Virus record (IMG/VR): IMGVR_UViG_3300044699_000063
Span: 1 to 64,000 of that record
Direction: 5' to 3' (one strand)
Length of the DNA stretch: 64,000 nucleotides
From: a virus
Position numbers and translations under genes: made by a program. How positions within the stretch are numbered: position 1 is the first letter of the stretch; every line of letters starts with the position of its first letter. This document shows positions 1-64,000 of this stretch, one piece after another. Under the pieces are notes generated by a model. The model ran no database searches. It was not told the DNA's origin and saw only the letters and a list, made by a program, of their open reading frames with translations.

Positions 1-822
1 GCCATCTGCGCGTATGACCGCCGGGACGGGTTCCTGGCCGCTCAGACCGATTCGACGGTGGCGATGGAGTTCGTGTCGCGCATCTTGACCGATGCCGACT
101 GGGGCGACGTCGCCAGGACTGCCGAGGTTCTGGAAGACGTCTGGGAGACCACCAACTACCGCCCGCACGGACCGGAGAACTGGGGCAACCACGTCCACGT
201 CTTCCGGCCCGATGAGTTCACCTACGACTCGTCACCGTTGCGGCGATGGGTGACCGCGCTCATGGCCGATGAACGACTCGACTGGAACCTGCTCGCCTGT
301 GGCGGGCGGTACTCCGGCCAGATTCGCGGCTACAACGGCCGCAAGCCGTCCAAGAACCCGTCCTGTTGGGACAGGTTCAACGACGGTTCGCCGTCGACCG
401 GCTGGCTGGCCGACAAGATGAGCACGACCGAATACCGGGTGTGGAACACGCCCGCCGAGGTCAACCGGCTCAGCTTCCACGTCGCGGCGTCCGTCGCCAT
501 CCAACGATGGGCCTACCTGAACCACAACACCGCGGATCGGTTCGCCGTCGTCGCTCAGAAGCTGGAAAACCGGCCGATGCAAGACACGCTGGACGAACTG
601 GCGTCTGTCTGGCCGAACACGCCGGAACGTGACGACCATCTGACCTTCATGTCGCGGGCCATCGTGGGCCGCGATCCTGGGACGTACTCCGACGACGACT
701 CCGTGGACTACGCCGACGACTACGACGGGGACGACGACTACGACGACGAACCCAACGACGGGTGGGAATACGTCGAAGGCTGCAACTGCCCCTCATGCGA
801 GGCGATTCGGGAGAGCCGATGA
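1..822 (+). CDS. Amidoligase family protein, 5' end cut by window edge
   Basis: The frame is open from base 1, so the start lies outside the window; the GTG at 58 is internal. The visible 273 residues keep the amidoligase (COOH-NH2 ligase, glutamine-synthetase-like fold) signature: QTDSTV near the start, NHVHV, and STTEYRVWN before the helical C-terminus. The same landmarks occur in the complete gene at 2824. Family knowledge: these enzymes use ATP to join a carboxylate and an amine. Odd features are an Asp/Tyr-rich tail (about residues 225-255) and a terminal CNCPSC. The stop overlaps the next ATG (ATGA). Confidence 0.72.
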   Translation, partial: AICAYDRRDGFLAAQTDSTVAMEFVSRILTDADWGDVARTAEVLEDVWETTNYRPHGPENWGNHVHVFRPDEFTYDSSPLRRWVTALMADERLDWNLLACGGRYSGQIRGYNGRKPSKNPSCWDRFNDGSPSTGWLADKMSTTEYRVWNTPAEVNRLSFHVAASVAIQRWAYLNHNTADRFAVVAQKLENRPMQDTLDELASVWPNTPERDDHLTFMSRAIVGRDPGTYSDDDSVDYADDYDGDDDYDDEPNDGWEYVEGCNCPSCEAIRESR

Positions 823-986
823 ACGTCCTCAAGGCATGGTGCCTCGGCGTTCGTGACGGATGGGCGCAGCCGCACGAACTGACAATGGGTATGTCGTGGC
901 GTCACAACCAGGACATGAACGAGGCGTACGACCGCGGTGTGAACTTCGGTCAGCGCATCCGCTCGCCACGGAACCATCAGCGATGA
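819..986 (+). CDS. Small unknown protein, 55 aa
   Basis: ATG at 819 overlaps the amidoligase stop by four bases. The product starts MNVLKAWCLGVRDGW and has no domain I recognise. It ends with another ATGA overlap into the gene at 983. Its first codons resemble those of that next gene, as if the gene junction had been duplicated. Confidence 0.6.
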   Translation: MNVLKAWCLGVRDGWAQPHELTMGMSWRHNQDMNEAYDRGVNFGQRIRSPRNHQR

Positions 987-1279
987 ACGTCCTGGTCGAC
1001 CTGCTCTCGCGCGGCCTGGCTGATGAGGCTTGGCACGCCACGCTGGCCGGTGACACGAACATCACCGGCAACGTCATCCGCTGGCGCATCGCCCCCATCT
1101 GGCTGGCCTGCGACAAGCGCGTGATCGCTGACATGGGCTACGACCTGTACGGCTGGCCCGATGGCGGCGAAATGATCTACCGACTCATCGTCTGGCGTCA
1201 GGACTTCCCTGGCGCTGACCTCAGCCCCATCTCGGACGTGATGGTGCTGTTGACCGATTACGTCCACTACGACACCTGA
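983..1279 (+). CDS. Unknown protein, 98 aa
   Basis: Starts MNVLVDLLSRGLADEAWHA at the ATGA overlap. Soluble mixed alpha/beta composition with several tryptophans and no motif I can name. It sits directly upstream of the glutamine amidotransferase and is probably translated with it. Confidence 0.6.
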   Translation: MNVLVDLLSRGLADEAWHATLAGDTNITGNVIRWRIAPIWLACDKRVIADMGYDLYGWPDGGEMIYRLIVWRQDFPGADLSPISDVMVLLTDYVHYDT

Positions 1280-1294
1280 AAGGGGTGATGACCT

Positions 1295-2309
1295 ATTTGC
1301 GGCATTGCAGGATTCTCCTTCTTGGACGAGGCTGACCTGGACGGTGAGCATCTCGATCCTGCGGGCTGGCTGCGGGTTCTCGGCTTGGAGATGGAATCAC
1401 GCGGTCGCGACGCCACGGGCGTCGTGGCCTTCGATGACTCCGGAGCGATCAGGGTTGCCAAAGCGCCCGACCGCGCATCCAAGTTCTTCCGTGCTCATCC
1501 GAAGATGGCCGAAGGCGCTCGCACAGCGCTGTGCCATACCAGGGCACGGACACAGGGAAGCGAGAAGAACCCACTCAACAACCATCCGATCCGATACGGA
1601 CCTCTGTACGGCATCCACAACGGCATGGTCTCCAACGACCACGCCCTGTTCCGCGAGAACAAGTGGGACCGCGCCGGGGAGGTCGACAGCGAGGCGATCT
1701 TCGCTGCCATCGCCAATCTCGGCCCGAAAGCCGGACTGGAAGCGGTCAACGGATCAATGGCCGTTGCGTGGGTCGACGTTTCCGATCCGCACACGCTCCA
1801 TCTCGCACGCGGCAACAATTCGCCGCTGCACGTCGTCACATCGACGGTCGGCATCTTCTTCGCGTCCACCGCGGCCGCGTTGAAGCTGATCGTCCCTGAC
1901 GGCACGATCCAGTCCTTCTCCGAAGGTGACTACGTGACGATCCGGCGCGGAAAGCTGGAAACCATCGACACCTTCAAGTGCGGCTACCAGTACTCAACTG
2001 TCAACAACAGTTCGGGAAAAGCCGCAACGACGACGATCACGTCCCAGTACGGCATGAAAGCGGCCGACCTCAAGGTCGGAGAGCGCGTCAGGATCGAAGG
2101 AACGTCCGTCGTCGGGACCGTCGTCCACATCGGCGGTGAGCACACGATCTGGGTTGAGTGGGACCCATCTCCCATCTCCCCGACGCGGCTCACCAATTCC
2201 TCGGCGGGACCATCCGACGCTCCCGAAGGAACTCATCGCCAAGTACGCGACCACAACCGAACCGGCTGAGTCCGAACCTGCTGAGTCCGAACCTGTCTCA
2301 GTGCCATGA
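1295..2309 (+). CDS. Class II glutamine amidotransferase (Ntn hydrolase), apparent ATT start
   Basis: Class II amidotransferases need Cys as residue 2, exposed after Met removal, to release ammonia from glutamine or cleave amides. Here CGIAG follows directly after ATT at 1295, with AAAGGGG 8-9 bases upstream and an in-frame TGA at 1289, so no conventional start is available. Further family motifs: SRGRDATG (about 35-42), HTRA (81), NNHP (95) and HNG (108). A VGERVRI...GTVVHIGG segment near the C-terminus looks like a small SH3/KOW-type fold. The frame as written stops at 2269. A one-base shift near 2158 gives a tail containing EPAESEPAESEP that stops at 2309 and overlaps the next ATG, so I favour 2309. 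Likely works with the amidoligases on either side. Confidence 0.8.
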
Positions 2310-2836
2310 GCCTCACCGCGATCGAATCGCTCACCGTTGTCGCCAGCCCGAACTATCTGAACCAACGGCATTACGCCGTTGACGGATGGCATGGGTTGGC
2401 ACAGCGCGTTGACGACGATCTGTATTCGGGCACGAGCTACGAAGCGCGCACAGTGCGCGTCGATCCGTACAGCGAGCAACCGACAGTCGGTGACACCGTG
2501 GCTCGCATTGGCGTGTTCGCCGCGTCGGCACACGATGGGCGGTTCCTGCCCTCGCTGCACGCCCAACGGTTGCTGTTGTCGGCCCCGCCCGACGATCCGG
2601 CGATCCTGGCGTGCTGGCGTCAGTTGCTGACCAGCTACCGCACCGGCCACCGCCGACCTGACCGCCCGACTCACGATCTGCGTTCCCTGGCCGTGCCGGT
2701 CGGGCCGCGGATCGTCAACGAGCGGTTGGCAGAACTCAACACCCACTTCGGGGAGCGCTGGTCGGTTGGCCCGATGACCACCGACTACGCCCTGATCGTT
2801 GCAGACATGAGGGGAGGCCCCACTTGGATGAGTTGA
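2306..2836 (+). CDS. Unknown protein between amidotransferase and amidoligase, 176 aa
   Basis: ATG at 2306. No family recognised; it has an Arg-rich stretch (TGHRRPDRPTHDLR) and a mixed composition. It overlaps the start of the amidoligase by 13 bases, so it belongs to the same translational unit and may be an accessory or substrate protein of that cassette (inference from position only). Confidence 0.6.
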   Translation: MSLTAIESLTVVASPNYLNQRHYAVDGWHGLAQRVDDDLYSGTSYEARTVRVDPYSEQPTVGDTVARIGVFAASAHDGRFLPSLHAQRLLLSAPPDDPAILACWRQLLTSYRTGHRRPDRPTHDLRSLAVPVGPRIVNERLAELNTHFGERWSVGPMTTDYALIVADMRGGPTWMS

Positions 2837-3690
2837 CCACTTTCGGCTTCGAACTGGAACTGGCGAGCGGCGCGGACGCGATGGTCGCCGTGCTCCATGA
2901 GGCTGGCCTGTTGCCAGAGGCGCGGTTGCATCGCTACCACTGCGACTGCGACTGGTGCCGGGATTGGACGCGCCCACTGCGCGCTCAGACCGATTCGACG
3001 GTGCAAGGCGAACTGATTTCAGGCGTGTTCAGCGGTGCGACCCTGGACGACGCCTGGGACCTGCTCGCCACACTGGAATCGGCCGCGGTCCAGACTTCGG
3101 CGCAGATCAGTGAACGGTGCGGCATCCACGTCCACGTCGGACACCGCGGCGCGGCGATCCGGCCCACCGAGTTTGTTCGCACTGCACGGCGTTACTGCGC
3201 CGTCGAAGAACACCTGATCCGCACTCTGGCCCCTGGACGCTTCGCGTCGAAACGCCAGATGAACAGGACCGTGCTGGAAGCATTGCGCTACTGGCGCGAC
3301 ATGGCTGGCGTGACCAGTATCGACTTCACAGCGCCGTGGAACACCGTTCTCGGTGCGGCGAACTTCGACCGCCATCTCGACTTGAACTTCGACCACGGCC
3401 GCACCGGCACCACCGAGTTCCGGCTGTGGAACGCAAGTCTCATGTCCTGGCGTGTCGAACTGGCCGTGCGCCTGTCCTGCTTCCTGGCCGAAGACCACGG
3501 AGCGTGGGTGCCCCAGGCATGGGCGCAAGGCGCGGGGGCGATGTTGCAAGACCTCGCCTGGAACAGCCAGGAACGGCTGATCCCTTCTCCGTTGACCTGG
3601 GACGAACTGGTCTCAGTGGTCGACGCGACCGATCCTGCCTGCGCCACGCTCATGCGTGAGCAGGCCCGATACATGCGAGAGACCTACTAA
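2824..3690 (+). CDS. Amidoligase (COOH-NH2 ligase family), complete, 288 aa
   Basis: TTG start with GGGGAGG seven bases upstream. Landmarks in order: FGFELE (7-12, metal/nucleotide side), a CDCDWC cluster (40-45), QTDSTV (55-60) with Glu63, CGIHVHVG (99-106) and TTEFRLWN (196-203). These are the conserved sites of the amidoligase_2 type of the glutamine synthetase / glutamate-cysteine ligase fold, predicted to form amide bonds using ATP. Its neighbours are the class II amidotransferase and a paralogue at 1-822, the association described for this family in phages and bacteria. The substrate is unknown. Confidence 0.8.
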   Translation: MDELTTFGFELELASGADAMVAVLHEAGLLPEARLHRYHCDCDWCRDWTRPLRAQTDSTVQGELISGVFSGATLDDAWDLLATLESAAVQTSAQISERCGIHVHVGHRGAAIRPTEFVRTARRYCAVEEHLIRTLAPGRFASKRQMNRTVLEALRYWRDMAGVTSIDFTAPWNTVLGAANFDRHLDLNFDHGRTGTTEFRLWNASLMSWRVELAVRLSCFLAEDHGAWVPQAWAQGAGAMLQDLAWNSQERLIPSPLTWDELVSVVDATDPACATLMREQARYMRETY

Positions 3691-3704
3691 CTCTCGCGAG
3701 TTCT

Positions 3705-3718
3705 CCGGCGTGAGCCGG
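3705..3718. other. Small GNRA-type hairpin before gene at 3757
   Basis: CCGGC and GCCGG pair around a GTGA tetraloop (GNRA class when transcribed). It lies in the 66-base gap after the amidoligase and before an AAAGGAGG ribosome binding site. No U tract follows, so a 3'-end or processing element is more likely than a strong terminator. Confidence 0.4.
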
Positions 3719-3756
3719 GGTTGCAACCCACTCACACAAGAAAGGAGGAACCAAGC

Positions 3757-4032
3757 ATGGCACTCGTCAAGATCAGCAAGATCGGCAAGGGCGCGGACGC
3801 GAACAAGATCGCTCCGGCTCCCGCCGAGGCTGCTCCGCTGACGGTCGCGGGAGTTTCCGCTGTCAAGCGCATCGCGGACGTCAACGCCGTCCTCGACGCC
3901 GACAACGGTGACGCCAACGGCCGCAGCCAGTGGCTTGCGGTTCGCTTCTCCGACGGGACGCTGGCTCTGGCCTGCTTCCCGCAGGGGGATGCGTACCACG
4001 CCTTCGCCGCAGCGCGCGGCGTGACGGTCTGA
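3757..4032 (+). CDS. Unknown protein with very strong RBS, 91 aa
   Basis: ATG preceded by AAAGGAGG at optimal spacing. The product begins MALVKISKIGKGADANK, has an Ala/Pro-rich linker (about 20-32) and a compact C-terminal part. The strong RBS and the hairpins on both sides suggest a highly expressed or separately regulated small protein; function unknown. Confidence 0.65.
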   Translation: MALVKISKIGKGADANKIAPAPAEAAPLTVAGVSAVKRIADVNAVLDADNGDANGRSQWLAVRFSDGTLALACFPQGDAYHAFAAARGVTV

Positions 4033-4091
4033 GGACCGTTACGGGGCCGCGACAGGCGGTCTAAGGCATGAGGTCCCGAAGCCTCCCCCAA

Positions 4092-4128
4092 CGCGGCTGC
4101 CCTGGTCATTCGATCAGGGCAAGCCGCG
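4092..4128. other. Long hairpin, 16 paired bases, in 120-base gap
   Basis: Bases 4092-4098 pair with 4122-4128; after one bulged A (4121), 4099-4107 pair with 4112-4120 around the loop ATTC. One pair is G-T. No run of T follows, so this could be a factor-dependent terminator, a processing site or mRNA stabiliser for the upstream gene. Confidence 0.5.
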
Positions 4129-4152
4129 ACCAACGACACGAAAGACGCTCCG

Positions 4153-4716
4153 ATGGGATTCTCGACCGCACAAGGCATCATGGATGCCCTCGCCTCTCCG
4201 AACATCGACCCAGTGGACATTGCCTGGGAGATCGACAGCGACCTGCGCGTGCGCAAGCCCAACGCCGGAGAGATGCGGATGCGTTTCACCCAGGAATGGG
4301 TGACGCCCGAAGTGCGCTGGTCGATCCGGCGCTTCTACCGGCTGTGCCGTACGCGGCGCGCTGTCGAGAACTACCTGACCTACACGAGAAAGGAGGCCCG
4401 CCGCTTGGCCTGGGAAATGTTCTTCACTCTCGGCCGTTCGCTGATGCAACGCACATGGCGTCCGATGCGAACGCAAACCGAACCGATCGCGACTGTCACG
4501 CCGATACGTCGGTATGAACAGCCCAACCCGCACGCCAGTTGGTGTACGCACTGCGGCAAAGCGCGCTGGCTGCACCGCGAGACAGACGGCTACGCCTGTC
4601 CCGCGATCGGCACGGCGATGGATCGCTGGACGCCGACCGGTGCGGCCGTTGCCCGGTTGACGGAAACCGAACCGGCGAAACCGATCGAAACCTCAGCCGA
4701 TGCTGCTCGCCGCTGA
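4153..4716 (+). CDS. Unknown protein with possible zinc ribbon, 187 aa
   Basis: ATG at 4153. The basic N-terminal part (RWSIRRFYRLCRTRR, KEARRLAW) could bind nucleic acid; around residue 130 there is SWCTHCG with another Cys later (YACP), suggesting zinc binding. C-terminus is Pro/Thr/Ala rich. No named family recognised. Confidence 0.6.
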   Translation: MGFSTAQGIMDALASPNIDPVDIAWEIDSDLRVRKPNAGEMRMRFTQEWVTPEVRWSIRRFYRLCRTRRAVENYLTYTRKEARRLAWEMFFTLGRSLMQRTWRPMRTQTEPIATVTPIRRYEQPNPHASWCTHCGKARWLHRETDGYACPAIGTAMDRWTPTGAAVARLTETEPAKPIETSADAARR

Positions 4717-4855
4717 GCCTGCGGCACCAGTCGCACCTGCCCCGACGCTGCTCATGGCCGAACCAGCCAAACCGATCCCCGCTCCACCGATGAACGACGA
4801 GAAAGAGGAGGTGGACGACTGGAATGATTACCGTTGGGCAAACTGCTACATCTGA
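4700..4855 (+). CDS. Small Ala/Pro-rich protein, 51 aa
   Basis: ATG at 4700 overlaps the end of the previous gene. The product is Ala/Pro-rich at first and acidic near the end (NDEKEEVDDWND). It overlaps the next start at 4824. No conserved domain; supported mainly by coupling and by lack of another gene in the interval. Confidence 0.4.
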   Translation: MLLAAEPAAPVAPAPTLLMAEPAKPIPAPPMNDEKEEVDDWNDYRWANCYI

Positions 4856-5300
4856 ACTGCGGCGCGCCCTGCGCACGCCCGGCCCCGCCCCCGCCACCGT
4901 CGAAGCCATCGAAGCTGCGATGGACGAGCGCGACGAGACCGAGTACGCCGAGTGGCGCGCTTCGACACTGCGCGGCGCACGGTCCAGTCGGCTCGCGATG
5001 TCCGATCTCACTCCGGACGAGTGGGAGAAGTATTACGACTGGCTGGAAACCAACACTCCCTCATCCAACAGGGAGTGGATCGACGCCGAACGCAAGGCCA
5101 TGCGCGCCGCGCTGAAGGCCGTCGAGAACGGCAGGCGCGTACACGACGAGGCCACGCCCGGCTGGTGCCATTCCTGCGGGCAGTACGCCGAGGTCTACAC
5201 CTGCGAGACCTGCTCATGGACGTACTGCTGGGTCTGTTCCTACACCGACCGAGGCGGCGTGGTCTGCGCCGACTGCTTCGACGAAACGAGCGGATCGTGA
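4824..5300 (+). CDS. Cys-rich zinc-binding-like protein, 158 aa
   Basis: ATG at 4824 after GAGGAGG. The N-terminal two thirds is charged and helical. The last 45 residues contain CHSCG, CETC, CWVC and CADC, a B-box/RING-like double zinc site. Likely a nucleic-acid or protein-binding adaptor; exact role unknown. Confidence 0.6.
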   Translation: MITVGQTATSELRRALRTPGPAPATVEAIEAAMDERDETEYAEWRASTLRGARSSRLAMSDLTPDEWEKYYDWLETNTPSSNREWIDAERKAMRAALKAVENGRRVHDEATPGWCHSCGQYAEVYTCETCSWTYCWVCSYTDRGGVVCADCFDETSGS

Positions 5301-5635
5301 AACGACTGACCACGGCTTACCGCGTCATCCTCTCCAACGAACCAACGCTGGTGAAGGCACACCGCGTCGCGCTGCGACGGTGGTACCGCTGCCTGCGTGG
5401 CGAAGGGGTGTCGCGTGAGGAATCCCGCGCCGACGTGGTGGAACTCGGCATGGAGTGGCGGCGCGACGTGATCCGCATCCGCGGCATGTCGTCCAAGAAA
5501 CGCCGCAACGCGGCCTACGAGCACCACCGCGATCAGGTGGCATCCGTGATGCAGCTGCTCTGCGAGAGGCCAGTGCGCCCGGCCAAGCCTGCGGGGCTGA
5601 TCCCTGAATTGATCCGAATCGAGGTGACTGTGTGA
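5297..5635 (+). CDS. Basic unknown protein, 112 aa
   Basis: GTG at 5297 overlaps the previous stop (GTGA). Arg/Lys-rich helical protein (MSSKKRRNAAYEHHRDQV). Could be a DNA-associated accessory protein; no family recognised. Confidence 0.55.
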   Translation: MKRLTTAYRVILSNEPTLVKAHRVALRRWYRCLRGEGVSREESRADVVELGMEWRRDVIRIRGMSSKKRRNAAYEHHRDQVASVMQLLCERPVRPAKPAGLIPELIRIEVTV

Positions 5636-6399
5636 TGGAGAACTACCAACTGACCTGGCGGAACTGTGAAGACCTGGCCGTGCGGCTGGACCGCGCCGGG
5701 TTCGCGATGCCCAACGGCGCATCGTGGTTGTCAGGTGTCGTCGAGCGTGACCATCGCCCGGCGTCCGTTCCGGAGTCAGCGAAGTTCATCCGCGAACTCG
5801 CCACCACGGCACGCGACAGGCTGACCTTCGACGGGGGTCGGCTGTTCGACGCCCAGACCCGCGGCGGCGTTCCGAAGTGGAGATGGGTCAACGGCTGGGT
5901 GACCGGCCTTCCACCGCTGCTGGACAATCCGGCCCCGAAAGACGACGAGTGGATGCCCGACGACAAGGCCCACTTCGAGTTCCACGCCGACCATCCGCAC
6001 GAGAACCCGCACACCTTGTGGTACCGCACCAACCGTGACGTCACGGTGCTCGGGCGAGGCACGTCGTGTCTGCCCGACGCGTGGGACTGCCCGACGGTGA
6101 AGAAGCGGATCAAGGCCAACTGGATGCGCTCTTACATGGTGCGCTGGGAGTTGGACGGATACGTGGGCGAAGTGTTCGAAGACGAACTCGCTGCCGGTCC
6201 GACCCACTGGCGGTTGACGCCCGTCGAGAAGGTGACAGAGGAACGAGCCGCCGCGCTGCCGGTTCGCAAGGCGAAGGCTCTGCCGGTCGTCGCCCGGTCC
6301 TCGGTCCTCGACTTCCTCCGCGACGACCCGCCGATCCGGCAGCGGCAGCGCGAGAGCCAGGGAAACGATGGAGACGCGTCTCAACCGCGCCCTCGATGA
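5635..6399 (+). CDS. Unknown protein, about 254 aa
   Basis: ATG at 5635 overlaps the stop (TGATG); GTG at 5632 is an alternative. Soluble, Trp-rich, with a Pro-rich charged C-terminus that is read out of frame over the first 32 bases of the next gene. No motif recognised. Confidence 0.6.
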   Translation: MENYQLTWRNCEDLAVRLDRAGFAMPNGASWLSGVVERDHRPASVPESAKFIRELATTARDRLTFDGGRLFDAQTRGGVPKWRWVNGWVTGLPPLLDNPAPKDDEWMPDDKAHFEFHADHPHENPHTLWYRTNRDVTVLGRGTSCLPDAWDCPTVKKRIKANWMRSYMVRWELDGYVGEVFEDELAAGPTHWRLTPVEKVTEERAAALPVRKAKALPVVARSSVLDFLRDDPPIRQRQRESQGNDGDASQPRPR

Positions 6400-6784
6400 C
6401 AGGGGGATCGACTGTATGGAATGCAACAGCTTCCATCTGCCCGACTGCTGTCCTGAAATGGACGACCTGGATGACGACGGTCGTCCACACTGCGGCGACT
6501 GTGAGAGCTACCACTGGCCTGAGCCGATCCAGACTTGCCCGGAGGAAGAGCAGAGCTACATTCAGCCAGTGAGAGCCAGGATCTTCCAGCCCGCGAGGGT
6601 CTACCGGACCACCGTGTCGGGGGCGGTGACCGGCGGTTTAGGGATCGGGATCGCCTCTGATGAGATGCCAACGAGGAACTTCGTCAACCTGGACGCTCCC
6701 TTGACGCCCGCACAGATCGGCAGGCTCACCGCTGAGGACGTACGCAGGGTATGGGCCGAGCAGCCCGACGGGGACACGCTCTGA
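6368..6784 (+). CDS. Cys-rich unknown protein, 138 aa
   Basis: ATG at 6368 within the end of the previous gene. Several Cys pairs in the first 55 residues (DCMEC, DCC, HCGDC) suggest zinc. The middle has a Gly-rich segment and the C-terminus has a small helical motif (TPAQIGRLTAEDVRRVW). Function unknown. Confidence 0.55.
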   Translation: METRLNRALDDRGIDCMECNSFHLPDCCPEMDDLDDDGRPHCGDCESYHWPEPIQTCPEEEQSYIQPVRARIFQPARVYRTTVSGAVTGGLGIGIASDEMPTRNFVNLDAPLTPAQIGRLTAEDVRRVWAEQPDGDTL

Positions 6785-7014
6785 TGAGTAACCAACTGGC
6801 TGACGAACCGTTCTTCGTGCCCGTCACCGTCGATCCGGAGACCGGGCAGGAGTTGGGGTTCGTGGCTCACACGATCGTCGCGATCGTGGACACCGAGACA
6901 CTGGAAGCCCTGCTCGCCCATCACCGCGACAACGCGGTGCCGACAGGGCACATCGGCTACCACTCCGCCTGCTTCACCGCGGGCGACCTGATCAAGAAAG
7001 GACTGCGCGCATGA
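6784..7014 (+). CDS. Unknown protein, 76 aa
   Basis: ATG at 6784 in a TGATG overlap. Acidic alpha/beta protein with no recognised domain; ends in an ATGA overlap with the next gene. Confidence 0.55.
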   Translation: MSNQLADEPFFVPVTVDPETGQELGFVAHTIVAIVDTETLEALLAHHRDNAVPTGHIGYHSACFTAGDLIKKGLRA

Positions 7015-7202
7015 AGCATGAATACAACGTCGTCGTGCGATTCGCCGCCCTAGTGACAGCGGACTCGGAGGCGCAAGCCATTCGGATGCTGTCGGATCAC
7101 CCCCACCACTACGACCTGAATCCGATGCCGGACGGCAACGACGCCTTCCACTCCGAAACCTGTGACTGCGAGACACTGGACAAGGGGCAACGACCAGCAT
7201 GA
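7011..7202 (+). CDS. Unknown protein, 63 aa
   Basis: ATG at 7011. The start MKHEYNVVVRFAALVTADSEAQAI has the look of a ferredoxin-like alpha/beta fold; the end has CDCET. Coupled to the genes on both sides by four-base overlaps. Confidence 0.55.
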   Translation: MKHEYNVVVRFAALVTADSEAQAIRMLSDHPHHYDLNPMPDGNDAFHSETCDCETLDKGQRPA

Positions 7203-7636
7203 TCGCCACACGCGAACAGATCGTTCATCGGTTCTTGGGCATCCTGCGCGACAGCAAGGGTGTCTGGCGGGGATGGAACTGGGGCTGTCATCCGCGAACC
7301 GACGACAATCGCGACTTCTGGAAGATCACCGAACACAGCTACATCAACGGCGTCATGTTGGAGTTCGACATGGACTACCACATGGCGTACCTGTTGGAAA
7401 TCGTCGACGCCCTTCCTGGGCAGCCGAGTCCGGTGTCCTACGTGGTCGTCGTGACATTCCACGGCTTCCACCATCAGAACGGCACCATCGACCACGACTC
7501 GGAGATGTTCAGTAGGGACTGCGGCACGTTCTTCGACCGCAAGGTGACCAAACAGGAAGTGGAGCACTGGGCCGTCGACACGGTTCAGGCTCTGTGTGAG
7601 TGGCATCAAGACCGAACGAGAAGGAGAGAACCATGA
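7199..7636 (+). CDS. Unknown protein, 145 aa
   Basis: ATG at 7199. Aromatic and His-rich soluble protein (GVWRGWNWGCHP, FHGFHHQNG). No family recognised. Overlaps the next start. Confidence 0.55.
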   Translation: MIATREQIVHRFLGILRDSKGVWRGWNWGCHPRTDDNRDFWKITEHSYINGVMLEFDMDYHMAYLLEIVDALPGQPSPVSYVVVVTFHGFHHQNGTIDHDSEMFSRDCGTFFDRKVTKQEVEHWAVDTVQALCEWHQDRTRRREP

Positions 7637-7962
7637 CCACATCCGTCTACGACCAGTTCCCCTTCGGGATGAAGGTGTCGCTGGACAACACCCGCATCGG
7701 GGAGGTCGTCAGCTACCGACCCAACAACATGATCGGCGTCCGCATCCTGAACGGGGGGTCGGGCGAGACGCAGATCGCGCCTGAGTACCTGGTGCCGCTG
7801 AGTGGCGGGCGACCATCTGCTCTGCGCAACTTCCGCGCCATCATGCACTGCCCGGCCCATTTCTGGCAGGGGATGAGCGGCCAACCGTTCACCTCCCCTG
7901 GCAACTGGCTCAAGGAGTTGGCCGAAGTGGCGTACCAGGCGGGGATTCAGGCACAGCCATGA
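7633..7962 (+). CDS. Unknown protein, 109 aa
   Basis: ATG at 7633 with AAGGAGAG upstream, chosen over an ORF extension at 7600 that has no RBS. N-terminal beta-rich part, C-terminal helix. Function unknown. Confidence 0.55.
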   Translation: MTTSVYDQFPFGMKVSLDNTRIGEVVSYRPNNMIGVRILNGGSGETQIAPEYLVPLSGGRPSALRNFRAIMHCPAHFWQGMSGQPFTSPGNWLKELAEVAYQAGIQAQP

Positions 7963-8211
7963 GTGAACTACGTGACGCCATCGCCGCGGCGGTTGAACAC
8001 GACGCCGACACCTATCAGGACACGTACGGCGCGGCTGATGCCGGTGCTCGCCATACCTGAGATTCGCAAGGCTCTCGCCGTGCTGGCGCTCACGCCAGGG
8101 ATCATCGACCAACTGAACGAGATTGCCGAGATGGACCGGCTCCGTCCGAGCCTGATCTTGCTTGCCGTCGAAGCAACCGCAGCCGCTCTCCGCGAGGCGG
8201 TGGAGTCATGA
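7959..8211 (+). CDS. Small unknown protein, probably one gene with a frame break
   Basis: ATG at 7959 opens a frame that stops at 8060 (33 aa). A second frame from about 8038 continues as LAIPEIRKALAVLAL and ends REAVES at 8211, joined to the next gene by ATGA. The second half has no good start of its own, so a single frame-broken gene of about 83 aa is likely; two small overlapping genes is the alternative. Confidence 0.45.
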
Positions 8212-8435
8212 GCGCGCTGGTTCTCCACCTCGTCCAAGATGGCGATGAGTGGACCGGCTGGATCGACACGCCGGACGGACGAGTCGACTACCCCGCCCCT
8301 GGCTGGGCGGGCGAGAAGCTGACGCCCGGCACAATCATCGACCGCGCTGATCGCTGGGCCACACAGCGAGGGGTGCTGCTCGACCTCGACCTCATCACTT
8401 TCCTCGGGACTTCCCGCGAGGCGGTGGAGTCGTGA
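8208..8435 (+). CDS. Unknown protein, 75 aa
   Basis: ATGA overlap at 8208. Beta-rich start, ends SREAVES, the same C-terminal residues and nearly the same DNA as the gene just before it, which points to a duplicated gene-end segment. Confidence 0.55.
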   Translation: MSALVLHLVQDGDEWTGWIDTPDGRVDYPAPGWAGEKLTPGTIIDRADRWATQRGVLLDLDLITFLGTSREAVES

Positions 8436-8584
8436 GCTACGTCGCGATCGTCCTCGACCGTGACGGCAACGAAGTCCTCAGGCTCGGTCCCCGCGAAGGT
8501 GAAGACGCAGCCCAGCTGCTGCGTGAAGGCCTGCGGATGGACTACCCGGAACCCGACTACCACATCGAAGTGAAGGAGGTTTGA
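8432..8584 (+). CDS. Unknown protein, 50 aa
   Basis: GTG at 8432 (GTGA overlap). Small alpha/beta protein; its last codons (AAGGAGG) also form the ribosome binding site of the gene at 8586. Confidence 0.5.
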   Translation: MSYVAIVLDRDGNEVLRLGPREGEDAAQLLREGLRMDYPEPDYHIEVKEV

Positions 8585-8585
8585 C

Positions 8586-8894
8586 ATGAATATGAACGAC
8601 ACGCAGGACGTTTCGGTGGTCGACGCCGTCGTCGCTGCCCTGCTGGACCGAGGAGATTGGATGACCATCGAGAACTTGGCCTACCTCCACTCCCAGGAAG
8701 CCTGGGACTGTCACTTCGGCCCGTTGCTCGACGACCTGGAAGAACAACTCCGACCTCTCACAGCTCTGGAGCTGATCGACGAACTGCGCGGGCGCGCCGT
8801 CATCGACATCCCGGGGCCGAACGAATGGTTGTGCGTCGGCAGGGACGACCTCGACCGCATCCGTGACGCGATCCAACGGGAGGTGAAGTCATGA
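8586..8894 (+). CDS. Unknown protein, possible winged helix, 102 aa
   Basis: ATG at 8586 after a strong AAGGAGG. Helical, acidic (PLLDDLEEQLRPLTALELIDELRGRAVID), with spacing resembling a winged-helix domain, but no clear recognition helix. Ends in an ATGA overlap. Confidence 0.55.
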   Translation: MNMNDTQDVSVVDAVVAALLDRGDWMTIENLAYLHSQEAWDCHFGPLLDDLEEQLRPLTALELIDELRGRAVIDIPGPNEWLCVGRDDLDRIRDAIQREVKS

Positions 8895-9076
8895 CCAAGA
8901 AGGACTACGAACTGCTCGCCGCCGCGATGTATCGGGCGTGGGTCAGCGTCGAGAACGACTGCGCCCCGGCGGTGAGAATGACCAGCGAGATGCTGGCCGA
9001 TGCCCTGACCGGTGACAATCCCAACTTCGACAGGGGGCGATTCCTCGCAGCCTGTCAAGGGGTCAAGAAGAGGTAG
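8891..9076 (+). CDS. Unknown protein, 61 aa, last gene of first + operon
   Basis: ATG at 8891. Helical small protein (YELLAAAMYRAWVSVENDC). Its 3' end overlaps a convergent - strand membrane gene by 22 bases. Confidence 0.5.
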   Translation: MTKKDYELLAAAMYRAWVSVENDCAPAVRMTSEMLADALTGDNPNFDRGRFLAACQGVKKR

Positions 9077-9267
9077 CCGAGCGGGATGAATCCGACGGCG
9101 ATCCACGTCACCCCGTTCCAGACGTTGCGATTGACGAGTGAGACGATGCCGACTACCCACAGGGCGATCCACGCGACCATGAAGCACAGGTCGGCGGTGT
9201 CGGTGTTGGTGTTGAAGATGCCAGCTAGCACGACTGGGCTAGTACCCAGAAAGAAACCCGTTGACAC
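9055..9267 (-). CDS. Small membrane protein, 70 aa
   Basis: GTG at 9267 reading left. Two or three hydrophobic segments (around residues 5-19, 25-45 and 49-68). It is the only - strand gene in the first 17 kb and lies head-to-head with the promoter of the recombination operon. Could be a superinfection-exclusion or holin-like peptide; this is inferred from topology only. Confidence 0.45.
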   Translation of the reverse strand: MSTGFFLGTSPVVLAGIFNTNTDTADLCFMVAWIALWVVGIVSLVNRNVWNGVTWIAVGFIPLGYLFLTP

Positions 9268-9289
9268 ACGGCCTACGACCCTGTAACAT
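9261..9289 (+). promoter_or_regulatory. Sigma70-like promoter of the ERF/SSB operon
   Basis: TTGACA (9261-9266), 17 bases, TAACAT (9284-9289). Predicted RNA start is about 9296, leaving roughly 20 bases containing AAGGAG before the TTG start at 9317. The -35 box overlaps the start region of the divergent gene at 9267. Confidence 0.6.
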
Positions 9290-9316
9290 TATGGGAACGT
9301 GATCAAGGAGACTCAA

Positions 9317-10189
9317 TTGGCTGCTACACCTGCCCCGGCCCACATGGAGCCAGGGGAACCGACCAACGTCGTCGAGGCACTGGCCCGCGTCACCGCCCTC
9401 ATCGGGGGCGTGCCGAAGCTGAACACCAACCAGCGCGCTCGCCTCGGACTGTCCGCGCCGGACGAAGGGATTAAGTACGCCTACCGGTCGATCGACCAGC
9501 TGGCCTCGAAAGCCCAGGCTCTGTTCGGGGAGATGGGCGTCGTCATCGTGCCGACCGTGCTCGACCATGAGGCCACCCCGGTCCAGAAAGGATCGGGGAC
9601 CTCCTGGTACCGCCAGCTGGTGACCGTTCGATGGGACATCTACGGACCGGGCGGACTTGGAGATCAACTGAGCGCGATCACCGTGGGGCAAGGCGACGAC
9701 AACTCCGACAAGGGTATGAACAAGGCGATGACCGCCGCGTTCAAGAATCTGCTGCTGCGGATTCTGTGCATCGGTGATCCCGCCGACGAGACCGACAACC
9801 TCGACACGCGACCCGGCTCACCCCGCGTCCTCATACCCGACGACCTTCCCGAAGGTTCCCAAGAGGAATGGGATGAGGTCCGCGCCCTGCTGACGAAGCC
9901 CGCCTGGAAGAAGCGGGTGCAGGACTTCGGGCGCAGTCGGGGGATGACCAACTTCAACGAACCCGGTGATCTCACCGGCCTGCTCATCAGCGCTGCCCGC
10001 AACGTGCTTGCCGGGCGCGAACCTGACGAGCCTGAGATCGGACAGGCAGTACCCGCTCCTGAAGCGCCGACACCTGCCGAAAGTGCTCCGGCACCCTCTC
10101 CCTCTCTAGGGGTGCCGGAGCACGAACACACCTACAACAAGAGCGGCTCCTGCACCTTCGAAGGGTGCGACAAGGAAGAACCGTTCTAG
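9317..10189 (+). CDS. ERF-family single-strand annealing protein
   Basis: Promotes annealing of complementary single strands in phage recombination and replication. ERF family features: YAYRSIDQL followed by GVVIVPTV, and VGQGDDNSDKGMNKAMTAAF, the characteristic DKG-N-K-A block. The last 60 residues are a Pro/Ala linker and a short Cys/His tail (CTFEGCDKEEPF). I chose TTG at 9317 (AAGGAG six bases upstream) over GTG at 9299, which would be almost leaderless. SSB follows two genes later, the usual pairing. Confidence 0.85.
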   Translation: MAATPAPAHMEPGEPTNVVEALARVTALIGGVPKLNTNQRARLGLSAPDEGIKYAYRSIDQLASKAQALFGEMGVVIVPTVLDHEATPVQKGSGTSWYRQLVTVRWDIYGPGGLGDQLSAITVGQGDDNSDKGMNKAMTAAFKNLLLRILCIGDPADETDNLDTRPGSPRVLIPDDLPEGSQEEWDEVRALLTKPAWKKRVQDFGRSRGMTNFNEPGDLTGLLISAARNVLAGREPDEPEIGQAVPAPEAPTPAESAPAPSPSLGVPEHEHTYNKSGSCTFEGCDKEEPF

Positions 10190-10214
10190 ACCCTCCTGAA
10201 AGGAGCTACACATC

Positions 10215-10583
10215 ATGCCGACCATCTGGGAAGACCCTCCCGAGAAGTTCTCCTTCGTCAAGAAGGCGACCAAGTCCGCACGCCAGCGTCTGATCGAAGA
10301 CGTCATGGCCAACCCCGGCCGCTGGGCACGCTTCGGCGTGACCGACTCCCACTCCCGCGCTGGCGGTCTCGTGGCCGGACTCGGCAAGAAGGGGTTCGTC
10401 GTCGCCACTCGCCTGCTGGGTGACGGCCCGAACAAGGGCAAGGTGGGAGTCTGGATCAAGTACGACCCCGCCGAAGCCGAAGTCAAGCGCACGGCGTTCC
10501 AGGCCCGCAAGGCCGCACGCGCCAACGGCGAGGCCACCCCGACCACGGCCACCCCGGCTCAGCCGTACGCCTTCCAGTCATGA
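10215..10583 (+). CDS. Unknown protein of the recombination operon, 122 aa
   Basis: ATG after GAAAGGAG. Basic helical N-terminus with Gly-rich middle (GGLVAGLGKKGFVVATR) and an Ala/Thr/Pro tail. Position between ERF and SSB suggests a DNA-metabolism accessory. Ends in an ATGA overlap with SSB. Confidence 0.6.
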   Translation: MPTIWEDPPEKFSFVKKATKSARQRLIEDVMANPGRWARFGVTDSHSRAGGLVAGLGKKGFVVATRLLGDGPNKGKVGVWIKYDPAEAEVKRTAFQARKAARANGEATPTTATPAQPYAFQS

Positions 10584-10936
10584 GCATCACGGTCGTCGCT
10601 CAGTTCTCCGACGATCCCGAACTGCGGTACTCAGAAGGGGGAAGCCCCATCTGTTCCTTCCGCATCGGGGAGCGACGTCAGGAAGGCCGAGGCCAAGACG
10701 CCCTCGTCGAGTGGACCAACTACAACTGTGAAGCCCGCGGCGACCTGGCCGAGAACATCGGCGCATCCGCCGCGAAGGGTGACAGGTTCCTGTTCACCGG
10801 AGAGATGCGTATCCGGACCTGGGAGAACCAGGAAGGCAAGAAGCGAGAGAGCCTCTACTTCCTGGTCACCGACGCAGGTCCGGCCCTGCGCTTCGCCACC
10901 TGCGAAGTCACCAAGAACCCGAAGAAGCAGTCATGA
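10580..10936 (+). CDS. ssb: Single-stranded DNA-binding protein
   Basis: OB-fold SSB of 118 aa: N-terminal VVAQFSDDPELRYSEGG, a WTNYNCEARGDLAENI helix-strand unit, KGDRFLFTGEMRIRTWENQEGKKRES, and a C-terminal strand. It lacks the long acidic tail of cellular SSB, ending TKNPKKQS. Coats ssDNA during replication and works with ERF. Confidence 0.8.
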   Translation: MSITVVAQFSDDPELRYSEGGSPICSFRIGERRQEGRGQDALVEWTNYNCEARGDLAENIGASAAKGDRFLFTGEMRIRTWENQEGKKRESLYFLVTDAGPALRFATCEVTKNPKKQS

Positions 10937-11181
10937 ACCGCGTCGTCCTCGAAGGCGGCGAGGTCATTCTCAACGTCCACCCGAAGTACCGCTGCAAGGG
11001 GACGTGCTGCATCCACCGCCGCACCAACCACCACATGCGGTCGTTTCCTCAGCATTTCCGGGAAGACCGCGGATTCATGGAGCGCACCTGTCCGCATGGT
11101 GTCGGCCACCCCGATCCTGACGACCCGTTCGCTGACCCGATCCACGGATGCGACGGCTGTTGCGCTCCGAAGGGGACCTGA
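10933..11181 (+). CDS. Cys/His-rich small protein, 82 aa
   Basis: ATGA overlap. CKGTCC...HRRTNHH, CPHGVGH and CDGCC give a dense metal-binding composition. Likely zinc-binding; function unknown. TGATG overlap into the exonuclease. Confidence 0.55.
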   Translation: MNRVVLEGGEVILNVHPKYRCKGTCCIHRRTNHHMRSFPQHFREDRGFMERTCPHGVGHPDPDDPFADPIHGCDGCCAPKGT

Positions 11182-11840
11182 TGGACACCTACTTCTCTGT
11201 CGACGTCGAGACCACCCACAACGGCATCCCCGCTCGCGGAGTGCTGTTGACGTTCGGCGCATGGCCGATCCTGTGGCAGCCCGGCGCTGATCCTGTCATC
11301 GGTGAACCGTTCTACGCTCGCGTCGACCGGTCTGCGTGGCTGGGTCTGTTCGGCTGGTACGACAACAGGGCCACGAGCGACACCTACCGCTGGTGGGTGG
11401 ACCAAGACCCCGTCGTCGTCGACGAAGCATGGCGGGACCGCAGTCTGTTCCGCCTGTCCCCCAACGACGCCGCGCAGGAGTTCGTCAACTGGGTGAAGGC
11501 CCACACGCAGGGGGAGGCGTACTTCGTCGCCAACCCGGTGTCATTCGACAAGCCGTGGATCGACGACTTCCTCGACACCTCCGGGTTGGAGACCCCGTTC
11601 CACTACCGCTCGGTCTGCCTGCGCTCGATGCGCTTCGGATCGAACATCGCCAAAGGGTTCGGGGGGGCGCGCGACCACCACAAGCCGGTCCTGCCTCATC
11701 ACGCCCTGCATGACGCCTACGCCCAGGCGCTCGACTTCTGCGAGATGCTCGGCCCGGTTCAACGACAACACCCTGACGCGATCGAAGACCACTTCGACCA
11801 ACTCGACTGGCTGCGCGAGCAGCGTGAGAACGATGTCTGA
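11181..11840 (+). CDS. DnaQ-like 3'-5' exonuclease (RNase H fold)
   Basis: 219 aa from ATG at 11181. DEDD-type sites visible: D8/E10 in FSVDVETT (Exo I), the Asp in NPVSFDKPWIDDF (Exo II region), and HHALHDAYAQA (Exo III, with the His and Asp of the DEDDh class). Probably proofreading or end trimming beside ERF and SSB. Confidence 0.75.
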   Translation: MDTYFSVDVETTHNGIPARGVLLTFGAWPILWQPGADPVIGEPFYARVDRSAWLGLFGWYDNRATSDTYRWWVDQDPVVVDEAWRDRSLFRLSPNDAAQEFVNWVKAHTQGEAYFVANPVSFDKPWIDDFLDTSGLETPFHYRSVCLRSMRFGSNIAKGFGGARDHHKPVLPHHALHDAYAQALDFCEMLGPVQRQHPDAIEDHFDQLDWLREQRENDV

Positions 11841-12075
11841 CTTCTTCAAGCCCTTCGTCTGGCGCGTAGCGGAAGATGAACGCTGGATCGAAGCCGAGAC
11901 GAGCGATGTGTTCGTCAGGTTCCGTTGCCGCAAGGTCGGGACGTTCAAGAACTTCGACCTGTACGAGATGCCCGCCGACGGGATGGTGGTGTTCGCTGTC
12001 AACCAGGGCAACCTCGCAGACACCTACTTCGCGCCCAGCTTCGGTGCGCTCGCAACTCTGTTGGAGCAGCTGTGA
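11833..12075 (+). CDS. Unknown protein, 80 aa
   Basis: ATG at 11833 overlapping the exonuclease end. Beta-rich, Phe-rich protein (FKPFVWRVAEDERW); no domain recognised. Confidence 0.5.
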   Translation: MSDFFKPFVWRVAEDERWIEAETSDVFVRFRCRKVGTFKNFDLYEMPADGMVVFAVNQGNLADTYFAPSFGALATLLEQL

Positions 12076-12376
12076 GAAAGCCGCCCGCATCCTGGCAGCG
12101 GCTGATCGCCGTGTCCATGCAACTCGTCGACTCGCACGACCGCACGGCCTCAGTCGTCATCGAGACCGTCCCGCCGGAAACGGATTACCGCAAGGTGTTG
12201 TCCATCCAGAACGCCTGGCTGAACAAGTACCACCGGCGACAGCACGCGGGCTGATCCCGTTCCCGTATCGCATCCGCCGCCACCGCGCTGACGACGGCAG
12301 TTACATCATCGAAGCCGCACTCGACCTGAGCGGCCCCATCGAGGAAGCAATGGTGCTATGGCCGGACGAGATGTAA
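12072..12376 (+). CDS. Unknown protein, about 100 aa, with one frame break
   Basis: GTG at 12072 gives 60 residues to a stop at 12254. The next frame continues from about 12250 (IPFPYRIRRHRADDGSYIIEAALDL) to TAA at 12376 without a start of its own, so a single gene with a one-base break is likely. Two genes are possible. Confidence 0.45.
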
Positions 12377-12819
12377 CCCCGATCCAGACCCAGTTCGAAC
12401 GCGTCACCGACGCCCGCGACCTTCTCGATCAGATGCTCGCTGACTGTTCGACTGCGACCGAACTGATCGACGCCAGCACGAGTGCCGCAGAACTGCTGGA
12501 CCGGATGAAGATCGTGTCGAGCAGCATCGACGGCAAGCTGCGCGCACTCGCGGCCAGCGGGCCAGTGTCACCGAGACCGGGACGCTACGCCTGGGTGAAG
12601 AACCGAAGCGCAAGATGCGCCCACAGGGCAAGGTGCTCGTGCGGCGGCGTATCGCTGATCTAGCCAAGGCTCGCTCCCAGGGGAACTCTCCGAGGCGCTG
12701 ATCCTTGCCATCGAGCTGACCGAACGGGCGTACGCGTCACCGTCGACCAACCCGAAGTGGGGAGTCCTACAGGACTCGGCTTCCACTCCTGGGACGAGGT
12801 GCCGACACCGAAACGGTAG
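12358..12819 (+). CDS. Unknown helical protein, about 150 aa, three frame breaks
   Basis: ATG at 12358. The first 68 residues are helical (DARDLLDQMLADCSTATELIDAS). Coding sense then continues in other frames: VTETGTLRLGEEPKRK..., LSEALILAIELTERAY..., GLGFHSWDEVPTPKR and stop at 12819. The order and composition are consistent with one gene. Confidence 0.45.
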
Positions 12820-12855
12820 TCAAAGGGGCCGTGTTCGAACCAAGAAAGGAGGAAA

Positions 12856-13092
12856 GTGACATGGCAACAACGACGCCAGAAGCGTCGACGACAGACGTTG
12901 TGCTGGACCCTCGGTCTCTGCTCGTTCGCGCTCGTAACGGTCTTATGGCCCGGCCCCGGATTCCTGGCCCTCGGCGTCCTCCTCGTAGCCGATGTGAGCG
13001 GAGCGTTCTCGCGCTCCTCTTCGACGTCCAACCTCTCCTCGACAAGATCGAGGCGGACTCGGACCTCCAACGGTCGGCGATCTCGGGTGTGA
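12856..13092 (+). CDS. Small membrane protein (N-terminal half credible)
   Basis: GTG at 12856 with AAAGGAGG five bases upstream. A basic N-terminus is followed by about 35 hydrophobic residues (residues 16-50). After that the frame loses protein character, so the true stop is probably near 12998 and masked by an indel. An ATG at 12861 in another frame shares the RBS but gives low-complexity sequence. Confidence 0.4.
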   Translation: MTWQQRRQKRRRQTLCWTLGLCSFALVTVLWPGPGFLALGVLLVADVSGAFSRSSSTSNLSSTRSRRTRTSNGRRSRV

Positions 13093-13240
13093 CCCGACGG
13101 TCCTCGCTCGGTGGCGCAAGACGGGGATGAGGATCGAGATGGCTGAACAGTGGGCGGAACGCCTCGGCTTCTTCCCCTTCGAAATCTGGCCCGACTACCA
13201 CCTTCGCATCGACGCGATCTACCGAGAGGCAGTGAATGAT
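12995..13240 (+). CDS. Helix-turn-helix DNA-binding protein, frame-broken
   Basis: Two frames join to DKIEADSDLQRSAISGV followed by DPTVLARWRKTGMRIEMAEQ, then ERLGFFPFEIWPDY. This is the HTH style of actinophage regulators (a position for the turn at SGVDPTVLARW). The join needs one inserted base near 13089. Start and end are uncertain. It follows a membrane protein and precedes other small regulators. Confidence 0.45.
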
Positions 13241-13430
13241 GGCACGCACCGAGTCCAGAACGCCAACGACGCCGTGATCGTCGCGGCTGACGCGTGGTAC
13301 CAGTGGTACGCGGCCATCGCGTCGGTCGGACCCAGCGCGCAGCCGGACTCCTGGCTGGTTCTGAGGGATGCCGTCGAACGTCGACGGACTGCTGTCTCCC
13401 GCCAGAACCTCTCGGAACGTTCGGTGTACC
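13236..13430 (+). CDS. Small unknown protein, frame-broken
   Basis: Coding sense NANDAVIVAADAWYQWYAAIAS...PDSWLVLRDAVERR. A possible start is ATG at 13236 or 13239 with an early frame break. Helical with a conserved-looking AADAWYQW; function unknown. Confidence 0.35.
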
Positions 13431-13803
13431 TGCGCACCGACGCCACCGAGTCCGAACGGGACGCCGCCCGCCGGGCGATGATCTCGCGGCCGGATGGCGG
13501 CAGTGCATCTACAAGATCATCCAGGTCTACACCGCCAAGTACGGAGGCATCTCCGACCAAGGCCTCGAAGACTTCTGCACCGGACGACGCGGCACGACCC
13601 GCAACATGGAGGTGCGTGCGGCCGACGGCTCCCTCATCGTCCCCATCCTCATCCCTGACCGGCCAATCAAGCATCAGACGATCTCGTCGGCACGCAAGAG
13701 CCTGGTGGACGCCGGGCTGGTCGAGTGGAGCGGCGGCTACAACGTCGCAGCCGCGCAGCGCGGCAAGCACATGATCTGGAAGACGACGAGGTGGACGCCA
13801 TGA
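13421..13803 (+). CDS. Winged-helix-like protein, about 125 aa, one frame break
   Basis: Possible GTG at 13421; the frame changes near 13500, after which CIYKIIQVYTAKYGGISDQ, ...HQTISSARKSLVDAGLVEW and a basic end are read to TGA at 13803. The S-S-A-R-K-S-L-V-D-A-G-L-V motif is typical of a winged helix recognition helix and wing. Probably a regulator or replication accessory. Confidence 0.45.
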
Positions 13804-13982
13804 ACAACCAACAATTGAAGGGCTGCGTCGCGACACTCGACGTGCGCCTCTGGGCGTTGAAGCAGGCACTGGACGAGATGCCTCAGCGGACCCCCGACGT
13901 CGAGTTCCAGTTCGACCGCGTACGCCGCGGCTTCGAGAAGCTGGCTCGAACCGTCGAGGTTGTGACGTCGGAGCGACCATGA
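13800..13982 (+). CDS. Small helical protein, 60 aa
   Basis: ATGA overlap at 13800. Two helices (TLDVRLWALKQALDEM, DRVRRGFEKLARTVEVV); coiled-coil-like. Function unknown. Confidence 0.5.
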   Translation: MNNQQLKGCVATLDVRLWALKQALDEMPQRTPDVEFQFDRVRRGFEKLARTVEVVTSERP

Positions 13983-14233
13983 GCCTCGATGAACAAGACG
14001 CCGCCGACGTTGCAGAGATGGAAGTGACTGGCGAGAACGGCCCGTTTGTCGTCATCGTCACCTACCCTCCCGACTTCTCGACGAAGGCATGGGGTTCATT
14101 CGCCTCTGCACCGGAAGCAATCGAATGGGGCGAAGATCACTGTGGCACGCTCAACCGGATGTATTCGGCTGTCCACATCGCCACAGCCGCCAGCTACGCG
14201 CTCTACGCGTTGCGTGACCCCGAAGGACTTTGA
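13979..14233 (+). CDS. Unknown protein, 84 aa
   Basis: ATGA overlap. Alpha/beta, acidic N-terminus; no recognised domain. Ends in a TTGA overlap with the next gene. Confidence 0.5.
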   Translation: MSLDEQDAADVAEMEVTGENGPFVVIVTYPPDFSTKAWGSFASAPEAIEWGEDHCGTLNRMYSAVHIATAASYALYALRDPEGL

Positions 14234-14511
14234 CCCATGTCAGACAACAACCTCTACACATTCACCCCGAAGAAATGCACCGCTTCTCTGAACACGCTGC
14301 CCGAGGTGGGAAGTTCGTGATCATCGGCCGCGCCATCATGTCCGGCAGCACCCGAGCGTGCGGCCCGTACACCCTCGACGAAGCCTTCGACAATCTCGCT
14401 GAGATATCTACACGCCTCAGTCAGAGCGCCCCGGCACCGGACGGAACCGCCATCCTCTCCCACTTCATCTTCGAACTGATCCCGTTCGAAACCGACATGG
14501 AGGTCGTGTGA
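14230..14511 (+). CDS. Unknown protein, 93 aa
   Basis: TTG at 14230 overlaps the previous stop. ATG at 14237 in another frame (MSDNNLYTFTPKK) may be the real start if an indel lies near 14275. Main body: GGKFVIIGRAIMSGSTRACG, then an amphipathic helix. Function unknown. Confidence 0.45.
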   Translation: MTHVRQQPLHIHPEEMHRFSEHAARGGKFVIIGRAIMSGSTRACGPYTLDEAFDNLAEISTRLSQSAPAPDGTAILSHFIFELIPFETDMEVV

Positions 14512-14671
14512 TGAAGTGCGACGTCGGACCCTGTCGCCGCGAGGCCAGGTGTTCGTCACCTTCACCGCTTCCGGAGCAACCACCCCCTACTGCGACTGGC
14601 ACGCCTACGACCGCCAGGGCAATCTGCGGTGGTCTTCGGAGGCGGTGGCTGCAACGGAGCGCATCTCGTAA
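14511..14671 (+). CDS. Small Cys protein, about 53 aa, one frame break
   Basis: ATG in a TGATG overlap. Starts MKCDVGPCRREA; after a break near 14547 it reads TTPYCDWHAYDRQGNLRWSSE and stops at 14671, overlapping the next ATG (TAATG). The Cys/His pattern suggests a zinc site. Confidence 0.45.
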
Positions 14672-15095
14672 TGTCGAACGAACGGGAGTTCCAGAACGCT
14701 GTCGTTGAAGCCTTACAGCTTCACCTGTACCTAGTGAACCACAACCCGACGTCGGCCACGACAGCCGGGTTCCGCACGGTGCTCGACTATGACGCGCGGG
14801 GTTCTTCGACATCGTCGCCATGCGCCCGAGGCTCCTGTGATCGCCCTCGAACTGAAGGACGGTTCCAGACTGTCCTCAGATCAGAAGGACTGGCAGGAGC
14901 GGGGCGCGGGGATGGCAGGTACGCCTCCGTGCTCACGCCGCGTCAGATGCCAGCGTTCCTCGCTCACCTCGACGCGATCGACGAGCAGTATCCCGTCCCG
15001 CGAGGGTGGAAGGCCACCCTCACTTCCCGTTCGATGCGCCGCGGACTGAAGCGGCTCAACACCCAGGTCACCACCGGGGCCAAGAGCGCACCTGA
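14671..15095 (+). CDS. VRR-NUC domain nuclease, frame-broken
   Basis: VRR-NUC enzymes are PD-(D/E)XK nucleases acting on branched DNA. Pieces in order: EREFQNAVVEALQLHLYLV, TTAGFRTVLDYDARGFFDIVAMRP, then APVIALELKDGSRLSSDQKDW, where D-x13-E-L-K matches the catalytic core, and SVLTPRQMPAFLAHLD at the end. At least three one-base breaks lie between 14790 and 14920. Fits beside ERF, SSB and the DnaQ-like exonuclease as a junction nuclease. Confidence 0.6.
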
Positions 15096-15312
15096 TGCTC
15101 GCCCCACGCCCATCGGCTCTGCCGTCACCGTCCAACTCCGGGACCCAGGTGTTCATCCTGCGAGGCGTCAACACCGACAGGTCATACACGGTCTATGGGC
15201 CGATGGCCTGGACGGGGTGAAGTGGGTTCCCCACCCGAAGTCACGCAAGCGCGTCTGCTTCCGTTCGATTCCCGCCACGTCCGTCTTGAAACTTGCCAAG
15301 GAATCCAGTGAG
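15095..15312 (+). CDS. Unknown protein, frame-broken
   Basis: ATG in a TGATG overlap. Reads SGTQVFILRGVNTDRSYTVY then, after a break near 15218, GVKWVPHPKSRKRVCFRSIP and LKLAKES. Beta-rich small protein; function unknown. Confidence 0.35.
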
Positions 15313-15675
15313 CCGCGCCAAGATGGACCGAGAGGTCCGGGCAGAGGCATCTACGGGATCGCCTCTGGCGGGCTGCGGGAGATGGGGATGTGTTCCTCGT
15401 CGCCACCGAGACGAGCGCTCGTGAGCGGCTGACCAAGTTCTTCCACGAGTATCTCTACCCGACCTCCCCGGTCGGGACCCTGGTGCGTTGCGGCTACGTC
15501 GACGTGGACCAGGCGCGCACCCTGTTGGAGTCCGTCGCTGACCAGATGAATGGTTGGGCCGGGACTGTCCACGGCGAATGCCTCGACGTCTCCGTGACGG
15601 TCGAAGGTTCGCCACCCTGCGAGTCGGCATCTTCAAGTGCTGGTTCGGCCAGACCCAGCCATGCCAACCGGGCCG
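15309..15675 (+). CDS. Unknown protein, about 120 aa, frame-broken
   Basis: GTG at 15309 (MSRAKMDREVRAE), then a frame shift near 15355 to GDVFLVATETSARERLTKFF...GTLVRCGYVDVDQARTLLE and, after another near 15606, FATLRVGIFKCWFGQ. No domain recognised. Confidence 0.35.
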
Positions 15676-15972
15676 AACTCGTACTGGATTCCACCCCAAG
15701 TCCGCCTGCACCGCGGCGCAGAGCGCCAGCTGGACATTGCCGAGAGACGACGAAGCGATGAGACCCTGGAACGACTTCACGAAGCTGCGTCCGATCGAGT
15801 TCGCCGTGCCCACGCTCGCCGTTCACGACCTGCTGTCCTACCGACTTCGGAATGGACGACGAGTGGGCGATGGCCGCACGCGAATCGTTGCTCCACGAAC
15901 GGTCGTCGAAGAAGGTGGTCGACGTCGAACTCCATCTACACCCCGAGTCACTGTGGCGATGGGCCGCTGGCT
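15661..15972 (+). CDS. Unknown protein, about 100 aa, frame-broken
   Basis: ATG at 15661 (MPTGPNSYWIPP). Frames join AERQLDIAERRRSDE, NDFTKLRPIEFAVPTLAVH and MDDEWAMAARESLLHE...LHPESLWRWAAG, stop near 15972. Helical, charged; function unknown. Confidence 0.35.
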
Positions 15973-16252
15973 GAGGTCGCACTATCCGCGTCGCGACGCG
16001 CAGGACGCCCCGACCCGACGGCTCAACCGTGTCGGACAGAACGCACTGAACGCTGCTGCGAGCTGGCAACAGCACGCATGGGTTCAACGGCAAGGCGCTG
16101 CGCGGCTCACACGCCGACGTCCAGCTGCCCGCTGGACCGACGGGTTCTTCCTCGCTGCATTCAGCGGGGCACCCCGTTCGACCTGTCATCCTCGTCGCCG
16201 AAGTGGCGAGGGGGCAATGGGTCGATCACCCGATTCCGGATCGAGGAGGTCC
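15973..16252 (+). other. 280 bases with coding character but no intact frame
   Basis: Short stretches with protein-like composition appear in different frames (GFNGKALRGSHADVQLPAG; WTDGFFLAAFS; SPKWRGGNGSITRFRIEE). Consistent with one more small gene broken by several indels. I cannot define start or stop. Confidence 0.3.
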
Positions 16253-16437
16253 ATGGACGAAGTGAAAACCACAGACGCTGTTACCAACGGCGCTGGCGCC
16301 CAATGCCGGAGACGCAGACAACGCCAACAAACCTCCGCCGCCGTCGCCTCGCCACCCGCGCGCTGCGCTGGGTGCGCGAGAACCGACCCGACGTGATCGA
16401 ACTTCTAGAGCAAGAAATGAACGATGGACAAGACTGA
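16253..16437 (+). CDS. Small basic protein, about 60 aa, one frame break
   Basis: ATG at 16253 after GAGGAGG. MDEVKTTDAVTNGAGA then, after a break near 16300, PETQTTPTNLRRRRLATRAL and RENRPDVIELLEQEM. Helical basic C-terminus. Function unknown. Confidence 0.45.
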
Positions 16438-16638
16438 CGCTCTCGCCCGTAAGAGTCTGATCTCCCAACTCCGCGAGGCGGCGTGGGAGAGCCTGCCCCG
16501 GAAGAGGCGATCAAGGCGATCGAACTCGAAACCTCGACCGACTTCGAGCGCCTCATCACATGGCCGATTGACCCAGCGACACATCGACAAGGTTCTCTGG
16601 CACGGCCGCACGAAACTGAGCTGGCGTCGTCGCCATGA
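16424..16638 (+). CDS. Small unknown protein, about 70 aa, one frame break
   Basis: ATG at 16424. MDKTDALARKSLISQLREAA then in the next frame APEEAIKAIELETSTDFERL, stop at 16638 in an ATGA overlap. Helical. Confidence 0.4.
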
Positions 16639-17570
16639 CGGGACGCATCCCACCGGCGCGCCGACCGAAGAAGCGATTGATGAAGAACGAGGGCCTCGGA
16701 CCCATTGTCTCTGGGGACGTCATCAACCGCACCGTCGAACACCTCAACCACCGCTCAACGATTAAGGCTGTTGCAGCTTCTCGTCCACGTCGTCAACAAC
16801 ATGCACGACCCATTACGGGTGGCGCTCGGCGAAGCTCCCGTCATCTGCCTCACCGAAGCGCAAACGATGGCTCTGTGGTTCTCTGAGCACCGAGCACATC
16901 ACACCCCTCCGGCGTTCGTGGATGGGCTGTTCGTGATGTTCAACAGCCCGATCAGGTTTGTCACCGACGCCGAAGGGCGCGCCTGTTGACCGTAACTCGA
17001 AGACGAACTCCCTGAGTTCGAGGACGACGAAGACGCTGATCTCGATCTGCTCGGCGTCCTGTACCACGGCCCAGGCGCAGACACCTGCACCCTGCTGACT
17101 CGGTCGACCTTGCACAATCGACCAGCGCTGGTGACCAACATCAGCCTCACGACGTTGGTCGACAGTGGCGATGGCACGATGTCAGCCACAGCGCGTGCCG
17201 CCAAGATGCTGCTGTCCGACGATGGCCGTGGGTACGTGGCGCTTCGGGCTGGAGACGGAGACCCCTGTCGACCTGGTCCCCGACCGCGCCGAACGTTCGG
17301 CGACGGGATCGAGCGATTGCCAAGCGTGAACGCACACCTTCACAGGTGACCGTGCGCTACCTGCGGGACCGGACCGGTCGATCAAGATGCGCTCCGAACG
17401 CAAAGACCGGTCGCACCGTCGCGCCCCACCTGCGCATCGGTCACTTCCGCGACATGCGGACCGGTTCCATGTCGCTTGCCATGGCGCAGCGCTCCCCCGT
17501 CCACGTCTACATCCCGCCGTGCATCGTCAAAACGGCCACCTCGGGACCCCGAAGGAGATTGGTCGTCTAC
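16635..17570 (+). CDS. Unknown protein, about 300 aa, frame-broken; may be two genes
   Basis: ATG at 16635. Segments in order: a basic N-terminus (PPARRPKKRLMKNEG), LVHVVNNMHDPLRVALGEAP, an acidic linker (ELEDELPEFEDDEDADLD), TLVDSGDGTMSATARAAKM, and a terminal APHLRIGHFRDM...PVHVYIPPCIV, a pattern of R-x-G-H-F-R followed by an aromatic-Pro-Pro strand that recurs at C-termini of actinophage early proteins. At least four breaks. Its 3' end runs into the convergent terminase gene. Confidence 0.4.
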
Positions 17571-19314
17571 ATGGAGAGGCGGTCGAGGTCCTCGGGCATC
17601 TCGGTCCTGCGGAGAACCATTCTTCGATCATCTCGTAACGGTCCGGCTCGTTGAACTCGCGTCCCAGTAGGGCGCGACGGGCGACGGGAGTCATCCGTCT
17701 TGTGGGCATGACCACTTCCGCAAACGGCAGGTTGGAACCACCCAGAGCCAGGGTGCGGAACCCCAGCGCGGGCGGCGTCCACCTGGTCGTCGTGGCGTCC
17801 AGCGAGGAACACGCGATGTTCTTCGACGAACGCTTCGACGTCCCAGGGTGCCGTCACGCTACCAGGTAGACCAACCCGTTGCCTTGATGGGCGGCGTACC
17901 CGGCGGCTCGCACGTCCTTCTTGCCCGACACTGGTTCCGGCGTGAAGCGGTAGCCCATCAGCTTCTTGGCGAAGATCGTCGAGTTCGACTTGCCGGACGC
18001 ACCCTTCTCTTCTTCCATCGCGATGATCGTGTCGAACCCGTCCTGATCGGCGGTGAGCATCACCAAGTTCTGCACTCCCGCCGGATCGAGGCGGTCGCGC
18101 ACCACGTTCAGCACGTACACCTCGCCGTTGAACCGAGACCATCAGCACGCCGACCGTGTAGTCGCCCTTGCGCAGTGAGGCGGAGAGGTTCCCAGGCCCG
18201 CACCCTGAACATGATCTGTTCAGGGCGGACCATTTCCCACGTACCGCCACCGGTCGACCTTGAACGACCCGCCCTCCTTCGGCGTCGGGTTCTGCTGCCA
18301 CAACGCCTCCCACGACTTTGCTGCCCACGATTCTCGGCCAGCGTGCGTACCTGGGTCAGCTGCTTCAAACCCGTACGCTGAGGCCACAGCGGCTCGCTTC
18401 CTTGCGCCCGAGTCTCAGTCCCGCCAGTCCCTGCGGAACGCCTCGTACCACTCGTCCAGCATCTCTGAACGCCACTGATCGACCATTCCTCGACCGTCTC
18501 GGCCCACCCATCGGGTGGAGAAGGAGGATCGCCGAACTCGACGTCGTCGGGTGGTGGTGGGCATCAGCGAGAGCGGGAAACGCACGATCTCCCAGTCATC
18601 CATCCACCGCATCCAGCCCATCGGGGTCTTCGACGTGGTGGCAGATGCGCCCGGCCAGATCGTCTTCACGCCACCTGCGCTTGGGCGAGGATCATCAGCC
18701 CGCCCGGTTCGAGACGGTTGCGCAGCGTCTCGTAGTACCAGACCTCCTGGTTGTTCATCTCGGTGGGAGAGTCGGCCTGGTCGGGTCCTTGATCGTGTCG
18801 TCGATGATGATGACGTGCGCGCCTTCACTGTGATCATGTCCGCCGATGCCGACGCAACGCAACTCGGAGCCGTTCGTCAGCCCCCAGAACGCTCAGCCTC
18901 TTGTCCTTCTCAACGGTGCAGCCGAACAGCGACGTGTGCCCACTCCCGCGCCAGGTCCATCGCCGCCTTCCCCCAGCGTCGAGCGCGGTCATCGGAGTAG
19001 GTGACGAACAGCACCTTGATCCCCGGGAACACGCCCATCAGCCACGGTGCCAGGTAGCGGGCGAGGAAGAACGACTTGCCGTGGCGCACCGGGACGACAC
19101 GGCCAGGAACTGCCATGTCGCCAGCGGGCCATCGACTGTGGGTGGCCGATGCGGAACTTGTCCAACACCCGGTCGGCCATGTAGTTCAGGTGTGGTGCGC
19201 GCACGTGCTGGCCGCGGCTCGTGTACTCCATGAAGGTGATCGGAGACCCGATGATCTCAGCTTCGCCTTCAGTTCCGGGTCTAATCCGTGGTGGTCAGGA
19301 AGAATCTCCGTCAT
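17567..19314 (-). CDS. terL: Terminase large subunit, frame-broken
   Basis: ATP-driven DNA packaging motor and nuclease. From ATG at 19314: MTEILPDHHGLDPELKAK, GSPITFMEYTSRGQHVRAP, Walker A VPVRHGKS, LFVTYSDDRARRWGKAAM, Walker B HVIIIDDTIKDP, ETLRNRLEPGGLMILAQ with WREDDLAG, then the nuclease domain: MYVLNVVRDRLDP, a TADQDG...IAMEEEKGASGK block, GRHDDQVDAARAG with paired acidic residues, and the end. About 580 aa, typical length. At least seven one-base breaks. It is convergent with the early + operon and 30 kb from the capsid genes. Confidence 0.8.
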
Positions 19315-19750
19315 CAATCACTTCTGCGTCGATGATCTCGGGGAGTTCGTGAAGTCGTTCAGTCTGTGACGGGGCCTGGTCGCTCATCAGTAGTTCCTTG
19401 ACGACGTTGACGGTCCAGCTGCGCCACCTGCACGGTCGGGGTCTGCCGTCCGGGCCTGGGCGACGGACTGTGTCGCCAGTTCCGGCGCGCCGCGTCGGTA
19501 GAACATTCGGCCGCGCGCATGTCGCCAGTCACAACGCCCGCTCGTACACGACACGGTGGACGCTTCGACCATCAGCATGAACGCCTCTTCGTACGACGCC
19601 TTGAAGTCGCGCGTCGGAGTCGCAAGCATGGCGTCGATGGTACTCGCACCGACCAGCCCAGCTTCTTCGCCGCCTCCGCCTCGGGGATGCCCTTGGCGAT
19701 CAAGCGCAGTAGGCGTCCTGCATCGTGAAGTCGACAAGGGCGGTGCTCAC
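19295..19750 (-). CDS. Small-terminase-like HTH protein, frame-broken
   Basis: GTG at 19750: MSTALVDFTMQDAY, then LRLIAKGIPEAEAAKKLGWS and ASTIDAMLATPTRDFKASYE, a homeodomain-like HTH as in small terminase subunits; later RRGAPELATQSVAQAR and an acidic tail (ELPEIIDAEVIDDGDSS). About 150 aa with three or four breaks. Lies immediately upstream of the large terminase and overlaps it, the expected position for TerS. Confidence 0.5.
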
Positions 19751-19751
19751 C

Positions 19752-19942
19752 GCGGAGCCTCCAAGCCTGATCTTCCATCCATGCCAGGAACTCATCCGGC
19801 TCGCCAGACCATCGTCCACTCCGACCCGATCACTTCGCGGGGGCCGGGAGACGACCCAACGGACATACCGCCACACTGTCGAACGGGACAGGCCTATGAC
19901 CTCCGCGATCTTGGCGCTCCCCCACAGTTCAATTCGTCGCAA
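19752..19942 (-). CDS. Excisionase/MerR-like HTH protein, frame-broken
   Basis: TTG at 19942. ELWGSAKIAEVIGLSRSTVW is a classic MerR/Xis-type winged HTH, followed after one break by VIGSEWTMVWRADEFLAWM, matching the wing and terminal helix of that family. About 65 aa. Upstream of the terminase genes; may bind pac/cos DNA or regulate the operon. Confidence 0.5.
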
Positions 19943-19989
19943 CGGTGGTGCTCACAGCACCAACTTACTGATCTTCGTCCCCGACATGG

Positions 19990-20323
19990 TAAGCCTATCC
20001 CCGAGCATCTGACTGGGGGGACCTCACCATCTCTTCGTCGACGAGCGTCGACTAGGTCGAGCACGAGGTCTTCGTCGAAGTCCGGTTCAGGCACCACAGC
20101 CTGGGGCTTCGGGGCGGGGGGATCGGTCGGGCGGCGGCGCGGACGGGGCGCCTGGAGCGGCACGGTCGAGGCGTTCGAGGATTTCTCCGGCGGCATCCAG
20201 TTCGGAGGCGTAACCCCGTTCGACCAGCGTCCGGCCCCACCGTTCGGGGCACTTCGCGGTCGTCGCCCGGACGCATCCGGTTGCCGCGTCCGTCCGTGAC
20301 ATTGATGTGGCCTTGACCCGCAT
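19990..20323 (-). CDS. Small unknown protein, frame-broken
   Basis: ATG at 20323: MRVKAT, then VTDGRGNRMRPGDDREVP, ERWGRTLVERGYASELD and, in a third frame, PEPDFDEDLVLDLVDARR. The layout (basic strand, GD-x-x-EVP, helix with VERGYA) resembles a small head-completion type protein seen in many siphoviruses. Exact 3' end unclear. Confidence 0.35.
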
Positions 20324-20337
20324 GATGAGTTCTCCGA

Positions 20338-20585
20338 TCAGGTGAGGGAACCGCTCTCTAGTTCGAACCGTGTGCCGATCAGATACCCGCCCACGTCCCC
20401 ATGTCTTCGGGATACTCGAAGGCGTACGCCCGCGCACCAAACACGCGGTGCGGGCAGCGCGAACGGCACACGCCGACAGCCTTGCCCGTTCCCAATCGCC
20501 ATCGAGGCCAGCGCTTGTCGGAGTACCACCACTGAGGGCTGACGTCTGGACCGAGACACGGCCGCTCCACACGCTTCAGGTACAC
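20338..20585 (-). CDS. Unknown protein, about 80 aa, frame-broken
   Basis: GTG at 20585 (MYLKRVERPCLGPDVS), rich in Trp and Arg (WWYSDKRWPRWRLG), then EDMGTW and, after one break near 20400, GGYLIGTRFELESGSLT. Could start further upstream. First gene of the - strand packaging operon; function unknown. Confidence 0.4.
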
Positions 20586-20646
20586 CCGGACCGGCGTGAG
20601 CGCCGTGTCGTCGTGGAGGGGCGTCGTCAGAACCGGATCGGCGCAT

Positions 20647-20669
20647 ATTGTAAGAACATGCCCGTTCTT
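20647..20669 (-). promoter_or_regulatory. Candidate promoter and operator of the packaging operon
   Basis: On the - strand the -10 hexamer TACAAT lies at 20652-20647. An 18-base inverted repeat AAGAAC-ATGCCC-GTTCTT (20652-20669) occupies the spacer; the -35 is poor. That combination suggests a regulated promoter. It sits between the divergent genes at 20585 (-) and 20705 (+). Confidence 0.45.
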
Positions 20670-20704
20670 TCCCAGGTGTACTCGCCGCCCTTGACACAGC
20701 GTTC

Positions 20705-21147
20705 ATGGCGCAGGTCGTGTCGAAGACAAAGTCACCAAGCCGATCCGCGACTGGGTGTACCGCCAGGGGTGGAAGCCGGGACGCGTGTGGGCTGAGAGCC
20801 AGGAAGGCGACCCGATCCGTTCAACGGGGCCAAAGCGCAACCCGTTCTGGAAGTTCCTCGAAGGCGTCGTCGAGTGCTACCGCTGCTCCGGCGTGTGGCT
20901 GTCGATTCTGGCGACGTTCATGGTGCAGGCACGCTGGCCGTGGACGGGCGGATGGAACGGAATACGCGAGTTCGTCGTCGTCATGTTCGCCGCTTCGATC
21001 ACCCAGTTCGCACTGATGACCTTCGTCTACAACGCCCAGAACGAACCCGACATGCTCGAAGACGTCGCCCAGGAACTGAAGCAACCCCTCGTAACCCAGA
21101 ACTACTACACGCGCCCGGTGACCCTCGATGACGAAGACACTGACTGA
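20705..21147 (+). CDS. DUF1360-like small membrane protein, one frame break
   Basis: ATG at 20705, break near 20725, then VTKPIRDWVYRQGWKPGR..., a CYRC motif directly before a membrane segment (SGVWLSILATFMVQ), a second membrane segment (IREFVVVMFAASITQFALM) and a polar acidic tail. The Cys pair plus tryptophan before a transmembrane helix is the pattern of DUF1360 phage proteins. About 146 aa. Role unknown. Confidence 0.55.
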
Positions 21148-21410
21148 CGCCGTCCGATCCAAGGCGATCGTCTCCGACGCCTGGGAGACGATCAAGCGTC
21201 GGTACAACGCATCACCGGCATGGGCCCTACATGGGTGTCGTGTCGATCGTCGATCGCCTGCTCGCCGAACGTCCGTCCCTCGACGGGCGGGATGTGGCAG
21301 ATGCGATCGTCCTGTGCCGCGAGTTGGGGGAGACGACGACCGCCTCTACCATCCGGCACAACCTCGACCGTGTCGCCAAAGGCCACGGTCGAAACGGTAG
21401 CTACACCTAA
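21128..21410 (+). CDS. Winged-helix-like protein, about 93 aa, one frame break
   Basis: ATG at 21128: MTKTLTDAVRSKAIVSDAWE, then a break near 21232, then SIVDRLLAERPSLDGRDVAD and CRELGETTTASTIRHNLDRV, a helix-turn-helix with a threonine-rich turn. Directly upstream of the replicative ATPase; could be a loader or regulator. Confidence 0.5.
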
Positions 21411-21424
21411 CCAGGAGTCCCCTC

Positions 21425-22657
21425 ATGCCTGAACGTGTTCCCCCTTTCGACATGGAAGCTGAACGCTCCGTTGTCGGCGCGATGTTGCTCGACCGCCAGG
21501 CGCGTCGTTCGGCCTTGGCCATGTGCAACCCGGCCGACTTCGCCTCGCCGCTGTGGCGCGATGCGGCAGCAGCGATGGTGCAAATGGATTCGACCGGTGA
21601 GGTGATCGACGCGATCTCTGTCGCGGCGGAATTGCGTCACCATGACGGAGAAGTGACAGCCCTCACCCAGCTGCTCGAAGCGCAGAACGCGTGCCCGGCG
21701 ATCTCTCATGCCGAGCGGTACGCCGAGATCGTGCAGAACTGCGCGGCACGGCGGCGGCTGATCACCCTCGCCGTTGAACTGTCCGAGATGGGCTACGCCA
21801 ACTCGAACGTCTCGGAGATGCTCGACTTCGCCAAGCGGCGGTTGACCGAAACCTCGTTGCTCACGCCGGACGATCCGTTCGACGAACTGACCACGTTCGA
21901 CCAGTTCCGCCAGCGGGTCTCAGACACTCCGCCGGAGTGGGCGATCGAAAACGTGCTGGCCGTCAGGGAACGGTGTCTGATCGTCGCTCCTGAAGGTGCT
22001 GGCAAGGGAGTGTTGATGCGGCAGATCGCGTCGGCGATCGGAGCGGGGCTTCATCCGTTCACGCAGCGCCCCCACCCGCGCCTTCCCGTCCTGTACCTCG
22101 ACTTGGAGAACCCCGAACGCGTCGTGGCTGACCAGATCAATATGTCGTTCGAAGGCGGATCACATCTGATCGGCGATCCCGCGGCCGTCGACGCGTGGAT
22201 GCTGCACCGGGAAGCCGGGATGAACCTGCGTACCACCGCCGATCAGGTCTACCTGGAACGAGCGATGCAGATCGTCAAGCCCAAGATTCTGTGCATCGGC
22301 CCGATCTACAAGGCGGCGCAGAAACGCTCGATGGAAGGCTGGGAGGAAGCCGCCGTTGATCTGCTGCGGGTCCTCGACGACTTCCGCGTCCGGTTCAACT
22401 GCGCGCTGATCATGGAGCACCATGCCCCTCGCGGTTCAGGCATCCGAGAGTTGGTGCCGTTCGGTTCGACCGCATGGCAGCGCTGGCCGGAGTTCGGTTT
22501 GAAACTCGAACCCGACGGCGCTGACCGACAGGGCCGTCCGCTGGCTCTGAACATCGGCCGCTTCCGTGGCGACCGCACCGACGGGCAGTGGCCCGACCGG
22601 CTTGTGCGCGGCGAAGGCCGCAACCTGCCGTGGATTCCCCAACTGCGACCCCGCTGA
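21425..22657 (+). CDS. DnaB/RepA-like replicative ATPase
   Basis: 410 aa. N-terminal DnaB-type helical domain (PPFDMEAERSVVGAMLLD, about 6-110). A RecA/RepA-like AAA_25 core follows: Walker A APEGAGKG (about 193-200), LPVLYLDLENPERVV, Walker B region KPKILCIGPIY, LIMEHHAPRG sensor region. This DnaB-N plus RepA arrangement is the usual helicase of many actinophages. No frame breaks. Confidence 0.8.
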   Translation: MPERVPPFDMEAERSVVGAMLLDRQARRSALAMCNPADFASPLWRDAAAAMVQMDSTGEVIDAISVAAELRHHDGEVTALTQLLEAQNACPAISHAERYAEIVQNCAARRRLITLAVELSEMGYANSNVSEMLDFAKRRLTETSLLTPDDPFDELTTFDQFRQRVSDTPPEWAIENVLAVRERCLIVAPEGAGKGVLMRQIASAIGAGLHPFTQRPHPRLPVLYLDLENPERVVADQINMSFEGGSHLIGDPAAVDAWMLHREAGMNLRTTADQVYLERAMQIVKPKILCIGPIYKAAQKRSMEGWEEAAVDLLRVLDDFRVRFNCALIMEHHAPRGSGIRELVPFGSTAWQRWPEFGLKLEPDGADRQGRPLALNIGRFRGDRTDGQWPDRLVRGEGRNLPWIPQLRPR

Positions 22658-22672
22658 AAGTAGGTTCCTACC

Positions 22673-22951
22673 GTGGCAAAGCTGAGTGATCAGACCGTGT
22701 GGCTCGACCGGCGCACAGTGGCGACCCACGCCACTGTCGACGTGGACGGCGACACCGTGACCGTGTCATCTCCGAGCGGGATGACGTGGACGTACGAGAT
22801 CGTCGAGCAGGTCCGTGAGTTGATGGCATGGGACGTTGACCGAGATGGACGCCGGGTGCGTCTTGTCGCCCAGAACGACTGCGGGTGTGGCGGTGGACCG
22901 AAGCGGTACCGCCCAGACGAGACCTACTCCGGCGCACTACCGGTGCGGTGA
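22673..22951 (+). CDS. Unknown protein, 92 aa
   Basis: GTG at 22673. Beta-rich protein (ATVDVDGDTVTVSSPSG) with a CGCGGG motif near the end. Last gene of the replication operon, followed by a strong hairpin. Confidence 0.5.
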   Translation: MAKLSDQTVWLDRRTVATHATVDVDGDTVTVSSPSGMTWTYEIVEQVRELMAWDVDRDGRRVRLVAQNDCGCGGGPKRYRPDETYSGALPVR

Positions 22952-22958
22952 CGCGCAA

Positions 22959-22999
22959 CCGCTCCGACCCTGGCCCTCGCCAACACAGGATCGGAGCGG
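22959..22999. terminator. Bidirectional hairpin between convergent genes
   Basis: CCGCTCCGA (22959-22967) pairs with TCGGAGCGG (22991-22999), with an inner CCTG/CAGG. It lies between the + strand stop at 22951 and the - strand stop at 23024, so it probably ends transcription both ways. No T tract. Confidence 0.6.
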
Positions 23000-23023
23000 T
23001 GCAACCCCCACTCTAGATGTTCG

Positions 23024-23992
23024 TCACGCACCCCACGGTGAGCCGAAGGGTGCGCCAGGAGCGCAGTCGGTGTGGTGGTGGAACGGCGCGACGTGCGTCT
23101 GCGCTGTCAGCTGCTTCGGCGTGTTGCGTGCGGCAGTCCACGAGACGTCTCTGCGGTAGACGTAGCCGGGGAAGATCAGCTTCCCTGACGGATACTTCAG
23201 GTTGCCGAGCACCATCGTCACCAGCCGGTCGCGACCGCGGAACGTGAAGTCGCGGGTCTGCGTCACGCCGTCGATCTCCTGCTGCATGGTCATCTTCACT
23301 GCCGGGAACCACTGAGCGCGTTCGTACAGGTAGTCCCAGTTCTGGTCGAGCATCAGGATTTCATCCGGCTCGATGATCCGGTCCTTGTCCTGATCGCCCA
23401 TGTCGTCTCCGGCTACGCCGAGCGCGTGACGTGACAGCGACGAGGTGCCGACCTGATTGCGGTTGACCGCACCTTCCCAGCCGAGCGAGCGGCGGTACTT
23501 CGCTTCCAAGACGTCGGACAGCCGCTGTCCTTCGCGGGTGAGACCGATCGAGTTCACGCGCACCTGTGGACGCAGGTACTGGTTGTGACCCTTGACGATC
23601 GCTGGGCCACCCGGCTTGATGTTCGTCGTCGTCAACGAGCACGGCTTCCAGCTGCGACCGTCGAGACCGAACACGCGCCAGTCGATGTCGTTCATCGTGA
23701 AGATGTCCAACTTGCCAGTGCGCGGGAGTCCCGCGGCCTCCTGGAAGACGGCTTCGGCGTTGACGGTCTGCGGTCCGCGTTGACCGTCAACGGTGAGCGG
23801 CTTCAGCCTGCCCCTGCTGTCCTTGACGGGCGGGCCTCCGAGGTCGACGTACTCCTGCTGGAAGCACCACACGGCGTCGTCGTACTTCGAGGACTGTTCG
23901 GCACGTTCCAGCTTGAACATCAGGTCGATGTCAGAGGCGGTGGTAGTTGAGTATTTGGTCGGCGAGTATCCCATCGCCCCAGAGTATGACAC
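23024..23992 (-). CDS. Unknown virion-operon protein with peptidoglycan-binding-like segment, 322 aa
   Basis: Last gene of the - strand virion operon. Residues about 65-105 (LTVDGQRGPQTVNAEAVFQ...GLPRTGKLD) resemble a peptidoglycan-binding type 1 repeat. The remainder has LSRHALGVAGDDMGDQDKD, reminiscent of a D,D-peptidase-like SxH...D layout, and GHNQYLRPQV. Might be a cell-wall hydrolase or tail-associated protein; I cannot prove a catalytic site. Confidence 0.5.
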   Translation of the reverse strand: MSYSGAMGYSPTKYSTTTASDIDLMFKLERAEQSSKYDDAVWCFQQEYVDLGGPPVKDSRGRLKPLTVDGQRGPQTVNAEAVFQEAAGLPRTGKLDIFTMNDIDWRVFGLDGRSWKPCSLTTTNIKPGGPAIVKGHNQYLRPQVRVNSIGLTREGQRLSDVLEAKYRRSLGWEGAVNRNQVGTSSLSRHALGVAGDDMGDQDKDRIIEPDEILMLDQNWDYLYERAQWFPAVKMTMQQEIDGVTQTRDFTFRGRDRLVTMVLGNLKYPSGKLIFPGYVYRRDVSWTAARNTPKQLTAQTHVAPFHHHTDCAPGAPFGSPWGA

Positions 23993-23999
23993 TCAGCCG

Positions 24000-24644
24000 T
24001 GGCAGTACGGCTTCTTCCACTGACACCATCCGCCTCCGGTGCGCAGGGCGCGTTCGAACGCGGCGACAGCGGATGGCCATGAGATGTTGTGAAGGTAAGG
24101 GGGACCGGTCGTGTCGGTGCGCCACTGCTTCATCCGCCCGTAGTAGTTGATCCCGAACGCTCCATACGACAGGTCGCGCGTCGAGGGCCGGTCGACGATG
24201 ATCCCGATGCGGCATCCAGACTCGCGCTTGCAGATCGCAACGGCCCCGCGCAGTCTCTGATGCGCTGAACCCATGCGCCTTCAAGAAGATCGCCGCGATG
24301 AGCGGAGCGGAGGACGGGTTGGCGAGTTCAGCACGGGGTGCGCGGCCCGACCTTCCCGTCTCGGAGGAGGCCCTGTTGGGCTTGGAACATCTGGACCGCA
24401 TGGCGCGTGTCTTCGCCGAACTGACCGTCGACGTTGACGCGGAAGTCGGCGCGACATCTTGCCGTTGAGGCGTAGCCGCCGCAGACGGTGACGTCGCGGG
24501 AGTTGAGCAGCCGCTGTAGGGCGCTGACGGCTGGGACCGGTGTCGCCGTAGCTCAGCTCGTCGTTCGTCGCCTCTGCGGGTTTCGTGGGGGTGAATGCGA
24601 CCGCAGCAAGGACGGCCACTACCCACCAGCAATGCTCGTTTCAT
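24000..24644 (-). CDS. Secreted lysin: signal peptide, PG-binding domain, lysozyme-like domain; frame-broken
   Basis: ATG at 24644. MKRALLV joins after one base break to VVAVLAAVAFTPTKPAEA, a Sec signal peptide with an AEA cleavage site. Then VSALQRLLNSRDVTVCGG...VDGQFGEDTRHAVQMFQAQQG, a peptidoglycan-binding domain. The C-terminal part has AICKRESGCR and SYGAFGINYYGRM, the catalytic Glu and G-x-x-G-I-N patch of lytic transglycosylase/lysozyme folds. At least three breaks. About 210 aa. Export by the host Sec system would not need a holin. Confidence 0.65.
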
Positions 24645-24664
24645 GTGAAGATGTTACGAAACCG

Positions 24665-26131
24665 TTACGGACTGGGGGTGGATTGACGATCTCGCGGCCC
24701 CCCTGGCTCAGCGAGGATTGCCAGCAACTCTTCACGGTTGGCTTCCGCCCCGGCGGGAAGACTCGTCGGTCCCATGATCCCGGCGCGCGGCGCGTAGGCA
24801 GCGGCCACCTTCACCCGGCGGGCCAGTCGTTCAGCTTCGAGATAGGCGGCGGACTTCATGTCCTTGTCGGTGGCAGGCGGATGCCACAGGTGCAGTGCTG
24901 GGCCGGGAACGCGCGGTGCTTCGCCGCAGAGCACATTCGCCGCCAGCCAGAAGCACCGATCCTCGAACCCCCAGGACGTGAACCGCTCGTCGTAGCCTCC
25001 TGTCGCTTCCCACACGGCCTTAGTGATCGCCATTGCCCCCGACGCGTGACGCCGCGACTCAGGTCGCAGTGATCGCAGTCGCGGATGGAACTGGTTGGGC
25101 TGGCTCCAGCGCATCAACCGCCGCGTCTCGTCTCGCTGGAACCGGACGTAGTTGTCGAAGGCCAGCACCAACTGATCCCGTTCCTTGGCGAGACTGGCTG
25201 CCGCCCAGAACTGTTCAGGCATGACAAACGTGTCGGCATCGGCGACGAACACGACCTCGGGTCCGTAACTGAAGGCCATGCTGATCGCACGGTTGCGCAT
25301 CACCGACCGGTTCAAAGTGTCAGCCCGGCCGGTCACCACTGGGACCGACATGGCTCGCTCCCACCAGTTGACCGTCCACTCGTAGGCGCTGTTGCGATGC
25401 ACGTCCGCCGGGGCGTAGGGGACGGCGACCACCACGTCGAGCCGTTCCGCCACGAATCGGCCTATGAACTGCACCCAGTCGCGGGGGGTGTCGATGTCGT
25501 CGGTCCAGTCGTCGATGTGGGTCTGGTGCGGCAGCCGCGCTACCAGCGCCCCGTTGTTCATCCTCTCCGCCCCCACCCCGTTAACGGCTGCGAGGACGTG
25601 GCGCATCTTCACGTTGCGCAGCATGTGGGTGGCTTCCAGGTGGTCGAGGCGCGTTGCGATCGTCAGCAGCCGCTCATGGACGGCTTGGAGCGGTGGAATC
25701 CACACGGCGAACGTCTCGTCATGGGCGTGACCGGTGAGCACCGAAGGACCGGGCCGTCGGAAGAAGTGGGTGTCCACGCCGTCGTGCCCGACGATGGCGT
25801 CGAAGCACTCTCCCGAGTACCAGACGTCGCCGAACAGTAGAACGGTTGGTTCGTCCAGAGACCACAGATGGGCGGTGGCGATCAGCTTCGCCATGTCCGA
25901 GCCGACCGGGCGCGGCTCGTCGAGCCTCACCCACTCCGAGAACTCGATGCGGTAGCGCTCGTCCGGGCCGATCACCGTTGATTCGATGCCGCGGGCGTGG
26001 CAGTGGGTCGCGACATGCGAGACCAGGGGCTTGCCGCCCACCTTCACGAAGTGTTTCGGAGCACCCAGGAAGGGCTTGCCGTCGACGTCCCAGCGTGCTC
26101 CTGATCCTTGGCAGAGGATCAGAGCCTTCAC
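24665..26131 (-). CDS. Fusion: sugar nucleotidyltransferase domain + glycosyltransferase domain, 488 aa
   Basis: GTG at 26131 overlapping the previous stop. Residues 1-210: nucleotidyltransferase fold (ALILCQGSGARWDVDGKP, HFVKVGGKPLVSH, VLLFGDVWYSGE), as in NTP-sugar transferases. Residues 230-450: GT-A glycosyltransferase (VVVAVPYAP, RNRAISMAF, VVFVADADTFV with the DxD, ASGAMAITKAVWEATGGYD, TSWGFEDRCFWL). The domains could make and then transfer an activated sugar, probably onto virion or host surface. No frame breaks. Confidence 0.75.
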   Translation of the reverse strand: MKALILCQGSGARWDVDGKPFLGAPKHFVKVGGKPLVSHVATHCHARGIESTVIGPDERYRIEFSEWVRLDEPRPVGSDMAKLIATAHLWSLDEPTVLLFGDVWYSGECFDAIVGHDGVDTHFFRRPGPSVLTGHAHDETFAVWIPPLQAVHERLLTIATRLDHLEATHMLRNVKMRHVLAAVNGVGAERMNNGALVARLPHQTHIDDWTDDIDTPRDWVQFIGRFVAERLDVVVAVPYAPADVHRNSAYEWTVNWWERAMSVPVVTGRADTLNRSVMRNRAISMAFSYGPEVVFVADADTFVMPEQFWAAASLAKERDQLVLAFDNYVRFQRDETRRLMRWSQPNQFHPRLRSLRPESRRHASGAMAITKAVWEATGGYDERFTSWGFEDRCFWLAANVLCGEAPRVPGPALHLWHPPATDKDMKSAAYLEAERLARRVKVAAAYAPRAGIMGPTSLPAGAEANREELLAILAEPGGPRDRQSTPSP

Positions 26132-26418
26132 AGGATCGGTTCGATCTCGCCTGCAATCAGAATCTCGTACGCCTCGATTGCAGCCTGGCGGTTCATGCCG
26201 GGGAGGCGGTGCCAGCGAGACCCGCCGTGGGCGGCGAGCACCTCGCGACGATCGCCGTTGCCCCGATCCTTCGGATGCTGCTCGAACACGTCCAACGCCA
26301 GGGCCACGGCGTCGATGTAGTCCATCCGTCGCAGCTGGTAAGGGATGTGCTGGGCGATCTTGTTGATCAGGTCGTAGCGCTCGCGTTCGGCCTCGGGGAC
26401 TGCCGCCACGCCGGTCAT
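26128..26418 (-). CDS. Unknown protein, 96 aa
   Basis: ATG at 26418 in an ATGA overlap. Helical (LINKIAQHIPYQLRRMDYID). No domain recognised. Coupled to the glycosyltransferase fusion. Confidence 0.5.
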   Translation of the reverse strand: MTGVAAVPEAERERYDLINKIAQHIPYQLRRMDYIDAVALALDVFEQHPKDRGNGDRREVLAAHGGSRWHRLPGMNRQAAIEAYEILIAGEIEPIL

Positions 26419-26642
26419 CGGGCTGCCCGCTTCACTTCGATGCGGCGCATCTTCGGCTCCTTGCCAACCTCTGACGGGGGGAAGTATTCGACGGTGATCA
26501 GCTCATCGTCGACGATCACGCGGTTCACCATCGACCCCGGTTCGCCGACCTGGTTGAGAATCTGATCGGCGATCCGGCGGTGTTGAGGGTCTTCCGCATA
26601 CGAGTCCGCGGTGATCGTGCCGCGGAACGGTTCCTTGCTCAT
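26415..26642 (-). CDS. Unknown protein, 75 aa
   Basis: ATG at 26642. Short alpha/beta protein (VIVDDELITVEYFPPSEVG) with a basic tail. Function unknown. Confidence 0.5.
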   Translation of the reverse strand: MSKEPFRGTITADSYAEDPQHRRIADQILNQVGEPGSMVNRVIVDDELITVEYFPPSEVGKEPKMRRIEVKRAAR

Positions 26643-26671
26643 ACGCCAACAGTACCCAGAGGTTCAGGCTG

Positions 26672-27379
26672 TCAGGAGTATCTGGTTGTCATTCGCCCGC
26701 GCACGACGACCAGGATGCGGTCACCAGCAGCGAGGGCGACAGGCACCGTGCCGGACGTCGCCGCTTCGGTGACGCGGGCGACCGCGCCGAGCGTCGGGTC
26801 GTACTGGATGCCGTACAGGTCGACGCGGCTCGTCGTGCCCATCCGGCCGCGCAGCGGGTAGTCGTTGACCCCCGTGTCGATCGCTTTGGCGGTGATGTCG
26901 AACTCGTCGGTCGACGCCAACGCGACCGGCAGTGTCACCCCGATCAGCCCGGTCGGCGCGCCGGAGAGCGTGATGAACTGCTTGAACTCGATCATCCCGT
27001 TCGTGCGCTGGTAGTAGCCGGACTGGGCGCTCGCCGCGATGTTCGTCAGCGCGGCAGCGTTGTACGTCACGATCGGCTCCGACATGATCACCCAGCCGGT
27101 GCCGTCGTAGAGCATCTCGCGGCCGGTGTCCGACTCGAACACGAGCAGCCCGGTGAACAGGTTGCCTGCCGACAGTGCGGCGCGTTCGGCGGCGGTGTAG
27201 ATGCGGCGGATCGCGCGCGGGAAGAAGTACCGGCCGAGTGAACAGTCGAAGAAGGCGAACTCGTGGAGGTCGGCGTCGTAGGTGCGGGCGACAGCGCCCT
27301 TGAACTGGAGGGTGTCGTCGGTGGCGATCTCGAACCCGAGACCGGGGCAAGCCTGGCTTGAACAGTGCGGTGCGACCAT
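26672..27379 (-). CDS. Minor tail or fibre protein, 235 aa
   Basis: ATG at 27379. Beta-rich with a central Ala/Ser-rich section (YNAAALTNIAASAQSGYYQR) like phage fibre attachment or tip domains. Two Cys in the first 20 residues. Follows two fibre-like paralogues in the tail operon. Confidence 0.5.
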   Translation of the reverse strand: MVAPHCSSQACPGLGFEIATDDTLQFKGAVARTYDADLHEFAFFDCSLGRYFFPRAIRRIYTAAERAALSAGNLFTGLLVFESDTGREMLYDGTGWVIMSEPIVTYNAAALTNIAASAQSGYYQRTNGMIEFKQFITLSGAPTGLIGVTLPVALASTDEFDITAKAIDTGVNDYPLRGRMGTTSRVDLYGIQYDPTLGAVARVTEAATSGTVPVALAAGDRILVVVRGRMTTRYS

Positions 27380-27394
27380 TGCGGCGAATCCTAA

Positions 27395-28069
27395 CTAATC
27401 GGGCCTGACAGCTTCGTTCCACTCCATCTCGACGGCGATCTGCCAAGTGCCTCCGGCGTCCATCGCGAACGGGTTGCGGATGGCGAACAACTCTCCGGGG
27501 TTGATGGTGATCGGCTGACCGAAGGCTTCCACGAGGTCGTGGTCGCGTTCGGCGAAGTTCCCAGCGTTGCCGACGTTCGTGAACGGCGACTCGAAGAACG
27601 CGTTGGCTTCGTACTGTTCAGCGCCAGCGAAGACCAGCGTCGTAGTGGTGGCGATCCACAGGTGGCCTCCGACGGCCGAACCGAGGTCCGAGTTGGAGCC
27701 GGACGAGTATTTGTTCAACGGCTCCAGCCGTGTCCCGTTCGACATCGTATCCGTCCCATATCCGCGGTACAGCGCAAGGGACCGGCGGGTGACGGGAACG
27801 GTGAACGCGACGATCGTCGTCCACTGGATGCGCAGTCGTTTGATCTGGACCGGGTTCGTCACGTAGATGGGGACGACCCCGCCGAAGAAGATCGACCCGG
27901 CTCCGAGTGCCGCGGGGATGATCCCGGTCGTGGCCGAGATCATAAAGTTGGCAACGCCGCCAGCCGTCGGATTGCCCTGCAAGGTGAACGGAGGATCGAG
28001 CGGCGCGGTGAGCACCGATCCGGTGTCTTCAACTTCCAGAACTTCGCCGCTTTCGCCTTGGAACTTCAC
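27395..28069 (-). CDS. Fibre-like tail protein A, 224 aa
   Basis: GTG at 28069 overlapping the stop of its paralogue. Beta-sandwich composition: IKRLRIQWTTIVAFTVPVTR, LALYRGYG, ITINPGELFAIRNPFAMDA, TWQIAVEMEWNEAV. The C-terminal half aligns by eye with the neighbour at 28066-28721. Likely a virion appendage or receptor-binding protein. Confidence 0.55.
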   Translation of the reverse strand: MKFQGESGEVLEVEDTGSVLTAPLDPPFTLQGNPTAGGVANFMISATTGIIPAALGAGSIFFGGVVPIYVTNPVQIKRLRIQWTTIVAFTVPVTRRSLALYRGYGTDTMSNGTRLEPLNKYSSGSNSDLGSAVGGHLWIATTTTLVFAGAEQYEANAFFESPFTNVGNAGNFAERDHDLVEAFGQPITINPGELFAIRNPFAMDAGGTWQIAVEMEWNEAVRPD

Positions 28070-28721
28070 GGCAGCACAGCCTCATGCCATTCCATGTCGA
28101 CCGACAGCTGCCAGGTGCCGGTGGCGTCCATCGTCGGATGGTTCGCACAGCGATCAGTTCTCCAGCGTTGAGGATGATCGGACCACAGAACGCGTTCGGG
28201 AACTCATAGGTCCGTTCATACGCGCCGCCAGCCGCGCCGACATGCGACAGCGACATCGTCGCCAGCGCATCGGTCTCGAACGTGATGCCTCCGACGCCGA
28301 GCGCTGCGGTGGTGCTGTAGCGCACGTCGCCCGTTTGGGCATCGTCGAAATACGAGTCACCGCCTGCGCCGAGAGAATCCTTACGCCACGGCCCCGACGC
28401 CTGCGCCGTACCACCCGATGCCGCCGCACCCGAGCCTCGGTAGATGCCGAGTCGACGTCCTGCCGTGACGGGTGTGCCGAATGCGGTGATCGTCGTGTAG
28501 ACGAGACGGATGCGCTCGATGTGCGCCTTGACCGACCCTGACGACAGGGAGAACCGGGCAACGAACACGGCCCCACCCGCGGTGATACCCGCGGCGAGTG
28601 TGCCGGTCATGCCGCCGAACATTCGGCCGTAGCCCCGCGACAGTGGAACGACGCGTACCCCACCGTTCGGTTCGACGTCGGCTTTGTTGCCTGACGGAAA
28701 CCCCTCTTGGATGATCGGCAT
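28066..28721 (-). CDS. Fibre-like tail protein B, paralogue of A, one frame break
   Basis: ATG at 28721 (TAATG overlap). Matching segments to paralogue A: IERIRLVYTTITAFGTPVT, LGIYRGSG, ELIAVRT and, after a break near 28140, MDATGTWQLSVDMEWHEAV. The real stop is at 28066, just before the GTG of A. About 218 aa. Confidence 0.55.
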
Positions 28722-29101
28722 TAGACCCACTCCCAGATGACGTTGAACGTGCCGGTCAGACCGAGTTCACGGTTCAGGCCACGAATCGTAAACCCCGTTC
28801 CGACAACGATGGATTCAATGGTAAAGGACAGGTAGCCCGACGCGAGGAGATGGGCCTCAGCGTCGTTCTCCGACGTTGAGCCGTTGACCCATGCCCGCAC
28901 GACAGAGGTGGCGACGATCCCGACCTGGCCAGTGACGACGACCTGCGCCGTTTCGTCACCGCTATTGAAGTCCATCTCGACCGAACCGACATGCGGGTAG
29001 GGGCGTCCGACGGACATCGCTTGCAGGTTGCGCACGACGCGCGCCAGGTCTTCGAGCGCGACTGTTCCCGGGTCGACGGAGGTCGCATTGCGGTCACTCA
29101 C
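28721..29101 (-). CDS. Small tail-operon protein, 126 aa
   Basis: GTG at 29101 overlapping the previous stop. Beta-rich (VGSVEMDFNSGDETAQVVVT; SIVVGTGFTIRGL). Probably a virion protein of the tail tip region; no family recognised. Confidence 0.5.
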   Translation of the reverse strand: MSDRNATSVDPGTVALEDLARVVRNLQAMSVGRPYPHVGSVEMDFNSGDETAQVVVTGQVGIVATSVVRAWVNGSTSENDAEAHLLASGYLSFTIESIVVGTGFTIRGLNRELGLTGTFNVIWEWV

Positions 29102-30142
29102 GGCGATTCCGTCCCGACGGGCTGACCTGAGATCGTCGTCTCCCAGCGACCGTCGACCACCGCGAAGCTGACCTCGTTCATTCGCAGATCGCCCGCGTAC
29201 GGAACGAAGCTGCCCGCCAGATCGACGGTGAGCACCGCGCCGGGAACGAGCATGTCGCGGTCGAGTGGTGCCTTGGCTTGCAGGAGTCACGCTGTTCGGC
29301 AGAACCAGGCCGTCTGTGCGCAGGGCGAGGCGCGTCGCGGAGCGGGCGGTGGCGGATGTTTGGTCGACGATGTCCGGTTCGTGTTCGACGAAATCGAGCA
29401 GGCCGTACGTCGTCTGTGACGCCCCGTCCTGGGATTGCCCGACGACACCTTCTCCGACAACGGTGACGAAGTTGGCCTGTTCGAGACCCGAACGCTTCAC
29501 TTCCGCCTTGCCGACGAGGTGGGCCGCGTTGATCACGCCGATCGAGCCGGTTGCGATGTCGACGTTGCCGCAGACGATCGTCGATGTCGGGCCTTCGGTG
29601 ATCACCGTGTAGTCGATGCCGGTGGTGACGAGTTCGTCGACGAGGTCGGCGATCAGGCGGTACTCGGTCGACAGGTACTCGCGTTCAGCCAGAATCCCGG
29701 TCGCCGATGCGGTCAACGCGTAGGCGACAGAGGAGTCCTGGGCGAACCCGTTCGTGATCAAGTCCTGGAAGATGGTTGCGATGTCGACGGGCGTACCGAT
29801 CGACGTGAAGTCGTCACGCATCAGCCGGAACGCCATCCACTTCATGATGTCGGCGGCTTCGATCCTGCCCGTCCCGTCTGCCTGATCGGTGACGTCGACG
29901 ATCGGTCCGTACCAGAACCAGTCGAGGTCCCACGACAGCAGTAACGAGTGATACCAGGGGATGATCGACGGACCGTCGTAACACTCGGCGAGCGTCACCG
30001 TCGCTTCCGAGACCCCGTTGAGAACGCGTCCACATCGTGAGCCGGGAACAACGTCCTTCGAAAGATCAGCGAGGATGGTGCGCGGTGATTCCCGTGGGAC
30101 CAGGTACGCGCCCATCAGCCCGCAGCCGAGCGGCCCGGCCAT
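29098..30142 (-). CDS. Minor tail protein, Gp37-like, one frame break
   Basis: ATG at 30142 (TAATG overlap). ILADLSKDVVPGSRCGRVLN, SEATVTLAECYD, WFWYGPIVDVTDQ, AADIMKWMAFRLMRDDF resemble the siphovirus Gp37-like / tail hub family. The frame breaks near 29270 and continues as RDMLVPGAVLTVDLAGSFVP, ending SGQPVGTESP at 29098. About 348 aa. Probably part of the baseplate hub. Confidence 0.55.
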
Positions 30143-31429
30143 TAGCAGCCTCCGCGCCGAACGAGATCACATCGGATGCGTGGAGGTGAATAGAACTGGC
30201 TCGTATCGCCCGTGTTGTAGGCGATGAACGCGGTGGCGAGATCGCTGGCGTCGACTGCCAGCACGAGCGCGAGCGGATCGCCGCACGACAGCAGGCCCCA
30301 GTTGATCGCCCCTTCCGAGGCGTCGATGTAGGCGGAGCCCGTCGACTTCGACCCAGTTCGTGTCTTCGTTGGCGAAACGGACCTCGCGTAGCGCGGCGTC
30401 GATGATCAGCCGTGAGTTGCCGGGGATCGAAGCGACTGGCAGGAAGAACGCCGGGTTGTCGGGCACGTCGATCGACCCGTCGGCAGGCAGCCAGATTGAT
30501 CGCTTCAGTGCAGGCCGTGTCGACGTCGGACGTCGCTATCGCGAAGATGACGAACGGGAAGCTGCGTCCGTTGACGTTCGATTCCAGGGTGACGATCGGA
30601 GCGCTGCTGTACGTCTTGGCTTCCGACGGGATGGCGCAGCACGAGAACACCGCCGACGCGGAGTCGTTGAAGAACGGTCCGCCGACCCACATCTGGGTCC
30701 AGCCGAGACATTGCTCCGGCTTCGAGAACCGGCACGGGTTCCCGGCGAAGAAGCTGACGTGTCCATCGCGCACATACTTCGCCATCCGCGAGTCGAGCGG
30801 CTCAGCCACTCCGGGCCTTCACCGAGGCCGACTTCCTTGAACTGCCAGATGCCGTACTCCGGATCATCGTCAGGGGGACAGCAGGAGCGGACCGTCATTG
30901 TCTGGAGGTCGCATCCAGCGCACGCCGCCGAAGCCAGTTGCTGTTCCAACCACTGCATCCCATAGTCCAACCCGCAGGTGGAGGTGGCGACGAGCGCGAT
31001 GTCATAAGTGATCGTGCGGTGGGTGGGAGTGAGTGGCGACAGGATCGACCCTCGCGGGAACGCCCCACGCGGTGTCGTCGTGCGGGCGTTGTGTCGCCCG
31101 TCCAACCCGGTCACGGCGTAGACCCACACGCCGAGGAACTCAGACGAGGCGAAGTCGTCAACGTCGTACCAGGGATTGTCGGCAAGGGTCTGGTTGAGGT
31201 TGTCCGCGTCGAAGCACGCCGGGAGGCAGGCGAGGAGGGTGGTGAACGGCCCGGTCTCCTGTGTGGGGATCAGGTTGTACGCGGCGCAGTCGCAGTCCTC
31301 TTCATCGAGGAAATGGAAGTTCGGCGGGAGCGTCCCAGCGGCGCGTGCCGCCACCATGTTCGCGAGGGTCCGCCCGTTGTTGAAAACCTCGTCGTCGTCG
31401 AGCCACAGCATCCCGGCCAGATAGGTCAT
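30141..31429 (-). CDS. Minor tail protein, about 430 aa, frame-broken
   Basis: ATG at 31429 (TGATG overlap with the tape measure). Cys-rich throughout: EDCDCAAYNL, CGLDYG, CAGCDLQTMTVRSCCPP. Continues through breaks near 30800, 30480 and 30340 to VFSCCAIPSEAKTY, RLIIDAALREVRFANED, LSCGDPLALVLAVDASDL and a final RRGGC. Position directly after the tape measure indicates the distal tail protein. Confidence 0.5.
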
Positions 31430-34400
31430 CAGCGCAGCGCCTTCTTGATCGCCGTCTGGTTGTCGCGTGCGATGCGCTGAGCAACCAGTTCGGGGTCGAC
31501 ACCGAAGATGTTGTTCGTGTTCTGCACCAGGGGCACGTTACGGGCCTGCGCTTCAGCGCGACGGGATTCCTCCGCCGCGATGACGTCGGTGAGGTTCTGG
31601 TTGATCTTGTCGAACTGGGCGACAAGATCGTTCACCGGGTTCGCCCCACCCAACCCGAACTGGGCCAGCAGATCACCGATCACTGGCGCGTTGCCCTTGT
31701 TCTGAAGCGCTGCTCCGATCAGGGCCTTCTGAAGCTGAGAGAACACGGCGTTCGCCGAAGCGGTGTCCCCTCGCTCCACGTCTCCGACGATCGCGTCGCG
31801 CGCCTGAGCGATGATGTTCGCCAGCGTGGAACGGTTCTGCCGCGCCCTCAGCCGTCCCCAGGCTCAGGCCCTTCTTGAAGTCCTTCTTGTTCTTGACGAG
31901 TTCAGCGATCCCCGACAGGGCTTGGGCTTGGGCATCGACGATCTGGCGTACATCGTCACCGGACGTCTGCTTCAACGCCGCCGCCAGCTGCTCGCGGATC
32001 GCGTCGACCAGCTGCTTGGTGCCGGTGTGTCACTCCTCCGCTGGCGGCTCGCCCGAGGATGACGTTGACGAACTTGGAGATGGCATCTCCGGCCGCGTCC
32101 GCCCCTCCTTCATGCCCTTGACGAGACCGTCGATGATGTCCTTGCCGAACTTCTCGAACACTGTCGAAGGCGAGTGGATGCCGAGCAGCCCGGTGAACGT
32201 TGTCGACACCGTGTCGGCGAGGGCGGCAGCCGCCTGCGACACCGCTCCACGCGACTGCTCCAACCCCAAAGCCAGCCCCTGGCCGACCTCGTGGCCCTGA
32301 CCGCTGAGCGAGATGTGCCCGATCGAACCACCCAACAGCAGATCAGGCAAGACCGGACTGACGCAGCAGCGACAGGGCGCGGGCGGGCTTCGTGAGCGGG
32401 ATGACCGCCTCGGGCTTGTTGCCTTCGGAGATCGAGCGACCTGCGCCTTGGCGAAGATGCCACCTTCCGCCGTCTTGGCGGGCAGGCCGAGACCGGTGGA
32501 GAAGTGAACGGACGGCCCCTTGTATGTGATGGACGTGACGTTCAGCTTCGAGTTGATCACCTTCGGGATGCCGAGAATCTCGTTGACGGTCAGGTTGACC
32601 GAAGCCGGTCCTCCTTCAGCCGACGACTGATCTCCGCCTTGATGTCCTCCGTACGTTCGGGTTGACCAGAACCTGGTCGATGATCGTCGGCAGCTTCACC
32701 TTGCCCAGCAGTTCGGGCGGGATCGCCAACTGAAGCTTGAGACGGATCGAACAGTTCCCCCGAGGCGAGGCCGTCGCGGATCGCCGCACCCAGGTTGGTG
32801 CGGAACGCCTCCTCCGCCTTGGAGAAATCTCCGGCAGCGCTGTTCGCCAACTGCTCGTCAAGGATCGAACGGATCGTCTCTTCGGAATGCCCTTCAGCAC
32901 GCCCGAGATGATGATCTCGTCGACGCGCCGCCGATCGCTTCCGCTGCCTTGTCCTTGTCCTTCAAGATGTCGCGGGGCAGAGAGCTGAGGAACTCCGATG
33001 CCTGCGAGCGGATCGCCGCGATGTCGGTTCGGAACTTGCGCCCCGGCCTGTCCGCCGCCCGAGATGGCGATGCTCGTCAAGTCGATGCCGGGCTGATCCT
33101 TCAGCAGCTGGGCGATCGAATCCAAGGCAGCGTTCGTGTTCAGCAAGAACTGGTCAGCCGCCGTCTGCCCTGACGGAGGGTTGAGGGTGTTGAGGTAGAC
33201 GTCGAGCGAACTCTTCGCCCGATCGGTCGCCCGGGCCACCTCATCCCAGTCGCCCGCGATCTTGGCGATCTGCTGCTTGCGCTGCAATTCGCGCGTCGCC
33301 GCCGAGAACCCCTGCACGCTCCGGTCGACCCGAGGAATCCGAGTTCGAGACGGTCGAGAACCGTCTGCAACGCGCGCGATCTCCTGGAGCCTGTCAGCCC
33401 GGCCTGGAGCGCGGTCTGGCCGAGGAAGTTCTTGAACAGGACGAAATCCGTGCCGCCCTTGCGCACAGCATTCTCCGACTTTGCCGAGGTCGATGCCGAT
33501 GCGACGGAACTGAATCTCCAGATCGGACGGCAACAGTTCCGCGATGACCGGTCCGAGCGATGAGCCTTCCTTGCGCGCCTTAGTCATCGCTTCGCTGATC
33601 TTGTCGACGGCGAGACCGAGCGCGGACAGTGGAGTCGTCTGCTTCAGGGAGGTGATGACGGAGTCGATCGTCTTGTCGAACTCGTCTGGCGTTCTTCACC
33701 GACCCGGCAAGGTTGCGCTGGTTGCGTTCTCCAACTCCTGGTCGAGGGCCCGAGAGCCTTCACCAAGGCCAGCGCCCTGATCGGCTCCTCGCCGGGCAGT
33801 CGAAGGCTGTCTGCACCGCCTTCGCTGCGTTGCGCAGACCGCGCGACTCCCCTGCCGGTAGAGCGTTGCCGAGAGCATCAATCTGGCTGATGAACCCGCC
33901 GATCCCCGCGACCGCTGAGCGAGTTGGACCTTACGGAAGGAGTCGACAAGTTCGTTGACCGCGTTCGAGCTGGCGAACCGCTGGCCGGGACCGAGCTGGT
34001 TGAGCACGTCGCCGATCCGATCCCGAGGCTTTCGAGAGCGGGGGCGAGACCCTTCTGCTTCTGGGCGATCGCTTCCAGGCCAGCAGCGAAACCCTTCCTC
34101 AGCTTCGGTGCTGGCCTTCAGCGACTGAGTGAAGGAGTCGACGCGCTCCTTGGCTCCTTCGCCGCCTTCGCCCGCCTTGCCCGAAGCAGAACCCGACGAG
34201 GGCGATTCCTCCGATGATTCCGGCCGCGGCGAAGTTCTGGGTGATGATTGCCTGGATGGCGAGACCGGCAGCACCGGCCAGTGAGATGACCTGCGCCAAC
34301 CCGCCCTGGAACGCTCCGAAGTAGGCCCCGACACCAGCGGCTGCGGCCGGTCCGATTGTGTCGCCCAGCTTGCCGAGTTGCGTCACTGCGGTCTTCGCCC

Positions 34401-37400
34401 CGACAAGGAAGCTGGCAAACAGCCCACCCCGAGCGACTGCTTCAGGCCATTGGCCTTGCTGACGACATCCTGCTGCGTCCTGATGAACTGTTGGTAGCCG
34501 TTGATCCCTTCCTTCACGTTCCCGGTGAGAACCTGGAAGGTCGCCTTCGACCCAGCAGCGAGAGGCTGGAAGAAGCTGGTGCGAATCCTGTTGAACAGCA
34601 CCACACCGAACGCCGCCCCGATCAGCGCGACGACCGAACCAAGTGGGCCGGAGATCGCCACCTTCAAGAACCCGACCGCTGCCAGCGCGACGGCTCCGGC
34701 AGCCGCCTTGAAGGCCAGAGGGACAGCGATCTTCAGCACGTCGGAGATGACGCGGGCGATGTCGTCGATGCGACCCTGCAAGCCCTTAGCGAAGCCGATG
34801 ACGAAGTTGACGGCAATGTCCGCTGCCACGGCGACCACTCCGGCGGCGGCGGCGAGGATCGCCTTCAACACCGGTTCGGAGAAGATGGTCGTCAGGCCGG
34901 AGCCGAGTTTGCGGGCAGCGAACCCGATGCCCTTGAAGATCGTGAGGCCGATCTCCTTGTAGTCGATGTTGCGGAAGGCTTCGAGCAGGGCCGCACCGAT
35001 GTTGCGCCCGAGTGCCGTGATCGTGCCGAGCGCGTCACTGAAGTTGCCGGTGAACAGCTGGCTGGCGGAGCGACCGACAGCACCGACGACGCGGGCAAGG
35101 TCCTGGAAGAACCCAATGACTCCGGAAGCTTGCGCCCCGCTGGCGAGTCCGGTGAACCCCTCCGTCAATCCGTCGAACAGCGTCTTGACGGTAGGGCCGA
35201 TGCGGAACAGGAACTCGGACACGACCAACTGGCCACCGAAATGATCAGCCGCCCGATCCGAGTGAACACCGGCACGACGTCGGTGATGAAGAACTGGGCG
35301 AAGCGCTGCACGGCAGGCAGGAGGGTGTCGATGATAAAGCTCCGCGCCGTCTCCAACGCTGGGATCAACTGATTGTTGATGGCCCGACCGACAGCGTCGA
35401 ACACGACATTGGTGCGCCGCGCGGCTGGCGCGCGGTTGTCCGCCAAGGTTTCGCGCTGGGCGTCATTGAGACCGCCCCGGGCTTCTTGCCGCCACTGCCG
35501 AACAGTGACTTGCGGAGCCGGTCGAGCGGACCGAGGACGGTCGTCGAGATGAACCCGACGAGGTTCGACAGCGACTCCTTGAACTCATCCGACTTTCTGG
35601 ATGCCGATCCCGATCGCCCCGCCGATCGCGAGGACCCCGAGCGCAGCCAGCTGCGCTGGGCTGGCCATCCCGATGAGCGTCGACTTCAGGAGACCGAGCA
35701 CCTCGACCCCGCCCTTGGCGGCAAGGATCGCACCGAGCGCCACAGCCATCCCGGCGAGTGCTGCTCTAATGGTGGAGTACACGCCCTGCCCTTGCAGAAG
35801 GTTGGACGTCAAGGTGGCGAACTGGTTGATGACCCTGCCGAGCGGCTTGTCGATCTTCTCGATCAGCAGGATGCCTGCCGTCTCAATCACTGAGTTGAAG
35901 TTGTCGAACGCCGCCCTCATGCCCTGGTTGACGGCCTTGCCGAGCAACTCCGATGTACCGGCGGCGTTGCGGATCGTCTCGGTGAAACCGGTCAGCTGTT
36001 CGTCGGTCTGGCCGATGAAGATCGAGGCGGCACGGAAGGCGTCGGTGCCGAAAATCTTCTTCAGGAAGTCCAGCTTCGCTTCCTGGCTGAAGTCCTTCAG
36101 CGACTCGCGCAGGTTCTTGATGATGTCGATGAACGGCAGCACCTTGCCTGCCGCATCGAAGAACAGCCCTCCGACCTCGCCGCCGGTCTTACCGATGATC
36201 GTGCCGAGCGACGCGATGGCCTTCTGTGCCTGGGTCGACGAGCCGGTGAGTGCGAGCAGGAACGTCTTCAGCGAGGTGCCAGCGTCCGAACCGCGCAGGC
36301 CGTTCTTGGCGAGGATGTCGAGGGCGATGTTCATGTCCTCGAACGCGCCCTGCCCGCCGCGGATCGCGGTGAAGAACTGGCTGAACACGGCACCGGCCTG
36401 CTGGATTCCCTGCGACAGTTCGGTGAACGACTGCCCGCCGCCCGACACAAGCGACCGCTGCGCGATGTCGACGATGCGGACGGCCTTGTCGGCGTCGATC
36501 CTGAACGAGTTGATCGCTGACCCCGTGAACTGCGCAGCCTCGCCGAAGTCGAGCATGTTGTTGCGCGCCAACAGCAGTGTGCCCTTCGCCGCGCCGATGG
36601 CCTGATCGACGGTGAACCCCGCCTGCACGAGACGGGTCAGGGATTCGGTGGCGTCCGCGGCAGACACGCCTGGCAGTGAAAGGTCGTTACCGAGGGCGAT
36701 GGCTGTCTTGCGAAGTTGTTCCAATTGAGCGGTGGTGGCCCCGGTCAGCGCTCCGAGCCGTCGGAAGTTCGCCAGGAAGTCTTGGGCCGAGCTGAAGATG
36801 GCGCGCAGCGACAGCGCTCCACCGCCGATGAGGGCGATGTTGCGAAGCGAAGCCCCGATGGGGGAGATGCCGCGCGCCGCGCCGAGCACACCCGTCTGCG
36901 TCCGTTGGGACAGGAGCGCCTGCGTCGATGAACGCTGGGTTCGAGCGATCTTCTCCTCGAACCGTCTGACTTCCAGCTGGCGGCGCGACAACGTCTCGCG
37001 CAGCTGGCGTTCCTCGCGCTTGTCCGAGGAGACCTGTTCAGTGATGATCCGGTTGTTGTGGTTGCGCCGGGCATCTCTGATCTTCGTCAACCCCGCCTGG
37101 GTGAGTTGCAAGGTCAGAGCGTTGAACCGCTGCAACCGCAGGGTGCGGCGCTTCTCGTCCTGCTGCGCTGAGGCGACGTCGAGCTGGCGTTGACGCTTGG
37201 CGTTCTCGATCGCCGTACGCGCCGCGATCTCCTGCTGGGTCCGCTCGTTGATGAGTGAGTTGACGGCGCTCCGTCCCGCCACCTCCTCGCGGCGGACCGG
37301 GATCGTCGACTGCGTGCGGGCGAGGGAGATGCGCCGTTGTTCGACACGCTTCTCTTCGCGCTCCGTCTTGTCCAGCGACAACCGCAGTTGGTCGTTGGCC

Positions 37401-37888
37401 GTCTTCAGTTTGGCCGTCGCCTCCGTCGCCTTCGCCGTGGCGGAGGCCAACCTGGCGGGGGCTTCGATTTCAGCCCTCTTGATCGTCGCCTGGTTCGTTG
37501 ACCTCGTGCGCTTCGTCGCTTCCTTCTCGACGATGCTGATGGCCTGATTGACCTGACGCTGGAGTTCAACCTGCCCCTTCGTCAGACGCGTCTTGGCGGC
37601 GAGGATCGCCTTGTCGCCGAGCGCCTCGCCCATCTGGGTCCCGGCCTTGCCGAACTCCTTGACGAGCGACTCGGAGAAGTTCCGCACGACGCTGCGCAGC
37701 TTCGGGTTGGCGCGCGACGACAGGTCCTGGGAGATCGCCTTAATCAGCGCCTTGTCGATCCCGGCGCGCCCCATCGCCTTCTCGAACTCCTTGGCGAGCA
37801 CGGAAGCGATCTCGTTGGACAACCCACCGAGCGCTTCGACGGCAATACCGGCGTCGATCGTTACTCGACCGTCAGCCTCTGTCGCCAC
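31429..37888 (-). CDS. Tape measure protein, about 2150 aa, frame-broken in 31.7-35.5 kb
   Basis: Sets tail length and is ejected with DNA. From ATG at 37888 the first 767 residues are intact: a long coiled coil (about 140-330), then a TP901-type core (SAQDFLANFRRLGALTGA, TRLVQAGFTVDQAIGAAKG, ELSQGIQQAGAVF). Further pieces are hydrophobic (AAAAGVVAVAADIAVNFVIG), and the C-terminus has AEGGIFAKAQVA, LGIHSPSTVFEKFGKDI and a last helix ending at 31429. About ten breaks. By the usual 0.15 nm per residue rule, the tail would be near 300 nm. Confidence 0.8.
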
Positions 37889-37894
37889 GAAACG

Positions 37895-38390
37895 TCAGGT
37901 TACAGAGTCGGAACCACCAGGTGGTGCCTGTCTTTGGCGACGGGGACGGCGTTTGAGCGTTCCGCCCATCTCCCGGAAGGTCTCCATCGCCCTCGGTGAG
38001 ACCTTCATCGCCTGGCCATCGAACGATCCGACGGTCACGCTGCGGCGGTGCTGTTCGTCGCGCTTTGGGGCCGGAGGCCGGTACAGCTTCGACAACGGAT
38101 CGGTTCCGCCGACGACGTTGACGTAGTCGTATCCGGCATCAGGGCTGGCAGATGCCCGTCCGGGTGACTCGTCCATGTCCGGCAACGAGCCGGTGTCGAG
38201 GAAGGTGCGGACCATCTGACGCGCCTGCGCGTCATCGCCCTGGTGGATCAGATAGGCGTAGGCGATGTCGAGTTGGTTGCGGACCGGCTCATCTTCGAGG
38301 CGCTTCCCCGTCTGGAACAGGTAGGCCCCTCGGACCTCTGCGAGAGACCCCGCTAGCTCTCCAAGGAGCCGTCGGAGTCGGGCGTAGGGT
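37895..38390 (-). CDS. Tail assembly chaperone, frameshift (GT-type) extension
   Basis: This -1 frame overlaps the end of the first chaperone gene, has no good start near its beginning, and is open to 37895: RLLGELAGSLAEVRGAYLFQ, EPVRNQLDIAYAYLIHQGDD, then a basic tail (KRRPRRQRQAPPGG). This is the standard layout of siphovirus tail chaperones, where a small fraction of ribosomes slip to make a fusion. The exact slip site is not clear; GC-rich runs near 38386-38395 are candidates. Confidence 0.6.
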
Positions 38391-38688
38391 GCCCGGTCGG
38401 CGTCTCCACCATCGCCGTGATGATCTTGTTGAGCAGCCCGTCACCCATCTGCTTGCGCCCGGACATCCATGCGTCGAGCGCACGCCAGTCCTCCGGATGG
38501 CAGAAGGCTTGGATCAGCGCGATCGGGTCCTGGTTCATCTTCAGGATGCCCCACTGGTGAGGTTCGGAACGCACCCTGATCTTCACCGGCACCTCCCCAT
38601 TGGGGAAGGTGATCGTGTGTGACACCTTGATCTCTTCCGGTTCGTCGGAGATGTCCAGGTTGATGTTTGTGATCTGGTCGACCGTCAT
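38353..38688 (-). CDS. Tail assembly chaperone (G-type), 111 aa
   Basis: ATG at 38688. Acidic start (MTVDQITNINLDISDEPEEI), EPHQWGILKMNQDPIALIQ, then HPEDWRALDAWMSGRKQMGD. Located immediately upstream of the tape measure with a -1 overlapping extension ORF. Binds the tape measure during tail assembly. Confidence 0.65.
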   Translation of the reverse strand: MTVDQITNINLDISDEPEEIKVSHTITFPNGEVPVKIRVRSEPHQWGILKMNQDPIALIQAFCHPEDWRALDAWMSGRKQMGDGLLNKIITAMVETPTGHPTPDSDGSLES

Positions 38689-38698
38689 GTCGCCGACT

Positions 38699-39217
38699 CT
38701 ACCCGCCCAGGTGAAGACGCACGAGGACCTTGATCTGGTCGATGTCGTGCTTGTGCTCCTCGGTGGCGCGTTCCAAGAACTTGTACGCCCGGTTCCCGGG
38801 GTGATTGACGCTGTCGGTGACGATGAACGGGATGCCGTGGACGGCGTACTGACCGCCGCCCTGCGATGTTGTGGCGCGGGGGAACGCGAGACGCCCAGTG
38901 ATCTCGTGTTCCGGCGTGCCCTTCTCGATGAACTTGAAGGCCGGGGAGGTGTTGAGCAGCACGACACGCACGCGCCCTCCGGACAGATCGGGGGCACCGA
39001 CCCTGAAGGATTCGATCATGTGCCCCCTGCCGCGAGACGCGTTGCGGCGCGATTCGGGGCGGTCGTTCTCCAGCTCGTCAGCCATCATGTCTTGCGCCGT
39101 CTCGACGATTCGTTCCCCCACCTGACGTACAACCGGGCCGAGCTGGCGACGTGCCGCGCGGTCGATCCCCTGCACGGCCGCAGCCGGGATGTCGAAGCGG
39201 ACGCGGAAGCTAGTCAT
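38699..39217 (-). CDS. HK97 gp10-like neck/tail completion protein, 172 aa
   Basis: ATG at 39217 in an ATGA overlap. Features of the HK97_gp10 family: RRQLGPVVRQVGERIVETAQ, RGHMIESFRV, AFKFIEKGTPEHEI, then a C-terminal RAYKFLERATEEHKHDI. Usually located between connector and tail tube genes. Confidence 0.6.
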   Translation of the reverse strand: MTSFRVRFDIPAAAVQGIDRAARRQLGPVVRQVGERIVETAQDMMADELENDRPESRRNASRGRGHMIESFRVGAPDLSGGRVRVVLLNTSPAFKFIEKGTPEHEITGRLAFPRATTSQGGGQYAVHGIPFIVTDSVNHPGNRAYKFLERATEEHKHDIDQIKVLVRLHLGG

Positions 39218-39783
39218 CGCAGGTCGAAGGTGATGGTCGTGCGCCACCCCGCGCACTGGCCGCGCGGACCTACTGGCACGAAGTCCGACAGCCGCCAGTT
39301 GTTCGCTCGCGTCCGCAGATCACACAGCGCGTCGCAGGTCGGAGCTTCCGTCTCAGAGAGCAAGGCGTTGAACAGCGTCACCCCGACCGAATACAGCCAG
39401 CGGTTCGCGGCCTCCTGCTCGTCGGGGGTCGGGACGTAGAACTGCCCGTTGCCCAAGTCTTCGACGGCGGGGTAGATGGCGAACACCGCTTCGAAGCGCA
39501 TCCGGACTTCCAAGAACCGTGACAGGCAGTTGCGCGGCCCGGTGTACCGCGGGGTGAATCGTTCGATCAGCACGGAGACCTGGTTGCAGAGGTCATCCGG
39601 TTGACCTTCTGCGGCGAACGCGACGAACGCCTTCAGTTCCGAGCAGTCGTTCGGACCTTCAGCCCAGAAGCCCGACAGCGCTGTGACCGCCGTCTGCACG
39701 AAGCAGTCGGCGATGCGGAACGCTTCATCGGAACAGCCGTCAGGAAGCGCAATCTCCCCGCACGGACCTGGGATGAGGCTCAT
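39214..39783 (-). CDS. Head-tail connector or tail terminator candidate, 189 aa
   Basis: ATG at 39783. Unusually Cys-rich (at least eight Cys) alpha/beta protein: DEAFRIADCFVQTAVTALSG, DDLCNQVSVLIERFTPRYTG, EEAANRWLYSVGVTL-like helix. Length and position fit a tail terminator or completion protein; identity is inferred from context. Confidence 0.4.
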   Translation of the reverse strand: MSLIPGPCGEIALPDGCSDEAFRIADCFVQTAVTALSGFWAEGPNDCSELKAFVAFAAEGQPDDLCNQVSVLIERFTPRYTGPRNCLSRFLEVRMRFEAVFAIYPAVEDLGNGQFYVPTPDEQEAANRWLYSVGVTLFNALLSETEAPTCDALCDLRTRANNWRLSDFVPVGPRGQCAGWRTTITFDLR

Positions 39784-39832
39784 GCGGGGAGACTACTGAC
39801 TCCGCCTGCTTGGTACTGAGAGGGGGTTGCGG

Positions 39833-40537
39833 TCAGCTGTTCGGGTCGACGTAGCCGCACGTCTCTGTCGGCAGATCGTCCGAGAACACCGCGGCGTACG
39901 GTGCCGACGCCGGGATGCCGCCTTCGGCTTCCCAGTCGTTGTTCGGTCCGTCGGCCCAGTTCGGGTTGGCCAGGCCGAAGCCCGCGAGATTGAGAAGGAT
40001 GCCATCCGTGTTGTCGTCGAACGTCAGGTCGCCGAAGCGCCACTGGTTGAACGGGAAGGCGTGGCGGATGTACGTCGGCGCATCCGACTCGGACGAGGCG
40101 CAGAAACCGCCAGCGCCGAAGGCTGCCTTCGTGTACGTCTCGGTCGACACGCCTGTCGGACAGGAGGCGTCGATGCCGGGCATCGCGAAGCCGATGGCAT
40201 CGCCGTCCCACGTTCCGCCGGTCTTGCCGACCTGCAACTCAGACGAGGTGACCAGCTCGACCAGCTCCATGTCCCAGGTGATGAGCTGTGCCGTGAGGTC
40301 GATCTGCTTGAACTTGTCGCAGTCACGGACGTACCAGCAACGCACGCCATTGGCGGCGCGCCGTCCGAACTCCTGGCCGTCGTCGTACTGCGGGCTGGCC
40401 GTCATCTGGGCGAAGCAAGCCGAACGCACCTGGTCATCAGCGCCAGTCAACGGGGTGCAATCCGTATCGAGTCGCGTGAAGACGAGCATCTGAGGCTGAA
40501 GCTGTCCGATGCACAGCCCATTGAGGGTCGAGGCCAT
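39833..40537 (-). CDS. Major tail tube protein candidate, 234 aa
   Basis: ATG at 40537 with AGGAGGAAC upstream, chosen over an ORF extension to 40618. Beta-rich: LNGLCIGQLQPQMLVFTRLD, IDLTAQLITWDMELVELVTS, FPFNQWRFGDLTFDDNTDG. It has its own promoter and operator-like repeat, as expected for a highly expressed structural gene. No direct family match seen. Confidence 0.45.
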   Translation of the reverse strand: MASTLNGLCIGQLQPQMLVFTRLDTDCTPLTGADDQVRSACFAQMTASPQYDDGQEFGRRAANGVRCWYVRDCDKFKQIDLTAQLITWDMELVELVTSSELQVGKTGGTWDGDAIGFAMPGIDASCPTGVSTETYTKAAFGAGGFCASSESDAPTYIRHAFPFNQWRFGDLTFDDNTDGILLNLAGFGLANPNWADGPNNDWEAEGGIPASAPYAAVFSDDLPTETCGYVDPNS

Positions 40538-40564
40538 CGTGTTCCTCCTGGTAGGTGGCCCTGC

Positions 40565-40608
40565 GGCCGTTCGCGCTGAACGTACAAACGGCCTTCTCTG
40601 CATGTCAA
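40565..40608 (-). promoter_or_regulatory. Promoter with operator-like inverted repeat for the tail tube gene
   Basis: Reading left: -35 TTGACA (40608-40603), 18 bases, -10 TACGTT (40584-40579). A perfect inverted repeat GGCCGTT/AACGGCC (40565-40571 and 40587-40593) brackets the -10 box and start point, so it could be a repressor site or a leader hairpin. Confidence 0.5.
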
Positions 40609-40668
40609 GCTGTGCCAAGCAACATTGTGAGCAGCAAGCCGATTCGACAGGCGGTCTAACCTGGGGCT

Positions 40669-40974
40669 ATGGCAGACGCGGCACCACAGATCATCCCGGG
40701 GGCCGTACGCACGGCAACCCCCATCATCGTCGGGCAGGCGGTGGCACAGGCGGCAGAGTGGGGTTTCGACATCGACCCGAAGAACAAGGCTCTCAACGTC
40801 TTGGCCTTCGTGGCAGCGATCGTGTGGTATGCCGTGTTGCGTTGGCGTGAGACGACAGGAGCGACATGGGCGACGAGGCTGCTCGGTGCTGGTACTGCTT
40901 CCAAGCCCCACTTCAGCGAGAAGCAGCCACGCAAGCCACGCGCCCGCAAGCGTGCCAAGCCCAAGGATGAGTGA
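40669..40974 (+). CDS. Holin-like membrane protein, 101 aa
   Basis: ATG at 40669. PGAVRTATPIIVGQAVAQAA may be a first hydrophobic helix, then GFDIDPKNKALNVLAFVAAI and WYAVLRWRE a second, with a Lys/Arg-rich tail of 30 residues. This layout matches many actinophage holins. It lies on + inside the - strand virion operon. Confidence 0.5.
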   Translation: MADAAPQIIPGAVRTATPIIVGQAVAQAAEWGFDIDPKNKALNVLAFVAAIVWYAVLRWRETTGATWATRLLGAGTASKPHFSEKQPRKPRARKRAKPKDE

Positions 40975-41708
40975 TGTCTGACGAAGACCCGGTAGACGGC
41001 GGGCTGTTGTGGGCCTGCACCCAGTTCGCCGACGTCGAAGACTTCGCGCGCTGCGACTGTGACTGCTCCATCGACCTCGATGACGAGACGCACGTCGCCC
41101 TGCTCGACATCTTCCTCAAAGCCGCATCGGACCAGCTCTGCCTGCTGTCGGGCCACGAGATCAACGGCGGCTGCGAGTCGACCGAGACGTTCTGCCGGAG
41201 CTACTGCTCATGTGGGTCCACCTGCACCTGCGGCTGGGACACGATCCTGCTTGGTGCGATCCCGGTGATCTCGGTGTCAGATGTCGCGTTCGAGGACTAC
41301 GTCTTCGACCCGGACGATTTCGTCATCGTCGATGACGTGGGTATCGCCTGGGCTTCCGGCGTCGACCACCGCTGGCCAGGCGCGAAGAACGTCGAGATCA
41401 CCTACCGATGGGGTCACGTCGTCGACGAGATCACCAAGCAGGCGACGATCGAGCTGGCGTGCGCCGCGATCCGCAGCTGCCTGTCGGATAAGCGCAACAC
41501 CGTCACGGCCGACTCTGTGAATCGTCAAGGTATCTCGTTCGGTCGTCGAGCGACCTCAACGACCGCGTCGATCGCCGAACGCGCCGCCGCCGACTTCCCC
41601 TGGATGTCGCGGTTTCTGGCGACGTACAACCCGACGCGAGCGATCCGCGGCCCTGTGATCTGGTCCCCCGACCAGGACCAGGGTCACTTCGTCCGCGCGC
41701 TCAGCTAG
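40974..41708 (+). CDS. Head-to-tail adaptor-like protein, Cys-rich, 244 aa
   Basis: ATG at 40974 (TGATG overlap; GTG 40971 alternative). ETHVALLDIFLKAASDQLC resembles the N-terminal helix of head-tail connectors; later VEITYRWGHVVDEITKQATI, ELACAAIRSCL, and an RRATSTTASIAERAAADFP end. Twelve Cys cluster in residues 15-85 (CSCGSTCTCGW). Its stop shares CTAG with the convergent gene at 41705. Confidence 0.5.
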   Translation: MSDEDPVDGGLLWACTQFADVEDFARCDCDCSIDLDDETHVALLDIFLKAASDQLCLLSGHEINGGCESTETFCRSYCSCGSTCTCGWDTILLGAIPVISVSDVAFEDYVFDPDDFVIVDDVGIAWASGVDHRWPGAKNVEITYRWGHVVDEITKQATIELACAAIRSCLSDKRNTVTADSVNRQGISFGRRATSTTASIAERAAADFPWMSRFLATYNPTRAIRGPVIWSPDQDQGHFVRALS

Positions 41709-42077
41709 ACGTCGGAGGGATCGGCGGGGGGACCGCAGTCGGCGTACGTCTTCGGGACGGTCGCCAGGAACGATCCTGCGCGGATGTCGTCCGCCCACTT
41801 TTGGGCGAACAGCTTCAACTCTGGGTTCGTCGCGATCGCGGCCAACCCTTCCCATCGTGCGGCGTCCTGCTCGAATTGGGAAGCGCAGCGCGTCGGAGAC
41901 GGGAACGTCTTTGATGCACGAGTCGAAGTTCGCCTTGTCGACCACGTACTGCGATTGGCGCGTCGCCATGTCGCGTGCGATCGACTCTCTGGCGAGAGCG
42001 TCACGTTGCTCGTGGTCGTAGCGAGTGAGAAGGCCATAGATGGCCGTGAAGACGACGGCGAGTATCGTTCGTTGCAC
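41705..42077 (-). CDS. Single-pass membrane protein, spanin-like topology, one frame break
   Basis: GTG at 42077 with GGGGAGG upstream. MQRTILAVVFTAIYGLLTRY is one membrane segment followed by a charged helix (DHEQRDALARESIARDMATR). After a break near 41885 it continues ARWEGLAAIATNPELKLFAQ to a stop at 41705. One N-terminal anchor plus an outward helix resembles an i-spanin; lysis role is inference. Confidence 0.4.
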
Positions 42078-42351
42078 CCAAATCCTCCCCTTCGTCGCTG
42101 TTATCGGAGTATTCCTCCAGCTTTGAAATCTGTCGGGCGAACCCCTTGCCCATTCTCCGAGCCTTGTCACCGGTCGCATCTGCGGTTCCCTTCCATCCGA
42201 AGGTTGCGGTCAGCCAGATGGCGACGAGACCGAGCGTGTACGGGCCGATCGTCGCTGGCTTGGCGAAGACGAGAAAGAAGGTTACGACAACGGCAACGAG
42301 GAGTGAAACACGTCGAAACAGGCGCGTGTCGCTTCCCCGTCTCCTGGTCAT
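42001..42351 (-). CDS. Two-segment membrane protein, about 116 aa
   Basis: ATG at 42351 with GGAGG upstream. Basic start (MTRRRGSDTRLFRR), segments VSLLVAVVVTFFLVFAK and IGPYTLGLVAIWLTATFGW, then a charged tail. Overlaps the next gene's start. Holin-like topology; the last 25 residues may be out of frame. Confidence 0.45.
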   Translation of the reverse strand: MTRRRGSDTRLFRRVSLLVAVVVTFFLVFAKPATIGPYTLGLVAIWLTATFGWKGTADATGDKARRMGKGFARQISKLEEYSDNSDEGEDLGATNDTRRRLHGHLWPSHSLRPRAT

Positions 42352-42413
42352 CGCAAACCTCCGACCCGGAAAATACAAGCCTTCGGCAAGCGATGTCGAC
42401 TGAGGACCCTGCG

Positions 42414-43872
42414 TCATCGAAGTTCACTGTAAGTGGCAGCCTTACCCCACGTCACGTTCAGTGCTGTCGAATCTCGATTCCCCACCCACGGTGATTGACG
42501 GTGGACTGGCCCGACGAGCGCTACGACCTGCGAGTCGAGCAGGGAGACCGCGTCGACGATCGTGCGCAACGCCGTCTGGAGTTGCTCGATGTCGTCGTCG
42601 AGGCCCAGCTGATCGGTGATCGTGCGGGTCAATCCCGAGCACGGTCGACACCGAATCGACGAGGCCGATGACGTCGGTCGCCGACCGCGCTGACGCTGCA
42701 ACACGGTTGGCGGTGTCGACGAGACCGAGAGCGTCGACCTGTGTCCGCACCATGTCGAGGACGCGGGATGCCGAGTCGGACAGTCCGAGCGTGTCGGTGA
42801 TGGTGATGAGCGTGAACGTGAGCGACGACACCGCATCCGTGAGACCGAGCGCGTCGGTGACGGAGCGTGGGTAGTTCGCCGTTCTCGTTGCCGTGTCGGT
42901 GAGACCGAGCGCGTCGGTCTGCGTTCTGACCGCGGCGGTGATCCGGCTGGCGGAGTCGAGCATCCCGAGCGCGTCGGTGATCAAGCACCGAGATGCCGGT
43001 GACGATTGAGATCGAATCGGTGAGGACCGAGGTTGTCGGTGATCGAGACCGCTGCTCCGACGTTCGCCGTCGAACTGTCCAGCAGACCGAGGTTGTCGGT
43101 CTGCGTTCGCGCCGCGGCGCTCACCTGAGATGTCGAGTCCAGCAGGCCGAGGTTGTCGGTGATCAACGCGACGAGACGCGAGGACCGCGGTGAGACTGTC
43201 CGTCAGCCCTTCGTTGTCGGTCTGGCTGCGGACGTAGCTCGCCACCTGAGACGCGGCGTCGAGGAGACCTTCGTTGTCCGTCTGCGTGCGGAGGTAGGCG
43301 ACGATCCGTGAGGCGTCGTCCAGCAAGGCCTTCGTTGTCGGTCTGCGTCCGTTGATACGCGGCGGTCCACGAGAGGGAGTCAGCCAGACCGAGATTGTCG
43401 GTGAGCGTCACCGTGATCGTCACGAGCGCGGAGATGGAGTCGACGAGTCCGAGGTTGTCCGTCTGCGATCGCGCGTATGCGGCTGCGGTCGACAGGGCAT
43501 CCAACAGGCCGAGGTTGTCGGTTTGGGTCCGCGAGTACGCCGTAACCCATGAGATCGAGTCGAGCAGACCGATGTTGTCGGTGATCGTGCGGAACTCGCC
43601 CGCCACCTGAGATGTCGAGTCGAGCATCCGAGCGCGTCGGTCAACGTGCGGGCGAGAGCCTTCGCGTTGGAGTCGACGAGTCCGAGCGCGTCGGTCTGCG
43701 AACGCACTGCGGCCGTCAACCTGAGAAGTGGAGTCGAGTAGGCCCATTGTTGTCGGTGATCTCGCGGGTGTGGTCGGTCGGACCGCTCGGCCGCGTTGTC
43801 AGGGTCATCCCACGCGATGTTGATGTCATCGAAGACCGTGGCTTCGATGTCGAGGTCATAGAGGCCAGCCAT
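42414..43872 (-). CDS. Tail protein with about 20 tandem 20-residue repeats, frame-broken
   Basis: ATG at 43872 gives an N-terminal head of 45 residues (MAGLYDLDIEATVFDDIN...). Then a repeat of consensus TDNLGLLDSxSxVxxxxRTQ runs for about 20-21 copies to roughly 42520, followed by about 40 unique residues (PWVGNRDSTALNVTWGK). The DNA period is 60 bases, seen as GTCGGT cores every 60 bases. Early copies use TDNLGL, later ones TDALGL, showing two sub-families. Five or six frame breaks. Probably a fibrous virion shaft or surface protein. Confidence 0.6.
42510..43760. repeat. 60-bp tandem repeat array inside the tail protein gene
   Basis: About 20 imperfect copies spaced 60 bases apart, each with a TTGTCGGT or GCGTCGGT core on the + strand (encoding ACCGAC on the coding strand). 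Copies differ mainly at third codon positions and in the variable half of the repeat. The repetitive DNA coincides with a dense cluster of frame breaks. Confidence 0.7.
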
Positions 43873-44356
43873 CGCGGCCTACAGATCGAAAAACGGTGCG
43901 ACAGATGAGGCCCACCAGCGGTACGGCGGTGTTCGTGTAGTCGGCGGGAGTGATGGCCGACGCAGCGATCGGCGGCGTGTCAGTGGCGTTCGACTTGAAC
44001 ATGCCGAGCATCATGAGACTCGCCGCAGAGGCCGACCATCGGAAGAATCGCCCCGTCGTCGTTGCATTGTTGGATGCGCCGCAGTAGTAGCGGCCGGGGG
44101 GCAGCGCGACGGACAACGTGGCGAATTGCGGGGCCGATGCGCCGCCACTGTGAGCGATTGTGCCAGTCGACGCGATGTAGTTGTACGCATCGTCATAGAT
44201 GACGATGTCTGAGTTGCCAGCGTCGGACGAGCCTTTGTAGACGAACCCTTTCGAGACTTGCGTCGGTGTGTCCAACCGGAAGGGGTAGCAGAGGATGAAG
44301 TCAGCGGCGTCTGACCAGGGCGACCCGCCGGATCCCACACTGGTACCGGTCAGCAC
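43856..44356 (-). CDS. Receptor-binding-like tail protein, 166 aa
   Basis: GTG at 44356 overlapping the previous stop. Gly/Ser-rich start (TGTSVGSGGSPWSDAAD), then strands PTQVSKGFVYKGSSDAG, IVIYDDAYNYIAS, LSVALPPGRYYCGASNNATT. Shares the PAGRYYCG-type hairpin with the gene at 44350-45038. Probably a carbohydrate-binding or fibre tip module. Confidence 0.5.
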   Translation of the reverse strand: MLTGTSVGSGGSPWSDAADFILCYPFRLDTPTQVSKGFVYKGSSDAGNSDIVIYDDAYNYIASTGTIAHSGGASAPQFATLSVALPPGRYYCGASNNATTTGRFFRWSASAASLMMLGMFKSNATDTPPIAASAITPADYTNTAVPLVGLICRTVFRSVGRDGWPL

Positions 44357-45038
44357 CCCCCAGTTCCGGCCCCATTGCGCACGGGTGCATGGGGTGGATG
44401 ATGAGAGGCGGAAGGGCTTGGAGGCCGTATCGACGACTCATAGCGACTTGCGTCCGTGACGCGATGCCGAATACCGGGAAGCTGGTTGCTGGCGTAGGCC
44501 GTAGGAGTGAAACGTCGATCCCAACGTCGAACCACTCCCGGTTTCTTGGCGCATCCTCCGAGTCGCCAGTTGACGTTCGTCCCGCCTTGAACGTGCATTC
44601 AGTTATCTGTCGGCGTGCCCCCCTGTATCTGGCAACACCAGTAACGACCTGCGGGGATCAGGGTGTCGGTCACGTCGACTTCCTGGATGACGGATGCGCC
44701 TGCCGTCAATGTCGAAACCGCTCGACACCAGTTTGTTGTGCCCGCCTCGTTGAATACGCCGATGTCGAACGAGTCCGTACCGACCGTCGTCGAGTTGAGC
44801 CGCCACACCTTCCGAACCAGGTAAGGCTCAACGACGAAGAATGGGAAGGCGTGTACGCGTGACGCGCCCTGCCACGGAAGGCCGGACAGAAACCGATGAG
44901 CCTGGCTGTTGGCGCCATGTATCCCAGCGCGTTCTCCGACGAGATCCATATGATCACGTCGTCCGGCTGGTACGACGGCGGGTAACCCAACGCGATCGGC
45001 GACCCTCTCATCGCCTGCTTGAACGCGGAAGTCGGCAT
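44350..45038 (-). CDS. Receptor-binding-like tail protein, frame-broken, about 229 aa
   Basis: ATG at 45038: FKQAMRGSPIALGYPPSYQP, DDVIIWISSENALGYMAP, then LPWQGASRVHAFPFFVVEPY, FDIGVFNEAGTTNWCRA, DVTDTLIPAGRYWCCQIQGG. Two further breaks lead to GIDVSLLRPTPATSFPVFGI and a stop at 44350. Beta-sandwich style, paralogous in part to the next gene. Confidence 0.45.
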
Positions 45039-45041
45039 CGC

Positions 45042-45386
45042 CTACGCCTCGATGTTCCCGAAGCCCCCAATGCACACGACGTTTGCAGCATCGCAGAAGG
45101 CTTTGCACACGAGCGAATTGCGGATGACTCGGTCGGTGATGATCCATCCCGCCCATTTCGGCGGGACGTCGTACTGCTGCGTGTCATCGGGGGACGTCGT
45201 GCCACCCCATTTCGATCGTCAGCCTGCGTCCCACCGTGTCGGTGTTCGCGACCTCAACTGCGACCACATCGACGAGGGTTGTCGATGCCTGCCCGGTATG
45301 AAACGTCGTGCCCGCGTGCCCGTCGCGGCGACTTTGATGAAGCGCCCATGCGTCGAGCTAGACAGCGGCTCGCGCGTGTAGCTCAT
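45042..45386 (-). CDS. Small virion protein, about 114 aa, frame-broken
   Basis: ATG at 45386. Pieces HGRFIKVAATGT, TTLVDVVAVEVANTDTVGRR, LTIEMGW, PDDTQQYDVPPKWAGWIITD and RVIRNSLVCKAFCDAANVV follow the pattern of a widespread small siphovirus protein (H-G-R-F-I-K-V start, L-T-I-E-W, P-D-D, N-S-L-V-x-A-F-x-x-A-A-N-V-V). I know the pattern from phage genomes but not a function; two or three breaks. Confidence 0.5.
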
Positions 45387-45409
45387 CGCACCGCTCCGAT
45401 CTCAACGCC

Positions 45410-45884
45410 CTGCTGATCGGGTCTCTCTGGCGGCTCGCATCTTCGCTGCTTCCGCCTCGACCGGAGCGCGTACGAACAAGGCTCCACAGCCTTTGCAGTG
45501 GTGATTCGGTCCGGAGCGCTGTCGGTTCGGAACGCGCTTTGTGAGGACGCTTCTCGACGTAGTCGGGGTCGCCTGGCCTGCCGCCCGATCGGCTCACCTC
45601 ATGCTGGATGACGGTGTCGGGAGTTCGTCCGCGTTGGTCGATCCGCACGCCGGACACTTGATCGGCCCTACTTCGACTCCGTCTTTGTCCTTCGGCATTT
45701 TCACTCCTGGGGCTGCGGCCACTGTTCGGGTCTGGACCCTTGAACTCGTGGACTTGTTGCCGACCGGCAGGTCGTACGGATCGGAGGTGTTGTCGATCAA
45801 CACCGTCCCGAGAGCCTCGTTCGCACGCCGGTTCAACTTGGCGAGCGCGGCGGCTTCGGCCTCTGTCAGTTCGACATCGCTCAT
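45410..45884 (-). CDS. Zinc-ribbon-like protein, about 155 aa, frame-broken
   Basis: ATG at 45884: MSDVELTEAEAAALAKLNRR, GPIKCPACGSTNADELP (first CxxC), and after two breaks GPNHHCKGCGALFVRAP (second CxxC), EAEAAKMRAARETRSAGR. Two CxxC knuckles suggest one zinc ribbon. Located among head genes; role unknown. Confidence 0.45.
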
Positions 45885-45885
45885 G

Positions 45886-46481
45886 TCAGGCTCCCAGCAG
45901 GTCGTGGTTCCAGGTGATCGCCAGCGTGTCGCTCGCGCCCTTGTTGACCGTCGGCGACAGTAGCGCACGGCTGATCGTGTTCGCCGCTGTGCCGGTGACG
46001 TCGGTCAACGGGTTCTCGTTCGTGATGACCGCTTCGGCGATGCCTGACGCTGTGGCGACACCCGCCGCCCACGACGTCTTCCACTGGATGCGCCGCGATG
46101 AGCCGCTGAGCGCCGACGTGGGAAGCCGCCGTCGATCGCCAGCGCCGAGCCGGACACGTACGTCACGATCGCCGCGCCCGCGCCTGTCTTCGCCACCGCG
46201 GTCGTGCCGGTGCCGAGACGCATACCGGTCACCTGCGCTGGCGGCGAGCCGATGCCTGCTGCGCGTTCGCCGTAATACTGGTCGCCGACCTGAGTGATCA
46301 GGTTCTCGAACTCGACGCGCTGCTTCAAGATCATGCCGCGTGGACCGCCGAGCAGATTGGAGCGTGGCGTCCACAGTTCGGCAACGCCGTGCCCGCGGAT
46401 GCCACAGACGTCGGAGTTGAACCGGTGGTAGTCCGCGGTCACCTCGATCGAGTCTGTGATCCGAGCCTTGTCGATCTGCAC
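45886..46481 (-). CDS. Head-operon protein, about 198 aa, one frame break
   Basis: Likely GTG at 46481. KARITDSIEVTADYHRFNSD, ILKQRVEFENLITQVGDQYY, MRLGTGTTAVAKTGAGAAIV, then a break near 46118 and GSSRRIQWKTSWAAGVATAS, DTLAITWNHDLLGA at 45886. Beta-rich virion component; no name assigned. Confidence 0.45.
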
Positions 46482-46500
46482 AATGTCACCATACCTAAGT

Positions 46501-46968
46501 TCAGGCCCGTGAGCCGATGATCTCCAATGTGAACTCGGCCCCCGGGAACACGGAGCCGATCTGGTCGATGTCAGCGTCAGCACTTGACCTTGCGCGACGA
46601 AAGTGACATCTGGGATGGCGAAGGCCGACAGTGTCGACCCAGCCAGAATGCGTGGGCGGTTCGCTTGCGTCGTGAAGATCGTGACGTTGTCCAAGTTGAC
46701 GTCCGCGATGATGTCGTCTCCGAGTGGTTCCTGTCCGAACCCGACGCCCATCACGACGGCGTCGACGTTCATGTCCCATGGAGCGATGAAGGGTGCGAGG
46801 CCGGTGGCGACTTCAAGTTCGCCGGACCACGAGAAGATCGGCAGGATGAACGAGATGCCCGCCGGTCCCGGCATCGGGGTGAGGATCGTGATCGTCGGGG
46901 CTTGAACGATCGGGATCGCAAGAAGTTCGAGGTGGGTGGGGACGACGATCACGTCGCAGGCCGTCATG
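46501..46968 (-). CDS. Head-operon protein, about 156 aa, one frame break
   Basis: ATG at 46968 (ATGA overlap). Beta-rich with repeated Pro (VPTHLELLAIPIVQAPTITI), ANRPRILAGSTLSAFAIPDV, then a break near 46575 and IGSVFPGAEFTLEIIGSRA. Composition of a capsid-decorating or neck protein; function unknown. Confidence 0.45.
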
Positions 46969-47361
46969 ACGTCACCGGCTTCGCGATGTTGAAGATGATC
47001 TGGGCGATCATCGCTGATGCGTCCTGATCGCCGGTCGGCCACATCTCGATTGTCCCGAAGAACTTGCCTTTGCCCAGGTCTTCCGTATCGGTCGCGGTCA
47101 ACAGCACGTCGATGTAGCTGTCGCCGAGCGTGCCGGGGACAGTGATCGGGAGGGGGACCGCCGTCTCCCCGGGGCGTCGCGCTTGATCAGGGCTTCGAAG
47201 GTGTACCCGGGCACGAGGTCGAACGGGAGGTACTCGCCGGGGTTGTCCGGGTCCGCGTATTTGATCTGCAACGAGAAGGCGATCTGGCTGCCGACGAGAC
47301 CTCCGTCGACGCGCAAGAGCGCGGGGCCGAGGTTGATCTCATTCCAGACGGGCTGCGGCAC
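46966..47361 (-). CDS. Head-operon protein, about 131 aa, one frame break
   Basis: GTG at 47361. VWNEINLGPALLRVDGGLVG, FSLQIKYADPDNPGEYLPFD, FEALIKRDAPG, break near 47178, ETAVPLPITVPGTLGDSYID, KGKFFGTIEMWPTGDQDAS. Fold looks like an immunoglobulin-type beta domain. Function unknown. Confidence 0.45.
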
Positions 47362-47364
47362 CGC

Positions 47365-47514
47365 TCAGCCCTGCTTCTTCGCGGCCTTCTTGACGGCCTT
47401 CTTCTTCGGAGGTTCCTCGCCCGCCTTGACAGCGCGGCGCTCGTCGGCGCGCGCTCGTCCTTCGGCTGCCCTCTGCGCTGTTCTGGCGTCTCGTTCTTCG
47501 CGTGTCATGGTCAT
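47365..47514 (-). CDS. Small Lys/Arg-rich protein, 49 aa
   Basis: ATG at 47514 overlapping the previous stop (ATGA). Highly charged (TREERDARTAQRAAEGRARA) with a PPKKKAVKKAAKKQG end resembling histone-like tails. Could neutralise DNA or bind capsid interior; inference from composition. Confidence 0.45.
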   Translation of the reverse strand: MTMTREERDARTAQRAAEGRARADERRAVKAGEEPPKKKAVKKAAKKQG

Positions 47515-48584
47515 ACCAGTGTGTTCAGGTTGGCGGTTGCGTAGGTGCTCGTGTTCGCTCCGGTGAAGGTCTTCGTGACCGCTCGGGTGACGTGGACGAA
47601 CGTGCCATCGTGGCCTGCCGTCGTGATGTCGCACGCGTTCTCGAAGATGCAACTCGCCAGCAGGCTGTCTCCGGTGAGTCGCAGGATCGCCCCGTTCGCC
47701 ATCCTCATCTGACCGGCCTGCGCGGGGTTCGTCGTGGCGTTCGGGCGGATCGACGATTGGTTGACGATCTGAGAGTTGGTGATCGTCGTCGCCGTCGTGC
47801 CGGTGGCGTCAATGAATGAGTTGTTGCTCAGCTGCGTCGTGAACACGGTCAGATCGGCAGCACCGCCGTCGATGTACGACCCGCCCGTCAGGTGGCACTG
47901 CCGGATGTCCACCGCTCCCGCGCCGGATGCGTTGAGGTACGAGTCGCTGAGAACCTGCGTATCTCTGACGGAGAAGTTGACGGCGTTCACGTACCACTCG
48001 CAGAAGGTGTTGCCCGAGAACATCGAGTTCTCGACGAGCGCTGTGCCGGTGTAGTTGCCGCTGGACAGGTACAGGGCGATCGACGCCGCGGCCGAGAGGT
48101 GGCATCCCCTGATGGTGACGGAGCCGCCTGTGCCGATCGGGTCGTCGAACAAGATGTAGGAGTCCGTCGTCAGGAGCGTCTTTGAGATGGTGAGCGCGCC
48201 TGTCCCTGTCGTCCCCCCTGCGATGGTGGCGCTGAGAAGAACGTCGACCTCTGTGATGTTGATGTTCGGCCCACTCAGCACCACCGACGAGGAGTCCCCG
48301 ATCACCCTCAGTCCGACGATCGCCCCGGACGTGATCCCGTCGAGATCGACCGACGCGCCGCCTTCGACGCGCAGGCCGTAGACCGGCACGCCCGCTGGCG
48401 GGTAGGAGACGGTCGAGTTCGCGTCGACGTAGTTGTCGAAGATTTCAGTTCCAGCGCGGTCCGTCGGAAACGCGGCGATGTTGGCTTCACCGAAGATCGT
48501 GTTGCCGAACTCGTCCATGTAGACGTTCTCGGGCAGCCCACCACCACCGCCGCCGGTCTCACAAGGCGCAGTACCGACCGGCAT
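47511..48584 (-). CDS. Beta-helix-like virion protein, 357 aa
   Basis: ATG at 48584. Pro/Gly start, then repetitive rungs rich in Ser/Thr/Asn: VSYPPAGVPVYGLRVEGGAS, GSVTIRGCHLSAAASIALYL, NSMFSGNTF, DTQVLSDSYLNASG, TTQLSNNSFIDATG, ITNSQIVNQSSIRPNA, spaced about 20-25 residues. Right-handed parallel beta-helix is likely, as in capsid fibres and tailspikes. Its place directly after capsid genes favours a head fibre. Confidence 0.5.
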   Translation of the reverse strand: MPVGTAPCETGGGGGGLPENVYMDEFGNTIFGEANIAAFPTDRAGTEIFDNYVDANSTVSYPPAGVPVYGLRVEGGASVDLDGITSGAIVGLRVIGDSSSVVLSGPNINITEVDVLLSATIAGGTTGTGALTISKTLLTTDSYILFDDPIGTGGSVTIRGCHLSAAASIALYLSSGNYTGTALVENSMFSGNTFCEWYVNAVNFSVRDTQVLSDSYLNASGAGAVDIRQCHLTGGSYIDGGAADLTVFTTQLSNNSFIDATGTTATTITNSQIVNQSSIRPNATTNPAQAGQMRMANGAILRLTGDSLLASCIFENACDITTAGHDGTFVHVTRAVTKTFTGANTSTYATANLNTLV

Positions 48585-48585
48585 C

Positions 48586-49467
48586 TCAGCAGCACCCGCA
48601 CAGCTTGGCGAGAACGGCGAGATGGACGCAGGAGGGGTCGAACACCGCGACGACTGGCTGGCGCGCGAGGGCGGCGAGACGGTTCTGGCGTCCGTCTGTG
48701 GTCGAGCCGAGATCGGTCAGATCGAACGCCTCAGCGGGTCCGTATTCCCAGGCGACCGGGCCGGTGGCGTAGACGTACTCCTCGCCGTCGGCCGGGTCGG
48801 TGAGGGCGTAGCCGTCGGCGGTCGGCGCGCGGCCGTCGTAGCCAGCGTCACCGATCACCAGGTGTCCGGTGTGCGTGAAGAACTGGTTGCCTTCCCGAAC
48901 GACACAGACTTCCGAGGCGAGGATTTCCAGCGCCGCGGGAGTGACGTGGAGTGTCGCTGCCAGGTTGCCGTACAGCTCGGCGATGTGCTCGATCATCAAG
49001 GCCACCGCCTGACACACCGGCAGCGCTTCCGACACCGCGATGACCGTAGGGTCGACCGTGATCGCCGGGTTCGACGTGATCTCGCCCGTATACAGCTCCC
49101 GGGCGAGCCGGAACCCGATCGCTTCGTTCAGCCGACGCCGCGCGTCATCACTCAGCTGGCCTCCGATGCCTGACATCACTCCACAGGAGCGCGCCACTTG
49201 CACGGCGAACGGAGAGAACGTGACGACGTCGCCGTACCCCTCCGTCGGGTCGTCGGCGTCGAGTTCGTCGCACTCCATCGGGATCGCGTCAGTGAGGTTG
49301 CAATCCTCGCCGACGATCTTGACGCCGTTCCCCCAAGGCCAATCGCCTCCACCGTTGCCGGGGACTGCGACCGTGATGCCGGGAGCAACGGATTCGACGA
49401 GAGTCCCCGAACGGCGGGCAGGGCGAGGGTGTGTTGCCTCCCTCCCCATGTCCTCGTTGACCGACAT
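48586..49467 (-). CDS. Virion structural protein downstream of MCP, 293 aa
   Basis: ATG at 49467 with AGGAGGAAC upstream. Helical middle (ARRRLNEAIGFRLARELYTG, AVALMIEHIAELYGNLAATL), then LHVTPAALEILASEVCVV, GHLVIGDAGYDG and YVYATGPVAWEYGP. The helix-plus-strand order and the GYDG/ATGPV pair recur in phage head proteins near the capsid gene; may be a second capsid-fold protein. Not proven. Confidence 0.5.
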   Translation of the reverse strand: MSVNEDMGREATHPRPARRSGTLVESVAPGITVAVPGNGGGDWPWGNGVKIVGEDCNLTDAIPMECDELDADDPTEGYGDVVTFSPFAVQVARSCGVMSGIGGQLSDDARRRLNEAIGFRLARELYTGEITSNPAITVDPTVIAVSEALPVCQAVALMIEHIAELYGNLAATLHVTPAALEILASEVCVVREGNQFFTHTGHLVIGDAGYDGRAPTADGYALTDPADGEEYVYATGPVAWEYGPAEAFDLTDLGSTTDGRQNRLAALARQPVVAVFDPSCVHLAVLAKLCGCC

Positions 49468-49482
49468 CGTTCCTCCTCATGC

Positions 49483-49524
49483 GAGCACCCCGGCCCCGAC
49501 CTTTGCCGAGGAGCCGGGGTGCTC
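49483..49524. terminator. Strong 12-bp hairpin after the capsid gene
   Basis: GAGCACCCCGGC (49483-49494) pairs perfectly with GCCGGGGTGCTC (49513-49524) around an 18-base loop. It lies between the capsid stop (49546) and the next start (49467) on the - strand, so it may partly terminate transcription or protect the capsid mRNA 3' end. Confidence 0.6.
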
Positions 49525-49545
49525 TGGTTCGTAGCTTGCGTGATG

Positions 49546-51164
49546 TTACGAGAGGACGTCGTCGTCCACGCAGGTCCGCTCGTTGTAGCCGCTCGTCGGG
49601 GCGACCAGGCCGTTGTCGCAGAGCGGCATCTGGAACTCCCAGACCGGGCAGCCGTTGTCGATGATGCCTTCGAAGGTCTCGACGAACACCTGGTAGTCGT
49701 TGCGCAGGTTGGACGCCGTGTCCCGGTACTCGCGCTCGGTGGTGACGCCGATGTTCTTCGAACCGAAGTCCATCACGCGCAGGTTGTCGCTCTTGGAGAG
49801 CAGTACCCAGGCATCCGTCGGGTACTCGACGAGTGGAGCGTCCTTGGCCTGCTCCGGGTAGTCGCCGTACAGCGTCGGCTGGTCCATCGTCCAGGTGATC
49901 CGGCTGATGCCGATGTCGTTCGCCGCCCGCGTGATGTCCGCGTCTGACGGCGGGTCTTGCCCGCCAGGATGGCGTCGGAGCGCAGCTTGTTGCGCAGGTA
50001 CCGCGGTGCCCAGGCAACGAGACCGGCGTCGTCGTAGCGCTCGTTCTCCACGTAGTTGTTCATCAGGAGTTCGAGGTTGCGGAAGAACGAAGCCCACGCG
50101 CCGTAGACCTGCGTGCCGACGATCGGCCCGCCAGCGCGGATTCGCATCAGGTCGAGCAGCTTGCGCTCAGCCTTACGTGCCCACAGGGCGTCGAGCTGCA
50201 TCGCCGAGAACGCCACCCACTCGGGGTAGGCCAGGGCGAGGAAGTTCTTCACCGTGTAGCACTTGTAGGTCGAGTACAGCTCGAACGTCTCGGTGTCGAC
50301 GCAGGTGATCACCGAACACGTCTTCTCCACGAAGGGGTTGGCGTCGTCGTCGGCGTTCTCCCAGAAGTCGATGCCGGTGTCGTCGATCTGGCCGTCGGAG
50401 GTGCCGACGTCAGACAGCAACGGCGTGATGACCTTCGTCACCCGGCCGCGCGGGGCGATGTAGCGCCGCATCGAGTTGAGTACCGGCCGAGCGGCCGAGG
50501 AGCCGCCGCAGAACCCGTACTCGGTCGTCGGGGGGGCGCAGAACCCGGCGATGATCGCCTCGTCGTCGTAGTGGTCGTTGACGAGGAACTTGAACATCTC
50601 GTGGCCGTCTTCGGGGATTGTCAGCCCCGAGTCGATGTAGCCCTCCATCCGGGCGACGGTGAACCGCTCGCCGGACTTGGCACCCTTCAGCGCCCGGGCA
50701 CGCTCGACGAGGGCCATACCCTGTTCGGCGAGGGTGATCGTGTCGCCGGGGGCCTTGCCGTTGAACGGCACGGCGAGAACGACGTGCGGGTTCATGCCGC
50801 GACCGGGGGTGAAGCCGTCCACGTCGTCGGCCGTGGTGCTCGTCGTCACCGCTGGCGGCGTGGTGGCCGGAGGCGGCGTGGTGGCCGGGCGGAAGGAGAC
50901 GCTGGCGAGGCGAGCCGCGCGGGCTGCCTTGTCCTCGTCGATCTTCACCTGGCGAGCCTCGGCACTGGCGCGAAGCGCGTAATACGCCTCCAGCTCGGTG
51001 AGGTCGTCTTCCGACAACGTGCCGGGGGTCTCGACTTCGGCCGCGGCGCGCTCTGCGCCAGCCGCGTTGATCGCGTCGATGTATGCCTGCAACTCGTCGC
51101 GGTCATTGACCGATGCGAGCGCCTCGTCAGCGATCGGCTCGGGGAAGGCGTTCTGCCACTCCAT
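49546..51164 (-). CDS. Major capsid protein with N-terminal delta-like domain, one frame break
   Basis: ATG at 51164 with AGGAGGA upstream. Residues 1-90 are helical and acidic, followed by a Thr/Pro linker (93-112, PATTPPPATTPPAV), as in capsid proteins whose scaffold-like N-terminus is cleaved. The body includes DGHEMFKFLVNDHYDD, RRYIAPRGRVTKVITPLLSD, VKNFLALAYPEWVAFSAMQL, RKAERKLLDLMRIRAGGPIV. After a break near 49958: DNLRVMDFGSKNIGVTTERE and LRNDYQVFVETFEGI near the end. About 539 aa. Confidence 0.7.
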
Positions 51165-51453
51165 GATGACTCCTCCTCGGGTGGCCTGTCGTGGCCGTGC
51201 CGCGATGAGTAATCGCTGTTCGTCCAGCATGTCAACCTAAAGCGGACCACATTGTCGGAATGGACAACGCGCGAGATCGGGAAGCTACGAGCATCGAAGA
51301 TGCGAGTAGGCCACCGGCAGGTACTCATCGAGCAGAAACCCGAAAGACCGCGCCCCCTCCCTCCTCCCCCACAGCGCAGAGGTGTGCTGACGGCGCGGTT
51401 CGATCGAAGGCGATGGAAGGGCGCGTCTGACAGACGTCTGGCCGGTTGGGGCG

Positions 51454-51482
51454 TTGACGGAGAGGGTCGGTGTAGCTACTAT
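51454..51482 (+). promoter_or_regulatory. Promoter-like element pointing right
   Basis: TTGACG (51454-51459), exactly 17 bases, TACTAT (51477-51482). Predicted RNA start near 51489. No coding gene follows on +, so the product would be a structured RNA ending at the hairpin 51637-51675, about 190 nucleotides. Confidence 0.5.
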
Positions 51483-51505
51483 GGTCCGCGGTGTAGCAAC
51501 CACGA

Positions 51506-51534
51506 GTTGTACTCCCCCGTCCCCCGTTTGTCAA
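51506..51534 (-). promoter_or_regulatory. Promoter-like element for the capsid gene
   Basis: On the - strand TTGACA (51534-51529), 17 bases, TACAAC (51511-51506). RNA would start near 51499 and run about 335 bases before the capsid ATG. It faces the + strand element at 51454, so the two transcripts would overlap at their starts. Confidence 0.5.
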
Positions 51535-51636
51535 GGTGTCCCGCCCTAATCGAATCGGTGCGGAGGGGGGAGTGCAGCCACACCCTGTGAGTACGCTGGG
51601 GGACGAGGCCGTTCCACCGATGGTCTCGAACCAGAG

Positions 51637-51675
51637 GAAGCCCCGAGTCATAGCCGCCCGCTTATCTCGGGCTTC
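51637..51675 (+). terminator. Terminator-like hairpin of the putative RNA
   Basis: GAAGCCCCGAG (51637-51647) pairs with CTCGGGCTTC (51666-51675) with one unpaired C; TTC follows. It would end the + strand transcript from 51489, or act in the opposite direction to end the protease mRNA. Confidence 0.45.
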
Positions 51676-51809
51676 TTCGCGCAACGACCCCGGCTGTGAG
51701 CCAGTGGCTCAGACCGAGGCCGTTGCAAGCCGCACCCCTTGACAGAAGTGCGGTGGGTTACCCCGTGTGTGGGGGGAAGTTGAGGCCAGCTTACGCGCTG
51801 GTCCGGCTG

Positions 51810-53246
51810 TCACGCGAACGCTTCGGTCAGCTGGGCGATGCGCCGACGACGGTTCTCCGTCGCCTCTTCGGCGAGCCGAGCGGCTTCACGCGACCACAGC
51901 AGGTCGATCTGCTGCATCATCGTGTCGAAGCGGCCGAGCAGTTCGGGCGTCAGCTCCCCGCCGTTGCCGCCGGGCGGATCGAGCGGGACGTTGGAGATGA
52001 TCAGACCCGAGTCCTTGTCGATGCCGAACTCCGAGCGCGGCGTGTTGTAGCCGGGCACCGGAACGGCGAGACCGGCGATCAGTTCGCGCCCCGGCACGCC
52101 CATGATCGGACGCCAGTCGCCCGAAGGCGGACACGACAGAGCGAGCGTGAGCATCTCGGGGTCGATCTGCACCGCCGCGCCCGACACCCACGGACCGAAC
52201 TCGTCGTCGCCGATTGCCACCAGACCGAACACCGTTCCGGTCGTCATGTAATGAGCGCTTGCCGTCTCGGCGTTGATGCCGCGCACCTTGGCGTGGACGG
52301 TGTCACACACGAGCCGACCGACGTAGACGATCGAGCCATCGGAGGCGTGGATCGGGGTGTTGGCGAAGTAGCGGTAGTTCGTGTGGCTGCGAGGCGGCAG
52401 CACGCATGTCGGCAGCGCGCCGTGGCACGTCTTCCATCCGGCGAGGTGTCCGAAGATGCGCCCCGTCGACGGCTCGTACTGGAACGGCGTCAACCGGCGC
52501 AGCTCGGGGTTCTGGAACAACGACACCGGATAGGTGAGCACTTCGGGCGGCGTGTAGGTCTCGTTGACTCGCACGAAGGACGTGATCGTCTTGGCCCCGA
52601 CGAGCATCGACTCGAAGGCGGCGAGCTGTTCGGCGTACTGACCGCCGCACGTTGCGCACGGCTCGGCCTCTTCGCAGCCTTCGCACGTCTCGACGTCCTC
52701 CTCTTCCAACTTCGCCATCCGTGCTGGTTCGCCGGTCGTGACGCTGTACTTCCACTCTTCGGGCAGTTCCGCTGACAGCTGGACGTGGGCGTCGGGGAAT
52801 GCCGGGCGGTCGACGAGGGTGAACCCGGCGAGCGAAGCCTCGGTGAAGATGATCTTGAACTTCCACATCTCCGTCTCGGAGTCGAACTCTTCGACGTACT
52901 CGACGACGTAGTCATCATCAAGGTCGACGGATGCACCGACGAGCAGACCGGCGTCGACGAGGTTGGCCGCGCGGATGCCGAAGTCGTCGGCGAGCAGCCA
53001 CGCGCCCTCATCCGGCACGGACACGGTGACCGAACCGTCTTCCGCGGCGTCGGCCACTTCGATCACATCAAGGCCACCAGCGATGCGCGCCATGTAGTGC
53101 CCGGACGACTGCATGTCGAGAACCCAGACCTTCGCCTGCTTGCCTTCGGCGATGCCGCGGAAGCCCGAAGCCTTGATGGTGCGTCCGTCAGGCGTCTCTG
53201 AATCCAGCTTCATCAGGACGGGTGCTCGGAGAGCGATCTTGCTCAC
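51810..53246 (-). CDS. Capsid maturation protease, 478 aa
   Basis: GTG at 53246 (GTGA overlap), chosen over the longer ORF. N-terminal protease domain: MKLDSETPDGRTIKASGFR, VWVLDMQSSGHYMARIAGGL, GASVDLDDDYVVEY, FTEASLAGFTLVDRPAFPDA, a layout like siphovirus prohead proteases (small domain, then S-L-x-x-x-T-L-V-D-x-P-A). A central Cys cluster (CEGCEEAEPCATCGG) follows. The C-terminal part (KTCHGALPTCVLPPRSHTNY, AAVQIDPEMLTLALSCPPSG) may be scaffold. Directly upstream of the capsid region. Confidence 0.7.
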   Translation of the reverse strand: MSKIALRAPVLMKLDSETPDGRTIKASGFRGIAEGKQAKVWVLDMQSSGHYMARIAGGLDVIEVADAAEDGSVTVSVPDEGAWLLADDFGIRAANLVDAGLLVGASVDLDDDYVVEYVEEFDSETEMWKFKIIFTEASLAGFTLVDRPAFPDAHVQLSAELPEEWKYSVTTGEPARMAKLEEEDVETCEGCEEAEPCATCGGQYAEQLAAFESMLVGAKTITSFVRVNETYTPPEVLTYPVSLFQNPELRRLTPFQYEPSTGRIFGHLAGWKTCHGALPTCVLPPRSHTNYRYFANTPIHASDGSIVYVGRLVCDTVHAKVRGINAETASAHYMTTGTVFGLVAIGDDEFGPWVSGAAVQIDPEMLTLALSCPPSGDWRPIMGVPGRELIAGLAVPVPGYNTPRSEFGIDKDSGLIISNVPLDPPGGNGGELTPELLGRFDTMMQQIDLLWSREAARLAEEATENRRRRIAQLTEAFA

Positions 53247-53851
53247 TGTGTGGCCTCCTCGGCAGTCTGCTGCGCGCCACCAGTAGCACTGGCTGGCGTT
53301 CCATGTCCAGCTGAGTCGAACAGCGTCCGCCACGATCTCAGCTCGTCAAGAGCCTCGTCGCGGCCCTCTCCGGCTTCCAGCCACGAGGCCAATCGACGCA
53401 GCACCTGGGGACTGATGGCGTTCGGCTCGTGGAGCGCGATCAACTGCAACGCCAACCCGTCGGCCGACAGCAGGTCGGCGCGACGTCGGTACTGGGCGGG
53501 TTCAGCGACGGCGAGCGCGGCGTCGACGAGGGGGCGCGCTTCGCCGGGGAGCAGGGGGGCGGGTTCGATGCGCCGGAACAGAATCCACCACGCCGACGGT
53601 CTGGTCTCGTCGACCTCGGCGTCGGCCAGTCGTGCTGCGGCCATCAGCCGGTCCACCTTGGCGCGTCCGATCCCAAGCGTGTCGACGAGGCGGGCGAACT
53701 CCACCGGCCGCATGGTCGCCTGCCATTCACACAGCTGAGCGCCGAACCGGACAACGAAGGTCTCGGCGGCAGCCACAAGGTCCCGAACCCGTTGATCCAC
53801 GCTCGAGTCCCGTTGATCAACGGCTTTCGGCTTGCGGTCGTTGGTCGGCAT
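53243..53851 (-). CDS. Unknown DNA-binding-like protein, 202 aa
   Basis: ATG at 53851, or an internal GTG further in. ARLVDTLGIGRAKVDRLMAA is helix-turn-helix-like; the rest is helical with an Ala/Pro-rich middle and a Glu-rich end. First gene of the - strand virion operon, 12 bases from the divergent + gene. Could be a scaffold, small terminase-like or regulatory protein. Confidence 0.5.
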   Translation of the reverse strand: MPTNDRKPKAVDQRDSSVDQRVRDLVAAAETFVVRFGAQLCEWQATMRPVEFARLVDTLGIGRAKVDRLMAAARLADAEVDETRPSAWWILFRRIEPAPLLPGEARPLVDAALAVAEPAQYRRRADLLSADGLALQLIALHEPNAISPQVLRRLASWLEAGEGRDEALDELRSWRTLFDSAGHGTPASATGGAQQTAEEATQ

Positions 53852-53863
53852 CGTTCACACTGT

Positions 53864-54259
53864 ATGGCCATGCCGCCGTCGTGCTCTCGATGCCCCTGCG
53901 TGGAAGCAGGGTTCTCCCTGAACGGCGAACCCCTCTGCGCTGAGTGCGCGACGGCGGCGGTTGCAGCACGGCTCGTCGATCTCGAAGGTTCGAGTGCGCT
54001 TGACCACGAGATCGTCGTCGAACGCCGTCAACCCCAACGGCCCCACACCGAGCGCAAGCGGGTCCGATCGCGCGCCCGGGAAGCAGCCGAACGGCGAGCG
54101 ATGTCGAAGCTGAAGCTGCTGCACCTGTCCGAGTACCAGACGATCCTCGGCGAAGAACTGCGCGCCGACGGCCAGACCCCACCGCGGGTCCGGCCGCTCG
54201 ACGTACATCTGCGACACCTGATGTCGCATCGACTACTGGCTCTGGCTCGGAGGGCGTAA
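53864..54259 (+). CDS. Cys-rich basic protein upstream of portal, 131 aa
   Basis: ATG at 53864 (another at 53870). N-terminal knuckle CSRCPC...CAEC suggests a zinc ribbon; the middle is strongly basic (ERKRVRSRAREAAERRAMSK); the C-terminal part is helical. Ends in TAATG with portal. Starts only 12 bases from the divergent gene at 53851. Confidence 0.55.
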   Translation: MAMPPSCSRCPCVEAGFSLNGEPLCAECATAAVAARLVDLEGSSALDHEIVVERRQPQRPHTERKRVRSRAREAAERRAMSKLKLLHLSEYQTILGEELRADGQTPPRVRPLDVHLRHLMSHRLLALARRA

Positions 54260-55671
54260 TGGCGGAACCGATCACACGCGTAGGCGCGGAACACCTCATT
54301 GGCGACGGCAAGGCGGACCAGTTCGCCATGTCCGAACAGACGTGGCAGCACGAGTCGTGGAAGGCGTACGGCCGGGTCGGGGAGTACAAGGCTGCCGTCG
54401 AATGGATCGGCAACGGCCAGTCCCAGATCGCCGTCGAACCCCTCGAATGGAACGGGAAGGGGTGGGTGCCGGAGACCAACACGGACGCCCTGAAGGTTGC
54501 ATCCCTGATGGGCGACCCCGCGACGGCCATGAAGCAGTGGGGCCGCGACTCGGCTGTCGGCGGAGAGATGATGTGGTGCTTCGTCCGAGGAGGGTGGTCG
54601 GCGCACTCCCGCGACGAGGTTTTCGTCAACAACGGCCGGTTCTACCTGGACGAATACGGCCAAGGGGTGAACGCAGCGGTCAGCCGTCGATCAACGCGCG
54701 ACGTCGTCAAGACGATGCCACAGATCACCGATATGTACCGGTACTACCTACCTTCAGCCCGCTTCACCGGGCTGGCTGACACCCCGACGTCGTCGTTCTT
54801 GGCTGACCTCACCCAGCTCTACCTGCTGCGGGAAGTGCTCAACGGCAAGCTGAACGCTCGACTGTGGATGAACGGGATCTGGACGTTCTCCCAGGCTGTG
54901 TCGATGCCCACCCAGCAGGGCCAGGGACGTCAGTCTTCGTTCCTCGCCCGGTTTAAGGCTCTGGTCACGCTGAACATGAAGCGTGAAGGCGGAGCGGCCG
55001 ACGCTCTGCCGATCTTCTTGCAGGTCAACTCGAATGAAGTCGGTGAGGTGATCAAGCAGTTCTACCCCGAGGTGAAGATCGACGAACGGGAGGCCGAACT
55101 GCGCGCCGAGATTCGCAACACGCTGCGCGAGCTGTTCGATCTGCCGAAGGAAGCCCAGACGGGTCTTGGTGACTCGAACCACTGGGGTTCGTGGTCGATC
55201 ATGGACGTCAACAACATCTACTCCCAGATGCCGCGCGCCCGCGCCTTCGTCAGCGCGCTGTCAGATACCTGGTACCAGGACCATCTCATCGAGGCCAGGG
55301 TTGCCGATCCGGGCAGCCATCGACTCGGGATCAACATCGCCGCCCTGAAGGGCGAGGCGTCCTCCGACGAGGCTCGCCAGGCGCATGATCGAGGCGTGGT
55401 CGGACCGGACGCCGTGCTCGCCGCTTCCCGGATGACCGAAGACGCCAAGCCGACCGACGACGAGTACATCCGCATGGTCGGGTGGAAGACGAACAACGTC
55501 GTGTTCGCCCTGCATGGCTACGACATCCCCGAAGAGGAATGGCAGCTCGCGAAGGAGATGGCGGGCAAGGCCGGTCGCCCCGGCAATGGTGGATCGGAGC
55601 CTGACCGGGCACCCGGAGTCGGTGATCCCGGCTCGCCCAACGACCCGAACTCGGAAGTGAACCAGGACTGA
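54259..55671 (+). CDS. Portal protein, 470 aa
   Basis: Dodecameric DNA channel of the head. ATG at 54259. Portal-like order: KAYGRVGEYKAAVEWIGNGQ, AMKQWGRDSAVGGEMMWCFV, FLADLTQLYLLREVLNGKLN, FLARFKALVTLNMKREGGAA, then HWGSWSIMDVNNIYSQMPRA and a Gly/Pro-rich acidic tail. Length is standard. Unusual in being on the + strand, while protease, capsid and tails are on -. Confidence 0.7.
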   Translation: MAEPITRVGAEHLIGDGKADQFAMSEQTWQHESWKAYGRVGEYKAAVEWIGNGQSQIAVEPLEWNGKGWVPETNTDALKVASLMGDPATAMKQWGRDSAVGGEMMWCFVRGGWSAHSRDEVFVNNGRFYLDEYGQGVNAAVSRRSTRDVVKTMPQITDMYRYYLPSARFTGLADTPTSSFLADLTQLYLLREVLNGKLNARLWMNGIWTFSQAVSMPTQQGQGRQSSFLARFKALVTLNMKREGGAADALPIFLQVNSNEVGEVIKQFYPEVKIDEREAELRAEIRNTLRELFDLPKEAQTGLGDSNHWGSWSIMDVNNIYSQMPRARAFVSALSDTWYQDHLIEARVADPGSHRLGINIAALKGEASSDEARQAHDRGVVGPDAVLAASRMTEDAKPTDDEYIRMVGWKTNNVVFALHGYDIPEEEWQLAKEMAGKAGRPGNGGSEPDRAPGVGDPGSPNDPNSEVNQD

Positions 55672-55689
55672 CGAGTAGGGTTGGCGGTG

Positions 55690-56163
55690 ATGAAGTTCGC
55701 GAACATCGACCCGCCTCGCGAGATGCTGGAAGTCGGGGTGTTCGGGGGCCATTGGAGCCAAGCTGAGGAGGGTGGCGCGATCGCCACGCTGTTCTGGCGG
55801 GGAGGTCCAGGCAGCCCCGACAAGAACGTGATCATCTACCACATCGAGACACCGATCCGGCGATTCGGCCTCGGCACGCGACTGTTGTTGCAGCTGTGTG
55901 AATGGGCTGACGGGCGCGACCTCACGCTGTCGTGTGTCGTGGAAGACCCGAACCATCGCGGGTTCTTCAGCCGCTGCGGATTCGTCGCCGTGTCCAATTA
56001 CGCCGGGGCTGTCGAGATGGCCCGCCGTCCGGGCACGAAGGGTGAGGCGCATTCGATGATCCAGACGAAGCGGCCCGAATGGGCGCATCGCACGGAGGCT
56101 TTCGAGCCTCTCGACCGAGTCCCGACACCTGAGGAGCTGACCCAAATTGTTCGCCCCCGGTGA
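55690..56163 (+). CDS. GNAT-fold acetyltransferase, 157 aa
   Basis: ATG at 55690 after GAGTAGGG; TTG at 55681 is possible. IYHIETPIRRFGLGTRLLLQ contains the acetyl-CoA binding R-x-x-G-x-G/A loop; VVEDPNHRGFFSRCGFVAVS is the usual C-terminal strand-helix end. Acetylates a small molecule or protein N-terminus or amine; target unknown. Sits between portal and DNA methylase. Confidence 0.65.
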   Translation: MKFANIDPPREMLEVGVFGGHWSQAEEGGAIATLFWRGGPGSPDKNVIIYHIETPIRRFGLGTRLLLQLCEWADGRDLTLSCVVEDPNHRGFFSRCGFVAVSNYAGAVEMARRPGTKGEAHSMIQTKRPEWAHRTEAFEPLDRVPTPEELTQIVRPR

Positions 56164-56279
56164 GCGACGCGCTTCGGGCCGGGGGCACCCCCTACTGCAT
56201 GAGAGCCGACCTGTCTCCCGTCGCCTGACGACAGCGTAGAAGCGCCTGTCCAGCTGAATGAACACCTGGTCAGGACCTA
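56164..56279. other. Short intergenic stretch before the methylase promoter
   Basis: About 116 bases with no gene. A GGGCCGGGGGCACCCCC run near its start could form a small hairpin ending the portal-GNAT unit. Nothing else recognised. Confidence 0.3.
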
Positions 56280-56308
56280 TTGTAAACGTTCACCATTTCT
56301 GTTAGGAT
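56280..56308 (+). promoter_or_regulatory. Promoter for a leaderless methylase mRNA
   Basis: TTGTAA (56280-56285), 17 bases, TAGGAT (56303-56308). The GTG start at 56315 lies seven bases downstream of the -10, where RNA should begin, and there is no ribosome binding site. An AT-richer patch with AACGTT overlaps the spacer. Confidence 0.5.
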
Positions 56309-56314
56309 TGACTC

Positions 56315-56923
56315 GTGATCTTGGCTGCTACACCTTGGGTCTCCAACGCCCATCTGATCGAAGACGTCGCCGCGCTGGGCTTCATCCGCCCCGGCGACAT
56401 CGTGCTCGACCCCACCTATGGACGCGGAGGGTGGTGGCGCAGGTACCGTCCCGAACTGCTCATCCAGCGCGATCGCAAGACCCACCCCGAATGGGACTTC
56501 CGCAAGATGGACGAGTTCGACGATGGCTCCCTCCAAGTCATCGCCTTCGATCCCCCGTACGTCTCGACGGGCGGACGCAAGACCTCGACGATCCCGGACT
56601 TCAACGACCGCTACGGCATCCCTGACGTCGCCCGCACGCCCATCGAAGCGCAGATCGCGATCAACCAAGGGATCAACGCTTCGAAGGCCAAGTTGTGCGT
56701 CGGGGGGACACTGCTCGTCAAATGCAAGAACTACATCTCGTCCGGGAAGCTGTTCCCCGGGGCGTACTACACCTGGCAGTACGCCACCGGGATCGGCCTA
56801 CGCCTGGATGCGGAGTTCATCCACCTGCGTCACGGCGCGGGGCTTCAGCCGCCCGGACGCAGGCAGGTCCATCCCCGCAACAACACCTCGGTCCTGTTCG
56901 CCTTCCGCAAGGTGAGCGAGTGA
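56315..56923 (+). CDS. DNA methyltransferase (N6-adenine/N4-cytosine type), 202 aa
   Basis: GTG start, apparently leaderless. VLDPTYGRGGWWRRYRPELL is a motif-I-like SAM site (D-P-T-x-G-x-G); VIAFDPPYVSTGGRKTSTIP has the catalytic DPPY; LCVGGTLLVKCKNYIS follows as in class beta/gamma methylases. Likely protects phage DNA from restriction. A membrane protein gene follows by TGATG overlap. Confidence 0.75.
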   Translation: MILAATPWVSNAHLIEDVAALGFIRPGDIVLDPTYGRGGWWRRYRPELLIQRDRKTHPEWDFRKMDEFDDGSLQVIAFDPPYVSTGGRKTSTIPDFNDRYGIPDVARTPIEAQIAINQGINASKAKLCVGGTLLVKCKNYISSGKLFPGAYYTWQYATGIGLRLDAEFIHLRHGAGLQPPGRRQVHPRNNTSVLFAFRKVSE

Positions 56924-57159
56924 TGCTGCCGTCCGCGTGCGCACGCATCTTCGAACCACAGCTGGACGAAGCGATCGCCTGGACGCTGATCGCCATCGCC
57001 GCGCTGGCCACAGTGCTCGCCGCTGCCTTCATCTACATCAAGGCGATGACTCCGACGCAGCTGAACTTCGCCTACGCCATCGGCACCGCCAGCATCCTGA
57101 TCGGCAGTGCCCTCATCTACCACGCTGCGTGGGTCGACTACCGGAGGTGCTGGCGATGA
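56923..57159 (+). CDS. Two-segment membrane protein, 78 aa
   Basis: ATG at 56923. Segments AWTLIAIAALATVLAAAFIY and AYAIGTASILIGSALIYHAA separated by a short polar loop (KAMTPTQLNF). Hairpin topology like a class II holin; lysis role unproven. Confidence 0.5.
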   Translation: MLPSACARIFEPQLDEAIAWTLIAIAALATVLAAAFIYIKAMTPTQLNFAYAIGTASILIGSALIYHAAWVDYRRCWR

Positions 57160-57320
57160 AGTGCTCGAACCCTGACTGTGAATCGGGATCGGTCGGCAAG
57201 GAGATCAAGTATCAGACGGCGGCTGGGCCGATCACCGAGATCGTCTGGTTCAAGTGCAAGGCCTGTGGGGGCACCGGCAACGCGCCGGAAGTCCCAGGCC
57301 AGATTCCGCTGTTCGGCTGA
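57156..57320 (+). CDS. Zinc-ribbon small protein, 54 aa
   Basis: ATG at 57156 (ATGA overlap). CSNPDC and CKACGG knuckles 25 residues apart; DnaJ-type or transcription-factor-type zinc ribbon. Ends TGATG into the RHH gene. Confidence 0.5.
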   Translation: MKCSNPDCESGSVGKEIKYQTAAGPITEIVWFKCKACGGTGNAPEVPGQIPLFG

Positions 57321-57688
57321 TGGGACGCCCGCGCGCCTCCCGTGATTCATTGACGGTCGCTGTCGGCGCGCGCCTGACACCCGAGCAGATCGCCTGGCTG
57401 CGCAAGCGCGGCCCGTCTATCTCTGCGGAGCTACGCCGCTTGGTCGCGACAGCGATCGCAGACGAAGTAGACCTCTTCGCCGATGTCCCGCCACTCCCAT
57501 CCTTCAGGGAGCAGCAAGGTAGCGGTGAGGTCGACGGCGATTCGACCGGTGTACGAGTCGACACCAACCGCGCGGGGGATTGCCGCAGCGTCACAGACGG
57601 TGGCGCTGTCGCAGATGCCACAGACAGCGACGTGCTGGGTGCGGGGAGTCAGGGTTGTGGTCATGCCACGCATAGTGGACCACTATAA
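57320..57688 (+). CDS. Ribbon-helix-helix-like protein; 3' half doubtful
   Basis: ATG at 57320. GRPRASRDSLTVAVGARLTP, EQIAWLRKRGPSISAELRRL, VATAIADEVD look like an RHH/CopG regulator. Beyond about residue 45 the frame runs antisense to a zinc gene and has weak composition; a one-base shift near 57462 would stop it at once, so the real end may be near 57470. Confidence 0.45.
   Translation: MGRPRASRDSLTVAVGARLTPEQIAWLRKRGPSISAELRRLVATAIADEVDLFADVPPLPSFREQQGSGEVDGDSTGVRVDTNRAGDCRSVTDGGAVADATDSDVLGAGSQGCGHATHSGPL
57431..57673 (-). CDS. Zinc-motif small protein, antisense to the RHH gene, 80 aa
   Basis: ATG at 57673, or 57664. TTTLTPRTQHVAVCGICDSA...VCDAAAIP, then LPEGWEWRDIGEEVYFVCDR and CRDQAA: paired Cys at both ends of a beta-rich protein, a common layout in actinophage small genes. 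It completely overlaps the 3' part of the + frame at 57320. Confidence 0.45.
   Translation of the reverse strand: MRGMTTTLTPRTQHVAVCGICDSATVCDAAAIPRAVGVDSYTGRIAVDLTATLLLPEGWEWRDIGEEVYFVCDRCRDQAA
57672..57686. promoter_or_regulatory. Perfect palindromic operator overlapping a -10 box
   Basis: ATAGTGG-A-CCACTAT, seven-base arms around one base. It overlaps TATAAA (57684-57689), the likely -10 of the + strand gene at 57716, and the start codon of the - gene at 57673. A dimeric regulator such as the nearby RHH protein could bind here (inference). Confidence 0.5.
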
Positions 57689-57715
57689 AGCAAACGTAAA
57701 CGAAAGGTCCAGCGA

Positions 57716-57928
57716 ATGAGTGACGGGATCATGGACGACCTCTGGGACTGCATCCATCGCGACCATCCTGACATGGGTGTCCTTCTCGGCGTGATCAGCG
57801 ACTCGACCACCAATGCCGAGTTCTGGAAGCGCTTGGCCGACGAGTGCGGGAACTGGACGGTCCGTCACGTCTGGGAGGAACTGGTCCGGCTCCAGGACTA
57901 CGGGTTCATCGAAAGGGACGCCGAATGA
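57716..57928 (+). CDS. Small unknown protein, 70 aa
   Basis: ATG at 57716 after AAAGG. Helical acidic protein (AEFWKRLADECGNWTVRHVW); could be winged-helix-like. Ends in ATGA with the HNH gene. Confidence 0.5.
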   Translation: MSDGIMDDLWDCIHRDHPDMGVLLGVISDSTTNAEFWKRLADECGNWTVRHVWEELVRLQDYGFIERDAE

Positions 57929-58302
57929 CGCTCGAACGCCGCAAGCCCATCCGCAAGATGTCCAAAGCGCGCGCCGAAGCTGCAACGCCAACGCGCGCTG
58001 CCGTCGTGCGCAGGGTCGCGACGTCGAAGAAGTTCTGCCCCTGGCCCGACTGCCGACGGCTCGGCACGCAGCCGCACGAAATCTGGACGCGGGCGCGCGC
58101 CTCGGATATTGAGCACTGCCTGACGTGCCCCGACAACATCGTGATGATGTGCGACGAGCACTACGAGTTCCCGCACCTCTACGAAGACATCGCCAAACCG
58201 CTCGGGTTGATCCGCAACTCATGGGACGGGTGTCCATGTGGTTTCCCCACCCTCCCCGCGCCGCCGAACGTGATCGGCCGCATCGAGAGGATCGAAGACT
58301 GA
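57925..58302 (+). CDS. HNH endonuclease-like protein, 125 aa
   Basis: ATG at 57925. Basic N-terminus, then CPWPDC, QPHEIWTRARASDIEHCLTC, DNIVMMCDEHYEFPHLYED: the E-I, H-C, N and final H of the HNH fold, with two CxxC-type pairs for structural zinc. In many phages HNH genes near terminase/portal help packaging; here it is near the portal. Confidence 0.65.
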   Translation: MTLERRKPIRKMSKARAEAATPTRAAVVRRVATSKKFCPWPDCRRLGTQPHEIWTRARASDIEHCLTCPDNIVMMCDEHYEFPHLYEDIAKPLGLIRNSWDGCPCGFPTLPAPPNVIGRIERIED

Positions 58303-58652
58303 TGGCTGACAACGTCACGATCAAGTTTCAGATGTTGATGCGCCGCAAGGGCTTCCCGGAGCGCGTGTACCGGATCGTCGCGACCGACGGCGATGTCACC
58401 TGGCTGCGTCCACGCGACCGCACGATGGACGACGATCTACTCATCCACCGCGTCGAACTCGACAAACAGTGGGAGCCGTTACGAGCCGCCGCCGTGCGAC
58501 AACTGGGCTGCGATCTGCCGATGCGAGAATACGTTCGGCGAGTCGTTGATCGAGATGACCTTGCAAGGCCAACATCTCTACATCCACCCGAGCCACGTCG
58601 CCCGGTTCTTCGCGCACCTCGACATGGTGATGACGCTCGACGAGAAGCATGA
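58302..58652 (+). CDS. Unknown protein, up to 116 aa
   Basis: ATG at 58302 (TGATG overlap). IKFQMLMRRKGFPERVYRIV, TDGDVTWLRPRDR, then WEPLRAAAVRQLGCDLPMRE. The last 30 residues are Pro/Arg-rich and overlap the next gene, so the true end may be near 58558. Confidence 0.45.
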   Translation: MADNVTIKFQMLMRRKGFPERVYRIVATDGDVTWLRPRDRTMDDDLLIHRVELDKQWEPLRAAAVRQLGCDLPMREYVRRVVDRDDLARPTSLHPPEPRRPVLRAPRHGDDARREA

Positions 58653-58689
58653 AGCGTACGACGTGATGCGGATGCTCCGTCATGCCTAA
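58555..58689 (+). CDS. Small protein, 44 aa
   Basis: ATG at 58555. LQGQHLYIHPSHVARFFAHL and EKHEAYDVMRMLRHA. Composition is natural, while the competing frame is Arg/Pro-rich. TAA overlaps the next gene. Confidence 0.45.
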   Translation: MTLQGQHLYIHPSHVARFFAHLDMVMTLDEKHEAYDVMRMLRHA

Positions 58690-58991
58690 GTACCGCGTCA
58701 CCGAATCCGTCTACCTGGCGATCACTGCCGCGCGCGTCGCCGCTACGCACGGACAGCTCAACGTCGGCCGACGACGTGCGCAAGATTCTCAGCGCCCTCG
58801 ACTCCGCCGCTGAATCAGTGAAGCGCCGCGCCGAACACATCGGCCTCGTCAACGACTTCTTCACGCAGATCATCGAAGAAGGGCTGCTGCCCGACATGGC
58901 CCCAGGACTGCGCGACCGTCTCGCCGCGCTGCATCAGGAAGGCATCCCGCTGACGATCGACGACCTCGGACTGTCGAGGGACGAGTGGTGA
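58682..58991 (+). CDS. Unknown helical protein, about 102 aa, one frame break
   Basis: ATG at 58682: MPKYRVTESVYLAITAARVA, break near 58765, then ADDVRKILSALDSAAESVKR and a terminal IPLTIDDLGLSRDEW. Helical; unknown function. GTGA overlap into the next gene. Confidence 0.45.
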
Positions 58992-59240
58992 ACATGCTGA
59001 CCCGACGCGGCACGTCGTACGTGCGTTCCCGTCGCCTACGTCGGTGTTGGGTGTGCCGTCTACCGACGCGTCTTATCGAGATCAACTTCGAAGCACCGCT
59101 GCATCGCTCCTGCACGAAGATCGCCGATCGTGGCTACTGGATGACGACGCTGATGGTGCGCGCCGGACTTCGGCAAGCGTCACCCGGTGCTCAACTGGCG
59201 GCTGTACCGGTTCCTCGGGCGAGTCGGGAAAGGGAAGTGA
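58988..59240 (+). CDS. Small Cys protein, about 83 aa, frame-broken
   Basis: GTG at 58988 or ATG at 58994. Basic start (LTRRGTSYVRSRRLRRCWVC), HRSC, then after one or two breaks DFGKRHPVLNWRLYRFLGRV and stop at 59240. Zinc-binding possible. Last + gene before a convergent junction. Confidence 0.4.
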
Positions 59241-59258
59241 TGGCAGCATTCGGGGTGA

Positions 59259-59483
59259 TCATGCGCGTAGTTGCCGCAGCACAGCAACAAGCCGCGCGCC
59301 TTCCAGTGCGTCAGCAACGCGCTGCATCTGTTCTTCGGTCAAGGCACGCCAAGACGAAACGTCAATTTTCAGCAGCATCTCGGACAACTCGACGCGCTCG
59401 TTTCGATCCAGTCCCAAATCGGTCGCGGCCGCGTACGCCCGAATCCTGAGCGGCGACTGAGGCGCGTCGGGGTCTTCTGTCAT
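59259..59483 (-). CDS. Small helical protein, 74 aa
   Basis: ATG at 59483. RIRAYAAATDLGLDRNERVE, then helices LTEEQMQRVADALEGARLVA. Convergent with the + operon 18 bases away. Function unknown. Confidence 0.5.
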   Translation of the reverse strand: MTEDPDAPQSPLRIRAYAAATDLGLDRNERVELSEMLLKIDVSSWRALTEEQMQRVADALEGARLVAVLRQLRA

Positions 59484-59518
59484 GATTTGTCCTCGTCATC
59501 TCCCTGATTTCAGGGTGT

Positions 59519-60870
59519 TCAGCGCTGTTTCAGCTTCAAAGCCCGCTTCTGAGCCGGTGAAAGCCACGATCCCTCCCAGTGATGCACGCAGAAGCACCAC
59601 GGTTGGCTGATCGAGTGGTCTTTCGACGCCTTCGTGGCCTTCTCGGTGTAGTGGTACGGGTAGAACGCGCCCTGGAGGCAGCAGCAGCCAGTCCGCGTCG
59701 TCCGGGAAGCGTCGAGGTCGTCACACCAGGACCCGATTTCCACGCATCGCCGCCGTGTTCGAGTTCGTGGCGCGCCTTCTTCAACATGATCTCGACGGCC
59801 GGGTGTCCGGGTTCAGCTCCGAGCACCGCATCGGGAACGACCTTGGCGTCTTCCCACGCGGCGAAGCCCTGGTTGTGAATCAGCGGCTCCAGTGAGCGAT
59901 AGGCTCGACATCTGAGTCGACATACACCCCGCCCCAGCGCCAGAGCGCTTCAAGACGGATCAGCCCGGCCTTCTGCGCGCCCGACTGACACTGTTCCCAC
60001 AGGTCGCCGGTCTCCGGCCAGTCATTCGGATCGAGCGGGTCTCGATGGGTCATCAGCTCCCATCCGGGATGGAGTTGACGCCAGTGCTCCCACCAGTCAT
60101 CCACCTTGCGGTCGACGCGTTCGGGGATCGTGCGGTGCAGGATGCGCGGGATGCGCGACGGTTCCAGTTCGGGATCGGGGTCATCGACGACGCCGGACAT
60201 CACCCGCCGCAGTCCGTCCGGATCGAAGTGTGTGGCCTTGTATGCCTCTCCGCGTCGTTCGTTCGCCTGGAACGTCGGCTCTCGCCGGTTGTTCTCGTGA
60301 CTGGTGCGATGGTGCATGTGCCAGATCGGCCCACCGATCTGAGCCATCAGTCCATCCCCGAACGTCTCGCAGGCGATACGAAAGGCAATGTCTTCCCATC
60401 CCCACCCGCGGAAGTTCTCGTCGAACCCTCCGACAAGGTCCCACAGTTGATGGTTGACGACGACGGCCGAACTGCACGCGTTCTTGTAGGTGCGGCTGAC
60501 CCAGCCCGGCTGTTGCCAGTTGCCGCGGAACCCGTTCATGATCTTCTGCGTTGCCCGGTCCGACAGCATGTGCTTGTCACTGAAGGCGAGCACCATTCGG
60601 TTCGACGTCGCCGCCAGCTGGACTGCTGTCTTCACTTGCTCGGGACCGATCAACACGTCCGAGTCGATGATCACCGCCACGTCCCACGGCTCGGCCTTCG
60701 CCGCGGCGTCGTTGATCGCTGCGGAACGGTTGAACGGTCCGACGTCGTGGTTGCCTTCGACGATCGGCCAGTCAGGATGATCATTGGCCCACCATGCTCG
60801 GGCGAAGTCCCACAAGCGGTCGCGATCAGGGGATTCCGGCGCGGCGGGGAACAAGGATCACGACGTTCAC
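59519..60870 (-). CDS. Two-domain glycosyltransferase (GT-A galactosyltransferase-like + GT32-like), frame-broken
   Basis: GTG at 60870: MNVVILVPRRAG, break near 60835, then RDRLWDFARAWWANDHPDWP, GPFNRSAAINDAAAKAEPWD, VAVIIDSDVL (DxD), DLVGGFDENFRGWGWEDIAF, ending about residue 190. A second domain begins RIPRILHRTIPERVDRKVDD, AGLIRLEALWRWGGVYVDSD, the Gly_transf_sug/GT32 signature with its own DxD. After breaks near 59890 and 59700 it ends PWCFCVHHWEGSWLSPAQKR. About 450 aa. Likely adds two sugars. Confidence 0.65.
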
Positions 60871-60896
60871 GGCCGAGAAGCTAGCGTGACGTCGCG

Positions 60897-61493
60897 ATGC
60901 AGTTCACGTATCACGGTGTCGAGAAGACCGGGTTCTGCCACCTTTACAACCTGACGTGGTTCAACGAACGCACGATCGAACTGGCAGTCGCCTTCGACTT
61001 CCTGGAAGGCCGCAAAGGCTCCGGGCTGGAGATCGGCAACGTGTTGGGGCACTACCGGCCCTTTACCCATCACGTCATCGACCGTTATGAACGGGCTTCG
61101 TGGTATCAGAAGCAGATCATCCACAACGTCGACCTCTTCGATGTTCCACGGACAGTGGGATTGGGTCGTTTCAATCTCAACGATCGAACACATCCGCTGG
61201 GAAGAACCTGAACGCGATCCGCTCGGGCTCCATCGCCGCGCTCATCCATCTGCGCACGCTGCTCGCACCGCGGGGGCGCGCCCTGGTGACGTTCCCTCTC
61301 GGCTACCACCCCTGGCCTCGACGAGATCGTGGTCGATGGACGGACGGGCGCTGAACGATGGACAACGTTGGTGCGCGCTTCGTCGGAAGAATGGATCGAA
61401 ACCCCCGAACCGGAGATCATCCCATACGCGTCGCGAGACCAGTGGGCGTCTTCACTGTTCATCGGAGAGTTCAGCGCGCTTGCCGCACCATGA
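60897..61493 (+). CDS. SAM-dependent methyltransferase (class I), frame-broken
   Basis: ATG at 60897. MQFTYHGVEKTGFCHLYNLT, then GSGLEIGNVLGHYRPFTHHV (SAM motif I region), DRYERASWYQKQIIHNVDLF, and after breaks FDWVVSISTIEHIRWEE (post-motif), LIHLRTLLAPRGRALVTFPL, EEWIETPEPEIIPYASRDQW. About 195 aa. Head-to-head with the double glycosyltransferase, 26 bases apart, so probably a partner in glycan modification. Confidence 0.6.
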
Positions 61494-61586
61494 ACAGTGG
61501 ACGGTGATCACCCCGTTGACCTTCTTGCGCGACGTGAACAGGTGCGGCATCTGGCGTCCGTAGTGAGCCGAACGCCGGTTACACAC
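61452..61586 (-). CDS. Small zinc-knuckle protein, 44 aa
   Basis: GTG at 61586 overlaps the previous TAA. Basic (MCNRRSAHYGRQ), then VHCSWCGKRAEL. Its 3' end overlaps the convergent methyltransferase by 42 bases. Supported by coupling and Cys motif. Confidence 0.4.
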   Translation of the reverse strand: MCNRRSAHYGRQMPHLFTSRKKVNGVITVHCSWCGKRAELSDEQ

Positions 61587-61830
61587 CGGGCCAGCGCGCC
61601 CACAGTTCAACGCGTCGACCGTTGCGACGTTCCGTGGCCCGAGCGACCGCTTCGAACCCGTCCTTGCGTAGTTGAGCGCGGGTGTTCGAACAGCCGTCGT
61701 GAGTGGCGTAGCGGTTGATGATCATCCACTGACCGGGATGGTCCTGCATCCACGCCCGCGCCCGTTGCACCCTGCCGGTGCCGGAGTTCGTGCGGCGCGG
61801 TGGAGGTGCGACCGTCTGCACTTCCTTCAC
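61579..61830 (-). CDS. Small basic protein, 83 aa
   Basis: GTG at 61830 with AGG spacing. HPGQWMIINRYATHDGCSNT, RAQLRKDGFEAVARATERRN resembles small winged-helix-type DNA-binding proteins. Function unknown. Confidence 0.5.
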   Translation of the reverse strand: MKEVQTVAPPPRRTNSGTGRVQRARAWMQDHPGQWMIINRYATHDGCSNTRAQLRKDGFEAVARATERRNGRRVELWARWPGV

Positions 61831-61967
61831 GCCTCGTCAGGATAGAGGTGGATCACCCACAGCATCTGCGATATGTGCGGTGGGGGGACGGTGGCGATGA
61901 ACTCCTGCACGTCATGATCAGTGATCATCCCGACGCATCCCCGCCCAGTCGGGGCTGGACGCGAGGC
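61827..61967 (-). CDS. Small protein, about 46 aa, one frame break
   Basis: ATG at 61967 (MRLASSPDWAG) joins after a break near 61935 to MITDHDVQEFIATVPPPHIS and HLYPDEA, overlapping the next gene by GTGA. Alternatively a 33-residue gene from the internal ATG. Confidence 0.35.
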   Translation of the reverse strand, partial: ASRPAPTGRGCVGMITDHDVQEFIATVPPPHISQMLWVIHLYPDEA

Positions 61968-61978
61968 GCATCGGACCG

Positions 61979-62257
61979 TCAGGCCAGGCGAGGACGCACG
62001 ATCGCCACTTCGCCTTGCCGCGCAGAGACGCCCGCGTAGTAGATGTGGGCGTAGAGCATGAACGGCTCGGACCCGTACCGTCCTGATCGGATCGCGTCGG
62101 CGAACCCGACGGCCGCGCGAATCCCGCGTTCCTGCTCTGGGCTGAGCGGGCCGTCGATCGGGATGTCGGCAGGGCCGAGTGTGCGCTGGACCCGACGCAG
62201 CGCTGTGGCCTCGCGCTCGTACGGGTAGATGTCGCGAGCGACGTCGATGAGCCTCAT
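61979..62257 (-). CDS. Unknown protein, 92 aa
   Basis: ATG at 62257 (ATGA overlap). Helical, charged (LIDVARDIYPYEREATALRR), with SPEQERGIRAAVGFADAIRS. No domain recognised. Confidence 0.5.
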   Translation of the reverse strand: MRLIDVARDIYPYEREATALRRVQRTLGPADIPIDGPLSPEQERGIRAAVGFADAIRSGRYGSEPFMLYAHIYYAGVSARQGEVAIVRPRLA

Positions 62258-62433
62258 GTGAACAGCCTCCAAACGGCAAGGAAGGTGATGAGCGCGAGGA
62301 AGCCCTGAGCGCGACGATCTCGCCGCTGTCGGGCGCGCTGGCCTCGGACCTTCTCGTAGATGGGGTCGGGGACGAACTGGGGCGAGCAGGCCACCGATGA
62401 GGAGCAGCCAGAGTGCAGCAACCAGGTCGAACA
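62254..62433 (-). CDS. Two-segment membrane protein, about 59 aa, one frame break
   Basis: ATG at 62433 with GGAGG upstream. MFDLVAALWLLLIGGLLAP, break near 62375, a basic loop (KVRGQRARQRRDRR), GFLALITFLAVWRLFT. Helical hairpin with a basic loop, like small holins or anti-holins. Confidence 0.45.
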   Translation of the reverse strand, partial: CSTWLLHSGCSSSVACSPQFVPDPIYEKVRGQRARQRRDRRAQGFLALITFLAVWRLFT

Positions 62434-62634
62434 TCAGTCGATCCTCCAAGTCTTCGGGGGGTTGTCGTGGGCGTGACGGATGCAGGCGCGCACGACGGCA
62501 GATACGGACACGTCGTCCCCGGTCTCTCGCGCCAACTGCTCCGCTGTGGCGTGCAGGAAGGTGAGATGTGTCGGCAGCAGCGTGACGCTGGTCGGCAACA
62601 TCTTCTTGTCGGTGGTCTTTCGTGGTCGCGGCAT
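62434..62634 (-). CDS. Ribbon-helix-helix protein, 66 aa
   Basis: ATG at 62634. Basic start (MPRPRKTTDKK), a strand (PTSVTLLPTHLTFLHATAEQ), then helix (DDVSVSAVVRACIRHAHDNP). Typical of MetJ/Arc-type phage repressors; target unknown, maybe one of the nearby palindromes. Confidence 0.55.
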   Translation of the reverse strand: MPRPRKTTDKKMLPTSVTLLPTHLTFLHATAEQLARETGDDVSVSAVVRACIRHAHDNPPKTWRID

Positions 62635-62642
62635 CGTGCCTC

Positions 62643-63218
62643 TCAGTCGATCGTGAAGGCGCAGATGCCCACGCCGTCGGGGTCGGTCCATTCGGTCGAG
62701 AAGTAGCGGTGGCGCAGTTCGTCGCACCACCGAACCACTCCCGGCTCGTGACGGTCGTAGTTCGGCCAGGTGTCGTGGAATGCAACGATCCCGCCTCTGG
62801 CCACGAACGGCATGTACGTCTCGAAATCCCGCCGGACCCCGTTGTATGAATGGTCGCCGTCGATGAACACGAGGTCGAACGGCGCGCGCCGCGCGGCGAC
62901 GGAGATCGGGTAGGGGGACATGGACGGGTAGGGACAGTCGACGAACCGGGGCGGGAGACCGAACCACTCCTGCCAATGGGGACGCGTGTGTCGGACGATC
63001 TCCAGTGGCGTCGGTTCATTCGGCGGCATGTCGATCGACGTCAACTCTTCGATGTGCGGCAGGTGAGACCAGTACCACAGGGTCCCGCCGTACAGCGGAC
63101 CCGATCTCCAACACCTCTGGCGTGAGGGCGCGCCTGCGACGTACTCCCACAGCGCACCCAGTTCGCGCAGGTTCTGAAGAGGATGAGCGGGAGACGGAGG
63201 AACGTCGGAGAAGTTCAT
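62643..63218 (-). CDS. SAM methyltransferase (Methyltransf_24-like), 191 aa
   Basis: ATG at 63218. The expected SAM motif LEIGS-LYGGT is scrambled between two compensating frame breaks (about 63090-63135): the alternative frame reads LTPEVLEIGS. Later sites are intact: FDLVFIDGDHSYNGVRRDFE, MPFVARGGIVAFHDTWPNYD. Of the type that methylates glycans or natural products. Coupled to a 29-residue membrane peptide. Confidence 0.6.
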   Translation of the reverse strand: MNFSDVPPSPAHPLQNLRELGALWEYVAGAPSRQRCWRSGPLYGGTLWYWSHLPHIEELTSIDMPPNEPTPLEIVRHTRPHWQEWFGLPPRFVDCPYPSMSPYPISVAARRAPFDLVFIDGDHSYNGVRRDFETYMPFVARGGIVAFHDTWPNYDRHEPGVVRWCDELRHRYFSTEWTDPDGVGICAFTID

Positions 63219-63307
63219 CAGTGGAAGTGCCCGCTGTAGAGGTACCAGAGCGCGACCCCAAGACCGGCCAACACACCGACGACGAACCCGGCGGCGAACG
63301 CGATCAT
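63218..63307 (-). CDS. Single-pass membrane peptide, 29 aa
   Basis: ATG at 63307 overlaps the previous stop (ATGA), and its TGA overlaps the methyltransferase ATG (TGATG). The product is almost one transmembrane helix (MIAFAAGFVVGVLAGLGVAL...) with SGHFH at the end. Glycine-zipper-like spacing. Perfect coupling on both sides argues for a real gene. Confidence 0.55.
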   Translation of the reverse strand: MIAFAAGFVVGVLAGLGVALWYLYSGHFH

Positions 63308-63729
63308 GCGAGTTGCAGGCCGAACTGCTGGTCGAGGACCGGGACAGTGCCGTTCTGCTTCAGCTTCCCGAACTCGGCGAGACAGAGGGTGTTGGGGGCT
63401 GACGCTTCGTTGCCGATGATGAGCGTCACCGTTGAAGGTGTGGACGAGTTCGCGACGACCTGGCGCTCGAAGTAGATGACGGGTGCTGTGTCGATCGTCG
63501 GGTGCACGCCGTCAACGGGACTCATGTCGAGGCAGCGAATCTGTGCGACGTACGTGCCGCCCCCGGTCTTCGTCGTGTAGCTGAACGTGACCTGCTGCCC
63601 AGGGCTGTATGGCCCCGCGGTGACAGCCTCGAACGTCGTCGAGCCAGCCGCAGCGTGCGCCGGTTCGACGACGGCGATGAACCCGCAGATGGCGGAGATC
63701 GCCAGTAGGAAGGCAGTTCGCAGTTTCAT
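63304..63729 (-). CDS. Secreted protein, 141 aa
   Basis: ATG at 63729 with AAGGAG upstream. Sec signal peptide (LRTAFLLAISAICGFIAVVE, AHA cleavage), then an Ig-like beta protein (PYSPGQQVTFSYTTKTGGGT, STVTLIIGNEAS) with two Cys that may pair. It would be exported from the infected cell or placed in the envelope; role unknown. Confidence 0.55.
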   Translation of the reverse strand: MKLRTAFLLAISAICGFIAVVEPAHAAAGSTTFEAVTAGPYSPGQQVTFSYTTKTGGGTYVAQIRCLDMSPVDGVHPTIDTAPVIYFERQVVANSSTPSTVTLIIGNEASAPNTLCLAEFGKLKQNGTVPVLDQQFGLQLA

Positions 63730-64000
63730 GGTGTGTTCTCCTTGTCGGTCGGTTGTTGATGGTCTTCGTTCGACTCCACCAGAGCGCGGATTCCCGCCTC
63801 CAGCGCCTCCACGATCGTCTCGTACCAGTCCGTAACGTCGTCCGGACACAGACCGCAAGCGTTGTGGTACACCCGCCACGGTTTGAGAGTGTCCGGGTCA
63901 TGGTCCAGCAGCCAGTCGCCTCCACGCCGTTCGTTCATCCACCGCGCCATGTCGTCCGCGTCCGCCCGGCCGACAAACCCCGGCCGTCCCGGCAGCGCGT
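63726..64000 (-). CDS. Unknown protein, 5' end beyond window
   Basis: ATG at 63950 gives 74 residues, but the frame stays open to the window edge (GRADADDMARWMNERRGG...), so the true start may be outside. Contains CGLCPDDVTDWYETIVEALE and a polar tail. Ends in ATGA with the secreted protein. Confidence 0.45.
   Translation of the reverse strand, partial: ALPGRPGFVGRADADDMARWMNERRGGDWLLDHDPDTLKPWRVYHNACGLCPDDVTDWYETIVEALEAGIRALVESNEDHQQPTDKENTP

Follow-up and report, generated by a model that had tools for sequence, protein, structure and literature searches.

An actinophage amidoligase–glutamine amidotransferase cassette with duplicated ligases and a probable ATT start codon

In the 64,000-base stretch of viral DNA analysed here (hereafter the window; bases 1-64000 of a 67,049-base record), a class II glutamine amidotransferase (GATase) lies between two paralogous amidoligases, AL1 and AL2 (Table 1). 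We read this arrangement, with a probability of roughly 60%, as an actinophage version of the amidoligase–GATase cassette, in which ammonia-fed amide formation would be performed with duplicated ligases, probably on a cell-wall peptide or a metabolite. Cassettes of this type are already known in many phages, and ours is a further version rather than a system of a new type. What is new is the duplication of the amidoligase within a lineage of actinophages that have no recognisable ATP-grasp or cyclotransferase partners, together with a GATase gene for which ATT appears to be the only workable start codon both in the window phage and in its nearest relative, L008. The initial annotation, which had described two amidoligases around a GATase in a phage, holds up as real and correctly read, its gene identities and phage context included, and its interpretation is supported in part. 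The type of system is largely known; the in-lineage duplication makes ours a variant, and the ATT start is noteworthy.

Table 1. Features of the cassette in the window and in the related contig L008
Feature	Sequence	Position	Strand	Description
AL1	window	1..822	+	diverged Amidoligase_2-type ligase, N-terminus cut by contig end
55-aa ORF	window	819..986	+	family not found; no Pfam match
98-aa ORF	window	983..1279	+	no Pfam, PHROG or NCBIfam match
intergenic gap, 15 nt	window	1280..1294	+	precedes GATase; Shine-Dalgarno-like GAAAGGGG at 1278-1285
GATase	window	1295..2269	+	class II glutamine amidotransferase, Ntn fold, predicted ATT start
176-aa orphan protein	window	2306..2836	+	relatives not found
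AL2	window	2824..3690	+	complete Amidoligase_2, TTG start, 288 aa
AL1'	L008	5049-5975		full-length, FGIEYE (= FGxExE motif)
GATase'	L008	6001-7329		between AL1' and AL2'
AL2'	L008	7330-8289		PF12224 1.1e-9, 39 bits

The record derives from an uncultured actinobacterial virus. PHROG matches of its tape measure, major head protein, portal and DnaB-like helicase mark it as a tailed phage, and the phage records matched by the portal protein are all from actinobacterial phages (452/452); models of defence systems gave no meaningful match. Because the window starts at base 1 of a record without end repeats, AL1 cannot be extended to the left, and completing it by wrapping the contig around was ruled out, end repeats and a matching right end both being absent. 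The nearest of 80 loci retrieved from viral contigs with the window GATase is L008, a contig of 67,272 bases in which the gene order AL1-GATase-AL2 is the same. Few other genes are recognisably common to the two phages (helicase, head genes), mostly at 26-37% identity and in inverted blocks. At four-fold degenerate codons for identical amino acids, third bases agree in 31% of cases between GATase and GATase' (27% expected at random) and in 29% between AL2 and AL2' (31% expected), so that silent sites are saturated between the two phages. AL1 and AL2 found no match in phage records; scans of viral contigs with either ligase alone returned nothing and scans with the window and L008 pairs returned L008 only, while the GATase pair had no relatives in host genomes.

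The main open reading frames of the cassette were recovered at the positions first assigned to them, and their description as a coupled operon holds: there are two ATGA overlaps (819-822, AL1 stop and 55-aa ORF; 983-986, 55-aa and 98-aa ORFs), the two intergenic gaps measure 15 and 36 nt, and the AL2 start overlaps the preceding gene by 13 nt. The 176-residue protein had been counted towards the richness of the cassette, a point that we do not retain: GATase' and AL2' have no extra gene between them in L008, which places the protein outside the conserved set. It has no relatives in Pfam, PHROGs, NCBIfam, phage records or viral contigs (single-sequence scan), and its similarity to an unknown protein of ~190 aa beside the amidoligase of LUZ24-like phages and Zobellviridae is not significant.

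The two ligases differ in how closely they follow their family. AL2 matches PF12224 (Amidoligase_2) at 4.9e-6, and both it and AL2' pass the curated Pfam cut-off of 22 bits (27.0 and 39 bits, respectively), whereas AL1' scores 13.5 bits and the window AL1 has no Pfam match above cut-off; we therefore term AL1 a diverged paralogue and not a Pfam member. It aligns with AL2 at 36% identity over 69 aa (E 1e-5) and with AL1' at 36% over 172 aa (2e-21). The reported succession of a truncated and a complete amidoligase is thus borne out, as are the DSTV, HVHV and TTE[F/Y]R sites in both: AL1 carries DSTV..E, HVHV and TTEYR, followed by an acidic, Asp-rich tail ending in CNCPSC, and AL2 carries FGFELE, TDSTV..E, HVHV and TTEFR. 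The FGxExE of the window AL1 falls off the contig, and AL1' has it. An alignment of 45 sequences shows conservation of FGxExE, D, E, HxH and T-E-R. In alignments that include AL1, the last four do not vary at all and FGxExE hardly varies, so that both paralogues keep their catalytic residues. AL2 also contains an inserted HRYHCDCDWC, a putative zinc motif, at residues 36-48 (window 2929-2967). The corresponding HxYHCxCxxC insert is visible ahead of the DST motif in AL2, AL2' and AL1', and other Cys-rich inserts occur in many phage amidoligases.

Structure prediction agrees with the family assignment. The AlphaFold model of AL2 (pLDDT 83) matches YbdK (3.3e-6), glutamine synthetases, plant glutamate-cysteine ligase and PafA in Foldseek searches, and AL2 is accordingly predicted to have a glutamine-synthetase/gamma-glutamyl-ligase fold. 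The outcomes that the initial annotation had named as refuting it did not arise: AL2 has this predicted fold and both paralogues retain their catalytic residues. Likeness to YbdK, glutamate-cysteine ligase and glutamine synthetase lies in this predicted fold; identity to AL2 is only ~12% and their substrates are not transferable to it. The model of AL1' is moderately confident (pLDDT 69) and its best PDB matches, again glutamine synthetases, are weak (6.4e-3, none reaching E < 0.001).

A tree of 74 amidoligases, arbitrarily rooted, unites AL1, AL1', AL2 and AL2' in one clade (98/97) that splits into AL1+AL1' and AL2+AL2', a topology which indicates that AL1 and AL2 were duplicated within the lineage before the window phage and L008 separated. 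The shared HxYHCxCxxC insert fits such a duplication. AL1 evolves faster than AL2 while retaining its catalytic motifs: its end branch in the window is 2.36, against 0.99 for AL2, a length that makes its exact place in the tree less certain. Five further IMG/VR contigs (L078-L081 and L083) also carry two Amidoligase_2 paralogues, one on each side of the GATase. The same tree shows these copies to stem from a duplication of their own: in this second group the amidoligase was duplicated independently, again flanking the GATase. These amidoligases are longer and Cys-rich (many CxxC, about 420-630 aa), and the GATases are 34-37% identical to that of the window over part of their length.

The description of the central gene as an intact-looking Ntn class II amidotransferase is upheld by matches to PF13522 (8.4e-19) and PHROG 14519 (1.1e-26), with its start corrected to ATT 1295-1297. 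The protein has HTR, HNG and DSE motifs, a catalytic Cys at codon 2, directly after the start if initiation is at this ATT, and a C-terminal extension of ~120 aa; it matches the glutaminase domain of GlmS in the PDB and, weakly, EgtC (0.025).

Class II GATases require a cysteine immediately after the initiator methionine. No ATG, GTG or TTG is found at the proper N-terminus of the window GATase; the ATT precedes TGC GGC ATT GCA GGA TTC (Cys-Gly-Ile-Ala-Gly-Phe), the frame is closed by a TGA two codons ahead of the ATT (1289-1291), and GAAAGGGG shares bases with the preceding stop and ends 9 nt ahead of the ATT. An upstream ATG at 1288 is out of frame with the GATase and has no equivalent in L008, where the start is laid out as GAAAGGAAGG TACCCACC ATT TGC with the ATT at 6001-6003. 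Among the 78 GATase genes with a readable start, 75 begin with ATG, one with TTG and two, those of the window and L008, with ATT. Both genes are otherwise intact, and initiation at AUU is therefore the most likely reading for the two phages. A sequencing error, which in the window would need an extra T, is a less likely account of the missing ATG, and we rejected it since L008 also has ATT-Cys behind a different upstream sequence and has no ATG nearby. The codon is common to the two genes despite their randomised silent sites, and its presence in these two relatives counts as a single evolutionary event. If confirmed, a conserved non-NTG start of this sort would be a rarity for a phage enzyme gene, and gene callers restricted to ATG, GTG and TTG would misplace it, dropping the catalytic cysteine. 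The non-canonical starts of infC, which encodes IF3, and of Streptomyces sigR are repressed by IF3 (PMC5472188), and by analogy the ATT start could possibly limit the dose of the GATase. All three genes start outside ATG/GTG/TTG, but IF3 repression was shown for infC and sigR, whereas the phage start is read from sequence alone.

Pairing of an amidoligase with a class II GATase, as the initial annotation had it, is correct and is the rule among the viral loci retrieved. An Amidoligase_2 gene is near the GATase in 78 of the 80 loci, usually as one copy directly upstream, and in the other two the GATase is at a contig end. The prediction that podovirus cassettes modify peptidoglycan reportedly goes back to Iyer et al. 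in 2009, as later work has it. Two-ligase cassettes predicted to modify peptidoglycan have been described in RIO-1/phiEco32/LUZ24-like phages (PMC5498523, PMC3890496, PMC10580990). Work on Pseudoalteromonas phages counts seven genes in this peptidoglycan modification cassette, two of them for amidoligases, and hypothesises that it hinders superinfection (PMC5498523). The cassette had been called richer than the usual single copy; this is correct relative to most relatives, but not relative to these published podovirus cassettes (PMC5498523, PMC3890496) or the contigs in which two ligases recur. The podovirus cassettes share with ours a class II GATase and two glutamine-synthetase-fold ligases in one gene cluster. 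Their second ligase is of the COOH-NH2_lig family (PF14395) and they add ATP-grasp and AIG2 cyclotransferase genes, whereas here the second ligase is a duplicated Amidoligase_2. We saw the podovirus pattern in the genomes of a LUZ24-like phage, of a Zobellviridae vibriophage and of a related phage, where COOH-NH2_lig and Amidoligase_2 are the two ligases and are accompanied by an ATP-grasp gene and, in most, by an AIG2-like one; a search of the 67-kb window record and of 33.6 kb (half) of L008 turned up no COOH-NH2_lig, ATP-grasp or AIG2/GGCT genes. Closer in host are Arthrobacter phages (Laroyevirus and relatives; Waltz, Salgado, Laroye), which carry a cyclotransferase-amidoligase-GATase module (PMC5513430). 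They too are actinophages with an amidoligase directly upstream of the GATase (31.6% identical to that of the window), but they have one amidoligase, an ATG start and an adjoining gamma-glutamylamine cyclotransferase gene. A lineage with just a GATase and two duplicated ligases represents a reduced version of the cassette, suited to testing its chemistry.

In the pathway order that we infer, the GATase would hydrolyse glutamine and hand the ammonia to an amidoligase, which would use ATP to turn a carboxylate into an acyl-phosphate and then into an amide; alternatively, given the gamma-glutamyl-ligase-like fold of the ligases, one of them may join an amino acid or amine to the carboxylate. After the in-lineage duplication AL2 would have kept the family profile while AL1 diverged fast, and such divergence with retained catalytic residues suggests that the two ligases handle two acceptors, carboxylates or amines, in one short pathway. 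The independent duplications likewise point to two substrates. The likeliest target would be a cell-wall peptide of the host, or a small metabolite, that is altered in the course of infection, with a benefit such as a block to superinfection, as others have proposed; the two-step peptide tag first suggested is one possibility among the putative mechanisms. The cited literature on phage cassettes reports no substrate or activity for any phage member. Against our reading we count the partner genes not found, the long branch of AL1, and the moderate AL1' model with its weak PDB matches. It could be taken further, into a scheme that we consider rather unlikely, in which an AUU-translated GATase, its dose set by host IF3, would feed two ligases with separate substrates, and in which the evolution of the AMID-GATase-AMID arrangement on at least two occasions would imply that phages repeatedly profit from two-substrate amidation.

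The same genes could also serve a gamma-glutamyl protection cycle, in which AL1 and AL2 would glutamylate an amine and the GATase-fold protein would act as an EgtC-like gamma-glutamyl amide hydrolase instead of an ammonia donor. In actinobacterial ergothioneine synthesis EgtC removes the gamma-glutamyl group after EgtA. The closest solved folds to the AL2 model are gamma-glutamyl ligase-like (YbdK, glutamate-cysteine ligase), the GATase stands alone without a fused synthase domain and has its weak EgtC match, and other phage cassettes include gamma-glutamyl(amine) cyclotransferases, which likewise remove such groups. Yet the stronger matches of the GATase are to the glutaminase domain of GlmS, and it is common for a ligase to be supplied by a glutaminase in a separate subunit, so that we give this cycle about one chance in four.

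Less probable still is a macromolecular target, a protein or nucleic acid of host or phage, in place of the cell wall, to which the ligases would add amino acids or ammonia for host takeover or protection from restriction. The amidoligase superfamily does include protein ligases such as PafA, which was matched in the AL2 fold search, and the putative zinc-binding insert of AL2, AL2' and AL1' could bind a macromolecule, but an unsystematic look noticed no DNA-modification partner genes. The fast evolution of AL1 might, finally, be that of a decaying or regulatory copy without catalysis. This we hold to be very improbable: all visible catalytic motif residues of AL1 are kept, the full-length AL1' also has FGxExE, and AL1 and AL2 are still open frames in both phages despite their great divergence.

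Other features of the window were noted in passing. The terminase large subunit is represented only by a short ORF fragment (18910-19116), and ORFs in other frames follow the tape measure gene (34099-37888), suggesting that the contig may have frameshifting indels. Two glycosyltransferase-like genes of PHROG 1721 (24665-26131 and 59880-60854) possibly serve glycosylation of the virion or host surface. A degenerate tandem array of ~60-nt units, repeating a TDNxGLxD motif, lies in minus-strand ORFs of the structural region (42442-43747). The repeat CCGCGAGGCGGTGGAGTC is found at two gene ends (window 8182-8472) and recurs far to the right in the record (record bases 64075-64105) as an inverted, imperfect copy of 31 nt.
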